Notes under the pieces: generated by a model
Seen by the model: the letters and a program-made list of their open reading frames with translations, nothing else
The model's database searches: none
What the model was told of the DNA's origin: nothing
Made by a program: the position numbers and the translations under genes
Part shown: piece after piece, positions 1 to 64,000 of the stretch
How the letters are laid out: each line of letters starts with the position of its first letter
Numbering within the stretch: the first letter of the stretch is position 1
Assembly (NCBI RefSeq): GCF_000812865.1
Contig: NZ_JSYL01000002.1
Location: 744,001-808,000 of the forward strand
Source of the DNA: Kaistella jeonii
GTDB lineage: Bacteria > Bacteroidota > Bacteroidia > Flavobacteriales > Weeksellaceae
DNA: 64,000 nucleotides
Direction of reading: 5' to 3'

Positions 1-1
1 G

Positions 2-709
2 GAAATAATTCCGGAGATTTATTTTTATAGTTCTTTGGCTTATCAGCGTCAAAAAAACACGAAAAAAGCCGTTGAATTATTGGATCAAGCTTTAAAATTA
101 AGCCCGGATGCAGAACCTTATTTGAATAACCGTGCGCTGTTTCTGCAAGAATTGGGGCAGTCTGAAAAAGCGCTTGCCGATATGAACAGATCGATTGAAC
201 TGAATCCCAAGGTCGCCCAAAGTTATATTCACCGCGCCAATCTTTATCAGGAGAAAAAGGAATTCGAGAACTCAAGAAAGGATTATTTAAAAGCTTTGGC
301 ATTAGGAAGTGGTGACAATGGTATTTATGCAGATCTGGCAAATGTTTATCTCCAGTTGAATGATTATACTAAAGCGAGACAAAATTTTGAAATTTTCCTC
401 ACTAAGAATAAAGAAAGTCCTTCCGCGTACAGCAATTATGCTTATGCGCTGTTTGACATGAAAGATTATAAAAAATCTCTGGAGAATTTTGAAAAAGCCT
501 ATGCTCTGGAAAATAACGAAATAGATACTTTGGTTGGAATGGCCGTTTTATACAAACTGAACGGAAATGAGAAGAGATCTGAAGAAATGAAAAAAGAAAT
601 TGCAGCGAAAACAGAATACAAAGCTGAGAAAAAACTGCTGAAAACATTAGAAAATTCTCACTATTTCTACACGGATAAATTTAAGAAAGAGTGGGAAAAT
701 TTATTTTAA
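2..709 (+). CDS. TPR-repeat protein, 5' end outside window
   Basis: The reading frame is open to the left edge, so this is the C-terminal part of a longer protein; an apparent TTG start at 35 is only an internal leucine codon. The visible 235 or so residues are successive tetratricopeptide repeats with the usual pattern of a small residue at position 8, Ala at 20 and Pro near 32 (for example LNPKVAQSYIHRANLYQEKK). TPRs form a helical scaffold for protein-protein contacts. No enzyme domain or membrane segment is visible in this part. The partner and any N-terminal signal peptide cannot be judged from here. A hairpin follows the stop codon. Confidence 0.85.
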   Translation, partial: EIIPEIYFYSSLAYQRQKNTKKAVELLDQALKLSPDAEPYLNNRALFLQELGQSEKALADMNRSIELNPKVAQSYIHRANLYQEKKEFENSRKDYLKALALGSGDNGIYADLANVYLQLNDYTKARQNFEIFLTKNKESPSAYSNYAYALFDMKDYKKSLENFEKAYALENNEIDTLVGMAVLYKLNGNEKRSEEMKKEIAAKTEYKAEKKLLKTLENSHYFYTDKFKKEWENLF

Positions 710-713
710 AAAC

Positions 714-756
714 GAGATAATAAATGAGGCTGTTTTTTAGCCAGTCTCTTTGTTTT
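714..756 (+). terminator. Probable terminator between convergent genes
   Basis: GAGA...GGCT, a T-rich loop, then AGCC...TCTC followed by TTTGTTTTTT. The stem is interrupted. It lies between the TPR gene and the convergent Dph6-like gene, so it may serve the + strand gene. Confidence 0.5.
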
Positions 757-1448
757 TTATGAAACTAATTCGGCCTGCCAATACTCAAAAGTCTTTTTCT
801 CACCAGTATCTAAAGTAAAATCAAATGAGGTTTTAAGGGTTTCAGGAATTGAAAACGCAACTTCTTTATTAAACAAACCTCCGGCATAGGATAAAGTATG
901 ATACTCACCGTTTTCTCCGCATAAATCAATTCCCTTAGGAAATAACTTGATCACATTAGCATCTAAATCTTTTCCGATATAGGTTTCATCTAATAAATCA
1001 GCTTGAGTAACAATGATTTTTGACTTGATTCCTGAACTTAAAAAATCGTCGATAACTTCCTGAGATGTTTTTTCCCAAAGTGGTTCTACAACTTCAATTC
1101 CCACCGGATTCAATTTGCTTTCCCGATACGCTTTTACGTCGGATAAAAAGATATCGCCAAAAATGAAATGCTTTACCCCTTGTTCTTTAAAATGCTGAAC
1201 AGCTTCAGACATTTTCTCCTCGTAATTTTTTAATGCGGTAGATGATCCGACCTTGTAAAGAGGAATACCAATGCTTTCCGCCTGTCTTTCTAAAATCGCC
1301 AAAGGAACAGCATGCATGGAAGATTTTGACTTTCTTCATTCATCGTGGTCAATAATGCAATGACTTCAAATTCTTTTTCTTCCAAAACTTTCTGAAGTGC
1401 TAAAGCAGAATCTTTTCCGCCACTCCAGTTGAATACTGCTTTTTTCAT
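757..1448 (-). pseudogene. Dph6-like ATP pyrophosphatase (diphthine-ammonia ligase family), frameshifted
   Basis: Two adjacent reading frames together make one protein of about 230 residues. The first starts at 1448 (MKKAVFNWSGGKDSALAL) and carries the PP-loop SGGKDS that binds ATP in adenine-nucleotide alpha-hydrolase enzymes. It continues to NEESQN and then runs into a wrong frame and a stop. The second frame resumes at MHAVPLAILERQ and contains the family motifs FGDIFLSDVKAYRE and DLCGENGEYHTLSYAGG. Loss of a single T near 1317-1326 explains the break; no long homopolymer is present. In bacteria the role of this family is unclear; the eukaryotic relative amidates diphthine. It could be a real mutation or an assembly error. 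Confidence 0.8.
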
Positions 1449-1496
1449 TGAATTTTCTATATCTCGAGTATATGATTGCACGATGGCTGATATTGA

Positions 1497-1751
1497 TTAA
1501 TTGCGACCGAGATCCCTTTCCTTTAATTCTTTTTCAAGGGCTTTTTTATAAGACCATTTTTTAGCAAACATTGGGATGAAAAACAAGGGAAACGCGGTAA
1601 GAATTCCGAAGCCATTTTCCACCGTGCTGTATATGGCAACTCCAATCATTACGCCCACCAATACGGCATTGATGATGTTGGTGGATTTGATCTTTTGTAA
1701 TTCGATCAACAATTCTTTGGCGGTCATTTCGGCGGGTTCTTTTTGTTTCAT
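1497..1751 (-). CDS. Small two-helix membrane protein
   Basis: An 84-residue protein. The N-terminal third is charged and helical (MTAKELLIELQKIKSTN). Two hydrophobic segments follow at roughly residues 27-45 and 48-65, separated by a short ENGFG turn, and the C-terminus is strongly basic/acidic (KKALEKELKERDLGRN). I do not recognise a named family. It lies just upstream of the Dph6-like gene on the same strand (48 nt before its first codon), so they may be cotranscribed. Confidence 0.65.
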   Translation of the reverse strand: MKQKEPAEMTAKELLIELQKIKSTNIINAVLVGVMIGVAIYSTVENGFGILTAFPLFFIPMFAKKWSYKKALEKELKERDLGRN

Positions 1752-1819
1752 TTTGATAGGTTAATTTTCATTTCTGCCGAACGCGTGAGTTGGTCACTTA
1801 TATTTTTATTGATGACTTT

Positions 1820-1993
1820 TTAATTAATTGGAAAGCAGGTCGCGAATTTTTGTTCCAATTCAGCAATTTTCTCTTTGTTGCTGCTTGAACGGACGAGAAC
1901 GCGAACTTCAACATCTTTTTTCAGTAATTCCTTGATGATTCTGCCACCACGATTTCCGGTTTCGCTGGCGATGATTATTGTTTTGTTGGGCAT
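1820..1993 (-). pseudogene. Truncated NmrA-like NAD(P)-binding fragment
   Basis: Starting at the MPNKT methionine, about 50 residues match the first beta-alpha-beta unit of an NmrA/atypical SDR protein. The TGNRGGRIIKELL stretch is the nucleotide-binding TGxxGxxI loop, followed by VEVRVLVRSSS. After LEQK the frame diverges and stops, leaving 57 residues where the family normally has around 280-300. The rest of the gene is not nearby. It is most likely a deletion remnant; a functional mini-protein is improbable. Confidence 0.55.
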
Positions 1994-2268
1994 TGGGTTT
2001 TTGTTAAAGAGCAAGCCTGTTTTTGTAAATTTTATATACGGTAAAATTACAAATGGACTGTTATAAAATTAGATTAAAAATAAGTGGAGAAATAAAGTGA
2101 CGCTATCATATCAGGTAATTTACGGATTGTTTGTGAAATTGGTAGTTCTTGTGAAGGAAAAATAGGAAAAAATCTTAAATGAAAATTTAATTTGAAGTTT
2201 TAACTACTTTTAATTCAAATAGAAAATCTCGAGAAATTTGAAATTTTGATAACGAGCTCATTATTATG

Positions 2269-3525
2269 CTAAATATTTGAATACCTTTTCTTTAATTTTA
2301 AAAGTCTAATATATTTATACCATAGTATACTTGAAATAATTAGAAGAAAGAGGGTAAATACGTATTCAATTATAGAAAAAGCAATGTCTAAATAGCCTTG
2401 TTGATCCGCAGAATTTTCTTTTGTTTTAATAATTTCAGATGCTGGTAGATTTTTATCAAAATATTTAATTCCTAACGAATCATTAAGCTTATAAAATTTT
2501 TTATTTTCTAATTTATTATCTGAAATTAATTTAATTAATTTTTTATCGGCTTCCTCTTTGACCTTGGTGTATGGATTATCAATTTTTTTAAATGTAAAAC
2601 TAAAATTATCAATAAATTTTTTCAATAAAATTATTTCATTTTTATCAGAGCGATCCTTACGATATATTTCGGTTAAGCTATTAAACTCACGTTCATTTGC
2701 TTTTTCAATTTTATCTGTTTTATTTTTCAATTTTAGCCCAAATTGCTTTGCCAAGGTATCGATTTGAACTCTATTATTTTCTATATAAAATTCTGTTTTA
2801 AAATCAAAACTGCGGTATAAAATTGAATCTTTTTTTGAAATCTTAATTTTATTTGCGACTGGTTTAATTTCAAATTTAGTTTCTTCAATTTCTTTTGCAA
2901 ATTTATATTTTGAATACGCTGAAACTGCAGCGATAAAAATGAAGAATAATGTTAGAAAACTGGCTGCTAATTTATAGAGAGATAAATCATTTTCTTTAAA
3001 ATTGATACTGCTGGGAATAATATTATAAATTCTATGACCAACAGTTAATTTAGTGTTTTTTGAATCTAATAAGCCAGCAAATGAAATAAAGTCGTTAGAT
3101 TTTAATAAACTTTTTTCGATGATTATTTTATTCTTATCAATAATAAATTTCGGTTGGAAATCCACACTAGTTTTAGTAATTTCAAAATGTTTCCAAACAG
3201 CTTTTATGTCTTTTGAATAAATTGTTAATTGCTTATCTATATCATCAGATTTAACATCATTATGACCTTTGAAAATTATTGTCCCATTAAAAAGAATTAA
3301 GTTTTCATTTATGTTGGAATTCTTATATTTAATTGATATTCCGTTAATCTTCTTTATTACATCATCATAAAGTTTAATGTTACTTCTTTCGATATAATAA
3401 AAAGAAGAGCGCCTTATGTAAAAAACAGCCCAAATAGATAAAAGTATGGGAAGGATATATTTAATAAACTGGAGCAAATCACCAAAAGTTATTTTACTAA
3501 ATAAATTTAAAAGTATATCAATCAT
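2269..3525 (-). CDS. Unrecognised three-segment membrane protein
   Basis: A 418-residue protein that I cannot place in a family. Hydrophobic helices are visible near residues 17-37, 190-212 and 383-407, so both ends of a long middle region are membrane anchored. The regions between them (about residues 40-185 and 215-380) are polar, lysine- and asparagine-rich, and the second looks helical (KIEKANEREFNSLTEIYRKD). Codon use is more AT-rich than that of neighbouring core genes, which hints at transfer. It has no close operon partner: long gaps lie on both sides. Confidence 0.65.
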   Translation of the reverse strand: MIDILLNLFSKITFGDLLQFIKYILPILLSIWAVFYIRRSSFYYIERSNIKLYDDVIKKINGISIKYKNSNINENLILFNGTIIFKGHNDVKSDDIDKQLTIYSKDIKAVWKHFEITKTSVDFQPKFIIDKNKIIIEKSLLKSNDFISFAGLLDSKNTKLTVGHRIYNIIPSSINFKENDLSLYKLAASFLTLFFIFIAAVSAYSKYKFAKEIEETKFEIKPVANKIKISKKDSILYRSFDFKTEFYIENNRVQIDTLAKQFGLKLKNKTDKIEKANEREFNSLTEIYRKDRSDKNEIILLKKFIDNFSFTFKKIDNPYTKVKEEADKKLIKLISDNKLENKKFYKLNDSLGIKYFDKNLPASEIIKTKENSADQQGYLDIAFSIIEYVFTLFLLIISSILWYKYIRLLKLKKRYSNI

Positions 3526-3643
3526 ATATTATATTTTTACAATATTTTAAAAAAAACTGAAAAGTGCAACAATAATCAAAAATACCAAAAATTCCTCTTG
3601 AAAAATCAAAAGGAATTTATATTATTAATTAAAAATGAGAATT

Positions 3644-4035
3644 CTACGAAATCACGCCACTTCCCACCAACTCATCCTCCAGATACCAAGCAGCAAACTG
3701 TCCTTCTGCAATCGCAGATTGTGGGTTTTCAAACTCGATATAGAAACCTTCTTCAAATTGGTAAATCGTCGATTCTTCCAAAGTTTGTCGGTACCTGATT
3801 CTGGCTTTTACTTTCATCCATTCGCCATTTTGCAATCGCAGATCTTCACGAACCCAATGAACTTCTGAATTTTCTACTTTTAAAGCGCTTCTGAAAAGGC
3901 CCGGGAAATTTCTTCCTTCCCCAACAAAAACGATATTTCTTATTGATACTGTGGAAATCAAAAAACACCATCTACTTGTCCACCGAGTCTAAAGCCTTTG
4001 CGTTTAATTTCTAAATCCATGGTCGGTATAATCAC
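3644..4035 (-). pseudogene. Broken duplicate of the 3' end of mnmA
   Basis: The last 93 or so codons are almost identical to the C-terminus of intact MnmA encoded at 7620-8807 (both end ELVGSGVIS), with high nucleotide identity over 3644-3940. Further upstream (3941-4035) homology continues but is more divergent: KRKGFRLGGQVD corresponds to [12 protein letters not shown] of MnmA. A one-base deletion breaks the frame between those parts and no N-terminal PP-loop domain is present. The fragment therefore cannot thiolate tRNA. It lies in the same orientation as mnmA and 3.98 kb away, with the T9SS propeller gene between them. Confidence 0.85.
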
Positions 4036-4103
4036 AAAATTAAGTTACTAAAAATAAATCATTTACTGAATTTTGAAAGATGATGTATGATTTTCCAAAA
4101 CAC

Positions 4104-4111
4104 TATATTTG
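4104..4111 (+). promoter_or_regulatory. -7 box for the T9SS propeller gene
   Basis: TATATTTG fits the Bacteroidota -7 consensus TAnnTTTG and ends 12 nt before the ATG at 4124. It overlaps a TTG that could otherwise be read as an earlier start, which supports the ATG start. Confidence 0.55.
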
Positions 4112-4123
4112 TCAAAAAAGAAT

Positions 4124-7100
4124 ATGAAACACTTCTATTTATTATTATTATTTTTTTGTACTAGTTGGTTATCGGCACAAGGTAGCGTCAATTGGCAACT
4201 TTTGAATCCCAAACCAAGCAAATCTAACGGTATCGATATCGTAATGTCTTCTCCAACTCAAATCATTTATATCACTGATAAAGAAATTATCAAAACGACA
4301 GATGGTGGGGAAATTTGGTCCATAAAAAAGCAAATTTCATCTGCTAAAGATCTAGATGTAAAAAATAATATCGGACTGGTCGTGGGTAGTTTCGGAAATA
4401 TATTTTTATCTACAGATACTGGTGAAATTTGGAACAAACTAACCGTTAATAGTCAGGAAGATTTTATTTATTGCAAAATAAATTCGGATAATAATTTGTT
4501 GGCAGCGAGTTCTAAAAAACTTTATTTTTCTGCAGACGGTGGAGGTACCTGGAGTCAGAGAGCGATTCCTTTTGTTAATGTTAAGACGGTCTTATTTTTA
4601 GATGATCTCGCAGGATTTGTAGGAACAAATGATGGGAAAATTTACAAAACAATAGATGGCGGCGTAAACTGGGTTCTTAAAAGCAGTGTCAATGTTATTC
4701 CTTCAGATATTTTTACATTGTATTTCTTCAATGCTAGTATAGGATTTGCAGAACGCGGCCATGGGGAATTACTGAAGACTACTGATGCTGGAGACACATG
4801 GATTAAAACGTCGACTCTTGGCGACAAAATTTATGCTTTTTCTTTTGTGTCAGAAAATATTGGTTTTGCGGCAGGCGACAATGGGGTGATTTTTAAAACA
4901 GTAGATGGAGGCAACACGTGGACGGACAAGTTCTTTCAATATGGCAGAATCTACCAAACTTCAATGTTTGGTATTCATTTTATTTCGGAAAATGTAGGGT
5001 TTTCAGTTGGCCAAAGAGGTAGAATTATTAAAACGCAAAATTCAGGTGATGACTGGAACCAGTATGCTCCTTTTTACAACGATGTTAGTACAATAAATAA
5101 AGTTGATGGAGTTTTATTTGCAAAGGTTGGTCTCGATATTTACAAGTCGGTTAATGATGGGGGCGACTGGACAATCCTGAACAGACCGAATGAATTTCTG
5201 ACACCGAATCCCTTTACAATTTTACAGTATTCCAGAAAAATCAAATTTATTACAAAAGATATTGGATATATCATTGGAGGAACTTATAATACAGATTCTC
5301 GACTATTTAAAACAATAGATGGCGGAACTACATGGACTGTGAAAAAGCAATTCAACGTTGCTGGTCTCAATGATTTAACTTTCGTCAACGAAAATGTTGG
5401 TTTTGTCTGCGGTGGACAGGGTACGATGACTAAGGGTATTTTTAAAACTATTGACGGAGGAACGACTTGGACGCAGTTAATTTCTGATCAATTATTTGGG
5501 AAGATCACAGCGATTAATGAGAACCTTGTTTTTGCCTCTACATACAGTAGTTTATACAAATCCACAGATGGTGGACTAACCTGGAATTTAATTTTAAATG
5601 ACGATAATCAACAGATTAGTGATTTTAATTTTACTGATGAATCTAATGGTTATGTAATTGGTAATGGGTCTTTTAAATTAGAAAAAACTACAGATGGAGG
5701 AAGTAATTGGACTACCGTTGAAATTCCTAATCAATCGTACAATCTGGTTAGATTTAAAACTAAAAACATTGGGCTGATTGCAAATGAATATGGTGTAATT
5801 TACAGAACTTTTAATGCAGGAAGAAGTTGGGAAACAGACTCACAAAGTTATGCTGCATATGATCTCCTGTATTCCGGTGAAGAAATTTATCTTTCCGGTC
5901 AATATGGTAATATTTTTAAAGGATCATTTCAAAATATTCCAAATTATGTTATCAAAACAGATGAAGTAACAGAGTTTGGATCAAAAACTGCGAAATTTTC
6001 AGGAAGCGCTGCAAGCAATTTCTCGGTGATCACCGACTTAAAATTTATGTATAGTAAAGCGGCCAGTTTTACTAATTCAGTTATAGTTGATGTAAATAAT
6101 CCAGTTGTTAATGCAAATGATTCAAATGGTCTTTTTGCAGACATCAACAATTTAGAACCAAACACGAAATATTATGTGCGCGTTACTGGTAAAGTAAATG
6201 GAAACACAGTCACAGGAAACACTATTAATTTTACGACCAAATCTTCCTATAATTTGGTGATTTATGATACTTATACTCCTTTAGCAACTAAGAAAAATTT
6301 ATCCGGACAAGGAAGTGCAAATGGAAGTCAATTATCAAATATTAAATTTCAATATTCTACAGATAATGTCTCTTTTGATCAATCTTCAGATTCTGTTCCC
6401 GCAAGTATTGCGCAAGGCAGCAGCAATATAAATTTAAATTCATCTTTGCAAAATCTAGAACCAGCAACTACTTACTTCGCCCGTATCTGTGCAGATTATG
6501 AAAATGAAAAAGTTTATAGTAATGTAGTCACTTTTACTACAGCCAAAGAATATTCTTTAATATTAGATGAGGTTAACCTTAATTACAGTTCGATCCCTTT
6601 CTCTGCCTCAGTCTATGCAAATAACAAAGAGATTACCAACTTAGTTTTTGAGTATGGCACTTCAGAATATGATAACTTTATAGCAGCAAATCCTTCCCAG
6701 GTTCTTAGTGAGCAAGCTGATTTCGTTTCTGCTGAGGTATTAAAATCATCTTTAAACCCAGTCAAAAATTACAAAGTTCGTTTAAAAGGATTTACGAATG
6801 GAAAAACGGCATACAGTAATACAGTTCTGTTTAGAATTGATAAATCTTTGGTCTTTGCAAAAAATAAAAGTGAATATGTAACCGATAGCGAGGTTAAAAT
6901 TACGGGTCTGATAAAGTCTTACAACTATAGTCCACTATCAGATATTTCGATAGAATATGGCAAAACAGTTGATTTGGGAACCTCAAAATTATGTACTCCT
7001 TCCTATAAAAACGGAACGTCAACATTCTCTGTTAGCGCGAACCTAAATCAATTAGAAAGTCAAACGCAATATTATTGTAGGTTTTCAGCGATGCAAGATG

Positions 7101-7393
7101 GAGTAAAATATTATTCAGACCTTTTTCAGTTTAATACTTCTCAATTAGCTGTTTCAAACCCGAACAGAATTAAATTTCAGTTGTTCCCAAATCCGGTAAA
7201 TGATGAATTGTATTTCGAGGGTAGTGAGAAAATTGCTAAAATTGAAATTTATGACTTATCTGGTAAATTAGTAGTTGCTAAAGCAGCTCTAGATATTAGA
7301 AGTCTTAAGGTCGATAAATTGCTGAGAGGTACCTTTGTAATTAAAATTTACTCTGAAAGTGAAGTTTATACATCTAAATTTATAAAGAACTAA
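4124..7393 (+). CDS. T9SS-exported BNR/Ycf48-like propeller protein with Fn3-like repeats
   Basis: A 1089-residue secreted protein. From the ATG at 4124 it has a signal peptide ending in WLSAQ. Residues about 20-600 contain many repeats of the kind IFKTIDGGTTWT (BNR/Asp-box, as in the photosystem II stability factor Ycf48), predicting one or two beta-propellers. Residues about 620-1000 hold repeats with LEPNTKYYVRVTG, LEPATTYFARIC and similar phrases that look like fibronectin type III modules. The C-terminal 70 residues (FPNPVNDELYF ... GTFVIKIYSES) are a type A T9SS sorting domain, so it should be exported and attached to or released from the cell surface. The ligand is unknown. It sits between the broken and intact copies of the mnmA 3' end. 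Confidence 0.9.
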   Translation: MKHFYLLLLFFCTSWLSAQGSVNWQLLNPKPSKSNGIDIVMSSPTQIIYITDKEIIKTTDGGEIWSIKKQISSAKDLDVKNNIGLVVGSFGNIFLSTDTGEIWNKLTVNSQEDFIYCKINSDNNLLAASSKKLYFSADGGGTWSQRAIPFVNVKTVLFLDDLAGFVGTNDGKIYKTIDGGVNWVLKSSVNVIPSDIFTLYFFNASIGFAERGHGELLKTTDAGDTWIKTSTLGDKIYAFSFVSENIGFAAGDNGVIFKTVDGGNTWTDKFFQYGRIYQTSMFGIHFISENVGFSVGQRGRIIKTQNSGDDWNQYAPFYNDVSTINKVDGVLFAKVGLDIYKSVNDGGDWTILNRPNEFLTPNPFTILQYSRKIKFITKDIGYIIGGTYNTDSRLFKTIDGGTTWTVKKQFNVAGLNDLTFVNENVGFVCGGQGTMTKGIFKTIDGGTTWTQLISDQLFGKITAINENLVFASTYSSLYKSTDGGLTWNLILNDDNQQISDFNFTDESNGYVIGNGSFKLEKTTDGGSNWTTVEIPNQSYNLVRFKTKNIGLIANEYGVIYRTFNAGRSWETDSQSYAAYDLLYSGEEIYLSGQYGNIFKGSFQNIPNYVIKTDEVTEFGSKTAKFSGSAASNFSVITDLKFMYSKAASFTNSVIVDVNNPVVNANDSNGLFADINNLEPNTKYYVRVTGKVNGNTVTGNTINFTTKSSYNLVIYDTYTPLATKKNLSGQGSANGSQLSNIKFQYSTDNVSFDQSSDSVPASIAQGSSNINLNSSLQNLEPATTYFARICADYENEKVYSNVVTFTTAKEYSLILDEVNLNYSSIPFSASVYANNKEITNLVFEYGTSEYDNFIAANPSQVLSEQADFVSAEVLKSSLNPVKNYKVRLKGFTNGKTAYSNTVLFRIDKSLVFAKNKSEYVTDSEVKITGLIKSYNYSPLSDISIEYGKTVDLGTSKLCTPSYKNGTSTFSVSANLNQLESQTQYYCRFSAMQDGVKYYSDLFQFNTSQLAVSNPNRIKFQLFPNPVNDELYFEGSEKIAKIEIYDLSGKLVVAKAALDIRSLKVDKLLRGTFVIKIYSESEVYTSKFIKN

Positions 7394-7413
7394 TTTCACT
7401 TATCTTAAAAATT

Positions 7414-7448
7414 AAAGACTTTACGTAATTCACGTAAAGTCTTTTTTT
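7414..7448 (+). terminator. Intrinsic terminator of the T9SS propeller gene
   Basis: A perfect 13-bp stem (AAAGACTTTACGT / ACGTAAAGTCTTT) with a 5-nt loop runs into a T-tract, 21 nt after the stop codon. Confidence 0.9.
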
Positions 7449-7619
7449 ATGTAAATGATTTGTTTAAAACAATTTTAATCTTTTACAAATACTACGAATG
7501 CGTTCTATAAAATTTTCTTTTTTGTACTTTTCACAAGAAAATAACATCTAAAATTTTTTCTTTTATATATCGATCTTGGTTGCGAAATGATAAAAAACTA
7601 GCCTGAGTAGCCAGCAATT

Positions 7620-8807
7620 TTACGAAATCACCCCACTTCCCACCAATTCATCTTCCAAATACCACGCAGCAAACTGTCCTTCTGCAATCGCAGATTGTGG
7701 GTTTTCAAACTCGATATAGAAACCTTCTTCAAATTGATAAAGTGTCGCTTCTTCCAACGTTTGTCGGTACCGGATTCTGGCTTTTACTTTCATCGATTCG
7801 CCATTTTGCAAACGCAGATCTTCACGAACCCAATGAACTTCTGAGTTTTCAATTTTCAAAGCGCTTCTGAAAAGTCCCGGGAAACTTCTTCCTTCCCCAA
7901 CAAAAACGATATTTTTTTCGATATCTCTGGAAATCAAAAAGCAAGATTCTTTATGTCCGCCAATTCCCAAACCTTTACTTTGACCGACCGTAAAATAATG
8001 CGCACCCTGATGTTTGCCAATTACTTTTCCGTCCGATTTTTCGTAGTTGAGTTTCAGAGAAAGAAATTGCAATTCTTCTAATTTTGATGAAAACTCAGGT
8101 TTTTCTTGATGAAAACCGCTGAAATCTTTAAATATTTCTACAATTTCACCTTCTTTTGGTTCCAACTGTTGTTGCAGAAAAGTGGGTAAACTCACTTTTC
8201 CGATGAAACATAAGCCTTGCGAATCTTTTTTATCTGCAGTCACCAAACCCATTTCTCTCGCGATTTCCCGAACTTCAGGTTTCGTCAGTTCCCCAATCGG
8301 AAACAAAGATTTTGATAATTGATCCTGATTCAACTGACACAAAAAATACGACTGATCTTTATTGTTATCTGCTCCCGCCAAAAGATGAAAAATCTCTTTT
8401 CCATTCTCATCAAAAGTGGAGTTTACCTGTGCGTAATGTCCCGTTGCAACTTTCTCAGCACCAAGCGATAAGGCTGTTTTCATGAACACGTCAAACTTCA
8501 CTTCACGGTTACACAGAACATCAGGATTTGGCGTTCGGCCTTTTTTATATTCCTCGAACATATAATCCACGATTTTCTCCTTATACAATTCGCTCATATC
8601 GATGACCTGATAAGGAATTCCGAGTTTTTGCGCCACCATCAAAGCGTCATTACTGTCCTCGATCCAGGGACATTCATCCTCCAAAGTGACCGACGCATCA
8701 TTCCAGTTTCGCATAAAAAGCGCTACCACTTCATGACCTTGTTTCTGCAGTAAATACGCTGCAACACTGGAATCTACACCTCCAGAAAGTCCTACTACAA
8801 TTTTCAT
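7620..8807 (-). CDS. mnmA: tRNA-specific 2-thiouridylase MnmA
   Basis: A 395-residue enzyme that makes 2-thiouridine at the wobble position (U34) of tRNA-Lys, -Glu and -Gln in the cytoplasm, using ATP and persulfide sulfur. The PP-loop [10 protein letters not shown] is at residues 6-15. The two catalytic cysteines are visible: Cys99 in [12 protein letters not shown] and Cys200 in [16 protein letters not shown] and DQSYFL motifs lie between them, and the C-terminal beta-barrel domain is complete. Length is somewhat above the usual 360-370 because of an extra loop near residues 215-250. A second, broken copy of its 3' end lies at 3644-4035. Confidence 0.96.
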
Positions 8808-8852
8808 ATGTTCATTTTATAAAGCATTTCAAGGATGCTCTTTTGTGAGGCG

Positions 8853-8860
8853 CAAATTTA
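8853..8860 (-). promoter_or_regulatory. -7 box for mnmA
   Basis: TAAATTTG on the minus strand, 45 nt upstream of the mnmA start codon; fits TAnnTTTG. No convincing -33 element was chosen. Confidence 0.4.
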
Positions 8861-8880
8861 CGATATTAAAAGCACTTTTT

Positions 8881-8994
8881 TAAGGAGCAACAAGAGTTTC
8901 GCTTCTTTCGAAAACCCAACCCGCTTTCCGTTCCAATCTTTTGTTTTTTATTCAAAAAACAAAAGGATTTCCACTCCAATCGGGGCTAGAAGAT
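8881..8994. repeat. Dispersed intergenic repeat, copy 1
   Basis: Begins AAGGAGCAACAAGAGTTTCG and ends near TCCAATCGGGGCTAGAAG. The same opening and closing phrases occur at 25520-25640. It contains a perfect 12-bp stem with a 4-nt loop (8938-8949 pairing with 8954-8965). The spacer between the conserved ends differs from copy 2. No reading frame is evident; it fills most of the gap between mnmA and the next gene, which otherwise holds only promoters. Confidence 0.6.
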
Positions 8995-9080
8995 AGATTT
9001 TTTTCTCTTCCAAAATATTTTCATCGCAGAAAACCAGTTCGTTTTAGAATAATAGAAATTTTCGATTTCAAAAAAAGAAC

Positions 9081-9088
9081 TATTTTTG
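9081..9088 (+). promoter_or_regulatory. -7 box for the 9108 gene
   Basis: TATTTTTG ends 19 nt before the ATG at 9108, the spacing seen for several other genes in this window. Confidence 0.5.
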
Positions 9089-9107
9089 AAAGTACAATCA
9101 AGCAATC

Positions 9108-9647
9108 ATGAAAAAAATTCTTTTACTTTCCCTTATAGGATTCGGACTGCACTTCAATGCGCAGATCGCAACTTCGACACCCCTTGGAAATACCGAATCA
9201 AAATGGACTTTCGGTGGTTCTGCCGGTTTAGGCGGATCGTTTGGAAGTGGCGGCGGTGGAACTTCCATTTATCTTTCTCCCAGAGTTGGCTATAAACTGA
9301 CGGAAGATTTGGAAACCGGTTTAGCGGCAAATTTCACCTGGTCAAATTCTGATTATTATTCGGCAACAACGATCGGCGTTGGACCTTTCGTTAACTACTA
9401 CATTTCCAGAAGCTTCTTTCTAAGCGGTATGTTTCAGGAATATTTCTTTAACCAGAAAAACAAGTACGATAACTCAAAATATTCCGGGAACGAAGCCGCG
9501 CTTTATTTAGGTGGCGGTTATATGCAGAGAATTGGCGATCACACTTACATGCAGATTGGCGGAATGTATAATGTGTTGTACAAAAAAGACCAGTCGGTTT
9601 TTGGCAGCGGATTTATTCCAAGTGTTGGAGTCGTATTTGGACTTTAG
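9108..9647 (+). CDS. Outer-membrane beta-barrel protein
   Basis: A 179-residue protein with a signal peptide (MKKILLLSLIGFGLHFNAQ). The mature part alternates hydrophobic and polar residues with many aromatics and glycines (GYKLTEDLETGLAANFTWS, GPFVNYYISRSFFLSGMFQ) and ends in VGVVFGL, with a C-terminal aromatic-hydrophobic strand. That pattern suits an eight-stranded outer-membrane barrel of the OmpW/OMP_b-brl type. A glycine/serine-rich stretch (GLGGSFGSGGGG) near residue 45 is probably a loop or turn. The substrate is unknown. It has its own promoter and terminator, so it appears monocistronic. Confidence 0.8.
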   Translation: MKKILLLSLIGFGLHFNAQIATSTPLGNTESKWTFGGSAGLGGSFGSGGGGTSIYLSPRVGYKLTEDLETGLAANFTWSNSDYYSATTIGVGPFVNYYISRSFFLSGMFQEYFFNQKNKYDNSKYSGNEAALYLGGGYMQRIGDHTYMQIGGMYNVLYKKDQSVFGSGFIPSVGVVFGL

Positions 9648-9689
9648 ATTCTTACTATTAAAAATTTACAAATATCATGTATTCGAAAA

Positions 9690-9768
9690 GGTTTCGACAA
9701 GCTCAACCTGACAAAGCAATGATGTTTAAATAATACAATTTCATACTGAGCCTGATGAAGTCTTCCCA
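9690..9768. repeat. Imperfect inverted repeat
   Basis: The left arm GTTTCGACAAGCTCAACCTGA and the right arm TACTGAGCCTGATGAAGTC are nearly complementary. Arms of this kind (CTTCGACAAGCTCAG...) are common intergenic palindromes in Bacteroidota genomes. Function is unknown. Confidence 0.5.
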
Positions 9769-9790
9769 CTTCTAAACTGTTTACAAACAA

Positions 9791-9820
9791 AAAGATCTCC
9801 CGAATATCAGGAGATTTTTT
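9791..9820. terminator. Bidirectional terminator
   Basis: Stem AAGATCTCC / GGAGATTTT around a 9-nt loop, with T-tract on + and A-tract at the other side. It separates the convergent genes at 9108 and 9841. Confidence 0.75.
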
Positions 9821-9840
9821 ATGAATTGTTGAGGTTTAGA

Positions 9841-10482
9841 TTACGGTTTGCTCGCCAAAAAATACTCAGCTTCCCCTTTTCCCCAAGTAGGATCTAAAGT
9901 AGTTTTCGGTTTGTAAACTTTGAACTGATCCAAAGATTTTTGAAATAATTCGAGTCCTTTTGTTTTGCTTCCACCAAACTGTTCCGGCGTAAAATAAGTG
10001 TCTTCCGCTTGCAATAAAGAAATTCGTGGATTTTCAGGGTCTAATTTCGCCGCTTTGGAGAGCGCATCTGCCGCCAACATTCCTTCGCTCATAAATCTTG
10101 CCTGTGGATCGACCATCATTTTCATACTGTGGATCATTTTCTGTAAGATCATGTTCTCTGCGTTGTCTTTGCTTAATGCGGAAGCTTTGTCTAAATTAGT
10201 TTGTGCCTCTGCTGCGATGGCGTCTAACTCAGTAAGTTTACCCGTTCTCATTAATTTTCTGCCTTTCTCGATAGAAGAATGTGCCGCGTAATAATAAGGA
10301 AGCCACTGTGTTTTTTCTTTGTCCCCAATTCTGGCAAAATCGTTGGAAAGTGCAGTTAATTCTTCGGGAGTTTGAGCTTGCTCCATTTTGGTGATCTTTT
10401 CAGTCATTACTTTATCAAAGGCTGTTTGCGCGAAAGTGCTTACTGAAATTGCGAGAAGCGTAGTTAAAAATAATTTTTTCAT
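9841..10482 (-). CDS. Secreted TPR-like protein
   Basis: The start is placed at 10482 (MKKLFLTTLLAISVSTFAQ), which gives a clean signal peptide; a longer frame adds an unlikely basic extension. The 213-residue product is helical with alanine-rich repeats (DEIAAEAQTNLDKASAL-like, AADALSKAAKLDPENPRI) typical of degenerate TPRs, and ends with a conserved PTWGKGEAEYFLA segment. It is probably periplasmic. It lies 111 nt downstream of the TonB-dependent receptor gene on the same strand but has its own -7 box, so it can be transcribed separately. Confidence 0.75.
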   Translation of the reverse strand: MKKLFLTTLLAISVSTFAQTAFDKVMTEKITKMEQAQTPEELTALSNDFARIGDKEKTQWLPYYYAAHSSIEKGRKLMRTGKLTELDAIAAEAQTNLDKASALSKDNAENMILQKMIHSMKMMVDPQARFMSEGMLAADALSKAAKLDPENPRISLLQAEDTYFTPEQFGGSKTKGLELFQKSLDQFKVYKPKTTLDPTWGKGEAEYFLASKP

Positions 10483-10521
10483 TGTTTTAAATTTTTGAGT
10501 GTTTGTTCTGTTTTGATGAAT

Positions 10522-10529
10522 CAAAGGTA
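10522..10529 (-). promoter_or_regulatory. -7 box for the 9841-10482 gene
   Basis: TACCTTTG on the minus strand, 39 nt upstream of the chosen start codon. Confidence 0.4.
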
Positions 10530-10593
10530 TTTTAAAAATTTCCCCGTTGAAATATTTTTTTTCTGAAAGGTTGATTTTGTTTTCTGACCCGTA

Positions 10594-12813
10594 TTACAAA
10601 TTATTATTGATGGCGTCTTCCGTTCTGTCAATACCGAAATTGATGAAGGCACCGATGAAAATAAAGGTATTGGTAGAAGGTAAAACAGGTCGGTTTCTTA
10701 ATCCATCATTTGAAAATTGATAGCCGTAAATATTTTTTTGTCCCAGTACATTATTGATTCCTAAAACAAGAACGGTAAATGCTTTCGCATCTTTTTTACC
10801 CAAAAACGGTAAGTAATTCAAACTGAAATTTAAAGCGTTGTAATCTTTTAATGTTCCGTAATTGTTGAGGTGGTAGTCGCCGTTACTGTCTGTTTGAAAA
10901 TTGTAATAAGGTCTTCCGGAAGTGTAGGTATAGGAAACATTAAATCCCGTTTTCCATGCGGTGACAAATTTTTTCGCAACGATTGATAGCGTATGTTTCG
11001 CTGCAAAACTCGGAAATAAACTTTGATCATAATTCTCGAAATTTCTTTTGGAATCCAGGAAAGAGTAGGAAACCCAGTAGTCGATGTCTTTTATTGATTT
11101 TTTATCGCGCCAGAAAACTTCGAGGCCTTTTGCATAACCATCGCCATTATTATTGATCGCAACCGGGCGGTAACCTAAAACTTTAGTTTTAATGAGATCA
11201 TTGTAATTTTTATAGAAAGCTTCTAAGCGAAAACTTCTTCCTTCAGAAGATCTTTGAAGTTGAAGAATATAATGTTCTGCTTTTTGATAATTTAAAGAAG
11301 TAGCGCCAAAATATCTGTTTTCAGGGTTTTGATAAAAAATTCCATAGGCTAAAGAGCTTGTCCAGCCTTTTGCAATTCGGTAAGCCATTGCAAACCTTGG
11401 TGCGAGATTCCATTTTTCAAGAGCAGAAGAATATTCGGATCGTAAACCGAGTTTCGCTGAAAAGTTATTGCTGAATCCCAGATCTGTCTCTGCAAACACT
11501 GAAATTATTCCATCCTTAAACTGATAAGGATTTGGCGCAAGCGAAACGTCTGTTGTCTCGCGGGTCTGGTTGAATTCTATTCCGCCTCTTAACGCAGAAA
11601 TTTTATTGATCTTTCTTTCGAGTATTGCTTTCGCATTGAAGTAATTGCCTTTGACATCAATCGTGTTTGGATTGATTTCTACATTTTGGTAGGTGTTGCT
11701 TAAATCGATCAGGTTGGAATTATACGTGTAAGATCCGCCTAAATTCAAAAGATATTCTCCAAACTTCTGTTTAAATGATAAGTTGTGAAAAGTATTTTGT
11801 CCCTTCAATCTGGTGTTGTCAAAATCGATGTTGGGTTCTAAACTTTCTGCCTGTAAACCTATTTTATTCGTGTCAAAACTACCGTAATATTTTAGAATTC
11901 CGCCGCCTTTATTTTTTATTCTGAAGTTAAAATTGGTGCCAAAACTCTCCGGTGCTTTGGTGAAATCATTATTAAATTTGATCAATTTCGTCATCAAAGC
12001 AATATTTGAATAACTCCCGGAAATCCCGAAAGATCGGGTTTTCTCTGAGTTTACATTTTGAAATCCGGCATTGACGAAAATTGGTGAAATCCCTAAATCG
12101 ATAGAATTCCGCTCCGGAAAATCGATACTTTCCAGCGCTAAAACTGAAGATAATGCTTGTCCGTAAACTGCAGAATAACCACCACTTGAAAATACATTTC
12201 CTTTAAATAAAGAAGTATTTAAACGGTCCATGGATTTAATTCCCGGTACAGAGTTTCCGAAAAAATTATTGACCAGATTTCCATCCATAAAAAATTTCGT
12301 TTCTGTGCCAGTTCCGCCACGAACAAATAATCCTTCCGTTTCCCCGATTTTCTGAACGCCCGGAAGTGTTTCCAAGGCAGCCGTAACCTGTCCGTTGGCT
12401 CCTGCAGTGGTGTAAATATCAATTGGAGTTAAAAGCGCCGTCGCTCTTTTTCGATCACTCGCCTCAATAGAACCCGCCGTAATTACAACTGCATCAATTT
12501 CAGAGATCTGCTCTTTTAGATCAGAATTCACAACGATGGATTCATTCGCAAGGGTGACTGGTTTTTCAATTTCCACAAATTTTGTATTAGAAAAAACGAG
12601 GATGTGATTTCCTTTTTCTGAAGTTTGAAAAGAATAATTTCCATTGGCATCGGTTGTAGAACCGTCATAAGTATCTTTCAATGTCACAGAAATATCTTTG
12701 ACTCCTTTGTTTTTATAATTTACTTTTCCGGAAACGGTAATTTGAGCGTTCAGAAAAAGACCCATTAAAAAAGAGAATAGAAGAAGCAGTTTAGAAATGA
12801 TGAACGTTTGCAT
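10594..12813 (-). CDS. TonB-dependent outer-membrane receptor
   Basis: A 739-residue protein. After a signal peptide ending FLNAQ comes a carboxypeptidase-regulatory-like beta-sandwich (VSGKVNYKNKGVKDISVTL ... ANGNYSF, residues 25-105). A plug domain follows (LLTPIDIYTTAGANGQVTAAL, LFVRGGTGTETKFFMDG), and then a beta-barrel to the C-terminus (IFIGAFINFG). These receptors import siderophores, cobalamin or carbohydrates using TonB energy. There is no SusD partner next to it, which argues against a polysaccharide utilisation locus and for a metal or small-ligand substrate; that is inference. Confidence 0.92.
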   Translation of the reverse strand: MQTFIISKLLLLFSFLMGLFLNAQITVSGKVNYKNKGVKDISVTLKDTYDGSTTDANGNYSFQTSEKGNHILVFSNTKFVEIEKPVTLANESIVVNSDLKEQISEIDAVVITAGSIEASDRKRATALLTPIDIYTTAGANGQVTAALETLPGVQKIGETEGLFVRGGTGTETKFFMDGNLVNNFFGNSVPGIKSMDRLNTSLFKGNVFSSGGYSAVYGQALSSVLALESIDFPERNSIDLGISPIFVNAGFQNVNSEKTRSFGISGSYSNIALMTKLIKFNNDFTKAPESFGTNFNFRIKNKGGGILKYYGSFDTNKIGLQAESLEPNIDFDNTRLKGQNTFHNLSFKQKFGEYLLNLGGSYTYNSNLIDLSNTYQNVEINPNTIDVKGNYFNAKAILERKINKISALRGGIEFNQTRETTDVSLAPNPYQFKDGIISVFAETDLGFSNNFSAKLGLRSEYSSALEKWNLAPRFAMAYRIAKGWTSSLAYGIFYQNPENRYFGATSLNYQKAEHYILQLQRSSEGRSFRLEAFYKNYNDLIKTKVLGYRPVAINNNGDGYAKGLEVFWRDKKSIKDIDYWVSYSFLDSKRNFENYDQSLFPSFAAKHTLSIVAKKFVTAWKTGFNVSYTYTSGRPYYNFQTDSNGDYHLNNYGTLKDYNALNFSLNYLPFLGKKDAKAFTVLVLGINNVLGQKNIYGYQFSNDGLRNRPVLPSTNTFIFIGAFINFGIDRTEDAINNNL

Positions 12814-12832
12814 GGTTGTAATTTTTATACTG

Positions 12833-12840
12833 CAAATATA
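12833..12840 (-). promoter_or_regulatory. -7 box for the TonB-dependent receptor
   Basis: TATATTTG on the minus strand, 19 nt upstream of the receptor start codon. Confidence 0.5.
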
Positions 12841-12966
12841 TTACGGAATGGGATTCGCTGAAATTAATTTCTACTGAATCGTCAGAAAATCCTGCTGAAT
12901 TGTTTTTAATTCAAAAAGAACAGAATTGGCGTACCTTTATCAATTAGTAACATCAAAAAATTTATT

Positions 12967-13470
12967 ATGAAAATTACAACTTTATCAATGCTTATTGGCG
13001 GCGCGATTTTTACCGTTTCCTGCACCACTACAAAAAACTATAAAATTAATTCCAAAAGTGGCACAAATACCCAGGGAACTGCTGATTTCATACAGAAAGG
13101 CAAGAACGTGAAAATGGATCTGAATGTCTATAAATTGACTCCCGGAATTCATGCCGTACATATTCATGAAAAAGGAGATTGTTCTGCGACAGACGGAAGT
13201 TCGGCAGGTGGACACTGGAATCCTTCGAAAAATGATCATGGGAAATGGGGTTCTGAACATTTTCACATGGGCGACATCGGAAATTTAGTTGCAGGCAAAG
13301 ACGGTACTGCAAGATTGATCTTCAATACTGACAAATGGTGCATCGGATGTAAAGATGAAAGCAAAAATATTATTGGAAAAACGATCATTATTCATGCAGG
13401 TCAAGACGACTTTCATACGCAGCCAACAGGAAACGCAGGTGGAAGAGTAGGCTGTGTAGAAATCAAATAA
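12967..13470 (+). CDS. sodC: Cu/Zn superoxide dismutase, lipoprotein
   Basis: A 167-residue lipoprotein (lipobox near FTVSC) that dismutates superoxide outside the inner membrane. Metal ligands are present: HAVHIHEKGDC supplies two copper histidines, GGHWNP, NDHG and EHFHMGD the bridging and zinc histidines and Asp, and IIIHAGQDD the last copper histidine. The two disulfide cysteines (GDC and VGC) and the catalytic arginine (GGRVGC) are visible. An additional CIGC pair in a loop (DKWCIGCKD) is not part of the classical active site. It is divergently arranged to the TonB receptor gene. Confidence 0.93.
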   Translation: MKITTLSMLIGGAIFTVSCTTTKNYKINSKSGTNTQGTADFIQKGKNVKMDLNVYKLTPGIHAVHIHEKGDCSATDGSSAGGHWNPSKNDHGKWGSEHFHMGDIGNLVAGKDGTARLIFNTDKWCIGCKDESKNIIGKTIIIHAGQDDFHTQPTGNAGGRVGCVEIK

Positions 13471-13476
13471 TTCTGC

Positions 13477-14769
13477 TTAAATGTAATATTTTTCTAAAAA
13501 AAGGAAAAATTCCTGCATTCTGAAAATATTATTGAGTGCTAAATAAAAGAGTAAAATTACTACTGTAGAAAATAGCAGGGAAAGTATTTTCGGATTATTT
13601 TTATAAGAATAAAACAACCACCCGATCATGAGCGGGAAGACGAAAACAAAGTGACCGCCGTAAATGTAGGAGGTGTGTAGTCCAAATTTTAAGATGCAGT
13701 GAATGATGATATCTACGAAAAGGGAAATCATGAGAACCTGCACCAATTTATTTTTAAAATTTTTAAAATAACTCCAGAATACGAGAAGAATTAAAACACT
13801 CACAAAAATATAAGGAATCCAGGAATGGTAAACTTCCATAAAAAGGGCTTTGTAATAGAAGCCTTTTGTGTTGTGATAATCTCTGATCTCGAAACTTGAA
13901 AACAGTACATTTCCACCGAAAAACCAGGAGGCGATCATATCCCAAAGTGGCGTTTTCTTCGCCGTGGAAAACTTTTCGTACTGCTGTTCAGATTTATTTA
14001 GAAAGTTGAGGTATTTGAAATCGATCCGGTACAAAAAAAGGAGAACAAAAACACAAACTGAAATTAAAACACGAATGACTGCATTCCCAAATTTTTTCCA
14101 GTTCTTAAAAATATTTTTTTCAAAAAGTAGGGGAATATAAATTTTAACAATATTCGTAATCGTTAAACCACCCACAGAAATTCCTGCTAAAGCCACTGCT
14201 ACAGCGGGAATTTTTTCTTCCTTACGTAATTTTAAAGCTGCATAATAATTGAAAAGTACGAGGAAAAATAAAGTATAAGTATAAGTTTCCGGTGTGAAAG
14301 ACAACAAAATATTCGTCGTAAATAAAGCAAAAAAGAGAAGAATTACCAACGAGATCTTCGTTGGTAAATCAATGATATTTTTTAAATATTTATAGATCTG
14401 AATGAGACTCAAACTCACGGCGAAATTGCTGCACCAAGCCAAAACCAAACGAAAAGTATCGTCTTTTTTTCCACCCGAAAATAAATAGGCAAACTCCCGG
14501 ATCCAGTTAAAGAAATAGTTGGAAAGCGGATGTCTTTCAAAACCGCCGCCGGTCATGACGATTGCGCGGTTATCAAAACTAAAATACGCATCCCACGGAA
14601 TTCTGTCATCAAAAATAATTCGATAGTTGAGTGCGATCGTCGTTCCCAAAATACCGTAAGCGGTTAGAAAAATTGCAAAGAGCAAGAATTCGAATTTCGT
14701 GGAGGGAAATACAGTCTTTATAAAATCGGTGAATTTTTGTTTGAAAACCAAGGTAGAAAATTTCGACAA
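13477..14769 (-). CDS. Polytopic membrane protein, glycosyltransferase-like (DUF6080-type)
   Basis: A 430-residue protein with about nine to eleven hydrophobic helices spread along its length. An early extracytoplasmic loop carries RHPLSNYFFNWIREFAYLF, and another segment reads FTPETYTYTLFFLVLFNYYAALKL. This resembles the large Bacteroidota family I know as DUF6080, which looks like GT-C fold glycosyltransferases; assignment is from memory and moderate. It would act on lipid-linked sugars in the inner membrane. It starts 12 nt after selO ends, so the two are probably cotranscribed. Confidence 0.7.
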   Translation of the reverse strand: MSKFSTLVFKQKFTDFIKTVFPSTKFEFLLFAIFLTAYGILGTTIALNYRIIFDDRIPWDAYFSFDNRAIVMTGGGFERHPLSNYFFNWIREFAYLFSGGKKDDTFRLVLAWCSNFAVSLSLIQIYKYLKNIIDLPTKISLVILLFFALFTTNILLSFTPETYTYTLFFLVLFNYYAALKLRKEEKIPAVAVALAGISVGGLTITNIVKIYIPLLFEKNIFKNWKKFGNAVIRVLISVCVFVLLFLYRIDFKYLNFLNKSEQQYEKFSTAKKTPLWDMIASWFFGGNVLFSSFEIRDYHNTKGFYYKALFMEVYHSWIPYIFVSVLILLVFWSYFKNFKNKLVQVLMISLFVDIIIHCILKFGLHTSYIYGGHFVFVFPLMIGWLFYSYKNNPKILSLLFSTVVILLFYLALNNIFRMQEFFLFLEKYYI

Positions 14770-14781
14770 AATTAAGAAAAT

Positions 14782-16326
14782 TTAGGAACTGCAGGACAGC
14801 GTTGAGCAACCGGTTTGATCATTATAAATTGGCGGTCTTTTTTTTGAAAATTCCGGATAAATTTCTTCATAAGGATTTTCTAACGCGATGAGAATTTTAT
14901 TGAAAAGATCTTTTTTGCCTTCATTTAATTCGTTGATGCATTCAAACAGAATATAATTCCGCAGAATAAATTTTGGATTATTTTTCTGCATTAAGGCTAA
15001 AGATTCTTCTCGAGAAATCATATTTTGTTCTAATCTTTCGCGATACGTTTTTATAAAATTTTCCAGGATTTTAAATTGGTCATCTGTGATTCGATGATAA
15101 AAAACTGTTTCAAAATGTGCTTTTAAATCTGAGTTTTCCTCTAAGGTTTCGAGTTGATTAAAGAAAAGCGTGTAATCTGCATTTAAGTCTTCCATGACTT
15201 TTTGAGCATCGGTAAAAAATGGACCGTCACTTTCTAAAACACTATCGAAACCAAATTTTTTCGCCATCATGACGTCATGTTTCGTCCAGAACAATTCTGT
15301 GAAATCATTTAGAATTTTTTCTAAGACTTTTTCGTCTTTAATTAAAGGAAATAAAGCATTTGCGAGTTGCCAAAGATTCCATTGCGCAATTTTGCCCTGA
15401 TTTCCGAAAGCATATCTTCGACCTGGTAAATCGGTTGTATTTGGGGTAAAATTTAAGTCGTATTCATCGAGAAAAGAAAATGGGCCATAATCAATGGTCA
15501 AACCTAAAATGGACATATTATCAGTATTCATGACGCCATGAACAAAACCGACGCGATACCATTCCACCATTAAATCAGCGGTTTTTTCAGAAATGGTTTG
15601 AAATAAATCGGCGTATTTAGTTGGACTTTGAGAATCAATTTCTGGGAAATAATTCTCGATGGTAAAGTCGGTGAGTTTTTGTAAAGTGTCGATTTCTTTT
15701 TGGGCTGAAATCAGTTCGAAATGTCCGAAACGTAAAAAGCTTTCGGCTGTTCGAAGCATTACTGCGCCTTTTTCGTATTCGGGATTTCCGTCATACATCA
15801 TATCCCGCATCACATTTTCGCCCGTAAGCGAAAGAGAAAGTGCTCTGGTTGTTGGAATTCCTAAATAATGCATTGCTTCACTCATCAGATATTCTCGAAC
15901 GGAAGAACGCAAAACGGCTCTTCCATCTGCGTGCCGAGAATATGGAGTTGCACCTGCTCCTTTCCATTGAATTTCGTTTTTTTTGCCGTCTTTATTTTGA
16001 ATTTCTCCCGCATATATCGCTCTACCGTCTCCTAATTGTCCTGCCCAGTTTCCGAACTGATGTCCCGCATAAGCGGTTGCGTAAGTTTTTATATATTCTG
16101 GAAGAGAAGCTGCGTTAAGAAAGGCAAGATCTTTTTCATTTTCAATTTTTCCCAAACCGATTTCTTGCGATAACTTTTCATTAAAGGTGATCAGTTCCGG
16201 CTTTTCAAAACCCATGATTTCAATAGTAGAAAAAAGAACTTTCGGCGTTTGACGCTGTCTCGCATTTCCAGAGAAATCACCGGGAAACTGGTCTAAAAAA
16301 GGCTGGGTAATTTTGTCCAAATTCAT
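14782..16326 (-). CDS. selO: Protein adenylyltransferase SelO (YdiU/UPF0061)
   Basis: A 514-residue pseudokinase-fold enzyme that transfers AMP from ATP to Ser/Thr/Tyr of proteins, linked to redox stress. Typical motifs are present: YAGHQFGNWAGQLGDGRA (residues 85-102), KGAGATPYSRHADGRAVLRSS, a catalytic-loop-like GVMNTDNMSI and the DYGPF metal-binding motif. The tail ends GCSTLSCSS, the region that in eukaryotic SelO contains selenocysteine, here with two cysteines. Downstream lies a glycosyltransferase-like gene; upstream a terminator isolates it from PBP1A. Confidence 0.93.
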   Translation of the reverse strand: MNLDKITQPFLDQFPGDFSGNARQRQTPKVLFSTIEIMGFEKPELITFNEKLSQEIGLGKIENEKDLAFLNAASLPEYIKTYATAYAGHQFGNWAGQLGDGRAIYAGEIQNKDGKKNEIQWKGAGATPYSRHADGRAVLRSSVREYLMSEAMHYLGIPTTRALSLSLTGENVMRDMMYDGNPEYEKGAVMLRTAESFLRFGHFELISAQKEIDTLQKLTDFTIENYFPEIDSQSPTKYADLFQTISEKTADLMVEWYRVGFVHGVMNTDNMSILGLTIDYGPFSFLDEYDLNFTPNTTDLPGRRYAFGNQGKIAQWNLWQLANALFPLIKDEKVLEKILNDFTELFWTKHDVMMAKKFGFDSVLESDGPFFTDAQKVMEDLNADYTLFFNQLETLEENSDLKAHFETVFYHRITDDQFKILENFIKTYRERLEQNMISREESLALMQKNNPKFILRNYILFECINELNEGKKDLFNKILIALENPYEEIYPEFSKKRPPIYNDQTGCSTLSCSS

Positions 16327-16341
16327 ATTTCAAAGTTCGTG

Positions 16342-16379
16342 AAAAAAAACATCCTTCCAAAAGAATGGAAGGATGTTTT
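16342..16379 (-). terminator. Intrinsic terminator of the PBP1A transcript
   Basis: Stem AAAACATCCTTCC / GGAAGGATGTTTT with an 8-nt loop; on the minus strand it is followed by eight T residues. It separates the ricT-gldH-PBP1A unit from selO. Confidence 0.88.
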
Positions 16380-16401
16380 CGATTAATATTTTATATCGGA
16401 G

Positions 16402-18780
16402 TTACTTGTTAAAATCGATATCGTCTCCGGTATTAATGTTTTCATTTACGTTGTCTTCTTTGGTTCCAGACGATTTTTTCGGACCAGAAGGTTCTGCAAC
16501 TTTAGGGTTTTTTAATTGGTCGAGGGTTTGTAATCCACCTTCATCTCCATATCCCCCTAATCCTTGCAAATCAGAGCAATTTCCTGTCCAGTTGGACGGT
16601 TTTACAAATTTATCATCTGGTGAAACACCGAGTTCCTTATCTGCCCAAACTTTTTTCATATAGATCGCCCAGATTGGGAGTGCCATTTTCGCACCTTGAC
16701 CTTCACCCGTTCCAAAGAAATGGGTTGCACGATCTTCCCAGCCGACCCAAACTCCAGTGGCGAGATTCGGGGTCATTCCCATAAACCAACCGTCGGAATT
16801 ATTTTGAGTGGTTCCTGTTTTAGCGGCGATTTCTGTTGTTTTCGGAACTCCTCTTCTGCTTAGCTCTCCGGAAGCTGTTCCGAACTGAGCAACGCCTTTC
16901 ATCAAGTCGATCATCGTGTAAGCATACAATTCGTTCATGACTTCTTTCATGACGGGTTTTACCTCTTTGATGACTCGTCCGTTGGCGTCTTCAATACGCC
17001 AGATCATTTCCGGTTTTATATAATTTCCGTAGTTCGCAAAAGTACTGTACGCTCCGAGCATTTCAAAAATTGTAATATCGGAAGAACCAAGAGCAATCGC
17101 GTATTCGTTCGGCATTTCCTCTGTTACTCCCAAATCCCTCGCTGTTTGTATAACACTTTTTGGCGTTACCATTTCAATAAGACGAACGGCTACAGGGTTT
17201 TTTGACTGGGCAAGTGCGTCTCTTAAGGTTAACATTCCTCCTGAACCTTGTACAGACCAGCTTCCTTTGGTATAAGTCGCATTTGAAACTGTTGAACAAG
17301 GCGTCATTCCTAATTTCATAATTGCCGTTGCATATACGAAAGGTTTAAAGGTAGATCCTACCTGTCTTTTTCCCTGTTTGATATGATCGTACTGGAAATG
17401 TTGCCAGTTAATTCCCCCGACCCAAGCTTTTATTTCGCCAGTTCCAGGAACCATCGACATTAATCCAGCCTGTGCAATTTGCTTGTGATAACGGATAGAA
17501 TCCCAAGGAGACATCTCAACTTCTTCTTCGCCGCCCCAAGTAAATCGGGAAGTTTTAATAGGCGTTTTAAAATCAAGCATGATAGAATCCTCTGAAACAC
17601 CTGCGTTTTTCAGCTGTTTGTATCTTCCTGTTCTTTTCACCGCACTCATCATCACCGAGTTGATTTCCTTATCATTTAAATAATAGAAAGGTCTTTGTTT
17701 TCTACTTCTCTGTTCACCATCAAATCTTTTTTGAAGATCAGTTAAATGCTCTTTCATGGCTTCTTCGGCGTAACCCTGCATCTTTGAATCAAGGGTGACA
17801 TAAATTTTGAGACCGTCTTTGAAAAGGTTTAAAGTTTTACCTGTTTTCTTTTCATAATCCTTTAAATAACCATCAATTTCTTTTCTTAAATAGAATTTGT
17901 AATAAGCAGAATAACCATCATCAATAGATTTTATGGGATGATAATCTAGCGCAATCGGAGTTGCTACAGCTTTATCATAATTTTGCTGATCTAAATAACC
18001 TGTTTTCAACATCTGCTCCAAAACGACATCTCTTCGTGTTTTTGCTCTCTGTTCGTTCCGCATCGGATTATTTTTCACCGGATTTTCCAGCATTGCGACA
18101 AACATTGCTGCTTCAGGAAGTGTTAACTGCGAAGTGCTTTTGTTGAAATAAACTCTGGAAGCCATTTCAATTCCGTTCGCATTATAAAGGAAATCGAATT
18201 TGTTGAAATAAAGCGTAATGATTTCTTCTTTGGTATATCTCTTTTCTAAACTTACTGCAACAACCCATTCTTTCAGTTTTTGGAAAACTGCCGTTGCTTT
18301 ATTCTGAGATCTTGATCCCGTAAATAATAATTTGGCAAGCTGTTGAGTAATAGTAGAACCACCACCACGTTTTCCACCAAATGCTACTGCTCTTGCTACA
18401 GATTGCAGATCGATTCCTGAGTGTTCTTTGAAACGCTCATCTTCTTTGGCCTGTAAAGCGTAGATTAAATAAGGAGGTAACTGCTTGTAAGTGACAGGTT
18501 GTGTTTTTTCTTTTTCAAATTTCCCAAGCAGCTTTCCATCGGAAGAATAAATTTCGGAGGCTACATAAATATCAGGATTTTCAAGTTCCTTCACATCGGG
18601 CATGCTTCCGAAAAAACCTTGAGAAACACCGAAGAATATGGACGAAATTCCTAAAATCAAAATGATTAGACCGATCCAGACTAATCTGACCCACTTTTTC
18701 CAACCCGTGTTTTTTACTTTCTTGGGAGGAAGCGGAAACGTTTGCTTCGGTTTGCTTCCCGGATTTTGTTTGTTTTCCAT
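16402..18780 (-). CDS. Penicillin-binding protein 1A (class A PBP)
   Basis: A 792-residue bifunctional peptidoglycan synthase. One N-terminal membrane helix lies near residues 30-52. The GT51 glycosyltransferase domain has the catalytic EDERFKEHSGID motif and GGSTITQQLAK. The transpeptidase domain has the acyl-enzyme serine in GSTFKPF, the SKN triad and the KTGTT motif. The C-terminal tail after residue 740 is low complexity and acidic. It polymerises lipid II and cross-links the wall in the periplasm. It follows gldH by 8 nt, so the ricT, gldH and PBP1A genes form an operon. Confidence 0.94.
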   Translation of the reverse strand: MENKQNPGSKPKQTFPLPPKKVKNTGWKKWVRLVWIGLIILILGISSIFFGVSQGFFGSMPDVKELENPDIYVASEIYSSDGKLLGKFEKEKTQPVTYKQLPPYLIYALQAKEDERFKEHSGIDLQSVARAVAFGGKRGGGSTITQQLAKLLFTGSRSQNKATAVFQKLKEWVVAVSLEKRYTKEEIITLYFNKFDFLYNANGIEMASRVYFNKSTSQLTLPEAAMFVAMLENPVKNNPMRNEQRAKTRRDVVLEQMLKTGYLDQQNYDKAVATPIALDYHPIKSIDDGYSAYYKFYLRKEIDGYLKDYEKKTGKTLNLFKDGLKIYVTLDSKMQGYAEEAMKEHLTDLQKRFDGEQRSRKQRPFYYLNDKEINSVMMSAVKRTGRYKQLKNAGVSEDSIMLDFKTPIKTSRFTWGGEEEVEMSPWDSIRYHKQIAQAGLMSMVPGTGEIKAWVGGINWQHFQYDHIKQGKRQVGSTFKPFVYATAIMKLGMTPCSTVSNATYTKGSWSVQGSGGMLTLRDALAQSKNPVAVRLIEMVTPKSVIQTARDLGVTEEMPNEYAIALGSSDITIFEMLGAYSTFANYGNYIKPEMIWRIEDANGRVIKEVKPVMKEVMNELYAYTMIDLMKGVAQFGTASGELSRRGVPKTTEIAAKTGTTQNNSDGWFMGMTPNLATGVWVGWEDRATHFFGTGEGQGAKMALPIWAIYMKKVWADKELGVSPDDKFVKPSNWTGNCSDLQGLGGYGDEGGLQTLDQLKNPKVAEPSGPKKSSGTKEDNVNENINTGDDIDFNK

Positions 18781-18788
18781 AAATGAAA

Positions 18789-19253
18789 TTACGGTTTTGC
18801 CGTTTCTATTTTTAGACCAATATCTTCAATTCCTTTCAATTGATCGGCTCTCATCGCCTGAATAATTCCGATGGAATAATTACCATTTTGAGGGAATTTA
18901 TAATTCAATTTATATTGAAACAATGTTTCCTTGGTATCGCCAAATCCTTTACCAATCCACTCGCCATTTGGTTTTGCCAAAACATAATTTAAAGTATCAA
19001 CACTTTTCAATTTTGTCTTTGCGTCCGAGAAATTCACGATAAAACGGATGTTGCTGTACGGATAATCATTATTGTTTCTTACAACAAATATAATATTTTT
19101 TGGATTTTGGGCATCGTTTACTTTAAAGTTAAATTTTTGCTCTACTTTCTTATCCCATTTGCCGTTGAGGTTCTTCATATCCACTTTTTCCGAGGAGTTA
19201 TTGCAACTCATTAGAAATAGCAAAACGAAAAATACACTCCATATCTTATGCAT
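18789..19253 (-). CDS. gldH: Gliding motility / T9SS lipoprotein GldH
   Basis: The start at 19253 (MHKIWSVFFVLLFLMSCNN) gives a lipoprotein signal with lipobox Cys17; an in-frame extension to 19541 would read the ricT tail out of frame and is rejected. The 154-residue product has the GldH-like phrases NIIFVVRNNNDYPYSNIRF, NGEWIGKGFGD and FPQNGNYSIGIIQAMR. GldH is required for gliding motility and secretion in Flavobacterium johnsoniae, although many relatives do not glide. Its ATG lies 8 nt inside the 3' end of ricT, so translation is probably coupled. Confidence 0.9.
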   Translation of the reverse strand: MHKIWSVFFVLLFLMSCNNSSEKVDMKNLNGKWDKKVEQKFNFKVNDAQNPKNIIFVVRNNNDYPYSNIRFIVNFSDAKTKLKSVDTLNYVLAKPNGEWIGKGFGDTKETLFQYKLNYKFPQNGNYSIGIIQAMRADQLKGIEDIGLKIETAKP

Positions 19254-20607
19254 TGTCATCACGTTTTGGCGGAAATTTCTTTTTAAATTTTTTCGGCTGT
19301 TGATTCTGAGGTTGGTCAGTCTGTGGCTTCTGATTCTGCGCAGGTTTATTTTGGTTCTGCTGATTCTGAGACGGTTTATTCTGATTTTCCTGATTTCTCT
19401 CAGAATTATTAGGCTTTTTCTCAGGCTGATTCGCAGCCGCTTTATTATCAGGATTTTGATTCGGTCTTTGACTGTTATTGTTCGGTTTTTTTCTGTTTGA
19501 ATTTTTCCCCGAATTTTTATTTTTTCTTTCGAAACGGTCAATCGTGTTCTCCTGAATTAAATCTACAGATCTTACCGGAATGTCATGAACCTTAATATCC
19601 TCTAATGGCGAACTTTTCTCTCCATTTTTGTTTTGGGCGATCATTTTTTTAACATCCACAACGTCTAAATCGTACCAAGCCATAGAACGTTCCACGTAAG
19701 CAAACCACATTTTCTTTTTGAAAACGTCGATTTTAATACAGAACGCTTTACCATTTACGGTATCAATGGTTGAAGAAGAAGGTGGGAAATCACTCAAAGC
19801 ATCCAAATAACTGTCGAGTTCGTAGTTTAAACAACATTTCAACTTTCCACACTGTCCTGCTAGTTTCTGAGGATTAATGCTTAATTGCTGATAACGCGCT
19901 GCATTCGTATTCACAGAACGGAAATCAGTCAACCAAGTTGAACAGCACAATTCTCTTCCACAAGAACCAATTCCACCAATTTTTGCGGCTTCCTGTCGGT
20001 AACCGATCTGTTTCATATCGATCTTTGTTCGGAAGGTTCCAGCGAATTCTTTGATTAACTGTCTGAAATCCACACGGGTATCAGACGTGTAGTAAAAGGT
20101 TACTTTTCCGCCATCACCTTGATATTCAACATCGGTAATTTTCATATCGATGTTTAAACCGTACGCAATTTTACGGGCCTGAATTTTTACAGGTTCTTCT
20201 TTTGTTCGAGATTCCTGCCAAACTTCAATATCTTTTTGATTGGCTAGTCGGTAAATTTTCAGAGGGTTATCTTCAGTGACGAATTTCTTCTTCATCTGAA
20301 TTTTAACTAATTCTCCTGTAAGGCTTACTACACCTATATCGTGACCCGGACTTGATTCTACTGTGATGACGCTCCCCATGTGGAGCGGTAAATTGTTTAC
20401 GTTCTTATAAAAAAATTTACGATCGTTCTTGAATCTTACTTCTACAAAATCTGTTTGAGACATTGCAGGATTATTGATATTGGAGAGCCAATCGAAAACG
20501 CTTAATTTATAGCTATTCCCGCAGGTATTTACACTTTCACATCCACTCCCCGATTTTGTTCCGCAGGAATGGCCAGAATCGCCGGATATTTTGCATCCAC
20601 AACTCAT
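19246..20607 (-). CDS. RicT/YaaT-type PSP1 protein with long low-complexity tail
   Basis: A 453-residue cytoplasmic protein. The N-terminus is cysteine- and glycine-rich (MSCGCKISGDSGHSCG). Residues about 50-300 are the PSP1 domain with the conserved CGRELCC and CGKLKCCLNYE clusters that in Bacillus RicT help bind iron-sulfur clusters. In Bacillus the Ric complex works with RNase Y in mRNA maturation; the role in flavobacteria is not established. Residues about 365-453 are an Asn/Gln/Pro/Lys-rich disordered tail with repeats of NQNKP, ending in KKFKKKFPPKRDDNA, which looks RNA-binding. Confidence 0.88.
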   Translation of the reverse strand: MSCGCKISGDSGHSCGTKSGSGCESVNTCGNSYKLSVFDWLSNINNPAMSQTDFVEVRFKNDRKFFYKNVNNLPLHMGSVITVESSPGHDIGVVSLTGELVKIQMKKKFVTEDNPLKIYRLANQKDIEVWQESRTKEEPVKIQARKIAYGLNIDMKITDVEYQGDGGKVTFYYTSDTRVDFRQLIKEFAGTFRTKIDMKQIGYRQEAAKIGGIGSCGRELCCSTWLTDFRSVNTNAARYQQLSINPQKLAGQCGKLKCCLNYELDSYLDALSDFPPSSSTIDTVNGKAFCIKIDVFKKKMWFAYVERSMAWYDLDVVDVKKMIAQNKNGEKSSPLEDIKVHDIPVRSVDLIQENTIDRFERKNKNSGKNSNRKKPNNNSQRPNQNPDNKAAANQPEKKPNNSERNQENQNKPSQNQQNQNKPAQNQKPQTDQPQNQQPKKFKKKFPPKRDDNA

Positions 20608-20629
20608 ATTTTTATATATCTAATTGTTG

Positions 20630-20637
20630 CAAATTTA
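20630..20637 (-). promoter_or_regulatory. -7 box for ricT-gldH-PBP1A
   Basis: TAAATTTG on the minus strand, 22 nt upstream of the ricT start codon. Confidence 0.5.
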
Positions 20638-20967
20638 GTATAAATTTATTTTGTTTAATTCAATGTAGAAATATTTTAAGCAATAGTTTTTCAAATTTCA
20701 ATATAAAATATGTTTTCTTACGAAATTATTAAACAATTTGATATTATTATGCAAATCATACAATTTAAAATAGGGTAATTTTTTTGTTTTTACTGAGATT
20801 ATTTAAATTAAACTAAAACTTTTCACTTTATTTTATAATATTTAAAATGCCTTTAAACACTGGTGTAATTGATGATTTTGCTATTGCTCAATATTAAACG
20901 GAGCACACGAATTGAAATTTGTTTAAAAAGAATTATGATTTGTTAACAATTGTTGAAAAAATAATTT
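20638..20967. other. Intergenic, AT-rich, no gene seen
   Basis: About 330 bases between the ricT promoter and the FadL-type porin promoter. It is very AT-rich with scattered short A/T runs. I see no reading frame, hairpin of note or RNA gene in it. Confidence 0.6.
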
Positions 20968-20975
20968 TATATTTG
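20968..20975 (+). promoter_or_regulatory. -7 box for the porin/GDSL operon
   Basis: TATATTTG ends 19 nt before the ATG at 20995. TTG triplets occur upstream (20940, 20950) but none at the ideal spacing. Confidence 0.55.
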
Positions 20976-20994
20976 GCACATTAATAATGATTAT

Positions 20995-22233
20995 ATGAAA
21001 AAAATTGTTGTAACAACAGCACTATTGGCAGGGGTTTTATCTTACGCAGGTGGCTTTCGGGTTTCTTTGCAAGGAGTAAAACAATTGGCAATGGCTCACA
21101 CGAGCGCACATGCAGAAGATGCAAGTGTTACTTTCTTCAATCCGGCAGGAATGTCTTTCATTCCCGCTAAGTTAAGTGTAGCAGCCGGTGGTTTTGGCGC
21201 AAAATCGATCGTCACTTATCAGAATTTATCAACACTGCAATCTTACGAAACTAATAATCCGATTGGAACTCCGGTTTATGCTGCTGTAGCATATAAAATT
21301 ATGGATAATATTTCTGTAGGTTTTAATTTCTCGACTCCATTTGGAAGTACGATCGAATGGCCAAATGACTGGGCTGGAAGAGAAATCGTACAAAGACTGG
21401 AGCTGAAAGCTTATTATTTCCAACCAATGGTTTCTTTCAAACTGGCGCCGTGGGTATCTCTTGGTGGTAGTTACATCTATGCAAGAGGAAGTGTAAACTG
21501 GGACAAAGCAGCGACTCAATTAGGTGGAACGCTTAATCTAAAAGATGAAAAAGCATCCGGAAGCGGTTTCGGATTAGGATTTTATTTCCGACCAAGTGAA
21601 AAATTGGACGTAAGTATCGCATACCGTTCTCCAATTGATATGGAAGCAAAAAATGGAGTAGTAAGTTTTAATATCTCTCCTGCATTATATCCTGCTTTAG
21701 GTCTTGATGCTGCCGGTAAAGATTCTTTCAAAGCAACATTACCTTTGGTTGATGAGTATACGATTGGGGTAACTTATAAAGTAACGCCGAAGTGGTTAGT
21801 TTCCGGAGATTTCAACTACAGTGGATGGGATCGTTATAACAGTCTAACTTTAGATTTTGCTAATGCACCAATTGGAAATCAGCCCACTGATCCTACGGTT
21901 TTAGTAAGTCCAAAGAATTTCCAAAGTACACAAACATGGAGAGTTGGAACTCAATACCAGGTGAGCGATATGATTGCTGCCCGTGCCGGATATTATTATG
22001 ATGAGTCGCCTTATTCTGACGAAAACTTCCAGGCTGAAACGCCATCTTTTGATTCCAACGTCATTACAGCAGGTTTAGGATTTAAATTTGCTAAAGGATT
22101 CGGAGTTGATGTTGCAGGTGCACTTGCGCTTCCAAAAAGCAGAGACGTGAAAAACGCTTATAACAACTTCTATGGCCAGGCGAAAGCGAAAGCATATTAC
22201 TTTGGTTTAGGCTTATCTTACAACGCATTTTAA
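20995..22233 (+). CDS. OmpP1/FadL-family outer-membrane transporter
   Basis: A 412-residue protein with a signal peptide (ending SYAGG). The N-terminal hatch begins GGFRVSLQGVKQLAMAHTSAHAEDASVTFFNPAGMSF, the typical FadL pattern of a conserved Asn-Pro-Ala-Gly after the first strands. The rest is a long barrel with aromatic girdles, for example WLVSGDFNYSGWDRY, and ends AYYFGLGLSYNAF with a C-terminal Phe. Such porins take up fatty acids or other hydrophobic compounds. It is followed after 15 nt by a GDSL hydrolase lipoprotein, suggesting joint use of lipidic substrates. Confidence 0.9.
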   Translation: MKKIVVTTALLAGVLSYAGGFRVSLQGVKQLAMAHTSAHAEDASVTFFNPAGMSFIPAKLSVAAGGFGAKSIVTYQNLSTLQSYETNNPIGTPVYAAVAYKIMDNISVGFNFSTPFGSTIEWPNDWAGREIVQRLELKAYYFQPMVSFKLAPWVSLGGSYIYARGSVNWDKAATQLGGTLNLKDEKASGSGFGLGFYFRPSEKLDVSIAYRSPIDMEAKNGVVSFNISPALYPALGLDAAGKDSFKATLPLVDEYTIGVTYKVTPKWLVSGDFNYSGWDRYNSLTLDFANAPIGNQPTDPTVLVSPKNFQSTQTWRVGTQYQVSDMIAARAGYYYDESPYSDENFQAETPSFDSNVITAGLGFKFAKGFGVDVAGALALPKSRDVKNAYNNFYGQAKAKAYYFGLGLSYNAF

Positions 22234-22248
22234 GATTTAAATTTAATT

Positions 22249-23739
22249 ATGAAAAAAATATTAATTTCAACAATCGCTGTTTCAGCATTGTTATTTACAG
22301 TAAGCTGTAAAACAGACTTTGATACCGATGTAAGTAGCATCGTAGTTACAAAAGGAGATGCTGATTTTACAAAATTTGTGTCGCTTGGTAACTCGTTAAC
22401 ATCTGGTTATAGAGATGGAGCTTTATATATTGACGGGCAAAATGAATCTTTCCCATCAATGATGGCTAAACAAATGGCATTAGCTGGAGGAGGAGCTTTC
22501 AAACAACCTTTAATGGGTGATAATTTAGGCGGAATAAAAGCGGTAGGATTTCTTGACAAACTTGAATTGAAAGTTGTTAACGGATCTTTAGCACCAGTTA
22601 GAAACGAGGACCCAACAAAAATAATGGGAACTACGACGCTGGCAAATATATTTAGTTCTGGTCCTTACCAAAATATGGGAGTTCCAGGTGCGAAATCTTT
22701 CCATTTAGGTGTTGCAGGTTATGGTAATGCTGCTTATTTACCAAATGCTAATCCTTACTTTATCAGATTTGCTTCTAGCACAACAGCTTCAGTAATCGGG
22801 GATGCTGTAGCTCAGGCGCCAACATTCTTCTCTCTTTGGATTGGAAATAACGATGTTCTTTCTTATGCGACAAGTGGTGGATTAGGAGTGGATCAAACAG
22901 GCAACACGAATCCAGCATCTTATGGCGGAAACGATATTTCAGATCCAGGTTTGGTTGCAACAGTGATTAATGGTTACGTAACTGCTTTAACTGCAGGTGG
23001 GGCAAAAGGGGTAATTGCAAATATTCCTAATGTAACTTCAATCCCTTACTTTACAAGAGTTCCCTATAACCCAATTCCTCTTAATTCGACTGCAGCAGCA
23101 GACCTCAATACAAATTTCGCTATGTTAAATTCTGCATTGGTAGGTCTGGGTCAACCAGCAAGATTTGCTACATTGACAGCAGCATCTAACAATCCTGTGT
23201 TAATTATCGATAAAAGTTTAGTTAATATCGCTGCATATCTTCCTGCAGCTTTTGCAATGTATGGTCAAGCAAGGCATGCAACAGCAGGAGATTTAGTATT
23301 ATTAACTGCATCTTCTGTTATCGGTAAAGATCCTCTTACAGGATTACCACCGCAGCCAAATTCTCAAACAATTACTGGAGTAACCATTCCTTTGGCGGAT
23401 CAGTATGTATTAACAAAAACAGAAACTGCAAAAGTATTAACAGCAACTGCAGCGTATAATACGGCTATTAAAGCGATTGCTGATGCAAAAGGGTTAGCTT
23501 TTGTTGATGCAAATGCTAAAATGGTACAACTTTCTTCCATGTCAGGAATTCAATATGACGGCGTAAAGTATACTGCTACATTTGTAACAGGAGGAACTTT
23601 CTCTCTTGATGGAGTTCATCTTACGGGAAGAGGTTATGCTTTAATAGCTAACGAATTTCTAAGAGTGATTAATCAAAAGTATAAATCAACATTACCGATG
23701 GTAGATATTAATTCTTATAGTGGAGTTAAGTTTCCATAA
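22249..23739 (+). CDS. SGNH/GDSL hydrolase lipoprotein
   Basis: A 496-residue lipoprotein (lipobox LFTVSC, Cys20). GDSL block I is FVSLGNSLTSGY with the nucleophile serine, block III is LWIGNNDVL with the oxyanion-hole Asn, and block V is LDGVHLTGRGY with the catalytic Asp and His. These place it among esterases and lipases of the SGNH fold. A large insertion between blocks III and V makes it longer than usual. It shares an operon with the FadL-type porin, so it may cleave esters or lipids whose products that porin imports; this is inference. Confidence 0.88.
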   Translation: MKKILISTIAVSALLFTVSCKTDFDTDVSSIVVTKGDADFTKFVSLGNSLTSGYRDGALYIDGQNESFPSMMAKQMALAGGGAFKQPLMGDNLGGIKAVGFLDKLELKVVNGSLAPVRNEDPTKIMGTTTLANIFSSGPYQNMGVPGAKSFHLGVAGYGNAAYLPNANPYFIRFASSTTASVIGDAVAQAPTFFSLWIGNNDVLSYATSGGLGVDQTGNTNPASYGGNDISDPGLVATVINGYVTALTAGGAKGVIANIPNVTSIPYFTRVPYNPIPLNSTAAADLNTNFAMLNSALVGLGQPARFATLTAASNNPVLIIDKSLVNIAAYLPAAFAMYGQARHATAGDLVLLTASSVIGKDPLTGLPPQPNSQTITGVTIPLADQYVLTKTETAKVLTATAAYNTAIKAIADAKGLAFVDANAKMVQLSSMSGIQYDGVKYTATFVTGGTFSLDGVHLTGRGYALIANEFLRVINQKYKSTLPMVDINSYSGVKFP

Positions 23740-23764
23740 TTAAGATTGAAAATAATCATATTTT

Positions 23765-23801
23765 AAAACCACTTGAGATTCCTCGAGTGGTTTTATTTTT
23801 T
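23765..23801 (+). terminator. Terminator of the porin/GDSL operon
   Basis: AAAACCACTTGAG / CTCGAGTGGTTTT stem with one G-T pair and a 4-nt loop, followed by ATTTTTTT. Confidence 0.88.
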
Positions 23802-23809
23802 TAAATTTG
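23802..23809 (+). promoter_or_regulatory. -7 box for prs
   Basis: TAAATTTG ends 19 nt before the prs start codon and directly abuts the preceding terminator's T-tract. Confidence 0.5.
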
Positions 23810-23828
23810 TGAATCTAAAAAAGTAAAA

Positions 23829-24767
23829 ATGGCTGAGCAAGCAAGTTATTTGTTTTCCACGAGGACCAGCAAGGTCTTAGCGGAAAAAATCGCCCACTTC
23901 TATGGGCAGGAATTAGGAAAAATTAAAGTACAGGAATTCAGTGACGGCGAATTTGAACCTGTTCTCGATGAATCTGTACGAGGCGGGAGAGTTTTCTTGA
24001 TCGCGTCCACTTTTCCACCAGCAGACAATCTTCTGGAGTTATTACTGATGATTGATGCAGCAAAACGTGCTTCAGCAAAAAGTATTACTGTAGTTCTTCC
24101 TTATTACGGTTTGGCGAGACAAGACCGAAAAGATCAGCCAAGAGCACCGATCGGAGCCAAATTAGTGGCCAATCTTTTGACTGCGGCCGGAGCAACCAGA
24201 GTGATGACGATGGATCTGCACGCCGATCAGATTCAAGGATTTTTCGAAATTCCAGTGGATCATTTGTATGCTTCTACTTTATTCATTGACCACATCTTAT
24301 CTTTAAATCTAGAAAATTTGACCATCGCTTCTCCAGATATGGGTGGTGCAAAAAGAGCAAAAAATTACGCAAGTCATTTAGGAGCTGAAGTTGTAATTTG
24401 TTATAAAGAAAGAAAAAAAGCCAATGTAGTTGATGAAATGTTCCTGATTGGAGATGTAAAAGATCGAAATGTAATTCTCATCGACGATATGATCGATACC
24501 GCCGGAACATTATGCAAAGCTGCAGATATTTTAATGGCAAATGGAGCAAAAAGCGTTCGTGCAATGGCATCTCATGGCGTACTCTCCGGTAAAGCGTACG
24601 AAAACATAGAAAAGTCTGCCCTTTTGGAAGTCATTGTAACCGACAGTATTCCAATTAAAACCGAACTTTCTTCCAAAATAAAAGTACTTTCCTGTGCCGA
24701 ACTTTTTGCCGATGTGATGCGAATGGTTCACGAACACAAATCCATCAGCGAGAAATTTATTATTTAA
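23829..24767 (+). CDS. prs: Ribose-phosphate pyrophosphokinase (PRPP synthetase)
   Basis: A 312-residue cytoplasmic enzyme converting ribose-5-phosphate and ATP to PRPP, the precursor of nucleotides, histidine and tryptophan. Visible motifs are FSDGEFEPVLDESVRG near the N-terminus, YGLARQDRK (ATP/ribose-binding flexible region), the catalytic metal site MTMDLHADQIQGFF, and the PRPP-binding loop VILIDDMIDTAGT. Length matches the bacterial class I family. Ribosomal protein L25 follows, separated by its own promoter, a common neighbour pair in bacteria. Confidence 0.96.
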   Translation: MAEQASYLFSTRTSKVLAEKIAHFYGQELGKIKVQEFSDGEFEPVLDESVRGGRVFLIASTFPPADNLLELLLMIDAAKRASAKSITVVLPYYGLARQDRKDQPRAPIGAKLVANLLTAAGATRVMTMDLHADQIQGFFEIPVDHLYASTLFIDHILSLNLENLTIASPDMGGAKRAKNYASHLGAEVVICYKERKKANVVDEMFLIGDVKDRNVILIDDMIDTAGTLCKAADILMANGAKSVRAMASHGVLSGKAYENIEKSALLEVIVTDSIPIKTELSSKIKVLSCAELFADVMRMVHEHKSISEKFII

Positions 24768-24778
24768 AAAAAAATTGG

Positions 24779-24786
24779 TACATTTG
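24779..24786 (+). promoter_or_regulatory. -7 box for L25
   Basis: TACATTTG ends 27 nt before the ATG of the L25 gene. Confidence 0.45.
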
Positions 24787-24813
24787 CACCCTTAAAATTT
24801 TTTTAAACATATT

Positions 24814-25464
24814 ATGAAATCTATCACAATTCAAGGTACAAAAAGAGAAAGCGTAGGTAAGAAATCTACAAAAGCTTTGCGCGATGCTGAATTAGTTCCT
24901 TGTGTTGTTTACGGAGGTACTGAAACCCTAAATTTTTCTGCAGAAGAAAGATCTTTCAAAGGTTTGGTTTATACTCCCGAAGCACACACGGTATCTATTG
25001 AGGTTGACGGAAAAACAATTCCAGCAATCCTTCAAGACATCCAGTTTCACCCATTAACCGACAAAATCTTACACGCTGATTTCTATCAGATGTCAGATGA
25101 CAAACCTGTCGTTATGGAAGTTCCTGTAGCACTTACAGGTCGTTCAAAAGGTGTTGTTGCAGGGGGATCTCTAAGACAATCTTTCAGAAAATTGAAAGTG
25201 AAAGCACTTCCTGGTAACTTACCAGATGAAATCGTTGTTGACGTTACTTCTTTGAAAATCGGAGGTAAACTTTACGTAGGCGACATCAAAACCAATAATT
25301 TCAGTTTCATGCATCCAGACAACGCAGTAGTTGTTGCTGTTAAGATGTCTAGAACTGCACTTAAAGGTGCTGCGGGCGAAGAACATGACGAAGAAGAAGC
25401 TGAAGAAGTTAAAGATCAATCTCCGCTTGTTCCAACAACGGAAGAAAAATCTTTCGAAGCATAA
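24814..25464 (+). CDS. rplY: 50S ribosomal protein L25/general stress protein Ctc
   Basis: A 216-residue protein of the long (Ctc/TL5) type that binds 5S rRNA. The N-terminal domain begins with [20 protein letters not shown] and has the conserved PCVVYGG; the C-terminal beta domain carries [13 protein letters not shown] and [12 protein letters not shown]. The final 30 residues are acidic ([13 protein letters not shown]) and probably disordered. A strong terminator follows. No unusual features. Confidence 0.95.
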
Positions 25465-25484
25465 AATTTTCTCAAAATTTACAG

Positions 25485-25519
25485 ATTCCCGCTCATTCAT
25501 TTGGGCGGGAATTTTTTTT
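25485..25519 (+). terminator. Terminator of L25
   Basis: ATTCCCGC / GCGGGAAT stem followed by a run of T. Confidence 0.9.
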
Positions 25520-25640
25520 AAGGAGCAACAAAGGTTTCGCTATTTTCCTCAGGTGTTCCCGCTTTCACTACTCGCTTCCCGATCAAATGCATCGGGAGAG
25601 CTCAAACAGACCTTTCAATCGGGGCTAAAAAGAAGATCCG
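25520..25640. repeat. Dispersed intergenic repeat, copy 2
   Basis: Starts AAGGAGCAACAAAGGTTTCG and ends TTTCAATCGGGGCTAAAAAG, matching the ends of the 8881-8994 element. Internally it has a TCCCGAT / ATCGGGA hairpin. It lies between the L25 terminator and the next gene. Confidence 0.6.
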
Positions 25641-25729
25641 GTTCTCTCCCGAAAGAATTCTACTCCGTTCATCAATTTAGATCGCATTCATATTTTTTCC
25701 TTATTTTTACAAGACTCGAAAACCAGATT

Positions 25730-26359
25730 GTGCCTAAAAAATTATTATATATCATCCTTCTTTGCAGCAGTTACTTTTTGCATGCCCAGCAAAACGAAGA
25801 ATTTGTCTCCGCCAAGAAATTTTTTGACTATCAGAGGTTTATGCTCAATAACGAATTTAAAAAGAAATTCGATTTAGAAAAAGAGGTTCCAAAAAAGATT
25901 GGCATTAAAAAAGATTTTTCAGAATTCATGATGAAACTTGACAGCATACAAAACACGGCTTTCATTGGAACTTTGATCAAAGTGAAAAACCGCGAAGACT
26001 TAGCAAGCCGAACCCATAAAAGTTCATCACAATTCGCCTCCGAAAATCCTGAAAAGACAATCTTGGAAGATCAGGCACAATATCCGGGCGGATTTAATAC
26101 TTTAAGAAAGCAAGTTGCGGATTTGTTTTATACAGAAGCCATTTTACCCGATCAGAAAGTCATCAAAACCAATGTCGTATTCGTAGTCGAAAAAGATGGA
26201 ACGATCAGTTCTGTACACGCAGAGGGAGATCATTTCGCATTCAACCGTCAAGCAGAAATCGCCATGTATCTTTTGCCAGAGAAGTTTTCACCCGCAATCA
26301 TCAACGGAACCGCAGTTCGCTACAGATTCCGACTTCCTTTAGCAATGAATTTTGAATAA
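25730..26359 (+). CDS. Secreted TonB-C-like domain protein, paralogue 1
   Basis: A GTG start at 25730 is chosen because it directly precedes a signal peptide (PKKLLYIILLCSSYFLHAQ); the frame stays open upstream but would read through the intergenic repeat. The product is 209 residues. The C-terminal 90 residues (YPGGFNTLRKQVADLF ... VVFVVEKDGTISSVHAEG ... RYRFRLPLAMNFE) resemble the TonB C-terminal domain found in many Bacteroidota energy-transducing proteins, but there is no membrane anchor or proline-rich spacer. It is therefore probably a periplasmic protein of unknown role. Its stop overlaps the ATG of the next gene, a paralogue. Confidence 0.75.
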   Translation: MPKKLLYIILLCSSYFLHAQQNEEFVSAKKFFDYQRFMLNNEFKKKFDLEKEVPKKIGIKKDFSEFMMKLDSIQNTAFIGTLIKVKNREDLASRTHKSSSQFASENPEKTILEDQAQYPGGFNTLRKQVADLFYTEAILPDQKVIKTNVVFVVEKDGTISSVHAEGDHFAFNRQAEIAMYLLPEKFSPAIINGTAVRYRFRLPLAMNFE

Positions 26360-26970
26360 TGGTTAATAAAATAATAGCAGTTGCTTTTTTTGCAACAACA
26401 AGTTTCGCCTTCAGTCAGCAAACTAAACAGTTGAAGATAATAAAACAGAAGTACGATATACAGGTCGAAAATTACAGTAAGATCTGTGAGGCAGATCTAA
26501 AGAAGACCAATTTGTCAGAGGAAAAAAGAAAGATTTCCGATCAATGCAGAAATGAGATTTCCCTCATCAATTCTAAAAGAAACCAAGAAAATCTTCAGGA
26601 ATTAGCACGTATAAAATCTGAAGGTACGGGAAACAATATCGCTGGTTCTACCGAAGATTCAGAATTTAGTAAACAAACAGAAGAAATTCCTGAATATCCG
26701 GGTGGATTTAATCAGTTCAGAAGTGAAGTCGGTAATAATTTTGATACTGAGGCAATCACAGGAGATGGAATATTCAGATGTGAGATTACATTTGTCATCG
26801 AACGCGACGGATCTATAACCGAAGTAAAAGCTGCCGGAAGTAACAACGATTTCAATACCCAGGCAGAACTCGCTGTTTATTTAGTTGAAAATAAATTTTC
26901 AGTAGCAAAATTTAAAGGAGTTCCTGTGAGATATAGAATGAGGCTTCCCTTAAGTTTATCTTTTGAATAA
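26359..26970 (+). CDS. Secreted TonB-C-like domain protein, paralogue 2
   Basis: A 203-residue product with a signal peptide (MVNKIIAVAFFATTSFAFSQ), a charged helical middle with two cysteines (YSKICEADLKK, SDQCRNEIS), and a C-terminal TonB-C-like domain closely related to that of the preceding gene: EYPGGFNQFRSEV, ITFVIERDGSITEVKAAG and VRYRMRLPLSLSFE. The ATG shares one base with the upstream stop (TAATG), so the pair is translationally coupled and arose by tandem duplication. The function is unknown. Confidence 0.75.
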   Translation: MVNKIIAVAFFATTSFAFSQQTKQLKIIKQKYDIQVENYSKICEADLKKTNLSEEKRKISDQCRNEISLINSKRNQENLQELARIKSEGTGNNIAGSTEDSEFSKQTEEIPEYPGGFNQFRSEVGNNFDTEAITGDGIFRCEITFVIERDGSITEVKAAGSNNDFNTQAELAVYLVENKFSVAKFKGVPVRYRMRLPLSLSFE

Positions 26971-26984
26971 AATTTTTACTTAAT

Positions 26985-27034
26985 AACTTCCAACTTCCAA
27001 CTTCCATCATCCCGCATCCAACACCAAACATCCC
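26985..27034. repeat. Short CTTCCAA/catccaac tandem repeat
   Basis: Three successive AACTTCC units followed by degenerate CATCC units just ahead of tadA. Simple sequence of this kind is frequent between flavobacterial genes. Confidence 0.5.
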
Positions 27035-27038
27035 ATCT

Positions 27039-27470
27039 ATGTTTACCGACGAATATTTCATGAAAATGGCTTTACAAGAAGCTCAAATTGCTCTGGAGAA
27101 AGATGAGGTTCCCATCGGTTGCATCATCGTCTCTAACAACAGAATTTTAGCCAAAGCGCATAATCTTACCGAAACTTTAAATGACGTTACAGCCCATGCA
27201 GAAATGCAGGCGATCACGTCAGCTGCGAACTTTCTGGGCGGCAAATATTTGCAGAATTGTACCCTTTATGTCACCCTTGAACCGTGTGTAATGTGTTGCG
27301 GAGCTTTGAACTGGTCTCAGATTTCAAAAGTTGTGATCGGTGCAAGAGATGAGCAAAGAGGTTTCATCAATAAAAATTTACAACTTCACCCCAAAACCGA
27401 AATTGTTTTAGGAGTTATGGAAAATAAATGTTCGGTGATCGTAAAAGAATTTTTTAAAAGTAAAAGATAG
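27039..27470 (+). CDS. tadA: tRNA-specific adenosine deaminase TadA
   Basis: A 143-residue zinc deaminase converting A34 to inosine in tRNA-Arg(ACG). The zinc ligand and catalytic glutamate lie in HAEMQAI (His53, Glu55) and the second zinc motif is PCVMCCGAL (Cys83, Cys86). The N-terminal MKMALQEAQIALEKDEVPIGCIIV matches the family. Length is at the lower end of normal. It appears monocistronic, with a palindromic intergenic segment downstream. Confidence 0.92.
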   Translation: MFTDEYFMKMALQEAQIALEKDEVPIGCIIVSNNRILAKAHNLTETLNDVTAHAEMQAITSAANFLGGKYLQNCTLYVTLEPCVMCCGALNWSQISKVVIGARDEQRGFINKNLQLHPKTEIVLGVMENKCSVIVKEFFKSKR

Positions 27471-27487
27471 GATTTAGGGTCAATTCC

Positions 27488-27600
27488 TGCTGGTGAATTC
27501 TTTCAGGTCAATTTTCTATGAGTGAATTCTTTTGGTATTTCTTAAAATGATTTCAATATTCACCAAATTCACAGCAAAGTAATTCACCATTCACTCAACC
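27488..27600. repeat. Imperfect long palindrome downstream of tadA
   Basis: TGGTGAATTCTTT near 27491 can pair with AAAGTAATTCACCA near 27576, with further GTGAATT/AATTCAC copies inside. It fills the gap between convergent tadA and coaX and might act as a weak terminator. It has no reading frame. Confidence 0.45.
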
Positions 27601-27612
27601 ATCACGTTTTGT

Positions 27613-28374
27613 TTAGAGATCTTTCCCCAAATAATACAACCCTTTCAAGGTATGCAATCGATCTGCAATATGAATTTTCTGCGTTAGTGGCTTGTAAACA
27701 TGGGAAACTCCACCTGTTGCGATTACGAAACAGTCTGCGTTAACTTCTTCATTAATTCGGTCAACGAACCCTTCAACCATTCCCAAATAGCCATAAACCA
27801 TTCCGCTTTGCATGCAGGAAACCGTATCTAAACCAAGGACTGTTTTGGGTTTTATCAATTCTATTTCGGGGAGTTGCGCGGTGTCATGAATTAGAGAATT
27901 AAGAGCAGTGATGATTCCCGGAGCGATGATTACACCCAGAGTTTCTCCCTTTTCATCAATACAACTTGCGGTCAAGGCGGTACCGAAATCGAAAATAATT
28001 TTCTTTTTATCTGCAGGGTAAAGATGATGTGCAGCGACTAAATTCGCGTAAATATCAGTTCCCATCTGTTTCGATTTCGGCTCTACATCAGAAGGTGTAT
28101 TTCGATCAACAACAATGGGGTTTTTACCATGAATTTTTTTCAAAGCACGCGTAATATCATACGTGAGTTGTGGAACTACGGAGCCGACAATTACTTTGTC
28201 AATGTTCAAGGCTTCAATTTTGTGATTTTGATACATCATCATAAACTGAGCCTGCATTTCATCACTTGTTCGGTACGGTTTGGTATTAATGATCCACGAA
28301 ATATCGCAGTTGTCATTATCGAACAGGCCGAATCTGATATTGGTATTTCCGATGTTGATGACGATTGAATTCAT
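27613..28374 (-). CDS. coaX: Type III pantothenate kinase
   Basis: A 253-residue enzyme phosphorylating pantothenate, the first step of coenzyme A synthesis. The ASKHA-fold phosphate motif is INIGNTNIRFGLFDN at the N-terminus. The conserved MGTDIYANLVAAHHLYP, FDFGTALTASCID and VIAPGIITALNSLI motifs follow, and a C-terminal IATGGVSHVY adenosine motif. Length is typical. Convergent to tadA. Confidence 0.95.
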   Translation of the reverse strand: MNSIVINIGNTNIRFGLFDNDNCDISWIINTKPYRTSDEMQAQFMMMYQNHKIEALNIDKVIVGSVVPQLTYDITRALKKIHGKNPIVVDRNTPSDVEPKSKQMGTDIYANLVAAHHLYPADKKKIIFDFGTALTASCIDEKGETLGVIIAPGIITALNSLIHDTAQLPEIELIKPKTVLGLDTVSCMQSGMVYGYLGMVEGFVDRINEEVNADCFVIATGGVSHVYKPLTQKIHIADRLHTLKGLYYLGKDL

Positions 28375-28540
28375 TGATTTTGAAATTTTCCGTGGTGTTT
28401 TCGGTCACAGATATTATAATTGAATGATCTTAGATTGGATATTTTTTAAGATAAAAATACCAAAAACTTAATACCTGCAAAACCTAGTAGATTGTAAAGG
28501 TTTTAACTGCGTTTATATAATGTATTATTAGAAAAAAGTT

Positions 28541-28927
28541 TCACTTCTCCCAATTAATTCCTGTGTCTTTTAGACTTTCTTTATTATCCTTTGGAACATT
28601 TCCCAATGTTAACCATAAAAAATATTGGTAGCCTTTTAAGGAAGGGACTTTGATTTCCATTTCAGGATCAATTTTTTTTATGCGATTAAGTTTGTCAATA
28701 TCCAGGGTAAGATTTATTTTCTTATCTGCACTTATGAAAAAGTAATCTGAATTTTTTTCTACAATTTTTCCGGAATAGATATTTACGTCATTTTCCTTTT
28801 CAACATTTTCGATCAATAAAGCAATGGATTTATTATTCAGAGCGGAGAAATTTTCATTCGTTCTAACTTCAGATTTTGAACACGAAAAAAAGAGCAGAAA
28901 AATTAAAAAGTAATTGAAAATCTTCAT
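28541..28927 (-). CDS. Hypothetical lipoprotein
   Basis: A 128-residue lipoprotein with lipobox FFSC (Cys16). The mature part is a single small domain with alternating strands (IYSGKIVEKNSDYFFIS, EMEIKVPSLKGYQYFLWLTLG). I do not recognise the family. It begins 13 nt downstream of the M1 peptidase gene on the same strand and is probably cotranscribed with it. Confidence 0.65.
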   Translation of the reverse strand: MKIFNYFLIFLLFFSCSKSEVRTNENFSALNNKSIALLIENVEKENDVNIYSGKIVEKNSDYFFISADKKINLTLDIDKLNRIKKIDPEMEIKVPSLKGYQYFLWLTLGNVPKDNKESLKDTGINWEK

Positions 28928-28940
28928 TGGTAAGAATCTC

Positions 28941-30785
28941 TTATTTCACTTCCAACATGTTATCTGCCAAATTCACATCCGCCAATCTTTGAGAAAAATC
29001 GATTCCAAGAACTGAGATTTGAGATTTGTTATAAGGAATTGTAAAAGTGTATTCTTTCTGCGTCCACGGCCAGTAATTCAAAGTAGTGAAGTCGCCATAA
29101 ATATCTTTGCTTTTCCACACATGAGTCATATTTAAAGGAATCTGGTAATTCACTACTTTTTTATCTTTCGTCATAATCGAAAAATCAATCGGCATGGGAA
29201 CAGTACCATTATTTACCAAAGTGATCGTCGTAGAATTGGCGTCGTATTTCACGTCTTTAATTCCGTAATCGATTGTTTTCGTAGTGTTAATCCAATAATT
29301 TTGAAACCACTTCAGATCCATTCCGGAAACTTTTTGCGCGATATGCATCAAATCTCTGTCGGTTGGATGTTTTAGCTTCCAGGTTTGGTAAAACTCTTTC
29401 ATGGTTGCAGATAAATTTTGCTCGCCCATAATGTAACCGAGTTGTACAAGGAAAAGTTCGCCTTTCACGTAAGTCGAATAGGTGTAAGCTGTTCCATTAT
29501 CGTGATGATCTCCCAACCAAACTGCAGGTTCTTCAATTCCTCTTTTCACAAAATTTCTATAACCGTTCAAAGTACCCACAAATGGATTTGCGGTTGCTTC
29601 TTTGGGCGGGAAAAGTTGGTGCATGACCAAACTTTCATAATAACTCGTGAAACCTTCATCCATCCAGGGTCGCACACTTTCGTTATACGCCATGATCTGC
29701 TGATTCCAGGAGTGACCACCTTCGTGAACCATTAATCCAAGAAGTCCTTCCAGGCTCGTTCCTTCTCCCAGAATCATCGTACACATTCCGTATTCCATTC
29801 CGCCATCGCCGCCTTGAATAAAGCTATAAGATGGATAAACATATCGTCCGAAAGTAGCATTCATCAATTGGAAGAACTGGGTAACGTAAGGTTTAGATGT
29901 TTCCCAAAGTTTCGTTTTCTCAGATTTTTGATAAACGTAATACACTTTTGGTCCATCGAGAACGGTGAAATTTTCTACCGTATAATCGCGATCTGCAGCC
30001 CAGGCAAAATCGAGCATATTTTTTGCCGTCCAGTGCCAAGTTGCTTTGTTTTTATCGTCTGTTTTAATGTTTGCTTTGTCGTCGTAGCCTTTTACTTCCA
30101 GTGGATTTTCTAAAGTTCCACCGGCTCCGACAACGTAATTTTTATCGATTTTAATGTTGACATCGAAATCGGCAAATGGGGCGTGAAATTCTCTACCGAT
30201 ATAATCGAAAGTTGCCCAACCATCGTAATCGTATTCAGCAATTTTCGGATACCATTGTGTTACGGTCATATCGATTCCTTCGCGGTTATTTCTTCCAGCG
30301 CGACGAATCTGCATTGGAATTACAGCGTCCCAATCCATTGTAAAAGTGGTTGAAGTGTTTGGTTTTATGGGTGTTGCCAACTGAACTTTCATAATGGTTT
30401 CCTGAATTTCAAATTTCAGGTCTTTGCCATTTTGTTTGATCCAATGAATGTTTTGTGCACCTTCTTCGTCTTTAGGAATAGAAGCTAAGCGGGAAATTCC
30501 GTCTTTCTGCAATCTCGAATCACCGTTTTTTCCTTGTCCGCCAACTCTTTGATCCATCATCGATCCTGCTTTGAACGCGTTCCAATAGAGATGAAAGTAA
30601 ACAACCTTCAGTTCGTCGGGTGAATTATTGGTGTAGGTTAAAGTTTGTTTTCCCTGGTAAGAGAAGTTTTCGGCGTCAACATCGATATCCATTTTATATT
30701 TGGCGTATTGTTGGTAATAAGCTTTTTGCTGTGCTGAAACCATTCCGAAAACGAAAGCGAAAATTACGAGAAGTCCTTTATTCAT
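28941..30785 (-). CDS. M1-family metallopeptidase
   Basis: A 614-residue secreted peptidase (signal peptide ending VSAQ). The N-terminal beta domain is followed by the catalytic domain with the zinc motif HEGGH (two His, catalytic Glu) in LMVHEGGHSWNQQ and the third ligand Glu in WMDEGFTSYYESL. A GGMEYGMC segment resembles the exopeptidase GxMEN substrate loop, here GGMEY. This fits aminopeptidase-N-like enzymes common in Bacteroidota. It likely degrades peptides in the periplasm. A small lipoprotein gene follows in the same operon. Confidence 0.9.
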   Translation of the reverse strand: MNKGLLVIFAFVFGMVSAQQKAYYQQYAKYKMDIDVDAENFSYQGKQTLTYTNNSPDELKVVYFHLYWNAFKAGSMMDQRVGGQGKNGDSRLQKDGISRLASIPKDEEGAQNIHWIKQNGKDLKFEIQETIMKVQLATPIKPNTSTTFTMDWDAVIPMQIRRAGRNNREGIDMTVTQWYPKIAEYDYDGWATFDYIGREFHAPFADFDVNIKIDKNYVVGAGGTLENPLEVKGYDDKANIKTDDKNKATWHWTAKNMLDFAWAADRDYTVENFTVLDGPKVYYVYQKSEKTKLWETSKPYVTQFFQLMNATFGRYVYPSYSFIQGGDGGMEYGMCTMILGEGTSLEGLLGLMVHEGGHSWNQQIMAYNESVRPWMDEGFTSYYESLVMHQLFPPKEATANPFVGTLNGYRNFVKRGIEEPAVWLGDHHDNGTAYTYSTYVKGELFLVQLGYIMGEQNLSATMKEFYQTWKLKHPTDRDLMHIAQKVSGMDLKWFQNYWINTTKTIDYGIKDVKYDANSTTITLVNNGTVPMPIDFSIMTKDKKVVNYQIPLNMTHVWKSKDIYGDFTTLNYWPWTQKEYTFTIPYNKSQISVLGIDFSQRLADVNLADNMLEVK

Positions 30786-30829
30786 TTCTTAAAAATTTTT
30801 TGAAATGGAAAGATAGGAATTTTTGAAAA

Positions 30830-30864
30830 AAGAAAAGCTCTTCCACAAAGGGAAAAGCTTTCTA
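30830..30864 (-). terminator. Possible terminator after the 30994-32673 gene
   Basis: AGAAAAGCT...TTCC / GGGAA...AGCTTTCT can fold into an imperfect stem; on the minus strand it is followed by T-rich sequence. Confidence 0.4.
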
Positions 30865-30884
30865 TTAAATTATATTTTTATTAT

Positions 30885-30990
30885 TGGATCCCACCTGCGC
30901 CCCGACCTGAGTGGAGCTCATATTTTTTGCGTCGGCCAAAGCTTTGGCAAAAAATAGCGGGAACGGAGGGCGGATTAAGGCGCCCAAATA
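30885..30990 (-). repeat. Intergenic repeat-like element
   Basis: On the minus strand it reads TTTGGGCGCCTTAATCCGCC, CTCCGTTCCCGC, a hairpin built from TTTTTTGC...GCAAAAAA, then AGCTCCACTCAGGTCGGGGC. The phrase TCCGTTCC, a central hairpin and CCACT..TCGGGGC recur in the 8881 element, so this is probably a distant member of that family. Confidence 0.5.
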
Positions 30991-30993
30991 AAA

Positions 30994-32673
30994 TTATTTT
31001 TTACTTTCGGAAGATGCTAAAATTTTCTCCAGAATTCTAAGGGTAATGAGATAAGTTGGTTTCACACCGGTTAATCCTAAACCACCTGAAGATAGCGTAG
31101 AACCGGTTTCCAAAGGATTATCTGAAGCGTAATAAGCATACATTACAAATAGATCTTCGGAAATATGATGACGGATTTTCGAGGCTACCTGAATTGCTTT
31201 TTGGTAGTGCGCTCCTTCCATTTCCAGACCGATCGCTTTCCAGGAAGTATCCATAAAATATCTTAGAATGTCTTTATTCTGAAGTGAAGTTCCCAAAACG
31301 GTAACCATTCCACCTTCGAATGCCTGCAATTCTTCATCTTCGAAATCTGCTAACTGTAAAGCATTTTCGAAAGCATAATTATCGGCAGTTCCTTCGAAAA
31401 CGTGAGAAGTCGGTATCATAATATCGCCTTTTCCACCCATCAGAATTCCTGCTTTACCCATTATGGAAATAGATTTCACTTTCATGGTATAAATCTCACC
31501 GTTGTAATCGTAAGGTCGAAGCAATTCGTCCATGATTTCATAGGCTTGTTCACCAAAAGCATAATCGAAAACCAAAATAACATCGTCGCCAGAGAATTTT
31601 AGTCCTGCGAAAGGCGTGTTTTTCAGATCAGTTTTTGCTAGATCAATGATTTGCACGTCGATATTGCTTCCGCTATGATCATTAATATAAATTAAACCAG
31701 CATTCTGAGAATGGTGAAGCACTTTTTCCTGTAAAGATTTCTTGTTAGAAATTTCTTCGTACAGTTTATAATCTACATCTTTTGTGGCTTTTTTTCCAAC
31801 GGCATCATTGGCATAAAGCATATTTTTCACAGAATGCATATTGGCGGAAATAATGTGCAATGGTCTCATGTGCAAATCATTTTCTGCCAAAACGCGTTTT
31901 ACGTTATTGGCCCATTTTTCTCCAAAGAAATGATGGCCTACTCTTTCGCGTAGAATTGCAGAGAAATGAATTTCGCGCTCTCTGATTTTTTTATAATCGT
32001 TAAAACTTTCGTCGCCAAGATGATAAATAATTTTGAAAAGACGATCTGGATTTTTATCATCACCGAAACTGTTGTAAGCATTGAGTGTTTCATCAAACGT
32101 TCTCCCCAGAAGAGAGGAAAGATGGATCAAAGCCACTTCTTTTTCTTTTCTGCTGAATTTTTTCTCGCCTTTTGCAACTTCTTCAATAATTTTCCAGGCG
32201 CGTGTTGGCTTGTCATTTTCATCAGAAATAAATGCGAGGTTGCGAATTTTGTCAGCTTCTATATATAAGAAGGTAAGGTGAGTAAGAATATCATAAATTT
32301 CAGAACGACCCAAAAGAACTTCAATATTCATCTGGTGTTCGTCGATTCTATAACAGTTTCTCCGTCTTTTCTTCGGAACAATTACTTCAAAACTTCCTTT
32401 TTCAAAACCTTCGTCAGACGTTAAGTGAATGAATGAACATTCCTCAATTCCTTCCGGAAGTCGGTCTAAAACGTAATGAAGTCCGTCTAATTCAATTTTA
32501 TTTGGAACGCCCATCGTTCCGTAAATTTCAGGATTAATGGTTGTTAGTAGTGATCTTAGGCTTTCTCCGGAGATCCCGGATGGTTTGAAAAAACCGCGAT
32601 AGAATAAGTGTCGCATAGAAACATAAAGTCGCTCAATTGCTTCAGTCGTTTCTCTTGCACGTGAATTTACCAT
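30994..32673 (-). CDS. DUF6909-like uncharacterised protein
   Basis: The ATG at 32673 (MVNSRARETTEAIERLYVSMRHLF) is preferred over a TTG at 32691 because a -7 box overlaps that TTG. The 559-residue protein has no signal peptide or membrane segment. The N-terminal half is helical with KKRRRNCYRIDEHQMNIEVLLGR. The C-terminal third (residues about 360-550) contains GDDVILVFDYAFGEQAYEIMD, GKAGILMGGKGDIMIPTSHVFEG and IGLEMEGAHYQKAIQ, which resemble a nucleoside phosphorylase/nucleosidase fold where MEG contacts the sugar. I associate it with Bacteroidota family DUF6909, from memory. The activity is unknown. Confidence 0.75.
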   Translation of the reverse strand: MVNSRARETTEAIERLYVSMRHLFYRGFFKPSGISGESLRSLLTTINPEIYGTMGVPNKIELDGLHYVLDRLPEGIEECSFIHLTSDEGFEKGSFEVIVPKKRRRNCYRIDEHQMNIEVLLGRSEIYDILTHLTFLYIEADKIRNLAFISDENDKPTRAWKIIEEVAKGEKKFSRKEKEVALIHLSSLLGRTFDETLNAYNSFGDDKNPDRLFKIIYHLGDESFNDYKKIREREIHFSAILRERVGHHFFGEKWANNVKRVLAENDLHMRPLHIISANMHSVKNMLYANDAVGKKATKDVDYKLYEEISNKKSLQEKVLHHSQNAGLIYINDHSGSNIDVQIIDLAKTDLKNTPFAGLKFSGDDVILVFDYAFGEQAYEIMDELLRPYDYNGEIYTMKVKSISIMGKAGILMGGKGDIMIPTSHVFEGTADNYAFENALQLADFEDEELQAFEGGMVTVLGTSLQNKDILRYFMDTSWKAIGLEMEGAHYQKAIQVASKIRHHISEDLFVMYAYYASDNPLETGSTLSSGGLGLTGVKPTYLITLRILEKILASSESKK

Positions 32674-32688
32674 AGGAGTATCTTTTGG

Positions 32689-32696
32689 CAAAGATA
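32689..32696 (-). promoter_or_regulatory. -7 box for the DUF6909-like gene
   Basis: TATCTTTG on the minus strand ending 15 nt before the ATG at 32673; it overlaps the alternative TTG start and so decides the start. Confidence 0.5.
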
Positions 32697-32815
32697 ATAC
32701 ATATTAGCAGTTTTAAAAAATATCTGGCTTTTTATAAAGATTATTAATCGTTAATATGCATTATTTTAGGTTTTTAAAAAATGTATTTAATCCGATAAAA
32801 AAAATTCTAAGGACC

Positions 32816-35251
32816 TTAATGATCCTTTCCTAGTTTGCTGATTTCTTTTTCTACGTCTTTAAAAGGGATATTTTGAACACTTTTTATCATCTTTCCTTTG
32901 TCGAATAACTGCAGATTGTAAATGTCATTTTTAAGATCTGTAATCAAAATTCCTTCTTTCGGTTTTCCAGTAGAGTCCATAATTATCGCAGTAATTGTAC
33001 TCTCATCTTCTGATTGATCCAGAAATTGACCGCCGCTTACGTTTTCGGATAAATGATTGAAAATTTCGGTCGCGGTTTTTAGTTGGTCATCGATCGAATT
33101 GTAAACGGTGTATATAAATTTCGATTCTCCGTAATTTTCGTTTGGTTTTTCATGAAGGTCGATCGTAGCAGAACTTATTTTGTCATTTTTAATAAAGTAG
33201 AGCGTAACTCTTTCATAAAATTTGTTAGATGCATTTTCGGGGGAAGAATAGTTTCTGGATTCGAGAAGTTTGCCGTCGATCAGCAATTTTTTGGTAAATC
33301 CTTTGTCTGTATTTTCGATTTTGATGGTGGCTTTTTTCTTCTCCTGCAGATCGCTGATTTCTATACTGTTTCCCTTTAATTCGAAATGGATCCTATTGAA
33401 ATAGTTAACTGCAAATAAGTCCCAGTCGAAACTTTGAAGTATGCCGTTTTTTAAGTGTCTTGAAATGAATTGCCGATTGTTAAGCACATATTCTACACCA
33501 TCAAAAATTTTTCCGTCTTTGTAAGTTGATTTAATATTGTATGATTGGTAGCGGTAATTATCCATGTTTTCCAAATAATTATTGGAGTATTGAAATTTCG
33601 GACTTCCATTTTCGAAATAGTCAATTTCCTTAAATTCACTGTCTTCATCGGTTACAAAATAACCGGAGTAAGGTTTGCCGTTTTTAAAAATCCCTTCATA
33701 AACTTGTTGTGGGTGATCCTGAATTGCAAAAGACTGATCCAATATTTTTACGAGAACTCCATTTTCGTAAAACTTTTTCTTTGAAATATTATTCTCTTCT
33801 TTTGAATATTCATCTTTATAAACGGTTTCAGCCTCTATTTTTCCATTTTTATAAAATGTTGTTTCTTTTTTTCCGATTAATGTTCCGTTGTAAGGTTCAT
33901 CATTTTTATATTCCAGCGTCGCAATTACTTTTCCATCGTCATTATAGAAGGTCGTCAAGCCGTTGAGCTTTTCATTTTGAATGGTGTATGTTTTTTCAGG
34001 ATTATCGAGTCTGTAATTAAAAACTTTTTGCAATCCAGTTTGTTTGTAGTTTTCGACATTGATCAATTCATTTTGTTGATCAGATGATTTATCAGTAATA
34101 AAGGTTCCTTTGAAGGGTTTTCCATTTTTATAAATTCCTTTAGCTGCGATTTCGTTTTGCTCATTTTTAGCGATTGATTCTCCCTCTTTCTGTCCATTCA
34201 AATAATTAGAGTTGATTTCAAATTCCGCTATTTTTTCATCGAAATTTCCATTGAAAGGGTCATTTCCTTTGTACGTTTTTTTACTTTTTGGGCTTCCATT
34301 TTCGTTAAAAGTAATTTCCTCGCCTTCTTTTGAACCTTCCCGGTAATTGCTTTCAGAATAAACTTTTCCTTGTGGAGTGTAAGAAATCGATTTCCCGGAT
34401 TTTTCGCCTTTTGCATAATTGGTGGATGATTGTAAACCGGTTGCAAAATTGTTCTGGAGAAAATATTGATATTCGATTCCATCGTTAATTTTGCTGCTGT
34501 ACTTTTTTAAATTATTTTCATTCAGGGTTTGAATTAGCTTTCCCGTTACATCATAATTTTTTTGACTGATCAATTTCGAATCATCAGCAAGCATGGCATA
34601 AACTTTCTCCTGAGCCAGTTTATTTGAATTGTTCCAGAATATTTTTTGAGAAACAGTTTTTTCATAGACTTTCCTGGTTTTTTCAGGAACAGCAGAGTAA
34701 GGCATTGGTGGTTCGACTCCAACTGTTTTCTGTAATTGTGGTTCATCGGAATTATTGTTTTCGTAATCCTCAGTGATGATTTCAAAATCTCCACTTTTTG
34801 GTGTTCCTTTGGAATAAATTCCTTTCATCAAAATAGCCCCGTCTTTATCGTAAATAATTGTTTCGCCGTCTTTAATCCCATTTTTGTACTGAACTGTTTT
34901 CCGAATTTTACCATTTTCATGGTAGTAAGTAAGCGTAGGATTCTTAGACTTGTTTACATACTGCCGAAAAGTGGTGTCATTTCCATTTTCATCATACCAG
35001 GTAATATCTCCAACATAAGCATTCTCATCATTTTTTAAAATGTAACCTTCAAATTGCGGAGTGCCATTCATATAAAAATCTCGGAGTAAATTAAGTTCAC
35101 CCAAAGTTTTCATTGGCATTTCCCTATAAAATGAAGCGTTCGTTTTGTTTGTCACTTTCCATTCTTTATCATAATAGATGGATTCTGAATTTTGGGCAAA
35201 TGAGAGTTGAAAAAGGAAGAAGGTGAGGAGAAAAATAAATTTATGGATCAT
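32816..35251 (-). CDS. Large secreted YwqK/MORN-like repeat protein
   Basis: An 811-residue protein with a signal peptide (FFLFQLSFAQ). Along residues 90-560 it carries many repeats of the type YYHENGKIRKTVQYKNGIKDGE and FYNDDGKVIATLEYKNDEPYNG, the pattern annotated as the YwqK family antitoxin repeat and related to MORN motifs. Such repeats form extended beta structures. There is no toxin gene beside it, and the signal peptide makes an antitoxin role unlikely. The last 200 residues lack the repeats. It is probably periplasmic or outer-membrane associated; the function is unknown. Confidence 0.8.
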   Translation of the reverse strand: MIHKFIFLLTFFLFQLSFAQNSESIYYDKEWKVTNKTNASFYREMPMKTLGELNLLRDFYMNGTPQFEGYILKNDENAYVGDITWYDENGNDTTFRQYVNKSKNPTLTYYHENGKIRKTVQYKNGIKDGETIIYDKDGAILMKGIYSKGTPKSGDFEIITEDYENNNSDEPQLQKTVGVEPPMPYSAVPEKTRKVYEKTVSQKIFWNNSNKLAQEKVYAMLADDSKLISQKNYDVTGKLIQTLNENNLKKYSSKINDGIEYQYFLQNNFATGLQSSTNYAKGEKSGKSISYTPQGKVYSESNYREGSKEGEEITFNENGSPKSKKTYKGNDPFNGNFDEKIAEFEINSNYLNGQKEGESIAKNEQNEIAAKGIYKNGKPFKGTFITDKSSDQQNELINVENYKQTGLQKVFNYRLDNPEKTYTIQNEKLNGLTTFYNDDGKVIATLEYKNDEPYNGTLIGKKETTFYKNGKIEAETVYKDEYSKEENNISKKKFYENGVLVKILDQSFAIQDHPQQVYEGIFKNGKPYSGYFVTDEDSEFKEIDYFENGSPKFQYSNNYLENMDNYRYQSYNIKSTYKDGKIFDGVEYVLNNRQFISRHLKNGILQSFDWDLFAVNYFNRIHFELKGNSIEISDLQEKKKATIKIENTDKGFTKKLLIDGKLLESRNYSSPENASNKFYERVTLYFIKNDKISSATIDLHEKPNENYGESKFIYTVYNSIDDQLKTATEIFNHLSENVSGGQFLDQSEDESTITAIIMDSTGKPKEGILITDLKNDIYNLQLFDKGKMIKSVQNIPFKDVEKEISKLGKDH

Positions 35252-35267
35252 ACTAATAACTTTAATT

Positions 35268-35275
35268 CAAAAATA
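35268..35275 (-). promoter_or_regulatory. -7 box for the YwqK-repeat gene
   Basis: TATTTTTG on the minus strand, 16 nt upstream of the start codon. Confidence 0.45.
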
Positions 35276-35377
35276 AACAATTCAAACGGAATAAAAAGAA
35301 GTATCGATTTAATGAAGAGTAGTTTAACTTTAAAAAAACACCTGTATAAAATTGGGGGGTTAGTGTTAAAATTTTAA

Positions 35378-35385
35378 TAAATTTG
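35378..35385 (+). promoter_or_regulatory. Upstream candidate -7 box for glnN
   Basis: TAAATTTG with a TTG at 35352-35354, 23 nt upstream, which is within the accepted Bacteroidota spacing. It would give a leader of about 80 nt. Confidence 0.4.
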
Positions 35386-35439
35386 CAGAATTATAGCAAA
35401 AAAACATGGGGTAAAATAATTTTTAATTACTTTTTGTTG

Positions 35440-35447
35440 TAATTTTG
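35440..35447 (+). promoter_or_regulatory. Proximal -7 box for glnN
   Basis: TAATTTTG ends 21 nt before the glnN ATG. Two candidate boxes suggest dual promoters, plausible for a nitrogen-regulated gene. Confidence 0.5.
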
Positions 35448-35468
35448 CGTTATTAAAATCAAATTCAA

Positions 35469-37667
35469 ATGGCATACTTAAGATTTAAAGCATTAGAAAT
35501 GCTTTCCTTTAAAGATTACAGAAAAGATAATGCAGTAGTCGTTCCTGCAAAATTATCTGAACTTTTCTGTCAGAATGTATTTTCTGAAGAAACGATGAGG
35601 TCGTATTTGACTCAGGAAGCTTTTAAATCAATACAGGACGCAATTAAAAGAGGAACCAAAATACAGCGCGATGTCGCGGATCAAATTGCGGTTGCCATGA
35701 AAGACTGGGCATTAAGCAAAGGAGCAACTCATTATACGCACTGGTTTCAACCTTTAACAGGGTCAACTGCGGAAAAGCATGATTCATTTTTTACTCCTTT
35801 CGAAACAGACCGTGCAATTGAAAGATTTTCTGGTGGAATGTTGATTCAACAGGAACCAGATGCTTCTTCTTTCCCGAACGGTGGAATCAGAAATACATTT
35901 GAAGCGAGAGGTTACACCGCATGGGATCCGACTTCTCCTGCGTTTATTGTGGGAACGACGCTTTGTATTCCGTCGATTTTTATTTCATACACAGGTGAAA
36001 CATTAGATTATAAAGCCCCATTATTAAGAGCATTAAATGCGGTCGATATGGCGGCCACTGATATTTGTAAATCTTATTTTGATAAAAATGTCACCAAAGT
36101 AAGTCCGACTTTAGGTTGGGAACAGGAATATTTTTTGGTGGATTCAGCATTGTATCAGTCAAGACCGGATTTAGTCATTACGGGGAAAACTTTGCTGGGA
36201 CATTCTCCGGCAAAAGGGCAACAGTTAGATGATCATTATTTCGGCTCGATTCCAACGAGAGTAATGAACTTTATGAAAGAACTCGAGATCGAGTGTATGA
36301 AGTTGGGAATTCCGGTAACGACACGTCATAATGAAGTTGCACCCAACCAGTTTGAGTTGGCGCCAATGTTTGAAGAAGTAAATGTGGCGGTTGATCATAA
36401 CTCCTTATTAATGGATATTATGGCGAGAGTTGCTCACAAGCATCATTTCCATATCCTTTTCCACGAAAAACCTTTTGCAGGAGTAAATGGAAGTGGGAAA
36501 CACAATAACTGGAGTATGGCAACAGATACAGGAGAAAATTTATTGAGTCCAGGAAAAAATCCAAAAAAGAATTTACAGTTTTTGACGTTTTTCGTGAACA
36601 CCATCAAAGCAGTACATGATTACGCAGATCTTTTGCGCGCAAGTATCGCCTCTGCAAGTAATGATCACCGATTAGGAGCCAATGAAGCGCCGCCTGCGAT
36701 TATTTCTGTTTTCATCGGAACGCAGTTGTTCAGCGTTTTAGAAGAGTTGGAAAAAGTAACCGATGGAAAACTTTCGCCAGAAGAAAAAACAGAACTTAAA
36801 TTAAATGTTGTTGGTAAAATACCGATGATTTTATTAGACAATACCGATAGAAACAGAACTTCGCCGTTTGCCTTTACCGGAAATAAGTTTGAAATTAGAG
36901 CCGTTGGATCGTCTGCAAACTGTGCGGAAGTAATGACGGTAATGAATTCTATCGTAGCGAAACAGTTGCAGGAGTTTAAAATTGAAGTGGATGCGTTGAT
37001 CGACAAAGGCTTGAAAAAAGACGAAGCGATCTTCAATATTTTACGAGAATATATTAAGGTCTCCAAAAATATTATGTTTGAGGGAGATGGTTACTCAGAC
37101 GATTGGGCAGTAGAAGCTGAGAAACGCGGGTTGAGCAATTTGAAAACGACGCCAGAAGCTTTAAAAAGAGAGATGGATGATAAGTTTGTTGCACTCTACG
37201 AAGATCTAGGAATTTACACACACCGAGAAATTGAAGCGAGAAACGAAATTAAATTAGAAAAATATTCTACTGTAGTTTCTATTGAGGCGACTGTTTTGGG
37301 AGACATTGCACGAAATCATATTATTCCTTGTGCCTTGAATTATCAAAACCGGCTGATCGAAAATGTAAAAGGACTGAAAGAAATCTTTGGAGAAAAAGAG
37401 TTTAAGAAATTAGCTTGTGAGCAAATGAATATGATCACTGAAATTTCAGAACATGTGTCTATTATAAAAGTTGAGGTTGATCGTTTGCTAGCTGCAATTA
37501 TCACTGGTAAAGCTGCTGATAATTCTCAAGAGATGGCAGAAATTTTCTGTAATGATGTGAAACCTCTATTTGAGAAGATCAGAGACTCTTCAGATGCGTT
37601 GGAAATGATGGTTGATGATGAACTTTGGCCAATGACAAAATACAGGGAGCTCTTGTTTACAAGATAA
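35469..37667 (+). CDS. glnN: Glutamine synthetase type III
   Basis: A 732-residue enzyme joining ammonia to glutamate with ATP, the form typical of Bacteroidota and cyanobacteria. Recognisable motifs are THYTHWFQPLTGSTAEKHDSF near residues 92-112, GWEQEYFLVD (metal-binding glutamates), HNEVAPNQFELAP, GSGKHNNWSM (ATP-binding, NKH-like) and NRTSPFAFTGNKFEIRAVGS. A long C-terminal helical region (residues 560-732) matches the GSIII-specific extension. Length agrees with the family (about 730). It stands alone between two terminators. Confidence 0.97.
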   Translation: MAYLRFKALEMLSFKDYRKDNAVVVPAKLSELFCQNVFSEETMRSYLTQEAFKSIQDAIKRGTKIQRDVADQIAVAMKDWALSKGATHYTHWFQPLTGSTAEKHDSFFTPFETDRAIERFSGGMLIQQEPDASSFPNGGIRNTFEARGYTAWDPTSPAFIVGTTLCIPSIFISYTGETLDYKAPLLRALNAVDMAATDICKSYFDKNVTKVSPTLGWEQEYFLVDSALYQSRPDLVITGKTLLGHSPAKGQQLDDHYFGSIPTRVMNFMKELEIECMKLGIPVTTRHNEVAPNQFELAPMFEEVNVAVDHNSLLMDIMARVAHKHHFHILFHEKPFAGVNGSGKHNNWSMATDTGENLLSPGKNPKKNLQFLTFFVNTIKAVHDYADLLRASIASASNDHRLGANEAPPAIISVFIGTQLFSVLEELEKVTDGKLSPEEKTELKLNVVGKIPMILLDNTDRNRTSPFAFTGNKFEIRAVGSSANCAEVMTVMNSIVAKQLQEFKIEVDALIDKGLKKDEAIFNILREYIKVSKNIMFEGDGYSDDWAVEAEKRGLSNLKTTPEALKREMDDKFVALYEDLGIYTHREIEARNEIKLEKYSTVVSIEATVLGDIARNHIIPCALNYQNRLIENVKGLKEIFGEKEFKKLACEQMNMITEISEHVSIIKVEVDRLLAAIITGKAADNSQEMAEIFCNDVKPLFEKIRDSSDALEMMVDDELWPMTKYRELLFTR

Positions 37668-37689
37668 CTGATAGTTAAATAATACTGTA

Positions 37690-37716
37690 AAATCCCGCTT
37701 AACAGCGGGATTTTTG
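37690..37716 (+). terminator. Terminator of glnN
   Basis: AAATCCCGCT / AGCGGGATTT stem with a 4-nt loop followed by T residues. Confidence 0.9.
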
Positions 37717-37790
37717 TTTTTGACTCATAGAGAATTCATATGCATGTTATAGATGTACTAAATAAATGTTAACAAATCACAAAAAAAATA

Positions 37791-37830
37791 AAACCGCAAT
37801 CACTTAAATAAAGGGATTGCGGTTATTTTT
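37791..37830 (+). terminator. Second hairpin downstream of glnN
   Basis: AACCGCAATC pairs with GATTGCGGTT around a 13-nt loop, followed by ATTTTT. It may be a back-up terminator for glnN before the promoter of the NlpC/P60 gene. The rest of 37668-37977 shows nothing else. Confidence 0.65.
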
Positions 37831-37917
37831 CCATTAACATTACACTTTAAAATGTTAAATTGTGTTAAATACAGTTTGTGAAAAAGGTGTTTTCACCCAT
37901 TCTAAAACTTGAATACT

Positions 37918-37925
37918 TACTTTTG
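37918..37925 (+). promoter_or_regulatory. -7 box for the NlpC/P60 gene
   Basis: TACTTTTG, 52 nt upstream of the chosen ATG at 37978; implies a leader of about 45 nt. Confidence 0.4.
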
Positions 37926-37977
37926 CTTTGCATTTAAAAACAAATATTACTTTTTAACACAGAAAATAAATATATAT

Positions 37978-38667
37978 ATGAAGAGAAGAGTTCTGTTTTA
38001 TTTAGTTGGAGTGATTGCTACTATATCTTTGCAATCTTGTGTAACCAACTATGTGGTATCAGCACCACAGACTTACGTTAACGAATACAAATCAGATGCC
38101 AAACTTGCATCACTTGATAATAAAAGATTAGAAACTGCAAAAGCGCAATTGTTAAACAGTTTCAAAGATGAGAAGTTCGCAGCAGCAAAGACTTTAGAAG
38201 CATCTTTAAAAAATGAAGAGATTTCTAGAACAGTAAGATTTACTCAGAAATTAGACGATATTTTAAAAGAAGCAGAAACTTATTTAGGAACTCCTTATCG
38301 TTACGGCGGGATGACAAGAAGTGGGATCGACTGTTCTGCATTTGTACTGTCAGTTTTCGGCGCAGTAACCGGGATGAGTTTACCAAGAGTAGCAGCATCA
38401 CAAGCTCAGGAAGGAGAAAAAATTAATAAGGAAGACCTTCAAAAAGGAGACTTAGTTTTCTTTTCACACGGTAGAGGTAAAATATCTCACGTAGGGATCG
38501 TAGAAAACGTTACAGCAGAAGGTGAAGTCACATTTATTCACTCAGCAACTTCGAAAGGAGTAATGATTTCCTCGCTCGATGATTCGTATTGGGGACCGAA
38601 ATTCAGATTTGCAAAAAGAGTAATGTCTCAAAATACCTTTAACAGTAATTTTGCAAATAACAATTAA
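37978..38667 (+). CDS. NlpC/P60 peptidoglycan hydrolase lipoprotein
   Basis: The ATG at 37978 gives a clean lipoprotein signal (MKRRVLFYLVGVIATISLQSC, Cys21); an upstream in-frame start would hide it. The 229-residue protein has a helical linker and then a C40 cysteine-peptidase domain: catalytic Cys in SGIDCSAFV, His in KISHVGIV and a third polar residue in FIHSATSKG. It should cleave cell-wall peptide stems in the periplasm during growth or recycling. It has its own terminator. Confidence 0.9.
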   Translation: MKRRVLFYLVGVIATISLQSCVTNYVVSAPQTYVNEYKSDAKLASLDNKRLETAKAQLLNSFKDEKFAAAKTLEASLKNEEISRTVRFTQKLDDILKEAETYLGTPYRYGGMTRSGIDCSAFVLSVFGAVTGMSLPRVAASQAQEGEKINKEDLQKGDLVFFSHGRGKISHVGIVENVTAEGEVTFIHSATSKGVMISSLDDSYWGPKFRFAKRVMSQNTFNSNFANNN

Positions 38668-38692
38668 AAGTTATATTCTAGATAATTGATTT

Positions 38693-38720
38693 AAAGCTAC
38701 CAGAAACGGTAGCTTTTTTT
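38693..38720 (+). terminator. Terminator of the NlpC/P60 gene
   Basis: AAAGCTACC / GGTAGCTTT stem with a 6-nt loop and a T-run. Confidence 0.9.
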
Positions 38721-39038
38721 GTCGTTTATCATCATTAATCCTTACTAAAGATCGGTCTGTTTAAAGGATAATTTAATAAGAAATAAATAGGGAATGGAAC
38801 AAGACTCTAAATTCCAGGTAGCTCATTTATTTTTCCTTTTTAAAAGACCTTAAACATATTCCAACAAGTTTCATCCTTCAAGATGAAGGGAATCAATTTT
38901 GATGTGGAGTTAAGTGTAATTTGTTTGAGTCCTTTATTACAGACTTAAATCAACTAGAGAAACTATCGCTTAAATTTTTAAAACTCAAGTCCTGAATTTA
39001 CATTAAAAATGAAGTAGAAATTTTAAGTTGCTTCCAGA
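38721..39038. other. Intergenic, no gene seen
   Basis: About 320 bases between the NlpC/P60 terminator and the rodA stop. There are no convincing ORFs, RNA genes or long repeats; a small CATCCTTCAAGATGAAGG hairpin is present near 38870. Confidence 0.5.
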
Positions 39039-40268
39039 TTAAACCAAACTATTTCGATCGGTATAATTAAGTTTGAAGAAAATAAAAGTCATGATCGAAA
39101 ATGCTAAAAAAGAAGATCCACCATAACTGAAAAAAGGCAACGGGATTCCAACAGTAGGGAAAAGTCCCATGACCATTCCTAGATTGATGGCAAAGTGCAT
39201 TAACAAAATGGAGGCAAAGCAATAACCGAATACACGATTGAAAGTTGATTTCTGCTTTTCAGATAGATAATAAATTCGCCCAATAAAAAGAGTGTAAAAA
39301 ATGACCAGGACAGAAGCTCCGAAAAAGCCCCATTCTTCGCCGACAGTACAGAAAATATAATCCGTTTCCTGCTCCGGAACAAATTTTCCTTGCGTTACTG
39401 AACCTTCCTTATATCCTTTTCCAAAAAAACCACCTGATCCGATTGCCGTTTTCGAGTATAATAAATTATATCCCGAAGTGTCGCGAAATGCTTTTTCACC
39501 TTTGTAAAGAACTTCAATTCTTTCCCGTTGGTGTTTAGGCATCTTTTCCAGAATTTTTGGGGAACCGTAAGCCAATCCGCAAAGGAGTACAAATGAACCT
39601 ATAAAATAGACAACGGAATAAATATCCCAGTGAATTTTGTAGTAATTAAATAAAATAATGATCCCGTAGATAACTGCGATACCTATTATGATGTAAACAG
39701 GATCGATTGCCAAGGCTGTCAAAAATACAGCCGCTAAAATTCCACCAACTCCGAAAAACCAGCCGCTTAAACCTTCCCGGAAAAGTGCGATAAAATAAGC
39801 GGTAAATACAAGCAAAGAACCCACATCGGGGATTGCTAAAACCACTACTGCCGGAATTCCGATAATGGCTAGAGAAGTCCATAAAGATTTTTTAACTTTC
39901 AGATTAAAATCTGGTCCGGAAACATAATTGGCGAGCATCAATGAAACCCCAATTTTTGCAAATTCTACAGGTTGCATCGTAATTCCACCAAATTTATACC
40001 AGTTTCGTTGTCCTAAAATTTCTGTCCCAAAAGGGAATAATCCGATCAACAAAAGAACACCGCCAACATAGATGATACTGGAGAAATTTTCGAAAAATTT
40101 CGTTCTCATCATAAAGATCATGAGTCCCACCACAAGAGATATACAGAAAAAAATCAGTTGTTTTTTTCCTAAAGTTTCGTCAACACTATAGATATTTGCC
40201 ACGGCAAAAAGGGATATGGCGAGATAGAGAAAAATACTGAGCTTATCTAAACCTTCTGTCCACTTCAT
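39039..40268 (-). CDS. rodA: Rod-shape protein RodA (SEDS glycosyltransferase)
   Basis: A 409-residue inner-membrane protein with about ten helices that polymerises lipid II together with PBP2 for lateral wall growth. SEDS signatures are visible: LQPVEFAKIGVSL-like (MQPVEFAKIG), IPDVGSLLVF with the catalytic Asp region, FVPEQETDYIFCTVGEEWGF and FPTVGIPLPFFSYGGSSFLA. The start overlaps the end of mrdA by 4 nt. It is the last gene of the mre/mrd cluster. Confidence 0.95.
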   Translation of the reverse strand: MKWTEGLDKLSIFLYLAISLFAVANIYSVDETLGKKQLIFFCISLVVGLMIFMMRTKFFENFSSIIYVGGVLLLIGLFPFGTEILGQRNWYKFGGITMQPVEFAKIGVSLMLANYVSGPDFNLKVKKSLWTSLAIIGIPAVVVLAIPDVGSLLVFTAYFIALFREGLSGWFFGVGGILAAVFLTALAIDPVYIIIGIAVIYGIIILFNYYKIHWDIYSVVYFIGSFVLLCGLAYGSPKILEKMPKHQRERIEVLYKGEKAFRDTSGYNLLYSKTAIGSGGFFGKGYKEGSVTQGKFVPEQETDYIFCTVGEEWGFFGASVLVIFYTLFIGRIYYLSEKQKSTFNRVFGYCFASILLMHFAINLGMVMGLFPTVGIPLPFFSYGGSSFLAFSIMTFIFFKLNYTDRNSLV

Positions 40269-42283
40269 TTGGTCGGTGTATTAATTTTTGATTTAGACCG
40301 CAAAGAATCCATTTTGTAAATAAGTTTAGTTTTTATGGCTTCATTTTTAACAACTTTCAAACTGTCTTTAAGATTTTGGATTATTGCAGAATCTTTGTTA
40401 GGTTCTTTGTACAAGCCTTTTCTTTTTAGTTCAACAACCCATTGTCTTTTATATTCAGGCATAAAACTGGCGTTCACTAATTTTTTGTACAATTGTTCCC
40501 GCTTCAGATCACCCGTTAAATATTTTTCTGCAATGGCAGTTGCTGCGGGTCCAGCCCAGGTTGCACCAAATCCGGCGTGCTCCATTACGGCTGCAATTAC
40601 AATTTTAGGATTTTCTGCGGGAGCTGCCAAGACAAAAATCGAGTTATCTTTTCCTTGTGGTACCTGTGCTGTTCCCGTTTTTGCAAGCATGGTAAAATCA
40701 TTGGATTTCAAACTTCTGGCTGTTCCTGCCAAAACAACAGCTTCCATCCCTTTCATAATCGGAACAAAATACTTAGGGTCGACCAAAGTTTTATGCTTTA
40801 CTTTGAACCTTGGATCTGGATTTGGTTTTCCATCGATTGATTTTACGATATGAGGCGTATAATACCATCCTTTATTTACGATCGCAGCTGTTGCATTTGC
40901 CATTTGCATTGGGGTAAGTAACACATCTCCTTGTCCCATTCCATTAAAGATGGAACCGTTCATGGTGTATGCTGAGCTCCAGTCTTTTTTGCCACCACTT
41001 CTTTTTTCGTAAAATTCACCACTCGGAATTCTTCCCTTTGAACCCACCGCCAGATCATTGTTTAAAAATTCTCCGACCCCAAAACTGCTCATGATTTTTT
41101 TCCATTCATCAACTCCTTTCGTAGGATCTCCGGGATATTTATTCATGATGGCGATAAAAGCGTAGGTAAAATAACAGTTGCTGGAAACCTGGATAGAGGG
41201 AATTAATGGAACTGCACCACCGTGACCTTTCACGCGCAATCCCCGATAATTAAATCCACCACCACAGGGGAAAATCGTATTTTCATCCATCACACCCATC
41301 TGCATTCCTGCAGCTGCAGTAAGCAATTTAAAGGTAGAACCTGGTGGATACGCCGCCTGAACAGACCGGTCAAAAGTAGGTCGGCTGTTATAAACCGTAT
41401 CCATTTGCAAACGGTAGAGATTTTTAGTTTTTTCCGGACCGATGAAAAGATTTGGATCAATATCAGGACCTGTTGCCATTACTAAAATTTCTCCCGTCTT
41501 CGGATCAAGTGCGACGATGGCGCCTTGTTTGTTGACCATCATTTCTTCTGCCATTTTCTGCAAATCGTAATCGATGGTTAAAGTAATGTCTTTGCCGGTA
41601 ACAACATCTTTATCTAAAGTGCCATTTTTATAAGAACCAATGCTTCTTAAGCGAATGTCTTTCTGAATATACTGCACTCCTTTTGTTCCGCGCAAATCAT
41701 TTTCGTAGGACTTTTCAATACCGGTTTTGCCGATAAAATCTCCGGGTAAATAATACGCCGAATCTTTTTTAAGTTCGCGCTCATTTACTTCATTCGTATA
41801 CCCCAAAAGATTTCCAGAAGTAGAAACTTCATATTGGCGCTGAGGTCTAGAAACAATATTAAAAGCCGGATATTTAAAAATGATTTCCTGAATTCTTGCA
41901 ATTTCTTCCCGACTTAAGTTTTTCATAAAAGTCATCGGCGTCAATTTCGAGTAATATCTTTCGTTTTTAATGGAGTTGATGATTTTGATAAAATTAGGCT
42001 TATTGATTTTCATCAGATTACAAAAATCTAAAGTATCAAAATCAGGTTTCATCAATGCTTGCGTAAAAGAAATTTCGTAAGAAGGTTGATTTCCCACCAT
42101 AATCTTCCCGTTGCGGTCGAAAATAACGCCTCTTTGCGGAATGATGTATTCAGTTTTAATAGACGTATTCGCTGCATTTAAAGCATATCGGTCTGTGAAA
42201 AGCTGTAAATAAGAAAGTCTTGCTATGAATATTAAAGCAATTATCCCTAAGATGACGGTGATTTTAAGATATTGTGACTTCAA
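40265..42283 (-). CDS. mrdA: Penicillin-binding protein 2 (transpeptidase)
   Basis: A 672-residue class B PBP cross-linking peptidoglycan during elongation. It has one N-terminal membrane helix (LKITVILGIIALIFIARLSYL). The dimerisation/pedestal domain (RGVIFDRNGKIMVGN) is followed by the transpeptidase domain with the active-site serine in PPGSTFKLL, the SxN motif in SSNCYF and KTGTAQVP. Genes mreD and rodA overlap at both ends by 4 nt, so the cluster is translated in a coupled way. Confidence 0.95.
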   Translation of the reverse strand: MKSQYLKITVILGIIALIFIARLSYLQLFTDRYALNAANTSIKTEYIIPQRGVIFDRNGKIMVGNQPSYEISFTQALMKPDFDTLDFCNLMKINKPNFIKIINSIKNERYYSKLTPMTFMKNLSREEIARIQEIIFKYPAFNIVSRPQRQYEVSTSGNLLGYTNEVNERELKKDSAYYLPGDFIGKTGIEKSYENDLRGTKGVQYIQKDIRLRSIGSYKNGTLDKDVVTGKDITLTIDYDLQKMAEEMMVNKQGAIVALDPKTGEILVMATGPDIDPNLFIGPEKTKNLYRLQMDTVYNSRPTFDRSVQAAYPPGSTFKLLTAAAGMQMGVMDENTIFPCGGGFNYRGLRVKGHGGAVPLIPSIQVSSNCYFTYAFIAIMNKYPGDPTKGVDEWKKIMSSFGVGEFLNNDLAVGSKGRIPSGEFYEKRSGGKKDWSSAYTMNGSIFNGMGQGDVLLTPMQMANATAAIVNKGWYYTPHIVKSIDGKPNPDPRFKVKHKTLVDPKYFVPIMKGMEAVVLAGTARSLKSNDFTMLAKTGTAQVPQGKDNSIFVLAAPAENPKIVIAAVMEHAGFGATWAGPAATAIAEKYLTGDLKREQLYKKLVNASFMPEYKRQWVVELKRKGLYKEPNKDSAIIQNLKDSLKVVKNEAIKTKLIYKMDSLRSKSKINTPTK

Positions 42284-42786
42284 ACTTTTTGTTTGATTTT
42301 AAATGCTAAAGCGTAGAGAACGATGAATACAAATGAGATCGCGCTCGTTGCTAAAATGTTAATGAATATTTCGAATAACCTGCTCAATTTAAAAAACTCA
42401 ATAGATTGCACGAGAAATTGATGCAGAAAAATACTGGAGAATATAAAAAAGAAGTATTGCGACCACTGTAATGTTTGAAAAGAAAAGAAATCGGTAGAAG
42501 TATCTGTAGAAGTACGAAAGATCAATGTTCTGAAATACGCGATCATAACCGTCGCAAAGGTGTTGATTCCCCAAGTGTACATAAAAGCGTCAATTCCTAA
42601 TCCCAAAATAAAACTCAAAGCTAAAAATTGAAATTTATTTCTAAAGAACGGATAAAACATCACAAAAACCGGATACAAAACCGGCGTATATTTACCGAAA
42701 AGCATAATGCGGTTCAGCACAAAAATTTGTAATGCAATGAGCAAAACAATCATCAGAAGATCTGTAAATAGTGTTCTGCTTATCAT
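42280..42786 (-). CDS. mreD: Rod-shape-determining protein MreD
   Basis: A 168-residue inner-membrane protein with five or six hydrophobic helices and few charged residues, placed exactly between mreC and mrdA with 4-nt overlaps on both sides. Sequence conservation in MreD is low, so position in the cluster carries most of the weight; the GLGIDAFMYTWGINTFATVMIAY segment fits the family. It belongs to the elongasome complex. Confidence 0.88.
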   Translation of the reverse strand: MISRTLFTDLLMIVLLIALQIFVLNRIMLFGKYTPVLYPVFVMFYPFFRNKFQFLALSFILGLGIDAFMYTWGINTFATVMIAYFRTLIFRTSTDTSTDFFSFQTLQWSQYFFFIFSSIFLHQFLVQSIEFFKLSRLFEIFINILATSAISFVFIVLYALAFKIKQKV

Positions 42787-43634
42787 TTTTCTTTATTTAT
42801 CGTCGCCTGCAAAGTATCTGCAATTTTTTTAACTTCTGCTTTTTTTAGATTTTTTACCACATAGACCTTACTCAGATTTCCCATCTTTTCGCTCAATTCT
42901 ACAGAAATATCCCAGAAACCGGTTTTGCTGTCGACCTCGTAACCAGCAACTTTACCGATCATAATTCCTTGCGGGAAAATAGCAGACTTACCATCGGTTA
43001 TGATCGTATCTCCAATTTGTAGGGGAACATATTTTGGAACATCAGATAAATGCATGGTTCGGGAATCTTCACCTCTCCAGGTTAAAGTTCCGAAATAACC
43101 TGATTTCTTCAGCGCAGCATTAATTTTAATTTTATTTAAACTTAAAATCGATTGAACTAGCGCGTAAGAATCTGTTGCATTAATTACAATTCCTGCGATT
43201 CCGTTTGGTGCCATAACGCCCATTTTAGGTAAGACGCCATCTCTTTTTCCACGGTTGATGGTGAAATAATTGTCTTTTCGGTTGATGCTGTTGAAAACGA
43301 TTTCGCCGTCAACAAACGTATAAATCTGGCCACCTCCAATGGTGTCGTGAACTTTTCTGAATTGTGGTTTTCCCGTAGAGTTATTACCGTAAACCTGCTC
43401 CATCAAATTTTTGTTCTGAGCAACCAACTGTTCGTTGATCTGTTTCAGTTTCAGGTAAGAAGCACCTTCGTCAATATATCCAGAAACCCAGGAATTAAAA
43501 GCCGCAGTTTGTCCTGCAACCCACGACTGTTGCATTGAATTTCTGCTGAAAACCAAAACCAAGGCTATGAGTTGCAGAAATATAAAGAAGACGAATAGGC
43601 CGTTCTTCGAAAATAATCTCAGCAAAAATCCCAT
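42783..43634 (-). CDS. mreC: Rod-shape-determining protein MreC
   Basis: A 283-residue periplasmic protein with one N-terminal membrane helix (LFVFFIFLQLIALVLVF), a coiled-coil segment (LKLKQINEQLVAQNKNLMEQV) and a beta-rich C-terminal domain (NYFTINRGKRDGVLPKMGVMAPNGIAGIV). It links the MreB filament and PBP2. It follows mreB after 26 nt and overlaps mreD by 4 nt. Confidence 0.93.
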   Translation of the reverse strand: MGFLLRLFSKNGLFVFFIFLQLIALVLVFSRNSMQQSWVAGQTAAFNSWVSGYIDEGASYLKLKQINEQLVAQNKNLMEQVYGNNSTGKPQFRKVHDTIGGGQIYTFVDGEIVFNSINRKDNYFTINRGKRDGVLPKMGVMAPNGIAGIVINATDSYALVQSILSLNKIKINAALKKSGYFGTLTWRGEDSRTMHLSDVPKYVPLQIGDTIITDGKSAIFPQGIMIGKVAGYEVDSKTGFWDISVELSEKMGNLSKVYVVKNLKKAEVKKIADTLQATINKEK

Positions 43635-43660
43635 CGGTTAATGTCGTAAAAGTTAAAAAT

Positions 43661-44686
43661 TTATTTAATAAGGAAATTGAATTTATCCATATTTTTCAAA
43701 GCGATCCCTGTACCACGAACTACTGCTCTTAATGGATCTTCAGCTACAAAAACAGGTAATCCCGTTTTCTTGTGAAGTCGATCAGCAAGTCCTCTTAACA
43801 AAGCACCACCGCCTGCAAGATAAATTCCTGTTTTGTAGATATCTGCTGCCAATTCTGGCGGAGTAAGAGAAAGCGTTTCCATTACCGCATCTTCAATTCT
43901 GATGATGGATTTATCTAAAGCACGTGCAATTTCTTTGTAGTTCACCATAATTTCTTTTGGTTTACCGGTAATCAAATCACGTCCTTGAACCGGAACATCT
44001 TCAATATCTACATCAAGTTCTTCCACGGCGGAACCTACTTCGATCTTTACTCTCTCCGCAGTTCTTTCCCCGATGTATAAATTATGGTGTGTTCTTAAAT
44101 AGTAAGCAATGTCATTGGTGAAAACATCACCTGCAATTTTCACAGACTTATCACAAACAATTCCACCCAAAGCAACAACTGCAATTTCAGTCGTACCACC
44201 GCCTATGTCGATGATCATATTACCTTCAGGTTTTTGAACATCAATTCCTACACCGATTGCTGCAGCCATTGGTTCATAAATAAGACGTACTTCTTTTGCG
44301 TTTACTTTTTGTGCAGAATCTCTTACCGCTCTTTTTTCAACTTCTGTAATTCCGGAAGGAATACAGATCACGATTTTTAATGAAGGCTGAAAAAGTTTTC
44401 CTTTAATGCCCGGAATTTGTTTGATGAACTCCTTGATCATGTGTTCAGATGCGTGAAAATCAGCAATTACGCCATCTTTCAAAGGTCGGATCGTTTTGAT
44501 GTCTTCGTGGGTTTTCCCCTGCATGTGTTTGGCTTTTTCCCCAACCGCAATGGGCTTTCCGGTAGAACGCTCAATCGCTACAATAGAAGGTTGATCAATT
44601 ACAATTTTATTGTTATGTATAATAAGTGTGTTCGCTGTTCCTAGATCAATCGCAATATCTTGCGTGAACATATCAAATAAGCCCAT
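43661..44686 (-). CDS. mreB: Rod-shape-determining protein MreB
   Basis: A 341-residue bacterial actin. The phosphate-1 motif is IAIDLGTANTLI, phosphate-2 is MIIDIGGGTTEIAVVALGG, and the adenosine motif is IYLAGGGALLRGL. The conserved EPMAAAIGVG is present. It forms membrane-associated filaments that guide wall synthesis. It is the first gene of the mreBCD-mrdA-rodA cluster and has its own -7 box. Confidence 0.97.
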   Translation of the reverse strand: MGLFDMFTQDIAIDLGTANTLIIHNNKIVIDQPSIVAIERSTGKPIAVGEKAKHMQGKTHEDIKTIRPLKDGVIADFHASEHMIKEFIKQIPGIKGKLFQPSLKIVICIPSGITEVEKRAVRDSAQKVNAKEVRLIYEPMAAAIGVGIDVQKPEGNMIIDIGGGTTEIAVVALGGIVCDKSVKIAGDVFTNDIAYYLRTHHNLYIGERTAERVKIEVGSAVEELDVDIEDVPVQGRDLITGKPKEIMVNYKEIARALDKSIIRIEDAVMETLSLTPPELAADIYKTGIYLAGGGALLRGLADRLHKKTGLPVFVAEDPLRAVVRGTGIALKNMDKFNFLIK

Positions 44687-44709
44687 TTTTCGTGATTTTT
44701 TTAAGTGTA

Positions 44710-44717
44710 CAAAGATA
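44710..44717 (-). promoter_or_regulatory. -7 box for the mre operon
   Basis: TATCTTTG on the minus strand ending 23 nt before the mreB ATG. Confidence 0.5.
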
Positions 44718-44917
44718 TAAATTTAGAACCGTTCTAAAAACTGCATTTCAACTAATTTAGGTTAAAGTTTTATTAAAGTTCTATTACCTGATCTTATAAC
44801 TTTTTTATGTTGGAAATATTTCATAATCAGCAGAAAATAGAATGGAAAGAGAATTTTCGATAGACTTTCGTGATAATCTTCATATTGTATTGTAATCTTA
44901 TATTGAATTTAAAATCT

Positions 44918-44925
44918 TAAATTTG
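44918..44925 (+). promoter_or_regulatory. -7 box for hemA
   Basis: TAAATTTG ends only 9 nt before the ATG at 44935. It overlaps an in-frame TTG at 44923, which therefore cannot be the start. The transcript leader would be very short or absent. Confidence 0.5.
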
Positions 44926-44934
44926 CGGGTGTTT

Positions 44935-46209
44935 ATGAATCAGGATTTTAACATTCACAAAACTGCTAATTTTGCCGTTCTCAGTATCAGTTTCGAAAAA
45001 GCTGATGCGGAAACTCGTGGGAAATTTTCTTTTTTTGATGAAAATATTAAAAACTTTGTCAACGAGATCCACGGGCAAAGTTTAGGTGATGCATTCGTAG
45101 TTTCTACCTGCAACCGAACCGAAATTTATACGACCACCCAAAATTATCTGCTTATCGCAGAACTGTATTGCAAGATCATCGGCGTAAGTCTTACCGATTT
45201 CATGAAATACGTGAATGTTCTGAAAAGAGAAGAAGCATTAAATCATCTTTTCCGTGTAGCAGCAGGATTAGAAAGTCAGATCATCGGTGATTTTGAAATT
45301 ATCGGTCAGATCAAAAATGCCTATTACCGTTTCAAAAAAGAAAAACAAAACTCCAATCCTTTTTTAGAAAGAGCCATTAATTCTGCCATTCAAATTTCCA
45401 AAAGAATCAAGAATGAAACCGGGATCTCTAATGGAGCAGCTTCCGTTTCTTATGCTGCGGTTCACTATATTTTAAAAAATCAAACTCAGATTTCTGACAA
45501 AAATATTTTGTTGCTGGGAGTAGGGGAAATCGGTCAAAATACGGTGGAAAATTTGGTAAAACATGTTTACAAACCGAGAGTAAAAATTGCGAACCGGAGT
45601 CTTGCTAAAGCCGAAAAAATAGCCGAAAAATATAAAATTCCACACATCGAGTTTGATAACTTTCAGGAAGAATTGAGCAAAACCGATATTTTAATTGTCG
45701 CAACAGGAGCTCAACATCCCATTATCAACAAGTCTCACTTCCCGAACGGAAAAGAAACTTTGGTCATCGATCTTTCGATCCCGAATAATGTGGAGAAAAA
45801 TATCACCGAAAACACCAATGTAAGTTTGGTCGATGTTGATCAGCTCTCTCTTCACATCAGTGAAACGATGATTCAGCGTCAGAAAGAAATTCCGAAAGCT
45901 GAAGAGATCATCAAAGAAATGACAAAGGATTTTCTGGAGTGGGAAAAGAAACGAAAAATGGCTCCCAACATTCACCATTTCAAAGCAGTTTTGAAAAATA
46001 TGGAACGCAATGAAATGCACAACATACACAAAAAACACAGTTATGTGGAGGTTGATGATATGAAGCTTTCTGATAAAATGATTCAGAAAATTACAAACCG
46101 TTTTGCAAAATATATTATCGATAATCCTTGGAAAGCCGAGGAGATCAGCAAGTTAATGCACGAAATTTTAGTCGAACAGCCAAACAACGAATTCAATGAG
46201 AAGCATTAA
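44935..46209 (+). CDS. hemA: Glutamyl-tRNA reductase
   Basis: The start is placed at the ATG at 44935 (MNQDFNIHKTANFAVLSIS) because the promoter overlaps the earlier TTG. The 424-residue enzyme reduces glutamyl-tRNA to glutamate-1-semialdehyde, the first committed step of haem synthesis. The catalytic cysteine is in VVSTCNRTEIY. The conserved HLFRVAAGLESQIIGDFEIIGQIK follows, and the NADPH site is LLLGVGEIGQN. The C-terminal dimerisation domain is present. Its 3' end overlaps hemC by 14 nt. Confidence 0.96.
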   Translation: MNQDFNIHKTANFAVLSISFEKADAETRGKFSFFDENIKNFVNEIHGQSLGDAFVVSTCNRTEIYTTTQNYLLIAELYCKIIGVSLTDFMKYVNVLKREEALNHLFRVAAGLESQIIGDFEIIGQIKNAYYRFKKEKQNSNPFLERAINSAIQISKRIKNETGISNGAASVSYAAVHYILKNQTQISDKNILLLGVGEIGQNTVENLVKHVYKPRVKIANRSLAKAEKIAEKYKIPHIEFDNFQEELSKTDILIVATGAQHPIINKSHFPNGKETLVIDLSIPNNVEKNITENTNVSLVDVDQLSLHISETMIQRQKEIPKAEEIIKEMTKDFLEWEKKRKMAPNIHHFKAVLKNMERNEMHNIHKKHSYVEVDDMKLSDKMIQKITNRFAKYIIDNPWKAEEISKLMHEILVEQPNNEFNEKH

Positions 46210-47107
46210 GATAGGCACCAGAAATTCTCCGCTTGCACTTTGGCAGGCAAGAGAAGTTGCCCGAAATCTTCAAAATAAAAATTATAAAACCGATATCACA
46301 CCGATTCTTTCTTCGGGAGATAAAAACCTGACGCAACCTCTTTACACTTTAGGGATTACAGGAATTTTTACCAAAGACTTAGACATTGCGCTCCTTAATA
46401 AAGAAGTTGACATTGCAGTTCACTCCTTAAAAGATATTCCAACCGAATTACCCGAAAATATTTCAATTATTGCTGTACTAAAACGCGATTATCCTGAAGA
46501 TGTTTTGGTTCGAAAAACTGATTCAGCAACAATAGAAATGAAAGACTTGAAAATTGCGACGAGCAGTTTGAGACGTCGTGCGTTCTGGTTGAGTGAGTTT
46601 CCTGATACCCAGTTTTCAGACATTCGTGGCAATGTTCAAACGAGATTAAAAAAACTCGAAGAAAATGATTTCGATGCGACCATGTTTTCTTTGGCAGCGA
46701 TCGAAAGAATGGGTTTAAATATTGATTATGAGTTTCTTCCGATCATGATTTCAGCTCCGGCGCAAGGTGTTGTCGCGGTTTGTGCAAGAACTGATGATGC
46801 TGAAATTCGCGAAATGTTTGCTGACATCAATCACATACAAACCCAGATCTGTATAGAAATTGAAAGAAATTTCTTGCATACTTTAGAAGGTGGTTGTACC
46901 GCTCCAATCGGTGCTTTTGCCGAAATCAACGAGCAAAATGAAGTCCGTTTCATCGGCAGATTATGTTCTTTAGATGGAAAAAATTGTATCGAAACCGATG
47001 AAATTTTTCAATGGAATGACAAGGAAAATTTCGGAAAGATACTCGCGGAGAAAATCCTCAACAATGGCGGAAAAGCTTTGATGACGGAAATTAAAAACAG
47101 ATTGTAA
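46196..47107 (+). CDS. hemC: Hydroxymethylbilane synthase (porphobilinogen deaminase)
   Basis: A 303-residue enzyme that condenses four porphobilinogens. Hallmarks are IGTRNSPLALWQAREV at the N-terminus, VDIAVHSLKDIPTELPE with the catalytic aspartate region, SSLRRRAFWL, FSDIRGNVQTRLKKL, and the cofactor cysteine in LEGGCTAPIGAFA. Length is normal. It is coupled to hemA by overlap and followed by hemD. Confidence 0.96.
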   Translation: MRSIKIGTRNSPLALWQAREVARNLQNKNYKTDITPILSSGDKNLTQPLYTLGITGIFTKDLDIALLNKEVDIAVHSLKDIPTELPENISIIAVLKRDYPEDVLVRKTDSATIEMKDLKIATSSLRRRAFWLSEFPDTQFSDIRGNVQTRLKKLEENDFDATMFSLAAIERMGLNIDYEFLPIMISAPAQGVVAVCARTDDAEIREMFADINHIQTQICIEIERNFLHTLEGGCTAPIGAFAEINEQNEVRFIGRLCSLDGKNCIETDEIFQWNDKENFGKILAEKILNNGGKALMTEIKNRL

Positions 47108-47140
47108 AACTTTGCTTTAAGCATTTATAGTAAAAAATAA

Positions 47141-47815
47141 ATGAAGATTCTTTTCACAAAAAAATTGAATGAAGTAGTGATTTCCAATAAATTAGGAGAT
47201 CAGTTTTCCTGGGATTTTGTGAAAGTTATTGACATTAATCCATTAAAAATACAACCGTTCGAACTGAAAAATAGATCGCTTATTTTTACCAGTGTCAATG
47301 CGGTAGATGCTTTTTTCACCAACAATTTTTTCCCCAACGAAAATTTCATCGATAAGAATTTCAATAAAATTTATGCCGTTGGTTTTACGACAAAAATAGC
47401 GCTGCGAAAAAACGGTTTTGGTACTTTTAAAGTAGCTAAAAATGCTAAAGAACTTTCAGAATTCATTATCGACAACAGTACAAAAGAAAAATTCCTGCAT
47501 TTTTGCGGAGATCTTGCCTTAGATGTTCTGGATAAAGCTTTGCCCCTGCAAAATATCTCTTACAAGAAAATCGTTGTTTATGAAACCAAATTACTCTACC
47601 CAAAAGTTTCGGGAAATTACGATGCAGTGTGTTTTTTTAGTCCAAGCGGAGTTCGTAGTTTTGCCCAGTTTAATTCTCTCGATCACATGAAAATATTTTC
47701 TATCGGTGACACGACCGCGAATGAGATCAAAAAATTTACAAATAATCCAATTATAACAAGTAAAGAAAGCAATCTTGACGATTTGCTGAAATTAATTTCT
47801 GCCCAGAACAAATAG
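47141..47815 (+). CDS. hemD: Uroporphyrinogen-III synthase
   Basis: A 224-residue protein with the weakly conserved two-lobe HemD fold: [13 protein letters not shown] at the first hinge, [19 protein letters not shown], and [15 protein letters not shown] plus [14 protein letters not shown] in the second lobe. Position between hemC and hemE supports the call. It closes and inverts ring D of the tetrapyrrole. The intergenic gaps are 33 and 25 nt, so it belongs to the hem operon. Confidence 0.9.
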
Positions 47816-47840
47816 ATCTGCGCAGGGAAAATCAAAGAAT

Positions 47841-48869
47841 ATGATTAAAAACGATTTATATTTAAAAGCATTAAGAGGAGAAACCGTTGAAAGACCACCG
47901 GTTTGGATGATGAGACAAGCTGGAAGATTTTTACCTGAATTCCGTGCGATGCGTGATGAATATGATTTCTTCACAAGATGTAGTACCCCGGAATTGGCGT
48001 CGGAAATTACCATGATGCCGATTCGCAGATTTCCTTTAGATGCTGCGATTTTATTCTCAGATATCTTAGTTGTTCCTCAAGCAATGGGAATGGATTTCGA
48101 GATGCGCGATGGAATTGGACCTTGGTTAGAAAAGCCAATTCGTACTTTAGAAGATGTGCAAAATATCGAAGTTCCTGATGTTGATGAAACTTTAGGATAT
48201 GTTTTTGACGCTATAGAAATGACTTTGCATAAATTAGATAATGATATTCCACTCATCGGTTTTGCCGGTTCGCCCTGGACTATTTTATGTTACTGCGTAG
48301 AAGGAAAAGGTTCGAAAGCCTGGGATGTTGCGAAAAGTTTTTGTTTCAGAAATCCGGAAGCGGCTCATATATTATTGCAGAAAATCACAGATACAACCAT
48401 CGCTTATTTGAAAAGAAAAGTAGAAAAAGGCGTTTCTGCGGTACAGGTATTTGATTCTTGGGGAGGTTGTTTGTCGCCGGAAGATTACCAGATTTTTTCT
48501 TACCAGTATATCAACCAAATTGTAGAAGCATTAAGCCCATTAACACACGTTGTGGTTTTTGGTAAAGGATGTTGGTTCGCCTTAGAAGAAATGACTATGT
48601 CTAAAGTTTCTGCACTTGGTGTTGACTGGACGATCACACCGGAATCAGCGAGAAAATTGACGAATCATACCATGACTTTACAGGGTAATTTTGATCCGAA
48701 CAGATTAAATTCTTCACCGGAAACCATCACAAAAATGGTAACAGAAATGATCAACCGTTTTGGGAAAGACCGCTACATCGCCAATCTTGGACACGGGATT
48801 TTACCAAATATTCCGCTGGAAAATGCTGAAGCATTTATTAGAGCGGTTGTAGACTGGAAGCCAAACTAA
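47841..48869 (+). CDS. hemE: Uroporphyrinogen decarboxylase
   Basis: A 342-residue enzyme removing the four acetate carboxyls of uroporphyrinogen III. The N-terminal signature [18 protein letters not shown] is intact, as are [50 protein letters not shown] and the C-terminal [17 protein letters not shown]. It ends the hem operon and is followed by a clear terminator. Confidence 0.97.
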
Positions 48870-48890
48870 AAGTATAGTTTTAAAAATAAT

Positions 48891-48922
48891 AAAGAACGTT
48901 TCCTTGGAGGCGTTCTTTTTTT
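48891..48922 (+). terminator. Terminator of the hem operon
   Basis: AAAGAACG / CGTTCTTT stem with a 12-nt loop and a T-run overlapping the last codon of the convergent GNAT gene. Confidence 0.85.
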
Positions 48923-49448
48923 ATGTGTTTGTTTTTGAGAGTTCAAAATACAGCAATTCTACATCCTCATTGGGAAGTTGAACTGTTTTTAAATATTTTA
49001 AACCTAACTTTTTGATCAGATTTTGAGAGGCAATATTTTCTTTTGAAGTAATCGCTGAAATTCCATTTAAATTAAATTCGGAAAAAGCTATTTCCAAAAG
49101 TTTGGAAGCCGATTCGAAACCATAACCTTTCCCTTGAAATTCGTCCAAAAAAGAAAAGCCGATATCCTGAACGTCTAAACCTTTGCGCTCGAAAATGCCG
49201 ACTGCTCCGATCTTCTTTTCATCAGATTTCCGCACGACTAAATAATTTCCGTAACCTAATCTTTCCAATTGAGGCAGAAATTTTTCTGTAATATAATTTT
49301 CAGCATCTTCAAGAGATCGAATCTTTTTGTCTCCAATAAATTTGATGAACGTTGCAGAATTATACAGTTCCAAAATAAAAGACGCATCAGGTTTTGAAAT
49401 GGGTTTCAGAAATAGTCTTTCGGTTTCTAAATTTTTGATTTCCTTCAT
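48921..49448 (-). CDS. GNAT acetyltransferase (RimJ/RimL-like)
   Basis: A 175-residue protein of the Acetyltransf_3 type. The N-terminus LETERLFLKPISKPDASFILELYN is typical of RimL-like enzymes, the acetyl-CoA loop reads EFQGKGYGFESASKL (QGKGYG), and a C-terminal ASQNLIKKLGLKYLKTV segment follows. The acceptor is unknown (a protein N-terminus or small amine). A -7 box lies upstream; the gene is monocistronic. Confidence 0.88.
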   Translation of the reverse strand: MKEIKNLETERLFLKPISKPDASFILELYNSATFIKFIGDKKIRSLEDAENYITEKFLPQLERLGYGNYLVVRKSDEKKIGAVGIFERKGLDVQDIGFSFLDEFQGKGYGFESASKLLEIAFSEFNLNGISAITSKENIASQNLIKKLGLKYLKTVQLPNEDVELLYFELSKTNT

Positions 49449-49479
49449 GGATAAGATTATTAAAAAAATTTTTTCTGCT

Positions 49480-49487
49480 CAAATATA
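49480..49487 (-). promoter_or_regulatory. -7 box for the GNAT gene
   Basis: TATATTTG on the minus strand, 31 nt upstream of the start codon. Confidence 0.45.
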
Positions 49488-49532
49488 AATAAATCATGGC
49501 ACGGAAATAGGATAGGCAAGGGAAATTTAAAA

Positions 49533-49964
49533 ATGAAACATATTTTAACAAGCTTTCTAGCCGTATTCGCATTGCTTTTTTTAGTAAACTGTTCTTCGCA
49601 AATGACCAATTCTGACAATGTAAAAAAAGAATGGATGTTGGTTGAATTCCAAGATTTCAGCAAAGACGTTATGGTCGCCAATAAAGCCAACATTAATTTT
49701 ACCAATATTAAAGATGCCGGAAAATTTTCAGCCTACATGGGTTGCAACAATATGTTTGGAACAGCGACTTTTAGTGGAAAAGGAATGGTGAAATTTTCTC
49801 AAATCGGAAGCACGATGATGTTTTGTGATAAAGCAATGGATCTGGAATCTGCACTTGGTAAAGCTTTGCCCACAATGACGAATTATAAAATTGAAGGACA
49901 TTATTTAACGCTTTCAAATAATTCTGGAAAATCATTGAAGTTTGTAGCTTCAGATTGGGATTAA
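49533..49964 (+). CDS. META-domain lipoprotein (HslJ-like)
   Basis: A 143-residue lipoprotein (FLVNCSS, Cys20). The remainder is one META domain: KKEWMLVEFQDF at the start, AYMGCNNMFGTATFSGKG with the conserved GCN, MMFCDKAMDLESALGKAL, and YLTLSNNSGKSLKF at the end. HslJ proteins are stress-associated envelope proteins of unknown activity. Diverges from the GNAT gene and has its own terminator. Confidence 0.88.
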   Translation: MKHILTSFLAVFALLFLVNCSSQMTNSDNVKKEWMLVEFQDFSKDVMVANKANINFTNIKDAGKFSAYMGCNNMFGTATFSGKGMVKFSQIGSTMMFCDKAMDLESALGKALPTMTNYKIEGHYLTLSNNSGKSLKFVASDWD

Positions 49965-49986
49965 AAATTTTAAGAATAAATAGAAG

Positions 49987-50015
49987 ATCTCAGATAAATT
50001 TATCTGAGATTTTTT
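49987..50015 (+). terminator. Terminator of the META lipoprotein gene
   Basis: Palindrome ATCTCAGATA / TATCTGAGAT with a 4-nt loop and a T-run. Confidence 0.9.
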
Positions 50016-50035
50016 AATGGTGAAAATCAAATTAT

Positions 50036-50043
50036 TATCTTTG
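50036..50043 (+). promoter_or_regulatory. -7 box for hflX
   Basis: TATCTTTG ends 22 nt before the ATG of hflX. Confidence 0.5.
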
Positions 50044-50065
50044 TACAAATGCCGAGAGGAAATTT

Positions 50066-51298
50066 ATGTTAGAAAAAAAAGACCATCAATACGAAAAAGC
50101 TGTTTTAGTCGGCTTAGTTACTCAAAATCAAGACGAAACGAAACTCATCGAATATATGGATGAGCTTGAGTTTCTGGTTTTAACAGCCGGTGCAACAGTA
50201 GACAAAAGATTTATTCAGAAACTGACGCAACCCGACCCCAAAACTTTTATTGGAAGTGGGAAAGCCCAAGAAATAAGAGATTACGTAAAATCAAACGGAA
50301 TCGGAACCGTAATTTTCGATGACGAACTTTCGCCTTCACAACTGAAGAATCTTGGGAAAGAAATGGAGGATGTTAAAATCCTGGACAGGACCAATTTAAT
50401 TCTTGATATTTTTGCCCAAAGAGCTCAAACCTCTTATGCAAGAACGCAGGTGGAATTGGCTCAGTATCAGTATTTATTACCGAGGTTAAGCAAAATGTGG
50501 TCTCACCTTGATAAGCAAAAAGGAGGGATCGGAATGCGTGGACCTGGAGAAACCGAAATTGAAACCGATAGAAGGATTATTCGCGACCGAATTGCTTTGC
50601 TGAAAGATAAATTGAAAACCATCGACAGGCAAATGGCAACGCAGAGACAAAACCGTGGAAAAATGGTTCGTGTCGCTTTGGTTGGTTATACCAATGTTGG
50701 GAAATCAACTTTAATGAACGCCATTTCGAAGTCAGATGTTTTCGCTGAAAATAAATTATTTGCCACTTTAGATACGACGGTTCGAAAAGTTGTGATCGGA
50801 AATTTACCTTTCCTTTTAACCGATACTGTTGGGTTTATCAGAAAACTACCGACGCAATTGGTTGAAAGTTTTAAATCAACTTTAGACGAAGTTCGGGAAG
50901 CAGATCTGCTGATTCATGTTGTCGATATTGCGCATGAAAGTTTCGAAGATCAGATCAATTCTGTCAATCAAACTTTAATGGAAATCAATGCGCATCAAAA
51001 ACCGATGATCATAATTTTCAACAAAATTGATGCTTTTGCCTATGAGCAGAAAGACGAAGACGATTTGACTCCGGAAACGCGTAAAAATATTTCTCTAGAC
51101 GAATGGAAAAAAACCTGGATGTCTAATTCAAAATATCCTACCGTATTTATCTCTGCTTTAACGAAGGAAAATTTCCCGGAGATGAAGAAAATGATTTACG
51201 ATGAAGTTCTGAAAATTCATATCGCAAGATTCCCATACAATGATTTCTTGTTTGAATATCATGACGATGAAGCGGAAGAGTTAGAATCAGAAGATTAA
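50066..51298 (+). CDS. hflX: Ribosome-associated GTPase HflX
   Basis: A 410-residue GTPase that rescues or splits stalled ribosomes. The HflX N-terminal domain contains FIGSGKAQEI and VIFDDELSPSQLKNL, followed by a helical linker with GPGETEIETDRR. The G domain has the P-loop ALVGYTNVGKST, switch II DTVGFI and the NKID specificity motif. A short acidic tail ends the protein. It is monocistronic with a terminator. Confidence 0.95.
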   Translation: MLEKKDHQYEKAVLVGLVTQNQDETKLIEYMDELEFLVLTAGATVDKRFIQKLTQPDPKTFIGSGKAQEIRDYVKSNGIGTVIFDDELSPSQLKNLGKEMEDVKILDRTNLILDIFAQRAQTSYARTQVELAQYQYLLPRLSKMWSHLDKQKGGIGMRGPGETEIETDRRIIRDRIALLKDKLKTIDRQMATQRQNRGKMVRVALVGYTNVGKSTLMNAISKSDVFAENKLFATLDTTVRKVVIGNLPFLLTDTVGFIRKLPTQLVESFKSTLDEVREADLLIHVVDIAHESFEDQINSVNQTLMEINAHQKPMIIIFNKIDAFAYEQKDEDDLTPETRKNISLDEWKKTWMSNSKYPTVFISALTKENFPEMKKMIYDEVLKIHIARFPYNDFLFEYHDDEAEELESED

Positions 51299-51320
51299 AA
51301 TACAATGCGATAGCGCACTT

Positions 51321-51355
51321 AAAAAAATGCTTGATTAATTTTAAGCATTTTTTTT
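51321..51355 (+). terminator. Terminator of hflX
   Basis: AAAATGCTT / AAGCATTTT stem with a 10-nt loop and a T-run. Confidence 0.85.
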
Positions 51356-51388
51356 AAAGCTAATTTGTAAACACACCATTTTTATCGA

Positions 51389-52309
51389 ATGAAAGTAGAT
51401 TATCAAAAAATTATTTCAAAGGTTTACACCGATATTATTGCCAAAGAAAATTTTGGGAAAGTTCCTAACTATATTCCTGAACTCGCCTGTATTCATGAAA
51501 ATAAATTTGGCATCAACTTCACAGATTTGAAACACAACAGTTTTGGAATTGGTGATTTTGAGGAGAAATTTTCAATTCAGAGTATTTCTAAAGTTTTCGC
51601 ACTTTCTTATGTCTACGAGAAATTGGGTGAAAAATTGTGGAGTAGAGTTGATGTAGAACCTTCTGGCAATGCGTTTAATTCTTTAGTGCAATTAGAAGCC
51701 GATCATGGCATTCCCAGAAATCCCTTTATCAACGCAGGAGCTTTGGTTATTTGCGATATTTTATTAGAAATCTGTAATGATCCAAAACAGGAATTACTCC
51801 AGTTTATTCGCGATTTGACAGCCGATCATCAGATCTTTTTCAATGAAATAGTTGCGGCGAGTGAGATGCAGAACAGTTTCAGAAATGCTGCGATGTGCAA
51901 TTACATGAAATCTTTTGGGAATATTAAAAATAAACCCGATGCCGTCATTGAATTGTATTGTCACCTTTGTGCTATCGAAATGACTTGTAAACAATTGAGC
52001 AGGAGTTTTTTATATCTGGCAAATGAAGGAAAAATACCTTCAAAAAATGATCAGATTTTGTCTTTCAGCAAAGCCAAAAGGATCAATGCGATTTTATTGA
52101 CTTGCGGATTTTACGATGAATCAGGCGAGTTCTCTTTCCTCGTCGGTTTACCTGGAAAAAGTGGCGTTGGTGGCGGAATTGTCGCCATTTATCCTCAACA
52201 TTACTGCATCACCGTTTGGAGTCCGAAACTCAACGAAAAAGGAAATTCCTACCGCGGAATGAAATTTCTGGAAGAATTTACAACGCAAACCGGCGAAAAT
52301 ATTTTTTAA
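51389..52309 (+). CDS. glsA: Glutaminase
   Basis: A 306-residue serine-dependent beta-lactamase-fold glutaminase converting glutamine to glutamate and ammonia. The nucleophile lies in SIQSISKVFAL (SxxK), with VEPSGNAFNSL and GIPRNPFINAGAL as substrate-binding stretches and GLPGKSGVGGGIVAIYP near the C-terminus. Length is typical. The next gene begins 1 nt after its stop. Confidence 0.95.
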   Translation: MKVDYQKIISKVYTDIIAKENFGKVPNYIPELACIHENKFGINFTDLKHNSFGIGDFEEKFSIQSISKVFALSYVYEKLGEKLWSRVDVEPSGNAFNSLVQLEADHGIPRNPFINAGALVICDILLEICNDPKQELLQFIRDLTADHQIFFNEIVAASEMQNSFRNAAMCNYMKSFGNIKNKPDAVIELYCHLCAIEMTCKQLSRSFLYLANEGKIPSKNDQILSFSKAKRINAILLTCGFYDESGEFSFLVGLPGKSGVGGGIVAIYPQHYCITVWSPKLNEKGNSYRGMKFLEEFTTQTGENIF

Positions 52310-52310
52310 A

Positions 52311-53021
52311 ATGGTTGATCAAATAAAATCTGCGCTTCAAGAGCTTTCTATCCTGGAAAAGAAAGAAATTTTGGGCCGTTTTTTCAAGACTGGAAAAGGG
52401 GAGTATGCAGATGGTGACCAATTCATCGGCGTTACTGTTCCCGATCAAAGGAAGATCGCCAAAAATTTTGAAAACAAGATCTCTTTACAAGAATTAGAGA
52501 AACTTTTATCCTCACCAATTCACGAACATCGACATTGTGCATTATTTATTTTGGTTTCAAAATTCGAGAAATCAAAAGATTTAAAAGAGAAAAAAGAAAT
52601 CGTCGAGTTCTATTTAAAGAACCGGGAATTCATCAATAATTGGGATTTGGTCGATACTTCGTGCTATAAGATTTTAGGAAGATATTGTTTTGAAAATCAA
52701 GATGATACTATTTTAGAAGACCTTTCCGAGGAAGATAATTTATGGAGCAAAAGAATCGCCGTTGTTGCAACAATGTTTCATGTCAAAAAAGGATCTTTTG
52801 ATTTGCTGAAAGAATTGGCTTTAAAAAATCTTCATCACGAACACGATTTAATGCACAAAGCAAATGGTTGGCTTTTGCGAGAAATGGGTAAAAAAGATCA
52901 AAAAGAGCTTCTTGACTTTCTAAATCTTCATTACCGAAAAATGCCACGAACAACTTTGCGTTATGCGATTGAAAGACTTGATGAAGACATAAGACAGGAT
53001 TTTCTAAAAGGCAGAATTTAA
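52311..53021 (+). CDS. AlkD-like DNA alkylation repair protein
   Basis: A 236-residue HEAT-like repeat protein. FFKTGKGEYADGDQFIGVTVPDQRKIAK matches the DNA alkylation repair family, followed by EHRHCALFILVSKFEKS, NNWDLVDTSCYKILG (conserved Trp-Asp pair) and LWSKRIAVVATMF, and HKANGWLLREMGKKD. Members excise positively charged alkylated bases from DNA. It is nearly contiguous with glsA, so they are cotranscribed, probably without functional connection. Confidence 0.92.
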   Translation: MVDQIKSALQELSILEKKEILGRFFKTGKGEYADGDQFIGVTVPDQRKIAKNFENKISLQELEKLLSSPIHEHRHCALFILVSKFEKSKDLKEKKEIVEFYLKNREFINNWDLVDTSCYKILGRYCFENQDDTILEDLSEEDNLWSKRIAVVATMFHVKKGSFDLLKELALKNLHHEHDLMHKANGWLLREMGKKDQKELLDFLNLHYRKMPRTTLRYAIERLDEDIRQDFLKGRI

Positions 53022-53065
53022 AGAAATAAATTGCATTAAGACAGCCGATTATCATCTAAACTTAA

Positions 53066-53443
53066 TTATCTTCTCGCTACCTCCATTTTATGACCCATTA
53101 GATTTGCAATGTTGGTGGCTTTATAAATCGCCATTTCCGCCATTTCTCCCGTGAAATTTTGTTCAATAGTTTGCGTCCATAATTGTACCCAGTGTGCAAA
53201 ATGAAATTTTTCCATCGGCACTTGTGAATTGATCGGGAAATGAACCGCCATTGGATTTCCTTTATAAGAAATTTGCCCAAACAAAAGCGTTTCCCAAAAA
53301 GAATACATTTTCGGCAGGTGATGATCCCAATCTACTTTTGCGACGTCATTGAAGAAAAATCCTATGGTTTCATCGGTCTGCACTTTATCATAAAATTTAT
53401 TGACCAAAGTTTCGATATCCTCTCGAGTTTCCAATTTTTTCAT
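53066..53443 (-). CDS. Group III truncated haemoglobin
   Basis: A 125-residue globin. It has LVNKFYDKVQTDETIGFFFNDV at the start, WDHHLPKMYSFWETLLFG with the aromatic B/C region, and FHFAHWVQLWTQTIEQNFTGE carrying the proximal histidine of helix F. Group III truncated haemoglobins bind O2 and NO; the physiological role is uncertain. A candidate -7 box lies only 4 nt before the ATG. Confidence 0.9.
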   Translation of the reverse strand: MKKLETREDIETLVNKFYDKVQTDETIGFFFNDVAKVDWDHHLPKMYSFWETLLFGQISYKGNPMAVHFPINSQVPMEKFHFAHWVQLWTQTIEQNFTGEMAEMAIYKATNIANLMGHKMEVARR

Positions 53444-53447
53444 ACCC

Positions 53448-53455
53448 CAAAATTA
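53448..53455 (-). promoter_or_regulatory. -7 box abutting the haemoglobin start
   Basis: TAATTTTG on the minus strand, ending 4 nt before the ATG. If used, the mRNA would be leaderless. No clear -33 element is seen. Confidence 0.4.
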
Positions 53456-53502
53456 AGAAATTTTAAAGCATTCGTTTATGATCGCAGACAGCGTTATTTT
53501 TT

Positions 53503-53607
53503 TTGGGCGGACAATTCGCGCTATCCACTCCTACACCTCAATCATCGGCTCCACTTCGTTCCGCCGATTCTTTCGGGGGTAACCGTTCCTATCGCGGCCG
53601 CAGATTC
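53503..53607. repeat. GC-rich intergenic element
   Basis: Starts TTTGGGCGGACAATTCGCGC, contains an ATCGGC...GCCGAT hairpin around TCCACTTCGTTCC, and ends near CCTATCGCGGCCGCAGA. It is markedly richer in GC than its surroundings and lies between two divergent genes. It looks like a dispersed intergenic repeat, but no second copy is in the window. Confidence 0.5.
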
Positions 53608-53642
53608 TGTGAAAAACAAAACCATGTTCCCCGAAATTAAAT

Positions 53643-53650
53643 TAATTTTG
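53643..53650 (+). promoter_or_regulatory. -7 box abutting the K+ channel start
   Basis: TAATTTTG ends 4 nt before the ATG at 53655, again implying a leaderless transcript. Confidence 0.4.
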
Positions 53651-53654
53651 CACA

Positions 53655-54599
53655 ATGGCGAAAATACCAAACAAATTTTCTCGTTTAAAACCTCGCGAAG
53701 ACAGTGGCTTCAGTTCTACTGCTACAGGAAGATTTGTAAACAAAAATGGCAGTCCCAATATCAAACGGACGGGATTATCAAATCCGCTCGAAAAATACAG
53801 TTGGTATCATACTTTGCTCGATTTACCCTCCTGGAAATTTATCCTTCTTTTAGTTTTAGCCTATATTTTAGCCAATATATTTTTTGCATTGGTTTATTAT
53901 ATGATAGGCATTGAGCATCTCACAGGAATCGATAAAAGCACGCCACTAAATGAATTCACCGACGTTTTCTTTTTCAGTTCCCAAACTTTCACCACCGTAG
54001 GATATGGTCGGATTGCTCCTGTCGGATTTTTGGCCAGTTTGGTCGCCACTTTTGAAGCTTTTTTAGGATTACTGGGTTTTGCGATTGCGACCGGTTTATT
54101 TTACGGAAGATTTTCCCGACCACGGGCATTTCTTAAATTTAGTAAAAATGCTTTAATATCGCCTTATAAAGAGGGCTCTGCTTTAATGTTCAGATTAGCA
54201 TCTTACAAAAATAATTCGCTCACCGAAGCTCAGGTTACTTTAATAGCGGGAATAACGACTCCTGATTCTGCAACTGAATTTTTCACATTGTCGACGGAAC
54301 TCGCAAGAATAAACTCTTTAACATTAAACTGGACCGTTGTGCACAAAATAGATGAAAACTCCCCATTTTTTGGTGACATACACGACTTCATAAAATCGTC
54401 GGAGATAGAAATTTTTGCTCAGATCCGTGCATTTGATGAAGGATTTGCAAATACGGTGGTACAGAGAACGTCTTATACATCTGAGGAGCTCGTGATCGGC
54501 GCCAGGTTTCTGCCGATGTTTCGGCCATCTGCAAACCGACAAACTACAATATTAGAACTGGATAAAATTGATGATATTGAAAAAGTAAATCTTTCGTAA
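53655..54599 (+). CDS. Inward-rectifier (Kir/KirBac-type) potassium channel
   Basis: A 314-residue membrane protein. A conserved cytoplasmic N-terminus (KFSRLKPREDSGFSS) precedes the slide helix and TM1 (FILLLVLAYILANIFFALVYY). The pore helix and selectivity filter read SSQTFTTVGYGRIAP (TVGYG), followed by TM2 (VATFEAFLGLLGFAIATGLFYGRFSRP). The C-terminal half is the immunoglobulin-like cytoplasmic domain (LMFRLASYKNNSLTEAQVTL). It forms a tetrameric K+ channel. The stop overlaps the next start by one base. Confidence 0.93.
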   Translation: MAKIPNKFSRLKPREDSGFSSTATGRFVNKNGSPNIKRTGLSNPLEKYSWYHTLLDLPSWKFILLLVLAYILANIFFALVYYMIGIEHLTGIDKSTPLNEFTDVFFFSSQTFTTVGYGRIAPVGFLASLVATFEAFLGLLGFAIATGLFYGRFSRPRAFLKFSKNALISPYKEGSALMFRLASYKNNSLTEAQVTLIAGITTPDSATEFFTLSTELARINSLTLNWTVVHKIDENSPFFGDIHDFIKSSEIEIFAQIRAFDEGFANTVVQRTSYTSEELVIGARFLPMFRPSANRQTTILELDKIDDIEKVNLS

Positions 54600-55090
54600 T
54601 GGATGTGGAAAATTATAAAGTTCAGGCTTTAAAAAAACAAAAGGAACACCAGAAATTTCTGGCAAACCTCAAGAAAAAGCCGCCTAAAAATTTAGATTTT
54701 GTCGTGCAGGAAACACATGACGAAGTTTTCGCGAAGATCGACTGTCTTTCCTGTGCAAATTGCTGCAAAACAACTGGTCCGCTTTTTACAGAAAAGGACA
54801 TCGAAAGGATTTCTAAACATTTGCGAATGAAACCCGCAGATTTTGAAAAAAAATATTTGCAGACCGATGAAGATGAGGATAAAGTGCTTCAGAACTTACC
54901 TTGCTGGTTTCTAAATGAAGAAAATACATGTTCTATCTACGAAGTTCGTCCGAAAGCCTGTCGCGAATTTCCGCATACCGATCGGAAGAAAATCTATCAG
55001 ATCAATCATTTGACCATCAAGAATACCTTAATTTGTCCCGCTGCCTTTGAGTTTGTAGAAAGAATTCAAAAAAAAATTGAGAAGAAGTAA
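54599..55090 (+). CDS. YkgJ-family cysteine-cluster protein
   Basis: A 163-residue cytoplasmic protein with the CxxCC arrangement DCLSCANCCKTTGPLF (residues 48-63), a second cluster LPCWFLNEENTCSIYEVRPKACREFP, and a last cysteine in LICPAAFEF. The family is thought to chelate zinc or iron; the function is unknown. It overlaps the K+ channel gene by 1 nt (TAATG) and is therefore coupled to it. Confidence 0.88.
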   Translation: MDVENYKVQALKKQKEHQKFLANLKKKPPKNLDFVVQETHDEVFAKIDCLSCANCCKTTGPLFTEKDIERISKHLRMKPADFEKKYLQTDEDEDKVLQNLPCWFLNEENTCSIYEVRPKACREFPHTDRKKIYQINHLTIKNTLICPAAFEFVERIQKKIEKK

Positions 55091-55199
55091 TTTTCCAAAA
55101 ACCTCACAAAGTCTTATAATTAACGTTAAACTTTTGTTTAAAAAATACAGGTCTTGCTTTTTCGGCGTTAGAGTAGTATTAAAAATAAAAAGTATTATT

Positions 55200-55469
55200 A
55201 TGAAAAAGTTATCAATCGCAATCGTATTAGTAGGTTTAAGTGTTTCATTTGCAAAGGCACAAACTACTGATACAAAAAGTAAAGTCAAGACGGAAGCAGC
55301 AGTAGTTGCTGAAGTGAAAGCAGACACCACTGTTGTAAATCCTGCCGCAGAAGCAACGAAAGTAGAAACCATGAAAATGGAGGAAGCTGAAGTGAAAAAG
55401 GAAATGCCTGCTGACACGAAACAAAAGGCAAGAATGGAGAAAAAAGAGGCTAAAAAGTTAGTTGAGTAA
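55200..55469 (+). CDS. Small secreted Lys/Glu-rich protein
   Basis: An 89-residue protein beginning at ATG 55200 with a signal peptide (MKKLSIAIVLVGLSVSFAKAQ). The mature part is low complexity with alternating Glu, Lys, Ala, Val and Thr (EAAVVAEVKADTTVV, KMEEAEVKKEMPADTKQKARMEKKEAKK) and no cysteine; it is probably disordered or helical. No family is recognised. A strong terminator follows. This is the last core-like gene before the cassette region. Confidence 0.7.
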   Translation: MKKLSIAIVLVGLSVSFAKAQTTDTKSKVKTEAAVVAEVKADTTVVNPAAEATKVETMKMEEAEVKKEMPADTKQKARMEKKEAKKLVE

Positions 55470-55495
55470 GAAATTAGAAAAGTAAGAAGAAAGAG

Positions 55496-55524
55496 AAATT
55501 CCCGCAGCAATGTGGGAATTTTTG
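55496..55524 (+). terminator. Terminator before the cassette array
   Basis: AAATTCCCGCA / TGTGGGAATTT stem (one G-T) with a GCAA loop followed by T residues. Confidence 0.85.
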
Positions 55525-55538
55525 GTTTTGTCTTCTAT

Positions 55539-55592
55539 TCAGCAAGTAGCAACCATTAAAGTCAAAACAATTAATAATAAAAGTTTTTTCAT
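55539..55592 (-). CDS. 17-codon lipobox-like peptide, possibly vestigial
   Basis: A reading frame of 17 residues, MKKLLLLIVLTLMVATC followed by a stop. It looks like a bare lipoprotein signal peptide ending at the lipobox cysteine. Its ATG overlaps the TGA of the upstream gene at 55589 (ATGA), so it could be translated by coupling. It may be a lipoprotein cut off by deletion at the end of the array, or a toxin/lysis-type micro-lipoprotein. Coding status is uncertain. Confidence 0.3.
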   Translation of the reverse strand: MKKLLLLIVLTLMVATC

Positions 55593-56005
55593 TGTTGAGT
55601 AAAATAAGTTATGATTCCAAAGTTTGTTAATCCTAAAATTAATGAAATTGGAAACATCAAAATATTCCCCATTATTCCCATAAATATTGTAGCAGGAATA
55701 TTTGATAACACTTCATTTATTGGTTCTTTAATTAAGAGCGCAAAAAAATTTCCAATAAATATAATTATCATACAACTTAAAACAGATAACAAAATTAATT
55801 TTAGCCTTCCGTAAATTTCAAAATTTGAATATTTAAAAAACACGATATAAAAAACAATGCAAGCAATTGACATTCCTGCCATTAATGGATAATTTACACT
55901 TTCTCCAAATGAACTTTTTCCACCAAAAAATAAAATTCCATTTCCGATAGTCAGATTGGTTAAAATAATTGCTAAAGATATTTTTTTGCCGATTGTGTTC
56001 TTCAT
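55589..56005 (-). CDS. Small four-helix membrane protein (last cassette gene)
   Basis: The start is placed at 56005 (MKNTIGKKISLAIILTNLTIG); a longer frame would reach into the attC-like element. The 138-residue product has four hydrophobic helices, near residues 8-28, 42-60, 70-92 and 105-128, and no recognised motif. It is the leftmost minus-strand gene of the cassette array. No attC-like element follows it on the left, so its cassette end is lost or this is the array's fixed edge. Confidence 0.55.
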   Translation of the reverse strand: MKNTIGKKISLAIILTNLTIGNGILFFGGKSSFGESVNYPLMAGMSIACIVFYIVFFKYSNFEIYGRLKLILLSVLSCMIIIFIGNFFALLIKEPINEVLSNIPATIFMGIMGNILMFPISLILGLTNFGIITYFTQQ

Positions 56006-56034
56006 TTGGTTTTGTGTCTTTCGGAAAATTTCCA

Positions 56035-56166
56035 CTACGGTTCTCGGCTTCAAGATGCGGCGGAAATCTAAGCACGAATCTTCAATTTTGCACTAAAGCT
56101 TTCTTGAAAAAACTGAACTTGAATTTAGCGCTAACCGCGCCATATTGCCAAACCGATGTTAGCGAT
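56035..56166 (-). repeat. attC-like element A (degenerate left end)
   Basis: The left half GGTTCTCGGCTTCAAGATGC and the right half GCGCCATATTGCCAAACCGA can pair. The right end is the conserved GATGTTAGCG; the left end reads ACTACGG where other copies have AACG, so that core is mutated. Confidence 0.7.
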
Positions 56167-56171
56167 AATTT

Positions 56172-56939
56172 TTATTCTTCTTTTTCAAGGTTAATATTTT
56201 TTTTAATTGATGTTGAAATAGTAATGCCGCTATTTTTCAAAAGTTTAGGGTTCATTTTACCAGATTTTGTGGTTCTAAATTCCAGTTCAAAACCCGTTGT
56301 AATTGATGTTGCGTCAACATATTTAGATTTTAGGAAGGTCAATTCTCCACTACTGCGAATTTTTTTCACGATCTCATCTTTGTACTCATAGTATTTATCT
56401 TTACTATTATCGCTTCCATCCTCCCTTTTAGGTGGTGTTTTCAGTAAAATGGATGTGTATATCGACAGTTCATCAATACTTTTTAAATCTTTCCATTTGA
56501 TCACTGTATTTTTAGTTAAGTCGCCTCGTTCATCGCATTCTATGTTTTCAATTTTTTCTTCGCTTAAAGCCTTAATAGTGCCCAATATATATTTTTGCCC
56601 ATCTGTCAATTTAATTTCGACGGTATAGGTATCATTTACCGGAATATCTGATAAGTGATATTTTGATTCATCCGTGTAATATAAACCTTGTTTATGATAC
56701 AATTCTCCCTCAACACCATTTACAATTATTGTTATGGAATCATTTCTAATGATTCTACCTTTTTTATCGAATAAATCGACAGAAATTCCATTGTCCTTTT
56801 TGTCCGTCGGGCTTTGTGTGATATCAATAGTTGCACCTATCAATTCAATTTTTTCCACTTTTTCTGTTGAAAGGTCTGAATTGCAAGATAATAGAGAAAG
56901 TAGACATAAAAAAAATATAAATGTTTTTGGATTTTTCAA
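56172..56939 (-). CDS. Cassette-borne lipoprotein
   Basis: A 255-residue lipoprotein (LSLLSCNSD, Cys19). The sequence is rich in strands and charged residues; residues 35-130 (ISVDLFDKKGRIIRNDSITIIVNGVEG, VNDTYTVEIKLTDGQKY) have a beta-sandwich feel similar to DUF4249-type surface lipoproteins, but I cannot assign it firmly. Its stop is 5 nt from element A. The unit is bounded by GTTAGCGATAATTTT on the left and a near-complement AAAATTACCGCTAA on the right, as expected of one cassette. Confidence 0.65.
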   Translation of the reverse strand: MKNPKTFIFFLCLLSLLSCNSDLSTEKVEKIELIGATIDITQSPTDKKDNGISVDLFDKKGRIIRNDSITIIVNGVEGELYHKQGLYYTDESKYHLSDIPVNDTYTVEIKLTDGQKYILGTIKALSEEKIENIECDERGDLTKNTVIKWKDLKSIDELSIYTSILLKTPPKREDGSDNSKDKYYEYKDEIVKKIRSSGELTFLKSKYVDATSITTGFELEFRTTKSGKMNPKLLKNSGITISTSIKKNINLEKEE

Positions 56940-56970
56940 AATTTTGTCAATGTTTGTTGGTCAGTAAAAT

Positions 56971-57060
56971 TACCGCTAAAGGTTCTCAACTTGGCGATTT
57001 TTAGGCTTAAAAAAGGCCCGGAACTTTCAATAATTACTGAACTTCGTCGGAATTTCTCTA
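56971..57060 (-). repeat. attC-like element B, half only
   Basis: It starts TACCGCTAAAGGTTCTCAAC and continues with TTGGCGATTTTTAGGC and ACTGAACTTCG, matching the left and central parts of element E. No matching right half or AAC...GTT partner is present. It appears truncated by a deletion that reached the preceding cassette gene. Confidence 0.5.
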
Positions 57061-57437
57061 TCTTCAGACTTGGGTTGAATAATTGTTAGATCTAAATTTT
57101 CTTTTGTTTCAACAGGTGTTAATCTTATGAATGTATTATCTTTTTTAATAAAATTATATTAAGTTGTTTCTCCTGCTTGGTGCCAAACAGTAGGAATAGT
57201 GTCCGTTTTGTATCCTTTCTTAACAAAAACTAAATCTTCTAAAAAATTCGAACTATGTCTATCAAAGCTGAAATATCCGGTTTTATCCGTTTTAGTTTGA
57301 TTTTCGCGATAAAGTTCCAAAACCAAAACATTTTCAAGCGGATTATTATTTTCATCTATAACTCGACCTTGATAAAAGTTGTTTGTTTGAATGCAAGATA
57401 TTTGCATCAAAACTGTTAAATAAAAAATATATTTCAT
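57027..57437 (-). pseudogene. Carboxypeptidase-regulatory-like lipoprotein with in-frame stop
   Basis: The intact part (57159-57437) encodes a 92-residue lipoprotein (Cys15 in MQISC) with a CarboxypepD-reg-like domain: GRVIDENNNPLENVLVLEL, KTDKTGYFSFD and LVFVKKGYKTDTI. A TAA at 57159-57161 ends it after GETT. The same frame then continues for 43 sensible codons (YNFIKKDNTFIRLTPVETKE onward) to a TGA at 57027. This looks like a nonsense mutation in a gene of about 136 codons. The last few of these codons may come from the half element B. Confidence 0.6.
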
Positions 57438-57476
57438 TTAGTCTTAAATTTGGTTTGGTTACGGACGTTTTTAAAT

Positions 57477-57613
57477 TACCGCTAACGGTTGGGTATTTCT
57501 GTTGACGGGGATTTTTTATAAAAGGTCTTTGTAAATATAATAAATTGAACAACTAGCAAAAATCTTTATGTTAGGAACTTCCGACCCGCTAATAGAAATG
57601 CCGTGTTGTGCAA
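57477..57613 (-). repeat. attC-like element C
   Basis: Left end CCGCTAACGGTTGGGTATTT and right end AATAGAAATGCCGTGTTGTG form an imperfect palindrome with inner GACGGGG / CCCGC arms. The AAC and GTT cores are present. It lies directly after the stop of the HigA-like gene. Confidence 0.8.
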
Positions 57614-57622
57614 TCGTTTTTT

Positions 57623-57913
57623 TTACGCTGTAGTAGGATTCACATGTAATTGTCCACCAACGGCTTTAAGAACTTTCATTATTGTTGCGAATTGTGGTTT
57701 AGCACCGTCTGATAACGCTTTGTATAAACTCGGTCTACTAAGTCCTGTTTCTTCTGCAATTTTAGTCATTCCAATCGCTTTAGCAACAGTTCCAATTGCG
57801 ACAATTATATCTGAGTCATTTCCTTCTTCCAGAACAGTATTAAGATATTCTGCAATCATTTCGTTATTGTCCAAGTAATCTGCAATGTCAAATTTTGTTG
57901 TATTCATTTTCAT
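57623..57913 (-). CDS. HigA/HI1420-type antitoxin
   Basis: A 96-residue DNA-binding antitoxin. FDIADYLDNNEMIAEYLNTVLEEG is the family's N-terminal signature, followed by a Cro/C1-type helix-turn-helix (MTKIAEETGLSRPSLYKALS) and the C-terminal LKAVGGQLHVNP. It neutralises the toxin encoded immediately upstream and should repress the operon. Its ATG overlaps the toxin stop by one base. Together they form one cassette bounded by elements C and D. Confidence 0.9.
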   Translation of the reverse strand: MKMNTTKFDIADYLDNNEMIAEYLNTVLEEGNDSDIIVAIGTVAKAIGMTKIAEETGLSRPSLYKALSDGAKPQFATIMKVLKAVGGQLHVNPTTA

Positions 57914-58212
57914 TATTTCTTTAATTTATTCCAGATTTGAAACGCTTTTTCAATGTCCTTTTGTTGAGTTGATTTATCTCCGCCAATTAGAAGAATAATG
58001 ATTTTTCCCTCAGTCTCCTTAAAGTAAATTCTATAACCTTTTGCGTAATTAATCTTCAACTCATTAATTCCATTTCCAACTGGTTTAAAATCGCCGAAAT
58101 GTTCGTCAGTTTCTAATTTCTGAATTCGAAACAAAATTTTTGCTTTTGCTCTTAAATCATTCAATTTTCTAAACCATTTGTCAAACTCTTCTGTTTTTTC
58201 AATAAAGTACAT
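57913..58212 (-). CDS. RelE/ParE-superfamily toxin (HI1419-type)
   Basis: A 99-residue protein of the HigB/RelE-ParE fold: TEEFDKWFRKLNDLRAKAKILFRI, DFKPVGNGINELKINYAKGYRIYF and IILLIGGDKSTQQKDIEKA, matching the phage-derived Gp49/HI1419 addiction-module killer family. It probably cleaves mRNA on ribosomes. Toxin-first order with the antitoxin downstream is usual for this subtype. It has a -7 box and operator-like palindrome upstream, so the cassette carries its own promoter. Confidence 0.9.
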   Translation of the reverse strand: MYFIEKTEEFDKWFRKLNDLRAKAKILFRIQKLETDEHFGDFKPVGNGINELKINYAKGYRIYFKETEGKIIILLIGGDKSTQQKDIEKAFQIWNKLKK

Positions 58213-58220
58213 ATTAAAGT

Positions 58221-58236
58221 GTATTCATTTGGATAC
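58221..58236. promoter_or_regulatory. Operator-like inverted repeat
   Basis: GTATTC atttG GATAC is a near-perfect inverted repeat 8 nt upstream of the toxin start, between it and its -7 box. This is a plausible HigA binding site for autoregulation. Confidence 0.4.
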
Positions 58237-58245
58237 AAAACTAAT

Positions 58246-58253
58246 CAAAATTA
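58246..58253 (-). promoter_or_regulatory. -7 box for the toxin-antitoxin cassette
   Basis: TAATTTTG on the minus strand, 33 nt upstream of the toxin ATG. Confidence 0.45.
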
Positions 58254-58299
58254 TTGAATTTAAAAATTAATTTTTTTTGGGGACGGTCTTTTTAAAATG

Positions 58300-58434
58300 T
58301 TGCACAACGTTTTGCGTATTGGCGATGGGCGGGCTTTTTGGCGATAAACTTCAAACGAAGAAATAAAATTCAGACTCGCGAAAATCTTCTTTAGAAGACG
58401 AAACCCCGCCTATTGCCAATACGATGTTAGCTGT
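58300..58434 (-). repeat. attC-like element D
   Basis: Left end TTGCACAACGTTTTGCGTAT and right end CCAATACGATGTTAGCTG. Inner arms TTGGCGATGGGCGGG and CCCGCCTATTGCCAA pair well. The TAA stop of the GNAT gene lies inside the right GTTAGC core. Confidence 0.85.
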
Positions 58435-58972
58435 TCGTTGTTTTCTGTCTTGTTTTTTCGTTAAACTTTTCTCTTGTAACAGTCATTTTATATGATTTCC
58501 AGTTTTCGTTATTCACTTGTGTTGTCGTTTCGTTGATAGATGTTATTTTGAAACCGACGTTTTCATATGATTTAATTGCTGAAGTATTAAAGTCATAAAC
58601 ATTCAAGTCAACAGATTTTGTATTCAAATTGTCAAAACTCCACTCGGTCAGTATTTTTGTTAAAATAGTTCCATAACCTTTACCACGAAAATTTTTGTCG
58701 CCAATAAGTATTCTGCAAAGTCTGCTGTTTAGTTCATCCGTCTTATACGCTTCACAATGTCCAATTGTTGTATTTGTGTCACTGTGAATAATTTTAAAAG
58801 CGTGTCGTTTGCTGTCAGAAAGATATTTACTCAATTGTTCCTTTGTCAATGGGAAGCTGAAAATTGGACCTGCAAATTGAATAAGTTCCTTTTCATCTTT
58901 AACCCAAGAAATCAATGTATTAAAGTCTTTCTCAAAAAATGTTTCAATTCTAATATTTGGGTCGGTTTTCAT
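58427..58972 (-). CDS. Cassette-borne GNAT acetyltransferase
   Basis: A 181-residue N-acetyltransferase with the acetyl-CoA loop NFRGKGYGTILTKIL and C-terminal YDFNTSAIKSYENVGFKI, typical of Acetyltransf_1 proteins. The substrate is unknown; acetyltransferases for antibiotics or amines are common integron cargo, but nothing here identifies one. The stop codon TAA is part of the core GCTAAC of element D. Cassette termini GTTAGCTGT and ACAGCTAAC are exact complements. Confidence 0.88.
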   Translation of the reverse strand: MKTDPNIRIETFFEKDFNTLISWVKDEKELIQFAGPIFSFPLTKEQLSKYLSDSKRHAFKIIHSDTNTTIGHCEAYKTDELNSRLCRILIGDKNFRGKGYGTILTKILTEWSFDNLNTKSVDLNVYDFNTSAIKSYENVGFKITSINETTTQVNNENWKSYKMTVTREKFNEKTRQKTTNS

Positions 58973-58994
58973 TTTTAGTTTTGTTTTTACAATG

Positions 58995-59130
58995 ACAGCT
59001 AACGTTTCTCGGCTTGGCGATGTGGCGGATAAAGAAGCCGAAACCTTCTATTAGCACTGAACTTCAAAGGATGCAAAAATCTTTGATTTAGCACTAAACC
59101 CGCCATATTGCCAAACCGATGTTAGCGGTA
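58995..59130 (-). repeat. attC-like element E
   Basis: Left end ACAGCTAACGTTTCTCGGC, arm TTGGCGATGTGGCGG; right arm CCGCCATATTGCCAA and end CCGATGTTAGCGGTA. A loop of about 75 nt lies between the arms. The stop codon of the 59122 gene is in the right core. Confidence 0.87.
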
Positions 59131-59886
59131 GTACGTTTTCTCGTAATAGTTGTAACCTATTTTATTTAGAGCATTTTTAACAGTTTCTTTGTCAGATATT
59201 TTGTGAATAAAAAATGTATATTCTACAGGTTCTTCAATGTATTTAGTATCTATAAATCCTATTTGTAACCCGTTTTCTCTTAATGGCTTGTCAAAATATT
59301 CAAAAATCTCATCATCAGAATTTGCTGTTGTTCCATCACATTTTTCGTGTTTTTGAAACTCTATCGATAGATTAAAATTTTCTTTTGAAGAATTTTTCAA
59401 TTTCACTTCAGAATTTTCAAAGCCTGATTTCATTTGCATATCAGAAGAAATGATGAAGCTGATTTCATTTGCATACAAATATTCTGCAACCCGATAAAGT
59501 GTTACAGAGAATTCCTCTTCCGAATAATCTCTTAATTGATTAAAAAAATCGATAAGTTTTGGTTGTAATCGTGTTGCTACACAGAGTTTTGTTAGTGTTA
59601 TAAAACCATCCTTTTCTTCTTCTGAAATTGCGGGATAATCTTCGTGAAAATATCCATTATATAAGTTATCTGCTTCTTCATCATCGTCATAATTCAAAAC
59701 TTCATTTTTTTCAGTATTTCCAAATAAATCAGTTCCTGTCATAACATCTTTGTTCCAAGTGTAAAACATTAGTGCGCCAATGCAACAAATCCAATATATA
59801 AAATCAAAATTATATTTTAAGCCAATCGTTAGAATTAGGGATATGCTTAAAAATAGTATTGTGTAAAATAAAATATTTTTCATCAT
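59122..59886 (-). CDS. Cassette-borne membrane-anchored protein
   Basis: A 254-residue protein with two N-terminal hydrophobic helices (residues about 4-22 and 26-42) and a large soluble part with no family I recognise. The region YDDDEEADNLYNGYFHEDYP is acidic; later FITLTKLCVATRLQPKLIDFFNQL is helical, and the end EYTFFIHKISDKETVKNALNKIGYNYYEK could be a small alpha/beta domain. The TAA stop uses the GCTAAC core of element E, and the last residues (YYR) are encoded at the site edge. Termini GTTAGCGGTA / TACCGCTAAC match exactly. Confidence 0.7.
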   Translation of the reverse strand: MMKNILFYTILFLSISLILTIGLKYNFDFIYWICCIGALMFYTWNKDVMTGTDLFGNTEKNEVLNYDDDEEADNLYNGYFHEDYPAISEEEKDGFITLTKLCVATRLQPKLIDFFNQLRDYSEEEFSVTLYRVAEYLYANEISFIISSDMQMKSGFENSEVKLKNSSKENFNLSIEFQKHEKCDGTTANSDDEIFEYFDKPLRENGLQIGFIDTKYIEEPVEYTFFIHKISDKETVKNALNKIGYNYYEKTYYR

Positions 59887-59926
59887 TGTATCTTAACTAT
59901 CGAATGGCGTTGTCGGTGGGTCGTAT

Positions 59927-60060
59927 TACCGCTAACGGTTGGGTATTTCTGCAGGCGGGGCTTAAAATGCAAACTCTTTCTACTTGCCAAAATAGTGAAA
60001 ATATCTGAAATCTTCAACTTATAAATTCAACCCCGCTTGTAGAAATACCATGTTAGCAGA
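59927..60060 (-). repeat. attC-like element F
   Basis: Left end TACCGCTAACGGTTGGGTAT, arm TTTCTGCAGGCGGGG; right arm CCCCGCTTGTAGAAATACC and end ATGTTAGCAGA. The arms pair almost throughout, with the short asymmetries near the ends seen in attC sites. Confidence 0.88.
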
Positions 60061-60071
60061 TGCACTTTTTT

Positions 60072-60539
60072 TCAGTAAATTTTATAGTTGCCATATTTTT
60101 TCTTGTAATCTTTGTTTAAATTCAGATAAATTAATGAATCTTTTTTAATTATAAATTGTGAATTACTAAATTCTGTAAAAGTTATTGAACTTGATTCAGG
60201 CAGGCAATTTGTAATTGTTGTTACCATTGATTCAAATGTTTCTTTTGTATTTAAAGAAAAGTCGTCAATGTATAAACACTTATTTGGTCTCAAAGAATTT
60301 AAAGTTATGGTATCATTTTTTTGACTCCAAATTCCTTCAGAGTATAATTTACTAATATGCCCGGCTTCTTGATATTTAAATTCGTTATTATTTAATAAAG
60401 TTAATGTTGCATTTGAATATGGATATCTGACAACTTTCCAATCTTTTATGAAAGTGTTCTTTATTTCAAATTTAGAATTTTCCACTTTTGAGCAACTAAA
60501 TATTGCGAGCAAAATTGATAAAATTCTTATTATGCGCAT
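60072..60539 (-). CDS. Cassette-borne lipoprotein
   Basis: A 155-residue lipoprotein (ILLAIFSCSK, Cys16). The mature part reads like a lipocalin-type or NTF2-like small domain: KDWKVVRYPYSNATLTLLNNNEFKYQ, GIWSQKNDTITLNSL, YLNLNKDYKKKYGN. This resembles Bacteroidota lipoproteins with a WKV...F...W pattern, but I make no family call. The unit is bounded by GTTAGCAGA (element F) and TCTGCTAAC (element G), exact complements. Confidence 0.7.
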   Translation of the reverse strand: MRIIRILSILLAIFSCSKVENSKFEIKNTFIKDWKVVRYPYSNATLTLLNNNEFKYQEAGHISKLYSEGIWSQKNDTITLNSLRPNKCLYIDDFSLNTKETFESMVTTITNCLPESSSITFTEFSNSQFIIKKDSLIYLNLNKDYKKKYGNYKIY

Positions 60540-60554
60540 AGTTGGTAAAGTGTT

Positions 60555-60690
60555 TCTGCTAACGTTTCGCGGCTTGCAGAAGTGGCGAACTTCGTGACCG
60601 AGTTTTTTCGGCTAAGATAAAATATCTTGCGGAAAATGAAAGTGAATTTACCACATATTTGGCCATTTATGCAAACCGCTGTTGTATGAG
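60555..60690 (-). repeat. attC-like element G
   Basis: Left end TCTGCTAACGTTTCGCGGC, right end GCAAACCGCTGTTGTATG. Arms CGGCTTGCAGAAGTGGCGAA and TGGCCATTTATGCAAACCG pair with internal mismatches. Confidence 0.82.
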
Positions 60691-61742
60691 GTTGCGACAC
60701 GTAAGTTAAGAACGAATGTTTATCTACAATAATTTTCTACTGCTATTGCGAAAAACTTTTCCGTTTTTCCTTTTCCGGTTTGATTCAAATTTCTGCTTTT
60801 CCGTTTAGTTTTTCTGATTCTAAAACGTTTTTTAAAAAGTCGATAAGCACAGTTAGTTTGGCTTTTCATAAAGTGAATCAAGTTTGCTTTTCCGCAAGTT
60901 TATAGACCAAAATTTTTACTCTTTAATTAAAATTTCTTCTTTTCCGTTTAGTTTTTTCCGATTCTAAAATGTTTTAAAAAAAGTCGATAAGCACAGTTAG
61001 TTTGGCTTTTCATAAAGTGATTCAAGTTTGCTTTTCCACAAGTTTATAAACAGCAATTTTTCCGCAAATATGTTTAGATAAAATTCTGGTTTTTGTGATA
61101 AATCTCTTTGAATTGAGGTTTTGAATTAGTTCGCAGGAGCAATCGCATACAACGTTTCGCGGCTTGCAGAAGTGGCGAACTTCGTGACCGATTATTTTCG
61201 GCTAAGATAAAATTTCTTGCGAAAGATAAACGTGAATTTACTACATATTTCGCCATTTATGCAAACCGCTGTTGTATGAGGTTGCGACACGTAAGTTAAG
61301 AACGAATGTTTATCTACAATAATTTTCTACTGCTATTGCGAAAAACTTTTCCGTTTTCTATTTTCCGTATTGATTCAAATTTCTGCTTTTCCGTTTAGTT
61401 TTTCCGATTCTAAAACGTTTTTTAAAAGGTCGATAAGCACAGTTAGTTTGGCTTTTCATAAAGTGAATTAAGTTTGCTTTTCCCCAAGTTTATAGACCAA
61501 AAATTTTCCTCTTTAATTAAAATTTCTTTTTTTACTTTTAGTTTTTTCCGATTCTAAAACGTTTTTAAAAAAGGTCGATAAGCACATTTAGTTTGGTTTT
61601 TCATAAAGTGATTAAAGTTTGCTTTTCCTTAAGTTTAAAAACTGTCACTTTTCCGCAAAATATTGTCCGAATAAAATTCTGATTTTCCGATAAATCTCTT
61701 TGAATTGAGCTTTTGAATTCGTTCGCAGGAGCAATCGCAGAC
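60561..61742. repeat. Tandem duplication of a cassette without a clear gene (two about 590-bp units)
   Basis: Unit 1 (60561-61150) and unit 2 (61151-61742) are near copies, each starting with an attC-like element (G or H) and ending GCAGGAGCAATCGCA. Each unit contains two copies of an inner repeat of about 143 bp (near 60787 and 60929; 61377 and 61519). The inner repeats carry TTTTCCGTTTAGTTTTT, GTCGATAAGCACAG and TTTGGCTTTTCATAAAGTGA. On the minus strand a 49-codon frame (60869 to 60720, MKSQTNCAYR start) is open in unit 1 but is stopped early in the other three repeats, so protein coding is unlikely. It may encode an RNA or be a decayed gene. Confidence 0.75.
61146..61280 (-). repeat. attC-like element H
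   Basis: Nearly identical to element G: CATACAACGTTTCGCGGC at the left and GCAAACCGCTGTTGTATG at the right. It is the junction of the two duplicated units. Confidence 0.82.
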
Positions 61743-61872
61743 AACGTTTTGCGGCTTTGCGATGGTGCGGCTAAAAATGCCAGATCTTTCTATTATACAC
61801 TAAATTTCGGAATATCTAAAATCTTTAAACTTGCGAAAATTCCGCACTATTGCAAAACCGCTGTTAGCGGTA
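61738..61872 (-). repeat. attC-like element I
   Basis: Left end CAGACAACGTTTTGCGGC, arm TTTGCGATGGTGCGG; right arm CCGCACTATTGCAAAACCG and end CTGTTAGCGGTA. Confidence 0.83.
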
Positions 61873-61876
61873 GTGA

Positions 61877-62554
61877 TTATTCATTTTCTTTTCTTGCAAA
61901 CTCCAAAAATTCTTCTAAATAATATTCACCTTTACTTAGTTTTTTAATAATAGCAGGATCATTATTATTGAAATTCGCAACATCTTTTGCAGTTAATAAC
62001 ATAACTAAAGCGTTTTCTTTATAACTAGGACTCATAGTTGGAAATTCAGCATTATAAACAAGTATTTTATAATTATTTCCATCCCTATCTTTCCATTCAG
62101 TATTATTAGGTTTATATAGAGCAGAGGCAACCAATCCACCACCATATGGATTTCCATTACGTCCAATTGCTTTTTTATCTTTTTTTGTATCAAGAATGAT
62201 TACATTGAATTTCTTTCCAGTAACAGTAAATTTTCCAAAAGCGTGATCTTGGGCTATTTCATAATTTGTTAATAGTAAATTATGAAATAACTGATCTTTG
62301 TATTTTATTCCCCAAATTGTGTAACCTTTTTTTATTTTTTTATTTGTTGATTCTGCAAGAATTTCTTTATAAATAATCGAATTTGGATTTTCTTCTTTAA
62401 TTGTTATATAAGCCTTCTCAGGAATATTTGGTTTGTTGTTAACAAAATCATTGTATGTGAAGTAATAATCGATAGATTCCTTTCTTACTTCAGTTTGTCC
62501 AGATATTATTACTGAATTAATTAATAATAATAAAAATAAAATTTGTTTTTTCAT
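61877..62554 (-). CDS. Cassette-borne secreted protein
   Basis: A 225-residue protein with a signal peptide (MKKQILFLLLLINSVIISGQ). The mature part contains ITIKEENPNSIIYKEIL, KFNVIILDTKKDKKAIGRNGNPYGGGLVAS and NGNPYGGG; no known family is recognised. It ends in a charged helix (EEFLEFARKENE). It is probably periplasmic. The cassette ends GTTAGCGGTA / TACCGCTAAC are exact complements, the same type as the 59122 cassette although the genes are unrelated. Confidence 0.68.
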   Translation of the reverse strand: MKKQILFLLLLINSVIISGQTEVRKESIDYYFTYNDFVNNKPNIPEKAYITIKEENPNSIIYKEILAESTNKKIKKGYTIWGIKYKDQLFHNLLLTNYEIAQDHAFGKFTVTGKKFNVIILDTKKDKKAIGRNGNPYGGGLVASALYKPNNTEWKDRDGNNYKILVYNAEFPTMSPSYKENALVMLLTAKDVANFNNNDPAIIKKLSKGEYYLEEFLEFARKENE

Positions 62555-62580
62555 ATTTTGAATAATTGTTTTTATAGCAT

Positions 62581-62713
62581 TACCGCTAACGGTTGGGTAT
62601 TTATGCAGGCGGGATAAAAATACGAAAACTTTCTACTTGCTAAAAACTAAATTAATCGCTAAAATCTTCAATGAAAACTTCCTACCCGCTTGTATAAATA
62701 TCTTGTTATCGGC
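62581..62713 (-). repeat. attC-like element J
   Basis: Left end TACCGCTAACGGTTGGGTAT, arm TTATGCAGGCGGG; right arm CCCGCTTGTATAAATATC and end TTGTTATCGGCT. Same subtype as elements C, F and K. Confidence 0.86.
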
Positions 62714-62725
62714 TGTAACGATTAT

Positions 62726-63235
62726 TTATTTTTCGATTTCAATTTTCTGAATAGCATAATCTCCTTTTCTGTAAGTTATTCTGACATTTATTCCATTTTG
62801 TAAAACACCATTATTGGTTTCACTAAATCGATTGAATTTACCAAGTAAATAATCAGCATATGCAAATTTCATAGAATCGACTTCAAAACTTTCAAATGTT
62901 ACAGTTGCCTGTCTTTTATATTCAATTCTTCTATTGAATTTTTTAATTACACCTTCAACTTTTCCAACTTTTGTAGAAGATAAAATTTTGTTTATTCTTT
63001 TTTCAGTATCGTCTTTGACAAAAAATTTTAAATAAAAGTATGCAGGAACTGAAAGGGTCAAAAACAGTGTTGTTAAAACTATATAGAGTTTTTTTTCAAA
63101 ACCTGACTCTTTAAATTTAATTATGGCAATTAGAGTAATTAGAGATAAAATTAAAAGTATAAGACAAATTGAAGTCGGAGAAGTTGAATTACTTGGTGTG
63201 TCTAATATTGACCAATACGTATAATATTCCATCAT
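62726..63235 (-). CDS. Cassette-borne small membrane protein
   Basis: A 169-residue protein with two hydrophobic helices, near residues 20-42 (SICLILLILSLITLIAIIKF) and 50-70 (LYIVLTTLFLTLSVPAYFYL). A soluble C-terminal domain of about 95 residues follows, rich in beta-strand pattern (VGKVEGVIKKFNRRIEYKRQ, VRITYRKGDYAIQKIEI). No family is recognised; a fold resembling DUF3592-like proteins is possible. Termini GTTATCGGCT / AGCCGATAAC are exact complements and unlike those of its neighbours. Confidence 0.68.
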   Translation of the reverse strand: MMEYYTYWSILDTPSNSTSPTSICLILLILSLITLIAIIKFKESGFEKKLYIVLTTLFLTLSVPAYFYLKFFVKDDTEKRINKILSSTKVGKVEGVIKKFNRRIEYKRQATVTFESFEVDSMKFAYADYLLGKFNRFSETNNGVLQNGINVRITYRKGDYAIQKIEIEK

Positions 63236-63263
63236 TTAATTTTTGGCACCGTTTTTTAGTTAT

Positions 63264-63350
63264 AGCCGATAACGGTTGGGTATTTGCGAAGAAAGCCCCT
63301 GTTCATCAAGTAAATTCGGGGCTTTTTTTGCAAATACCATGTTGTAGGAT
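63264..63350 (-). repeat. attC-like element K (short form)
   Basis: Left end AGCCGATAACGGTTGGG and right end AAATACCATGTTGTAGG. Arms GGTATTTGC and GCAAATACC, then AAAGCCCC and GGGGCTTT pair almost perfectly, with a loop of only 20 nt. The inner stem plus T-run also looks like an intrinsic terminator. Confidence 0.85.
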
Positions 63351-63358
63351 GTGCTTTT

Positions 63359-63649
63359 TTAAATCTCGATTGAAATATTAACCTTTCCACCAAGTCCTTT
63401 TTCAACGATATCAAACAAAGTTTTAAGCGTCAAATTACTTCCATTGTTTTCAATTTTTGAAATATATTCACGCTTTTTGTCAACCAAATTTCCTAATTCA
63501 GTTTGAGTAAGTCGTTTTTCTTCGCGTGCTTTTCTTAATTGCAGACCGATTTTAAAGGATGCGAAATCTCTGTCCAATTCATCACGTCTTTCTGTTCCAG
63601 TTTTTCCGTAAACTTCATCTTTTATTTTTGTCCAACTTTTAGTTTCCAT
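63359..63649 (-). CDS. HigA-like XRE-family antitoxin
   Basis: The start is placed at 63649 (METKSWTKIKDEVYG), 11 nt inside the toxin gene; the longer frame adds seven unlikely residues. The 96-residue protein has an N-terminal KTGTERRDELDRDF segment typical of antitoxins paired with Gp49-type toxins, then a helix-turn-helix (LRKAREEKRLTQTELGNLVDKKREYISKIENNG). It should bind and neutralise the upstream toxin and repress the operon. The stop lies 8 nt from element K, as in other cassettes. Confidence 0.88.
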   Translation of the reverse strand: METKSWTKIKDEVYGKTGTERRDELDRDFASFKIGLQLRKAREEKRLTQTELGNLVDKKREYISKIENNGSNLTLKTLFDIVEKGLGGKVNISIEI

Positions 63650-63992
63650 TTTTTTTAGATTTATCTTCATAATATTGAGCCATAATTTTTAAGGCTTTTA
63701 AAATTTCATTTTTTGGCGTTTTTTGAGTTTTCTTTTGAAATGCATTCATTAAAACAACTAATTTTTCGCCGTCAAAAAAACAAAAAACCCGCCAAATATT
63801 TGAGCCGAGTTGTATTCTTGCTTCATAAAGTCCATCAGTTCCAACAATGTGTTTTAAGTAATTTGATGGAACACGTTCTAAAGTTTCAATTGCCTCAATA
63901 ATTTTATAAATCTTATTTTGAACCTTAATTTCTTGGCTCGAAATAAAATCCTGGAAATAATTTTTAAAAGCAATAACTTTTCTTACTTTCAT
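63639..63992 (-). CDS. HigB-like (Gp49 family) toxin
   Basis: A 117-residue protein with the phage-derived Gp49/HigB pattern: YKIIEAIETLERVPSNYLKHI, GLYEARIQLGSNIWRVFCFFDGEKLVVLMNAFQKKTQKTPKNEI. The GLYEARIQ and FxKKTQKTP motifs are diagnostic of the family, which includes ribosome-dependent mRNA interferases. It forms an operon with the downstream antitoxin gene. The cassette's promoter side lies beyond the window edge. Confidence 0.9.
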   Translation of the reverse strand: MKVRKVIAFKNYFQDFISSQEIKVQNKIYKIIEAIETLERVPSNYLKHIVGTDGLYEARIQLGSNIWRVFCFFDGEKLVVLMNAFQKKTQKTPKNEILKALKIMAQYYEDKSKKNGN

Positions 63993-64000
63993 TTCACAAA

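Follow-up and report, generated by a model that had tools for sequence, protein, structure and literature searches.

A Kaistella jeonii gene-cassette array with attC-like sites, probably run by a tyrosine recombinase without the IntI additional domain

The right end of a 64,000-nucleotide stretch of Kaistella jeonii contig C2 (the window) carries genes separated by imperfect palindromes, which raises the question of whether this is an array of mobile integron cassettes and, if so, which enzyme moves them. Our reading, to which we give a probability of roughly 0.87, is that the region belongs to a chromosomal integron, of which it forms the distal part and which is probably run by an integrase that lacks the IntI additional domain. 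In the window there are ten complete attC-like palindromes plus a half site, all of them on the minus strand, the same count that a sequence-only reading had given. A covariance model (CM) recovers all ten complete elements; the half site, B, was recognised by eye and gave no match with the model in a search of the window. The model was built from eight of the ten window elements and seven elements from other contigs, which leaves A and G as the only window elements independent of it. From the right edge inwards the features are:

63639..63992, minus strand: Gp49-like toxin candidate (PF05973, E 3.8e-20); its cassette starts 81 bases beyond the window, at the end of C2
63359..63670, minus strand: helix-turn-helix antitoxin candidate (PF01381, E 1.3e-10)
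63270..63344, minus strand: attC K, CM match, short form of 75 nt, closing the toxin-antitoxin cassette at its 3' end; bottom-strand DNA fold z -4.9
62726..63235, minus strand: cassette gene, 169 aa, no Pfam match at 0.001
62587..62708, minus strand: attC J, CM match
61877..62554, minus strand: cassette gene, 225 aa, no Pfam match at 0.001
61742..61866, minus strand: attC I, CM match, fold z -2.3
60685..61741, minus strand: no convincing gene in the units between I, H and G; inside them, near-repeats of 144-145 nt (D1, D2)
61150..61274, minus strand: attC H, CM match
60560..60684, minus strand: attC G, CM match, repeat D2; the units with G and H share 95% identity over 300 nt
60072..60539, minus strand: cassette gene, 155 aa, ORF, lipoprotein-like by eye
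59933..60055, minus strand: attC F, CM match
59122..59886, minus strand: 254-aa cassette gene, DUF6630-like at 26.9 bits, slightly short of the 27-bit cut-off
59000..59124, minus strand: attC E, CM match, fold z -5.4
58427..58972, minus strand: GNAT acetyltransferase (PF13302, E 1e-10)
58305..58429, minus strand: attC D, CM match, fold z -4.3
57913..58212, minus strand: Gp49-like toxin candidate (PF05973, E 4e-8)
57623..57913, minus strand: addiction-module antidote (PF21716, E 4.1e-44)
57483..57608, minus strand: attC C, CM match
57159..57437, minus strand: cassette gene, 92 aa, ORF, lipoprotein-like by eye
56970..57020, minus strand: half site B, right arm only, GTT changed to CTTT
56172..56939, minus strand: cassette gene, 255 aa, ORF, lipoprotein-like by eye
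56035..56161, minus strand: attC A, CM match (E 1.5e-7), right core altered
55589..56053, minus strand: last array gene, an ORF; the CM search finds no attC match after it (none on C2 below 800035)

We take the Gp49-like label of PF05973 to denote a HigB/RelE-type protein. The claim that all genes here lie on the minus strand holds for the cassette-fitting ORFs from 55.6 kb to the window edge; the plus strand carries antisense ORFs as well, as long as 140 aa. The claim that each element sits just downstream of a gene fails for the two units around G and H (60.7-61.7 kb).

The elements have the structure expected of attC sites. The pairing of the inner arms between the AAC and GTT cores is borne out by covariation: 96.5% of cells are paired over 17 pairs, 14 of which changed on both sides, and cells changed on both sides number 517 against 163 in shuffles, in an alignment fitted to the structure and hence biased towards pairing. 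A scan for AAC and GTT with complementary arms returned six elements in the window and none in any of ten Markov-simulated windows, at a threshold that misses four of the ten window elements. Of 268 related elements, 265 span 119-127 nt from AAC to GTT; K is shorter. In five DNA folds the pairing of the arms is complete or broken by a 1x1 mismatch, and the extrahelical bases that canonical attC carry were not observed in them. The R boxes depart from the consensus, as had been noticed from the letters: RYYYAAC fits 11 of the 268 elements and GTTRRRY only 6. No Rfam family reached its gathering score in 55-64 kb of the window.

Repeats of the MITE or REP type, lying after genes by chance, had been named as the alternative, and the spread of the elements lends it something: the genome holds 46 CM matches at E ≤0.1 (45 of them below 1e-6) on nine contigs, some of them single. 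The strand, however, is uniform within each attC cluster, and the complementarity spans genes rather than the element. The two ends of one cassette, hundreds of bases apart, are complementary at 0.748, against 0.386 when shuffled (sd 0.010, 1000 shuffles, 224 cassettes), while the two ends of one attC score 0.409 and are not complementary, the outer ends being unpaired although the inner arms pair. At least five of six end bases are complementary in 191 of the 224 cassettes, with 33 failing, and a recount gave 43/50 overall and 8/9 for window cassettes; even at half site B the bases 3' of the altered GTT still match the end of the next cassette. Complementarity of cassette ends across the gene is also expected of Vibrio-type integrons. 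On this test the repeat reading was rejected, and shared units that include the gene and stop at GTT contradict it too; we regard it as extremely improbable.

The integron reading is further supported by the movement of units. Each cassette consists of one gene or none plus one 3' attC and is bounded at GTT, and the longest ORF runs in the sense direction in 209 of 224. The same cassettes recur at other positions and in other species. Each of the 25 pairs of shared cassettes has a differing neighbour (2 additionally have one in common), and in the 16 of these 25 pairs that were tested for it, identity stops at GTT on the 3' side. Within the K. jeonii genome two cassettes have two upstream partners each, with 170 nt 100% identical from G/TT. 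By these comparisons the cassettes behave as independent mobile units apparently cut at G/TT, a point resolved only to within the invariant GTT. Together with cassette-end complementarity and the GTT junctions, this upholds the earlier suggestion of an integron or attC cluster.

No integrase lies within the window, as had been stated, but the first 170 bases of contig C3 are the last 170 of C2, and if C3 follows C2, a tyrosine recombinase gene and an attI lie about 1.06 kb past the right window edge. Contig C24 ends in the same 170 bases, which leaves the C2-C3 join ambiguous. With that ambiguity, the C3 recombinase just past the edge is likely the array's integrase and probably resolves the missing enzyme. 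A search for an intI gene beyond the right edge or elsewhere had been suggested; what C3 provides is a tyrosine recombinase but not a canonical IntI, of which none scores above cut-off in this genome. The sequence-only reading did not foresee an integrase other than canonical IntI.

The C3 integrase, a tyrosine recombinase of XerA/IntI-like type, carries an extension of some 70 residues at its N-terminus. It lacks the IntI additional domain (about 41 residues), which its alignment to IntI4 skips, and its motif-to-motif spacing is 66, against 106-107 in three canonical IntI; the spacing is 63-66 residues in 70 of 80 measured relatives. Its best NCBIfam profile is that of XerA (NF040815; 220.9 bits, a marginal pass at a cut-off of 220), a score exceeding that on the integron-integrase profile (TIGR02249; 201 bits, cut-off 265). 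It resembles XerA and Xer enzymes in this and in lacking the additional domain, and differs from them in its extension and in the neighbouring attI and attC arrays. An AlphaFold model matches XerA first and IntI third, from which we draw no claim because its pTM is only 0.53 (mean pLDDT 81). In a careful tree of 69 of 110 rows, which left out L236 (in the wrong reading frame in a quick tree), the integrase branches outside IntI. The AU test did not reject IntI with clade 1 (p 0.082) or clades 1 and 2 together (p 0.42), and gave p 0.017 for IntI with clade 2 and p 0.027 for all three together. Given these outcomes, a separate origin of the domain-less integrases is favoured, not proven.

The putative attI, judged by conservation, adjoins the integrase gene: across ten species identity is 87.5% over 81 nt ending in GTT and 34% thereafter, directly beside the domain-less integrase in each. 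Of 29 loci, 20 have an attC no more than 1.5 kb from the integrase, always on the integrase strand. Clade-1 integrase genes point towards the cassettes, with attI at their 3' end. Seven of 20 clade-1 loci have a candidate cassette promoter Pc, TANNTTTG, no more than 130 nt from the integrase stop (1.1 expected; one further locus was skipped); in the K. jeonii genome it is absent there.

The position of attI bears on a reading that assigns cassette movement to host Xer recombinases or to an IS91-associated recombinase. Two probable Xer genes are indeed present in the genome, as is a companion recombinase of IS91 type, and in other systems folded single strands can serve as Xer substrates. Yet attI sits beside the C3 integrase, the 1.5-kb flanks of the two probable Xer genes and one phage-type integrase contain no attC (0/3), and the reading frame of the IS91-type enzyme on C1 is broken in two. 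We hold this reading to be highly unlikely.

Searching related genomes with the covariance model, as had been proposed, found the attC type in all 36 genomes from the same genus and, across the phylum, in 139 of the 296 genomes sampled. Seven of the 36 gave no integrase match at 1e-40. The attC type is present in 79 of 94 phylum genomes with a domain-less integrase versus 60 of 202 without (odds ratio 12.5, p 8e-19), leaving 15 integrase-bearing genomes without detected attC and 60 with attC but no integrase. Where the integrase match is 1e-100 or better, 56 of 61 genomes have attC, and the association persists both with and without canonical IntI.

A canonical IntI, elsewhere or in other strains, might still move the cassettes, with the neighbouring integrase a bystander. 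Such enzymes score above cut-off in 84 of the 296 phylum genomes (25 of which also have a domain-less integrase), and 10 of the 59 without a domain-less integrase have the attC type. That is fewer than the 50 of 143 with neither enzyme, however, and only one of the 84 genomes (G094) belongs to the window's class. Twelve canonical IntI loci gave no strong attC match and just three weak ones (E 1.6e-4 to 0.01), and the ten-species attI, too, adjoins the domain-less enzyme. This alternative is thus improbable, if marginally less so than the Xer one; the attC type tracks the domain-less integrase, not canonical IntI. In a generic scan covering 38 loci, arrays showed up beside Bacteroidota integrases, except at L134 and L159. 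The loci of less closely related recombinases (Patescibacteria, Archaea, Alphaproteobacteria, others) had no array, and five of them had a single match each; the scan misses canonical attC, so canonical integrons may exist there. A rough and insensitive canonical-attC scan gave two 60-nt candidates in IntI locus L241, one each in L250 and L198, and none in domain-less loci.

The system shares with the Vibrio-type sedentary chromosomal integron an integrase gene, an attI with a GTT core, unidirectional and mostly one-gene cassettes, and attC with AAC/GTT cores and paired arms whose bottom strand is the more stable fold (127 of 150 sampled elements). It differs in its integrase, which has the N-terminal extension and no additional domain, in R boxes that seldom fit GTTRRRY, and in the clade-1 orientation. 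Among the features of a canonical integron, attC structure and, judged from sequence, attI and mobile cassettes are thus present, and the IntI additional domain and R box consensus are absent. The window on its own, and smaller clusters on C4 and C11, resemble a CALIN; unlike one, the array has an integrase and attI placed next to it by the contig overlap, subject to the C24 ambiguity.

Cassette boundaries, attC folding, the attI beside the integrase, cassette sharing and the attC-integrase association can be read from the genomes themselves, and from them we infer that the C3 integrase catalyses cassette recombination. It would fold a single attC strand, probably the bottom one, cut between G and TT, and join the cassette to the attI directly downstream of its own gene. 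In the clade in which integrase and cassettes read the same way, a new cassette would therefore be inserted beside the integrase gene at its 3' end. An enzyme without the additional domain would have to grip the folded hairpin by other means, and imperfect inverted repeats in attI may be sites for the N-terminal extension. Papers call the additional domain necessary for IntI, and activity without it therefore needs proof.

The best reading of these data is an integron lineage widespread in Bacteroidota and run by a domain-less integrase. In the passages concerned, published integron searches use the additional domain to define the integrase, and one published survey, in the part at hand, lists a single complete integron in Bacteroidetes; with the absent domain and the box counts, this suggests that standard tools probably miss the lineage. 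A broader proposal, to which we give slightly less than even odds, is that Bacteroidota carry a second widespread integron system, with a domain-less XerA-like recombinase and its own attI architecture and attC family, and that integrons are not one lineage. If so, integron recombination would have arisen more than once, or would predate the additional domain, which would then be a later gain of the known IntI clade. If the best reading is right, the additional-domain criterion overlooks a system whose attC occur in every genome of the genus that was searched and in nearly half of the sampled phylum genomes. Such a system would allow a natural test of whether recombination of folded hairpins needs the domain, and would offer a large and so far unread store of mobile cassettes.

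The array at the right end of the window is an integron by its anatomy and by the traces of recombination that its sequence carries. This bears out what the sequence-only reading had proposed, though not as a member of the canonical family. The ten complete attC-like elements and one half site counted there were confirmed. The window's contig, C2, ends 81 bases beyond the window, in a 3.26-Mb genome of 35 contigs. A covariance model for attC, built from 15 elements, matched this genome in 46 places with E up to 0.1, and 45 of these matches are below 1e-6.

Covariance-model attC hits in the Kaistella jeonii genome, by contig
C2 end: 10 hits, minus strand
C23: 11 hits, minus strand
C24: 5 hits, plus strand (a sixth was seen on searching the fetched loci)
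C29: 6 hits, plus strand
C1 start: 3 hits, plus strand
C4:177906-179634: cluster of 3 hits, plus strand
C11:20402-30126 and C11:53559: 4 hits on the minus strand and 1 on the plus strand
C7:215452: 1 hit, plus strand
C3 start: 1 hit, minus strand
C3:165220: weak hit

The smaller clusters and single sites remote from the integrase (C4, C11, C7) resemble CALINs or off-site insertions. At the C1 start (locus L026:2119-4158), an IS91-family transposase and its companion tyrosine recombinase, which is broken into two reading frames, are surrounded by attC sites, placing an IS within the array. Two gene-less units at window positions 60561-61450, 95% identical over 300 nt and with inner near-repeats of ~144 nt, represent a cassette duplication in which no gene is obvious. 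Some attC hits in same-genus and Flavobacterium arrays (L121, L122, L151) are about 158-191 nt long. The arms of the elements covary, and in DNA folding the bottom strand is more stable than the top for 127 of 150 elements drawn from the 268, with 2 ties (mean fold energies of -17.8 for bottom, -15.5 for top and -8.9 kcal/mol for random segments).

The search for an integrase gene beyond the right edge or elsewhere in the genome, which the same reading had called for, led to C3:1147-2190 (minus strand), encoding a 347-aa tyrosine recombinase. If C3 follows C2, this gene adjoins the array about 1.06 kb beyond the window edge, a single cassette lying in between. The integrase of same-genus genome G001 and a Kaistella pullorum protein are each 76% identical to it. 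Directly after the integrase stop lies attI, which in ten of 13 fetched clade-1 same-genus loci shows 87.5% identity over 81 nt up to GTT and 34% in the next 60 nt. Two of the other three loci have different repeats but a similar end before GTT, and in the third the reading frame enters the site. The attI contains imperfect inverted repeats; in several other genera, distinct repeats are joined to a similar end. The genus also has a second integrase clade, 37-46% identical, that is divergent from its array (genomes G026, G013, G029, G032), a layout shared with canonical integrons; by identity, both clades occur in G026, G007, G018 and G011. The clade-2 attI differs from that of clade 1 and has the core CGTATATTTG...GTT in 9 of 11 cases. 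The -7 element of Bacteroidota promoters is TAnnTTTG; the resemblance of the core TATATTTG to it suggests that the clade-2 attI may carry a cassette promoter.

Integrons are cut in G|TT, so that whatever follows GTT is part of the next cassette and is expected to be complementary to the bases preceding AAC at that cassette's far end. The window and 46 loci, two of them overlapping by 2 kb, gave 291 profile hits, of which the 268 elements with both cores were kept and defined 224 cassettes. The two ends of the same cassette match at 0.748 of 8 positions, and at ~0.9 of positions 1-5 (n=224), compared with 0.386 (sd 0.010) for shuffled partners, 0.4135 for the highest of 1000 shuffles and 0.409 for the ends of one and the same element. 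At least 5/6 end matches were found in 191 of 224 cassettes versus 8.4% of random pairs; the remaining 33 fell short. When 11 typed sets were recounted from covariance-model coordinates, one core-less pair being left out, 43 of 50 cassettes passed; in the window 8 of 9 passed, but the pair C to A spans half site B and is not a clean case. At locus L135, whose hits are weak and possibly false, 0 of 3 pairs passed. By eye, the test is also passed by the toxin-antitoxin cassette and by the cassette that comes first after attI.

Cassette bodies have a median of 657 bp, and in 209 of 224 the longest ORF runs in the sense direction, with a small bias from the 60 bases of attC granted to sense ORFs. 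Full-length pairs shared at 75% identity and 80% length had a different neighbour in 25 of 25 cases, 2 of them also having a shared neighbour. Many of these pairs lie inside one array and others between species, for example G000 (the window's genome) with G030 at 96.9% and with G006 at 95.8% identity. In 16 of the 25, aligned with their flanks, identity runs up to GTT and drops immediately beyond it on the 3' side, and on the 5' side remains at 0.5-1.0 upstream of GTT because the neighbouring attC occupies that side. Within the window's own genome, the initial 170 bases of the toxin-antitoxin cassette occur after the attC on C3 as well as after that on C24, and those of a leucine-rich-repeat cassette occur after attI as well as after the final C23 attC, each 100% identical from G|TT. 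If the assembly is right, either both cassettes are present twice or the culture was mixed, and each option implies that these sites recombined recently.

The integrase differs from canonical IntI in lacking its additional domain. The alignment to IntI4 (2a3v) leaps from chain residue 179 to 247, a stretch over which the query advances from 248 to 274. Two conserved motifs, found in all but 30 of 110 sequences, are 63-66 residues apart in 70 of the 80 relatives measured and 70-74 in 7, whereas three canonical IntI measured have 106-107. The protein scores 201 bits against TIGR02249 (cut-off 265) and 220.9 against the XerA profile NF040815 (cut-off 220). IntI (100/100), clade 1 (99/100) and clade 2 (100/100) form separate branches in the tree; by the AU test, IntI with both clades is rejected weakly (p 0.027) and IntI with clade 1 is not rejected (p 0.082).

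Run on related genomes, as had been suggested, the attC model matched all 36 same-genus genomes, for a total of 42 among 60 relatives; the integrase occurs at E 1e-40 in 29 of the 36. A first attC model matched 19 of 80 named loci, all of them Bacteroidota going by their titles. Across 296 genomes of the phylum, with attC cut at E 1e-4 and the integrase below 1e-70 (set after Xer scores near 1e-57 had been seen), the domain-less integrase was found in 94, attC in 139 and both in 79 (odds ratio 12.5; p 8e-19, a value that ignores kinship among genomes). At E 1e-100 or better, 56 of 61 integrase genomes have attC. Of the 94, 42 are at least as close as the window's class, while 52 fall in other classes. 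Canonical IntI, frequent in the phylum's other classes under the GTDB delimitation of the phylum, occurs in 84 of the 296, one in the window's class, and 25 have both types. The association of domain-less integrase with attC holds without canonical IntI (58/69 vs 50/143) and with it (21/25 vs 10/59), and genomes with only canonical IntI have attC less often (10/59 vs 50/143). The attC type is present without the domain-less integrase above the cut in 60 of the 296 genomes, 50 of them also without canonical IntI; some may have integrase fragments below the cut, and some may be CALINs.

An attC lies within 1.5 kb of the integrase in 20 of 29 loci (including L219, which also supplied the model), always on the integrase's strand and downstream in 19, as against none at 3 Xer or phage-integrase loci and none at 5 IntI loci. 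Among 20 contrast regions, 8 domain-less loci hold 39 attC matches with E no higher than 1e-5 plus a single weaker match, and 12 canonical loci hold 3 weak matches only (E 1.6e-4 to 0.01); the 8 were chosen knowing attC was present, so only the canonical side is informative.

In the portions consulted, the IntegronFinder 2.0 study (PMC9024848) states that only In0 had previously been found in Bacteroidetes and adds a single complete integron for that group, from Salinibacter ruber. Bacteroidota are named among phyla with integrons in parts of PMC9668308, where the additional domain is described as both necessary and defining, and of PMC8618304; an excerpt of PMC2426708 lists the Bacteroidetes/Chlorobi group, with genes picked by the additional domain or the intI patch. 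The insertion is called 'not fully conserved' in an integron-like subgroup, yet essential for function, in a section of PMC8138268, so domain-less relatives were already on view as sequences. Excerpts of PMC8352920 and PMC8876359 make no mention of Bacteroidota, and among the titles and abstract openings listed by full-text searches, whose scope excluded preprints and most subscription journals, none describes the present system. Two defining features that we tested were absent, which places the system outside the canonical integron family. With catalysis predicted from sequence, it most likely works like an integron through a different integrase.
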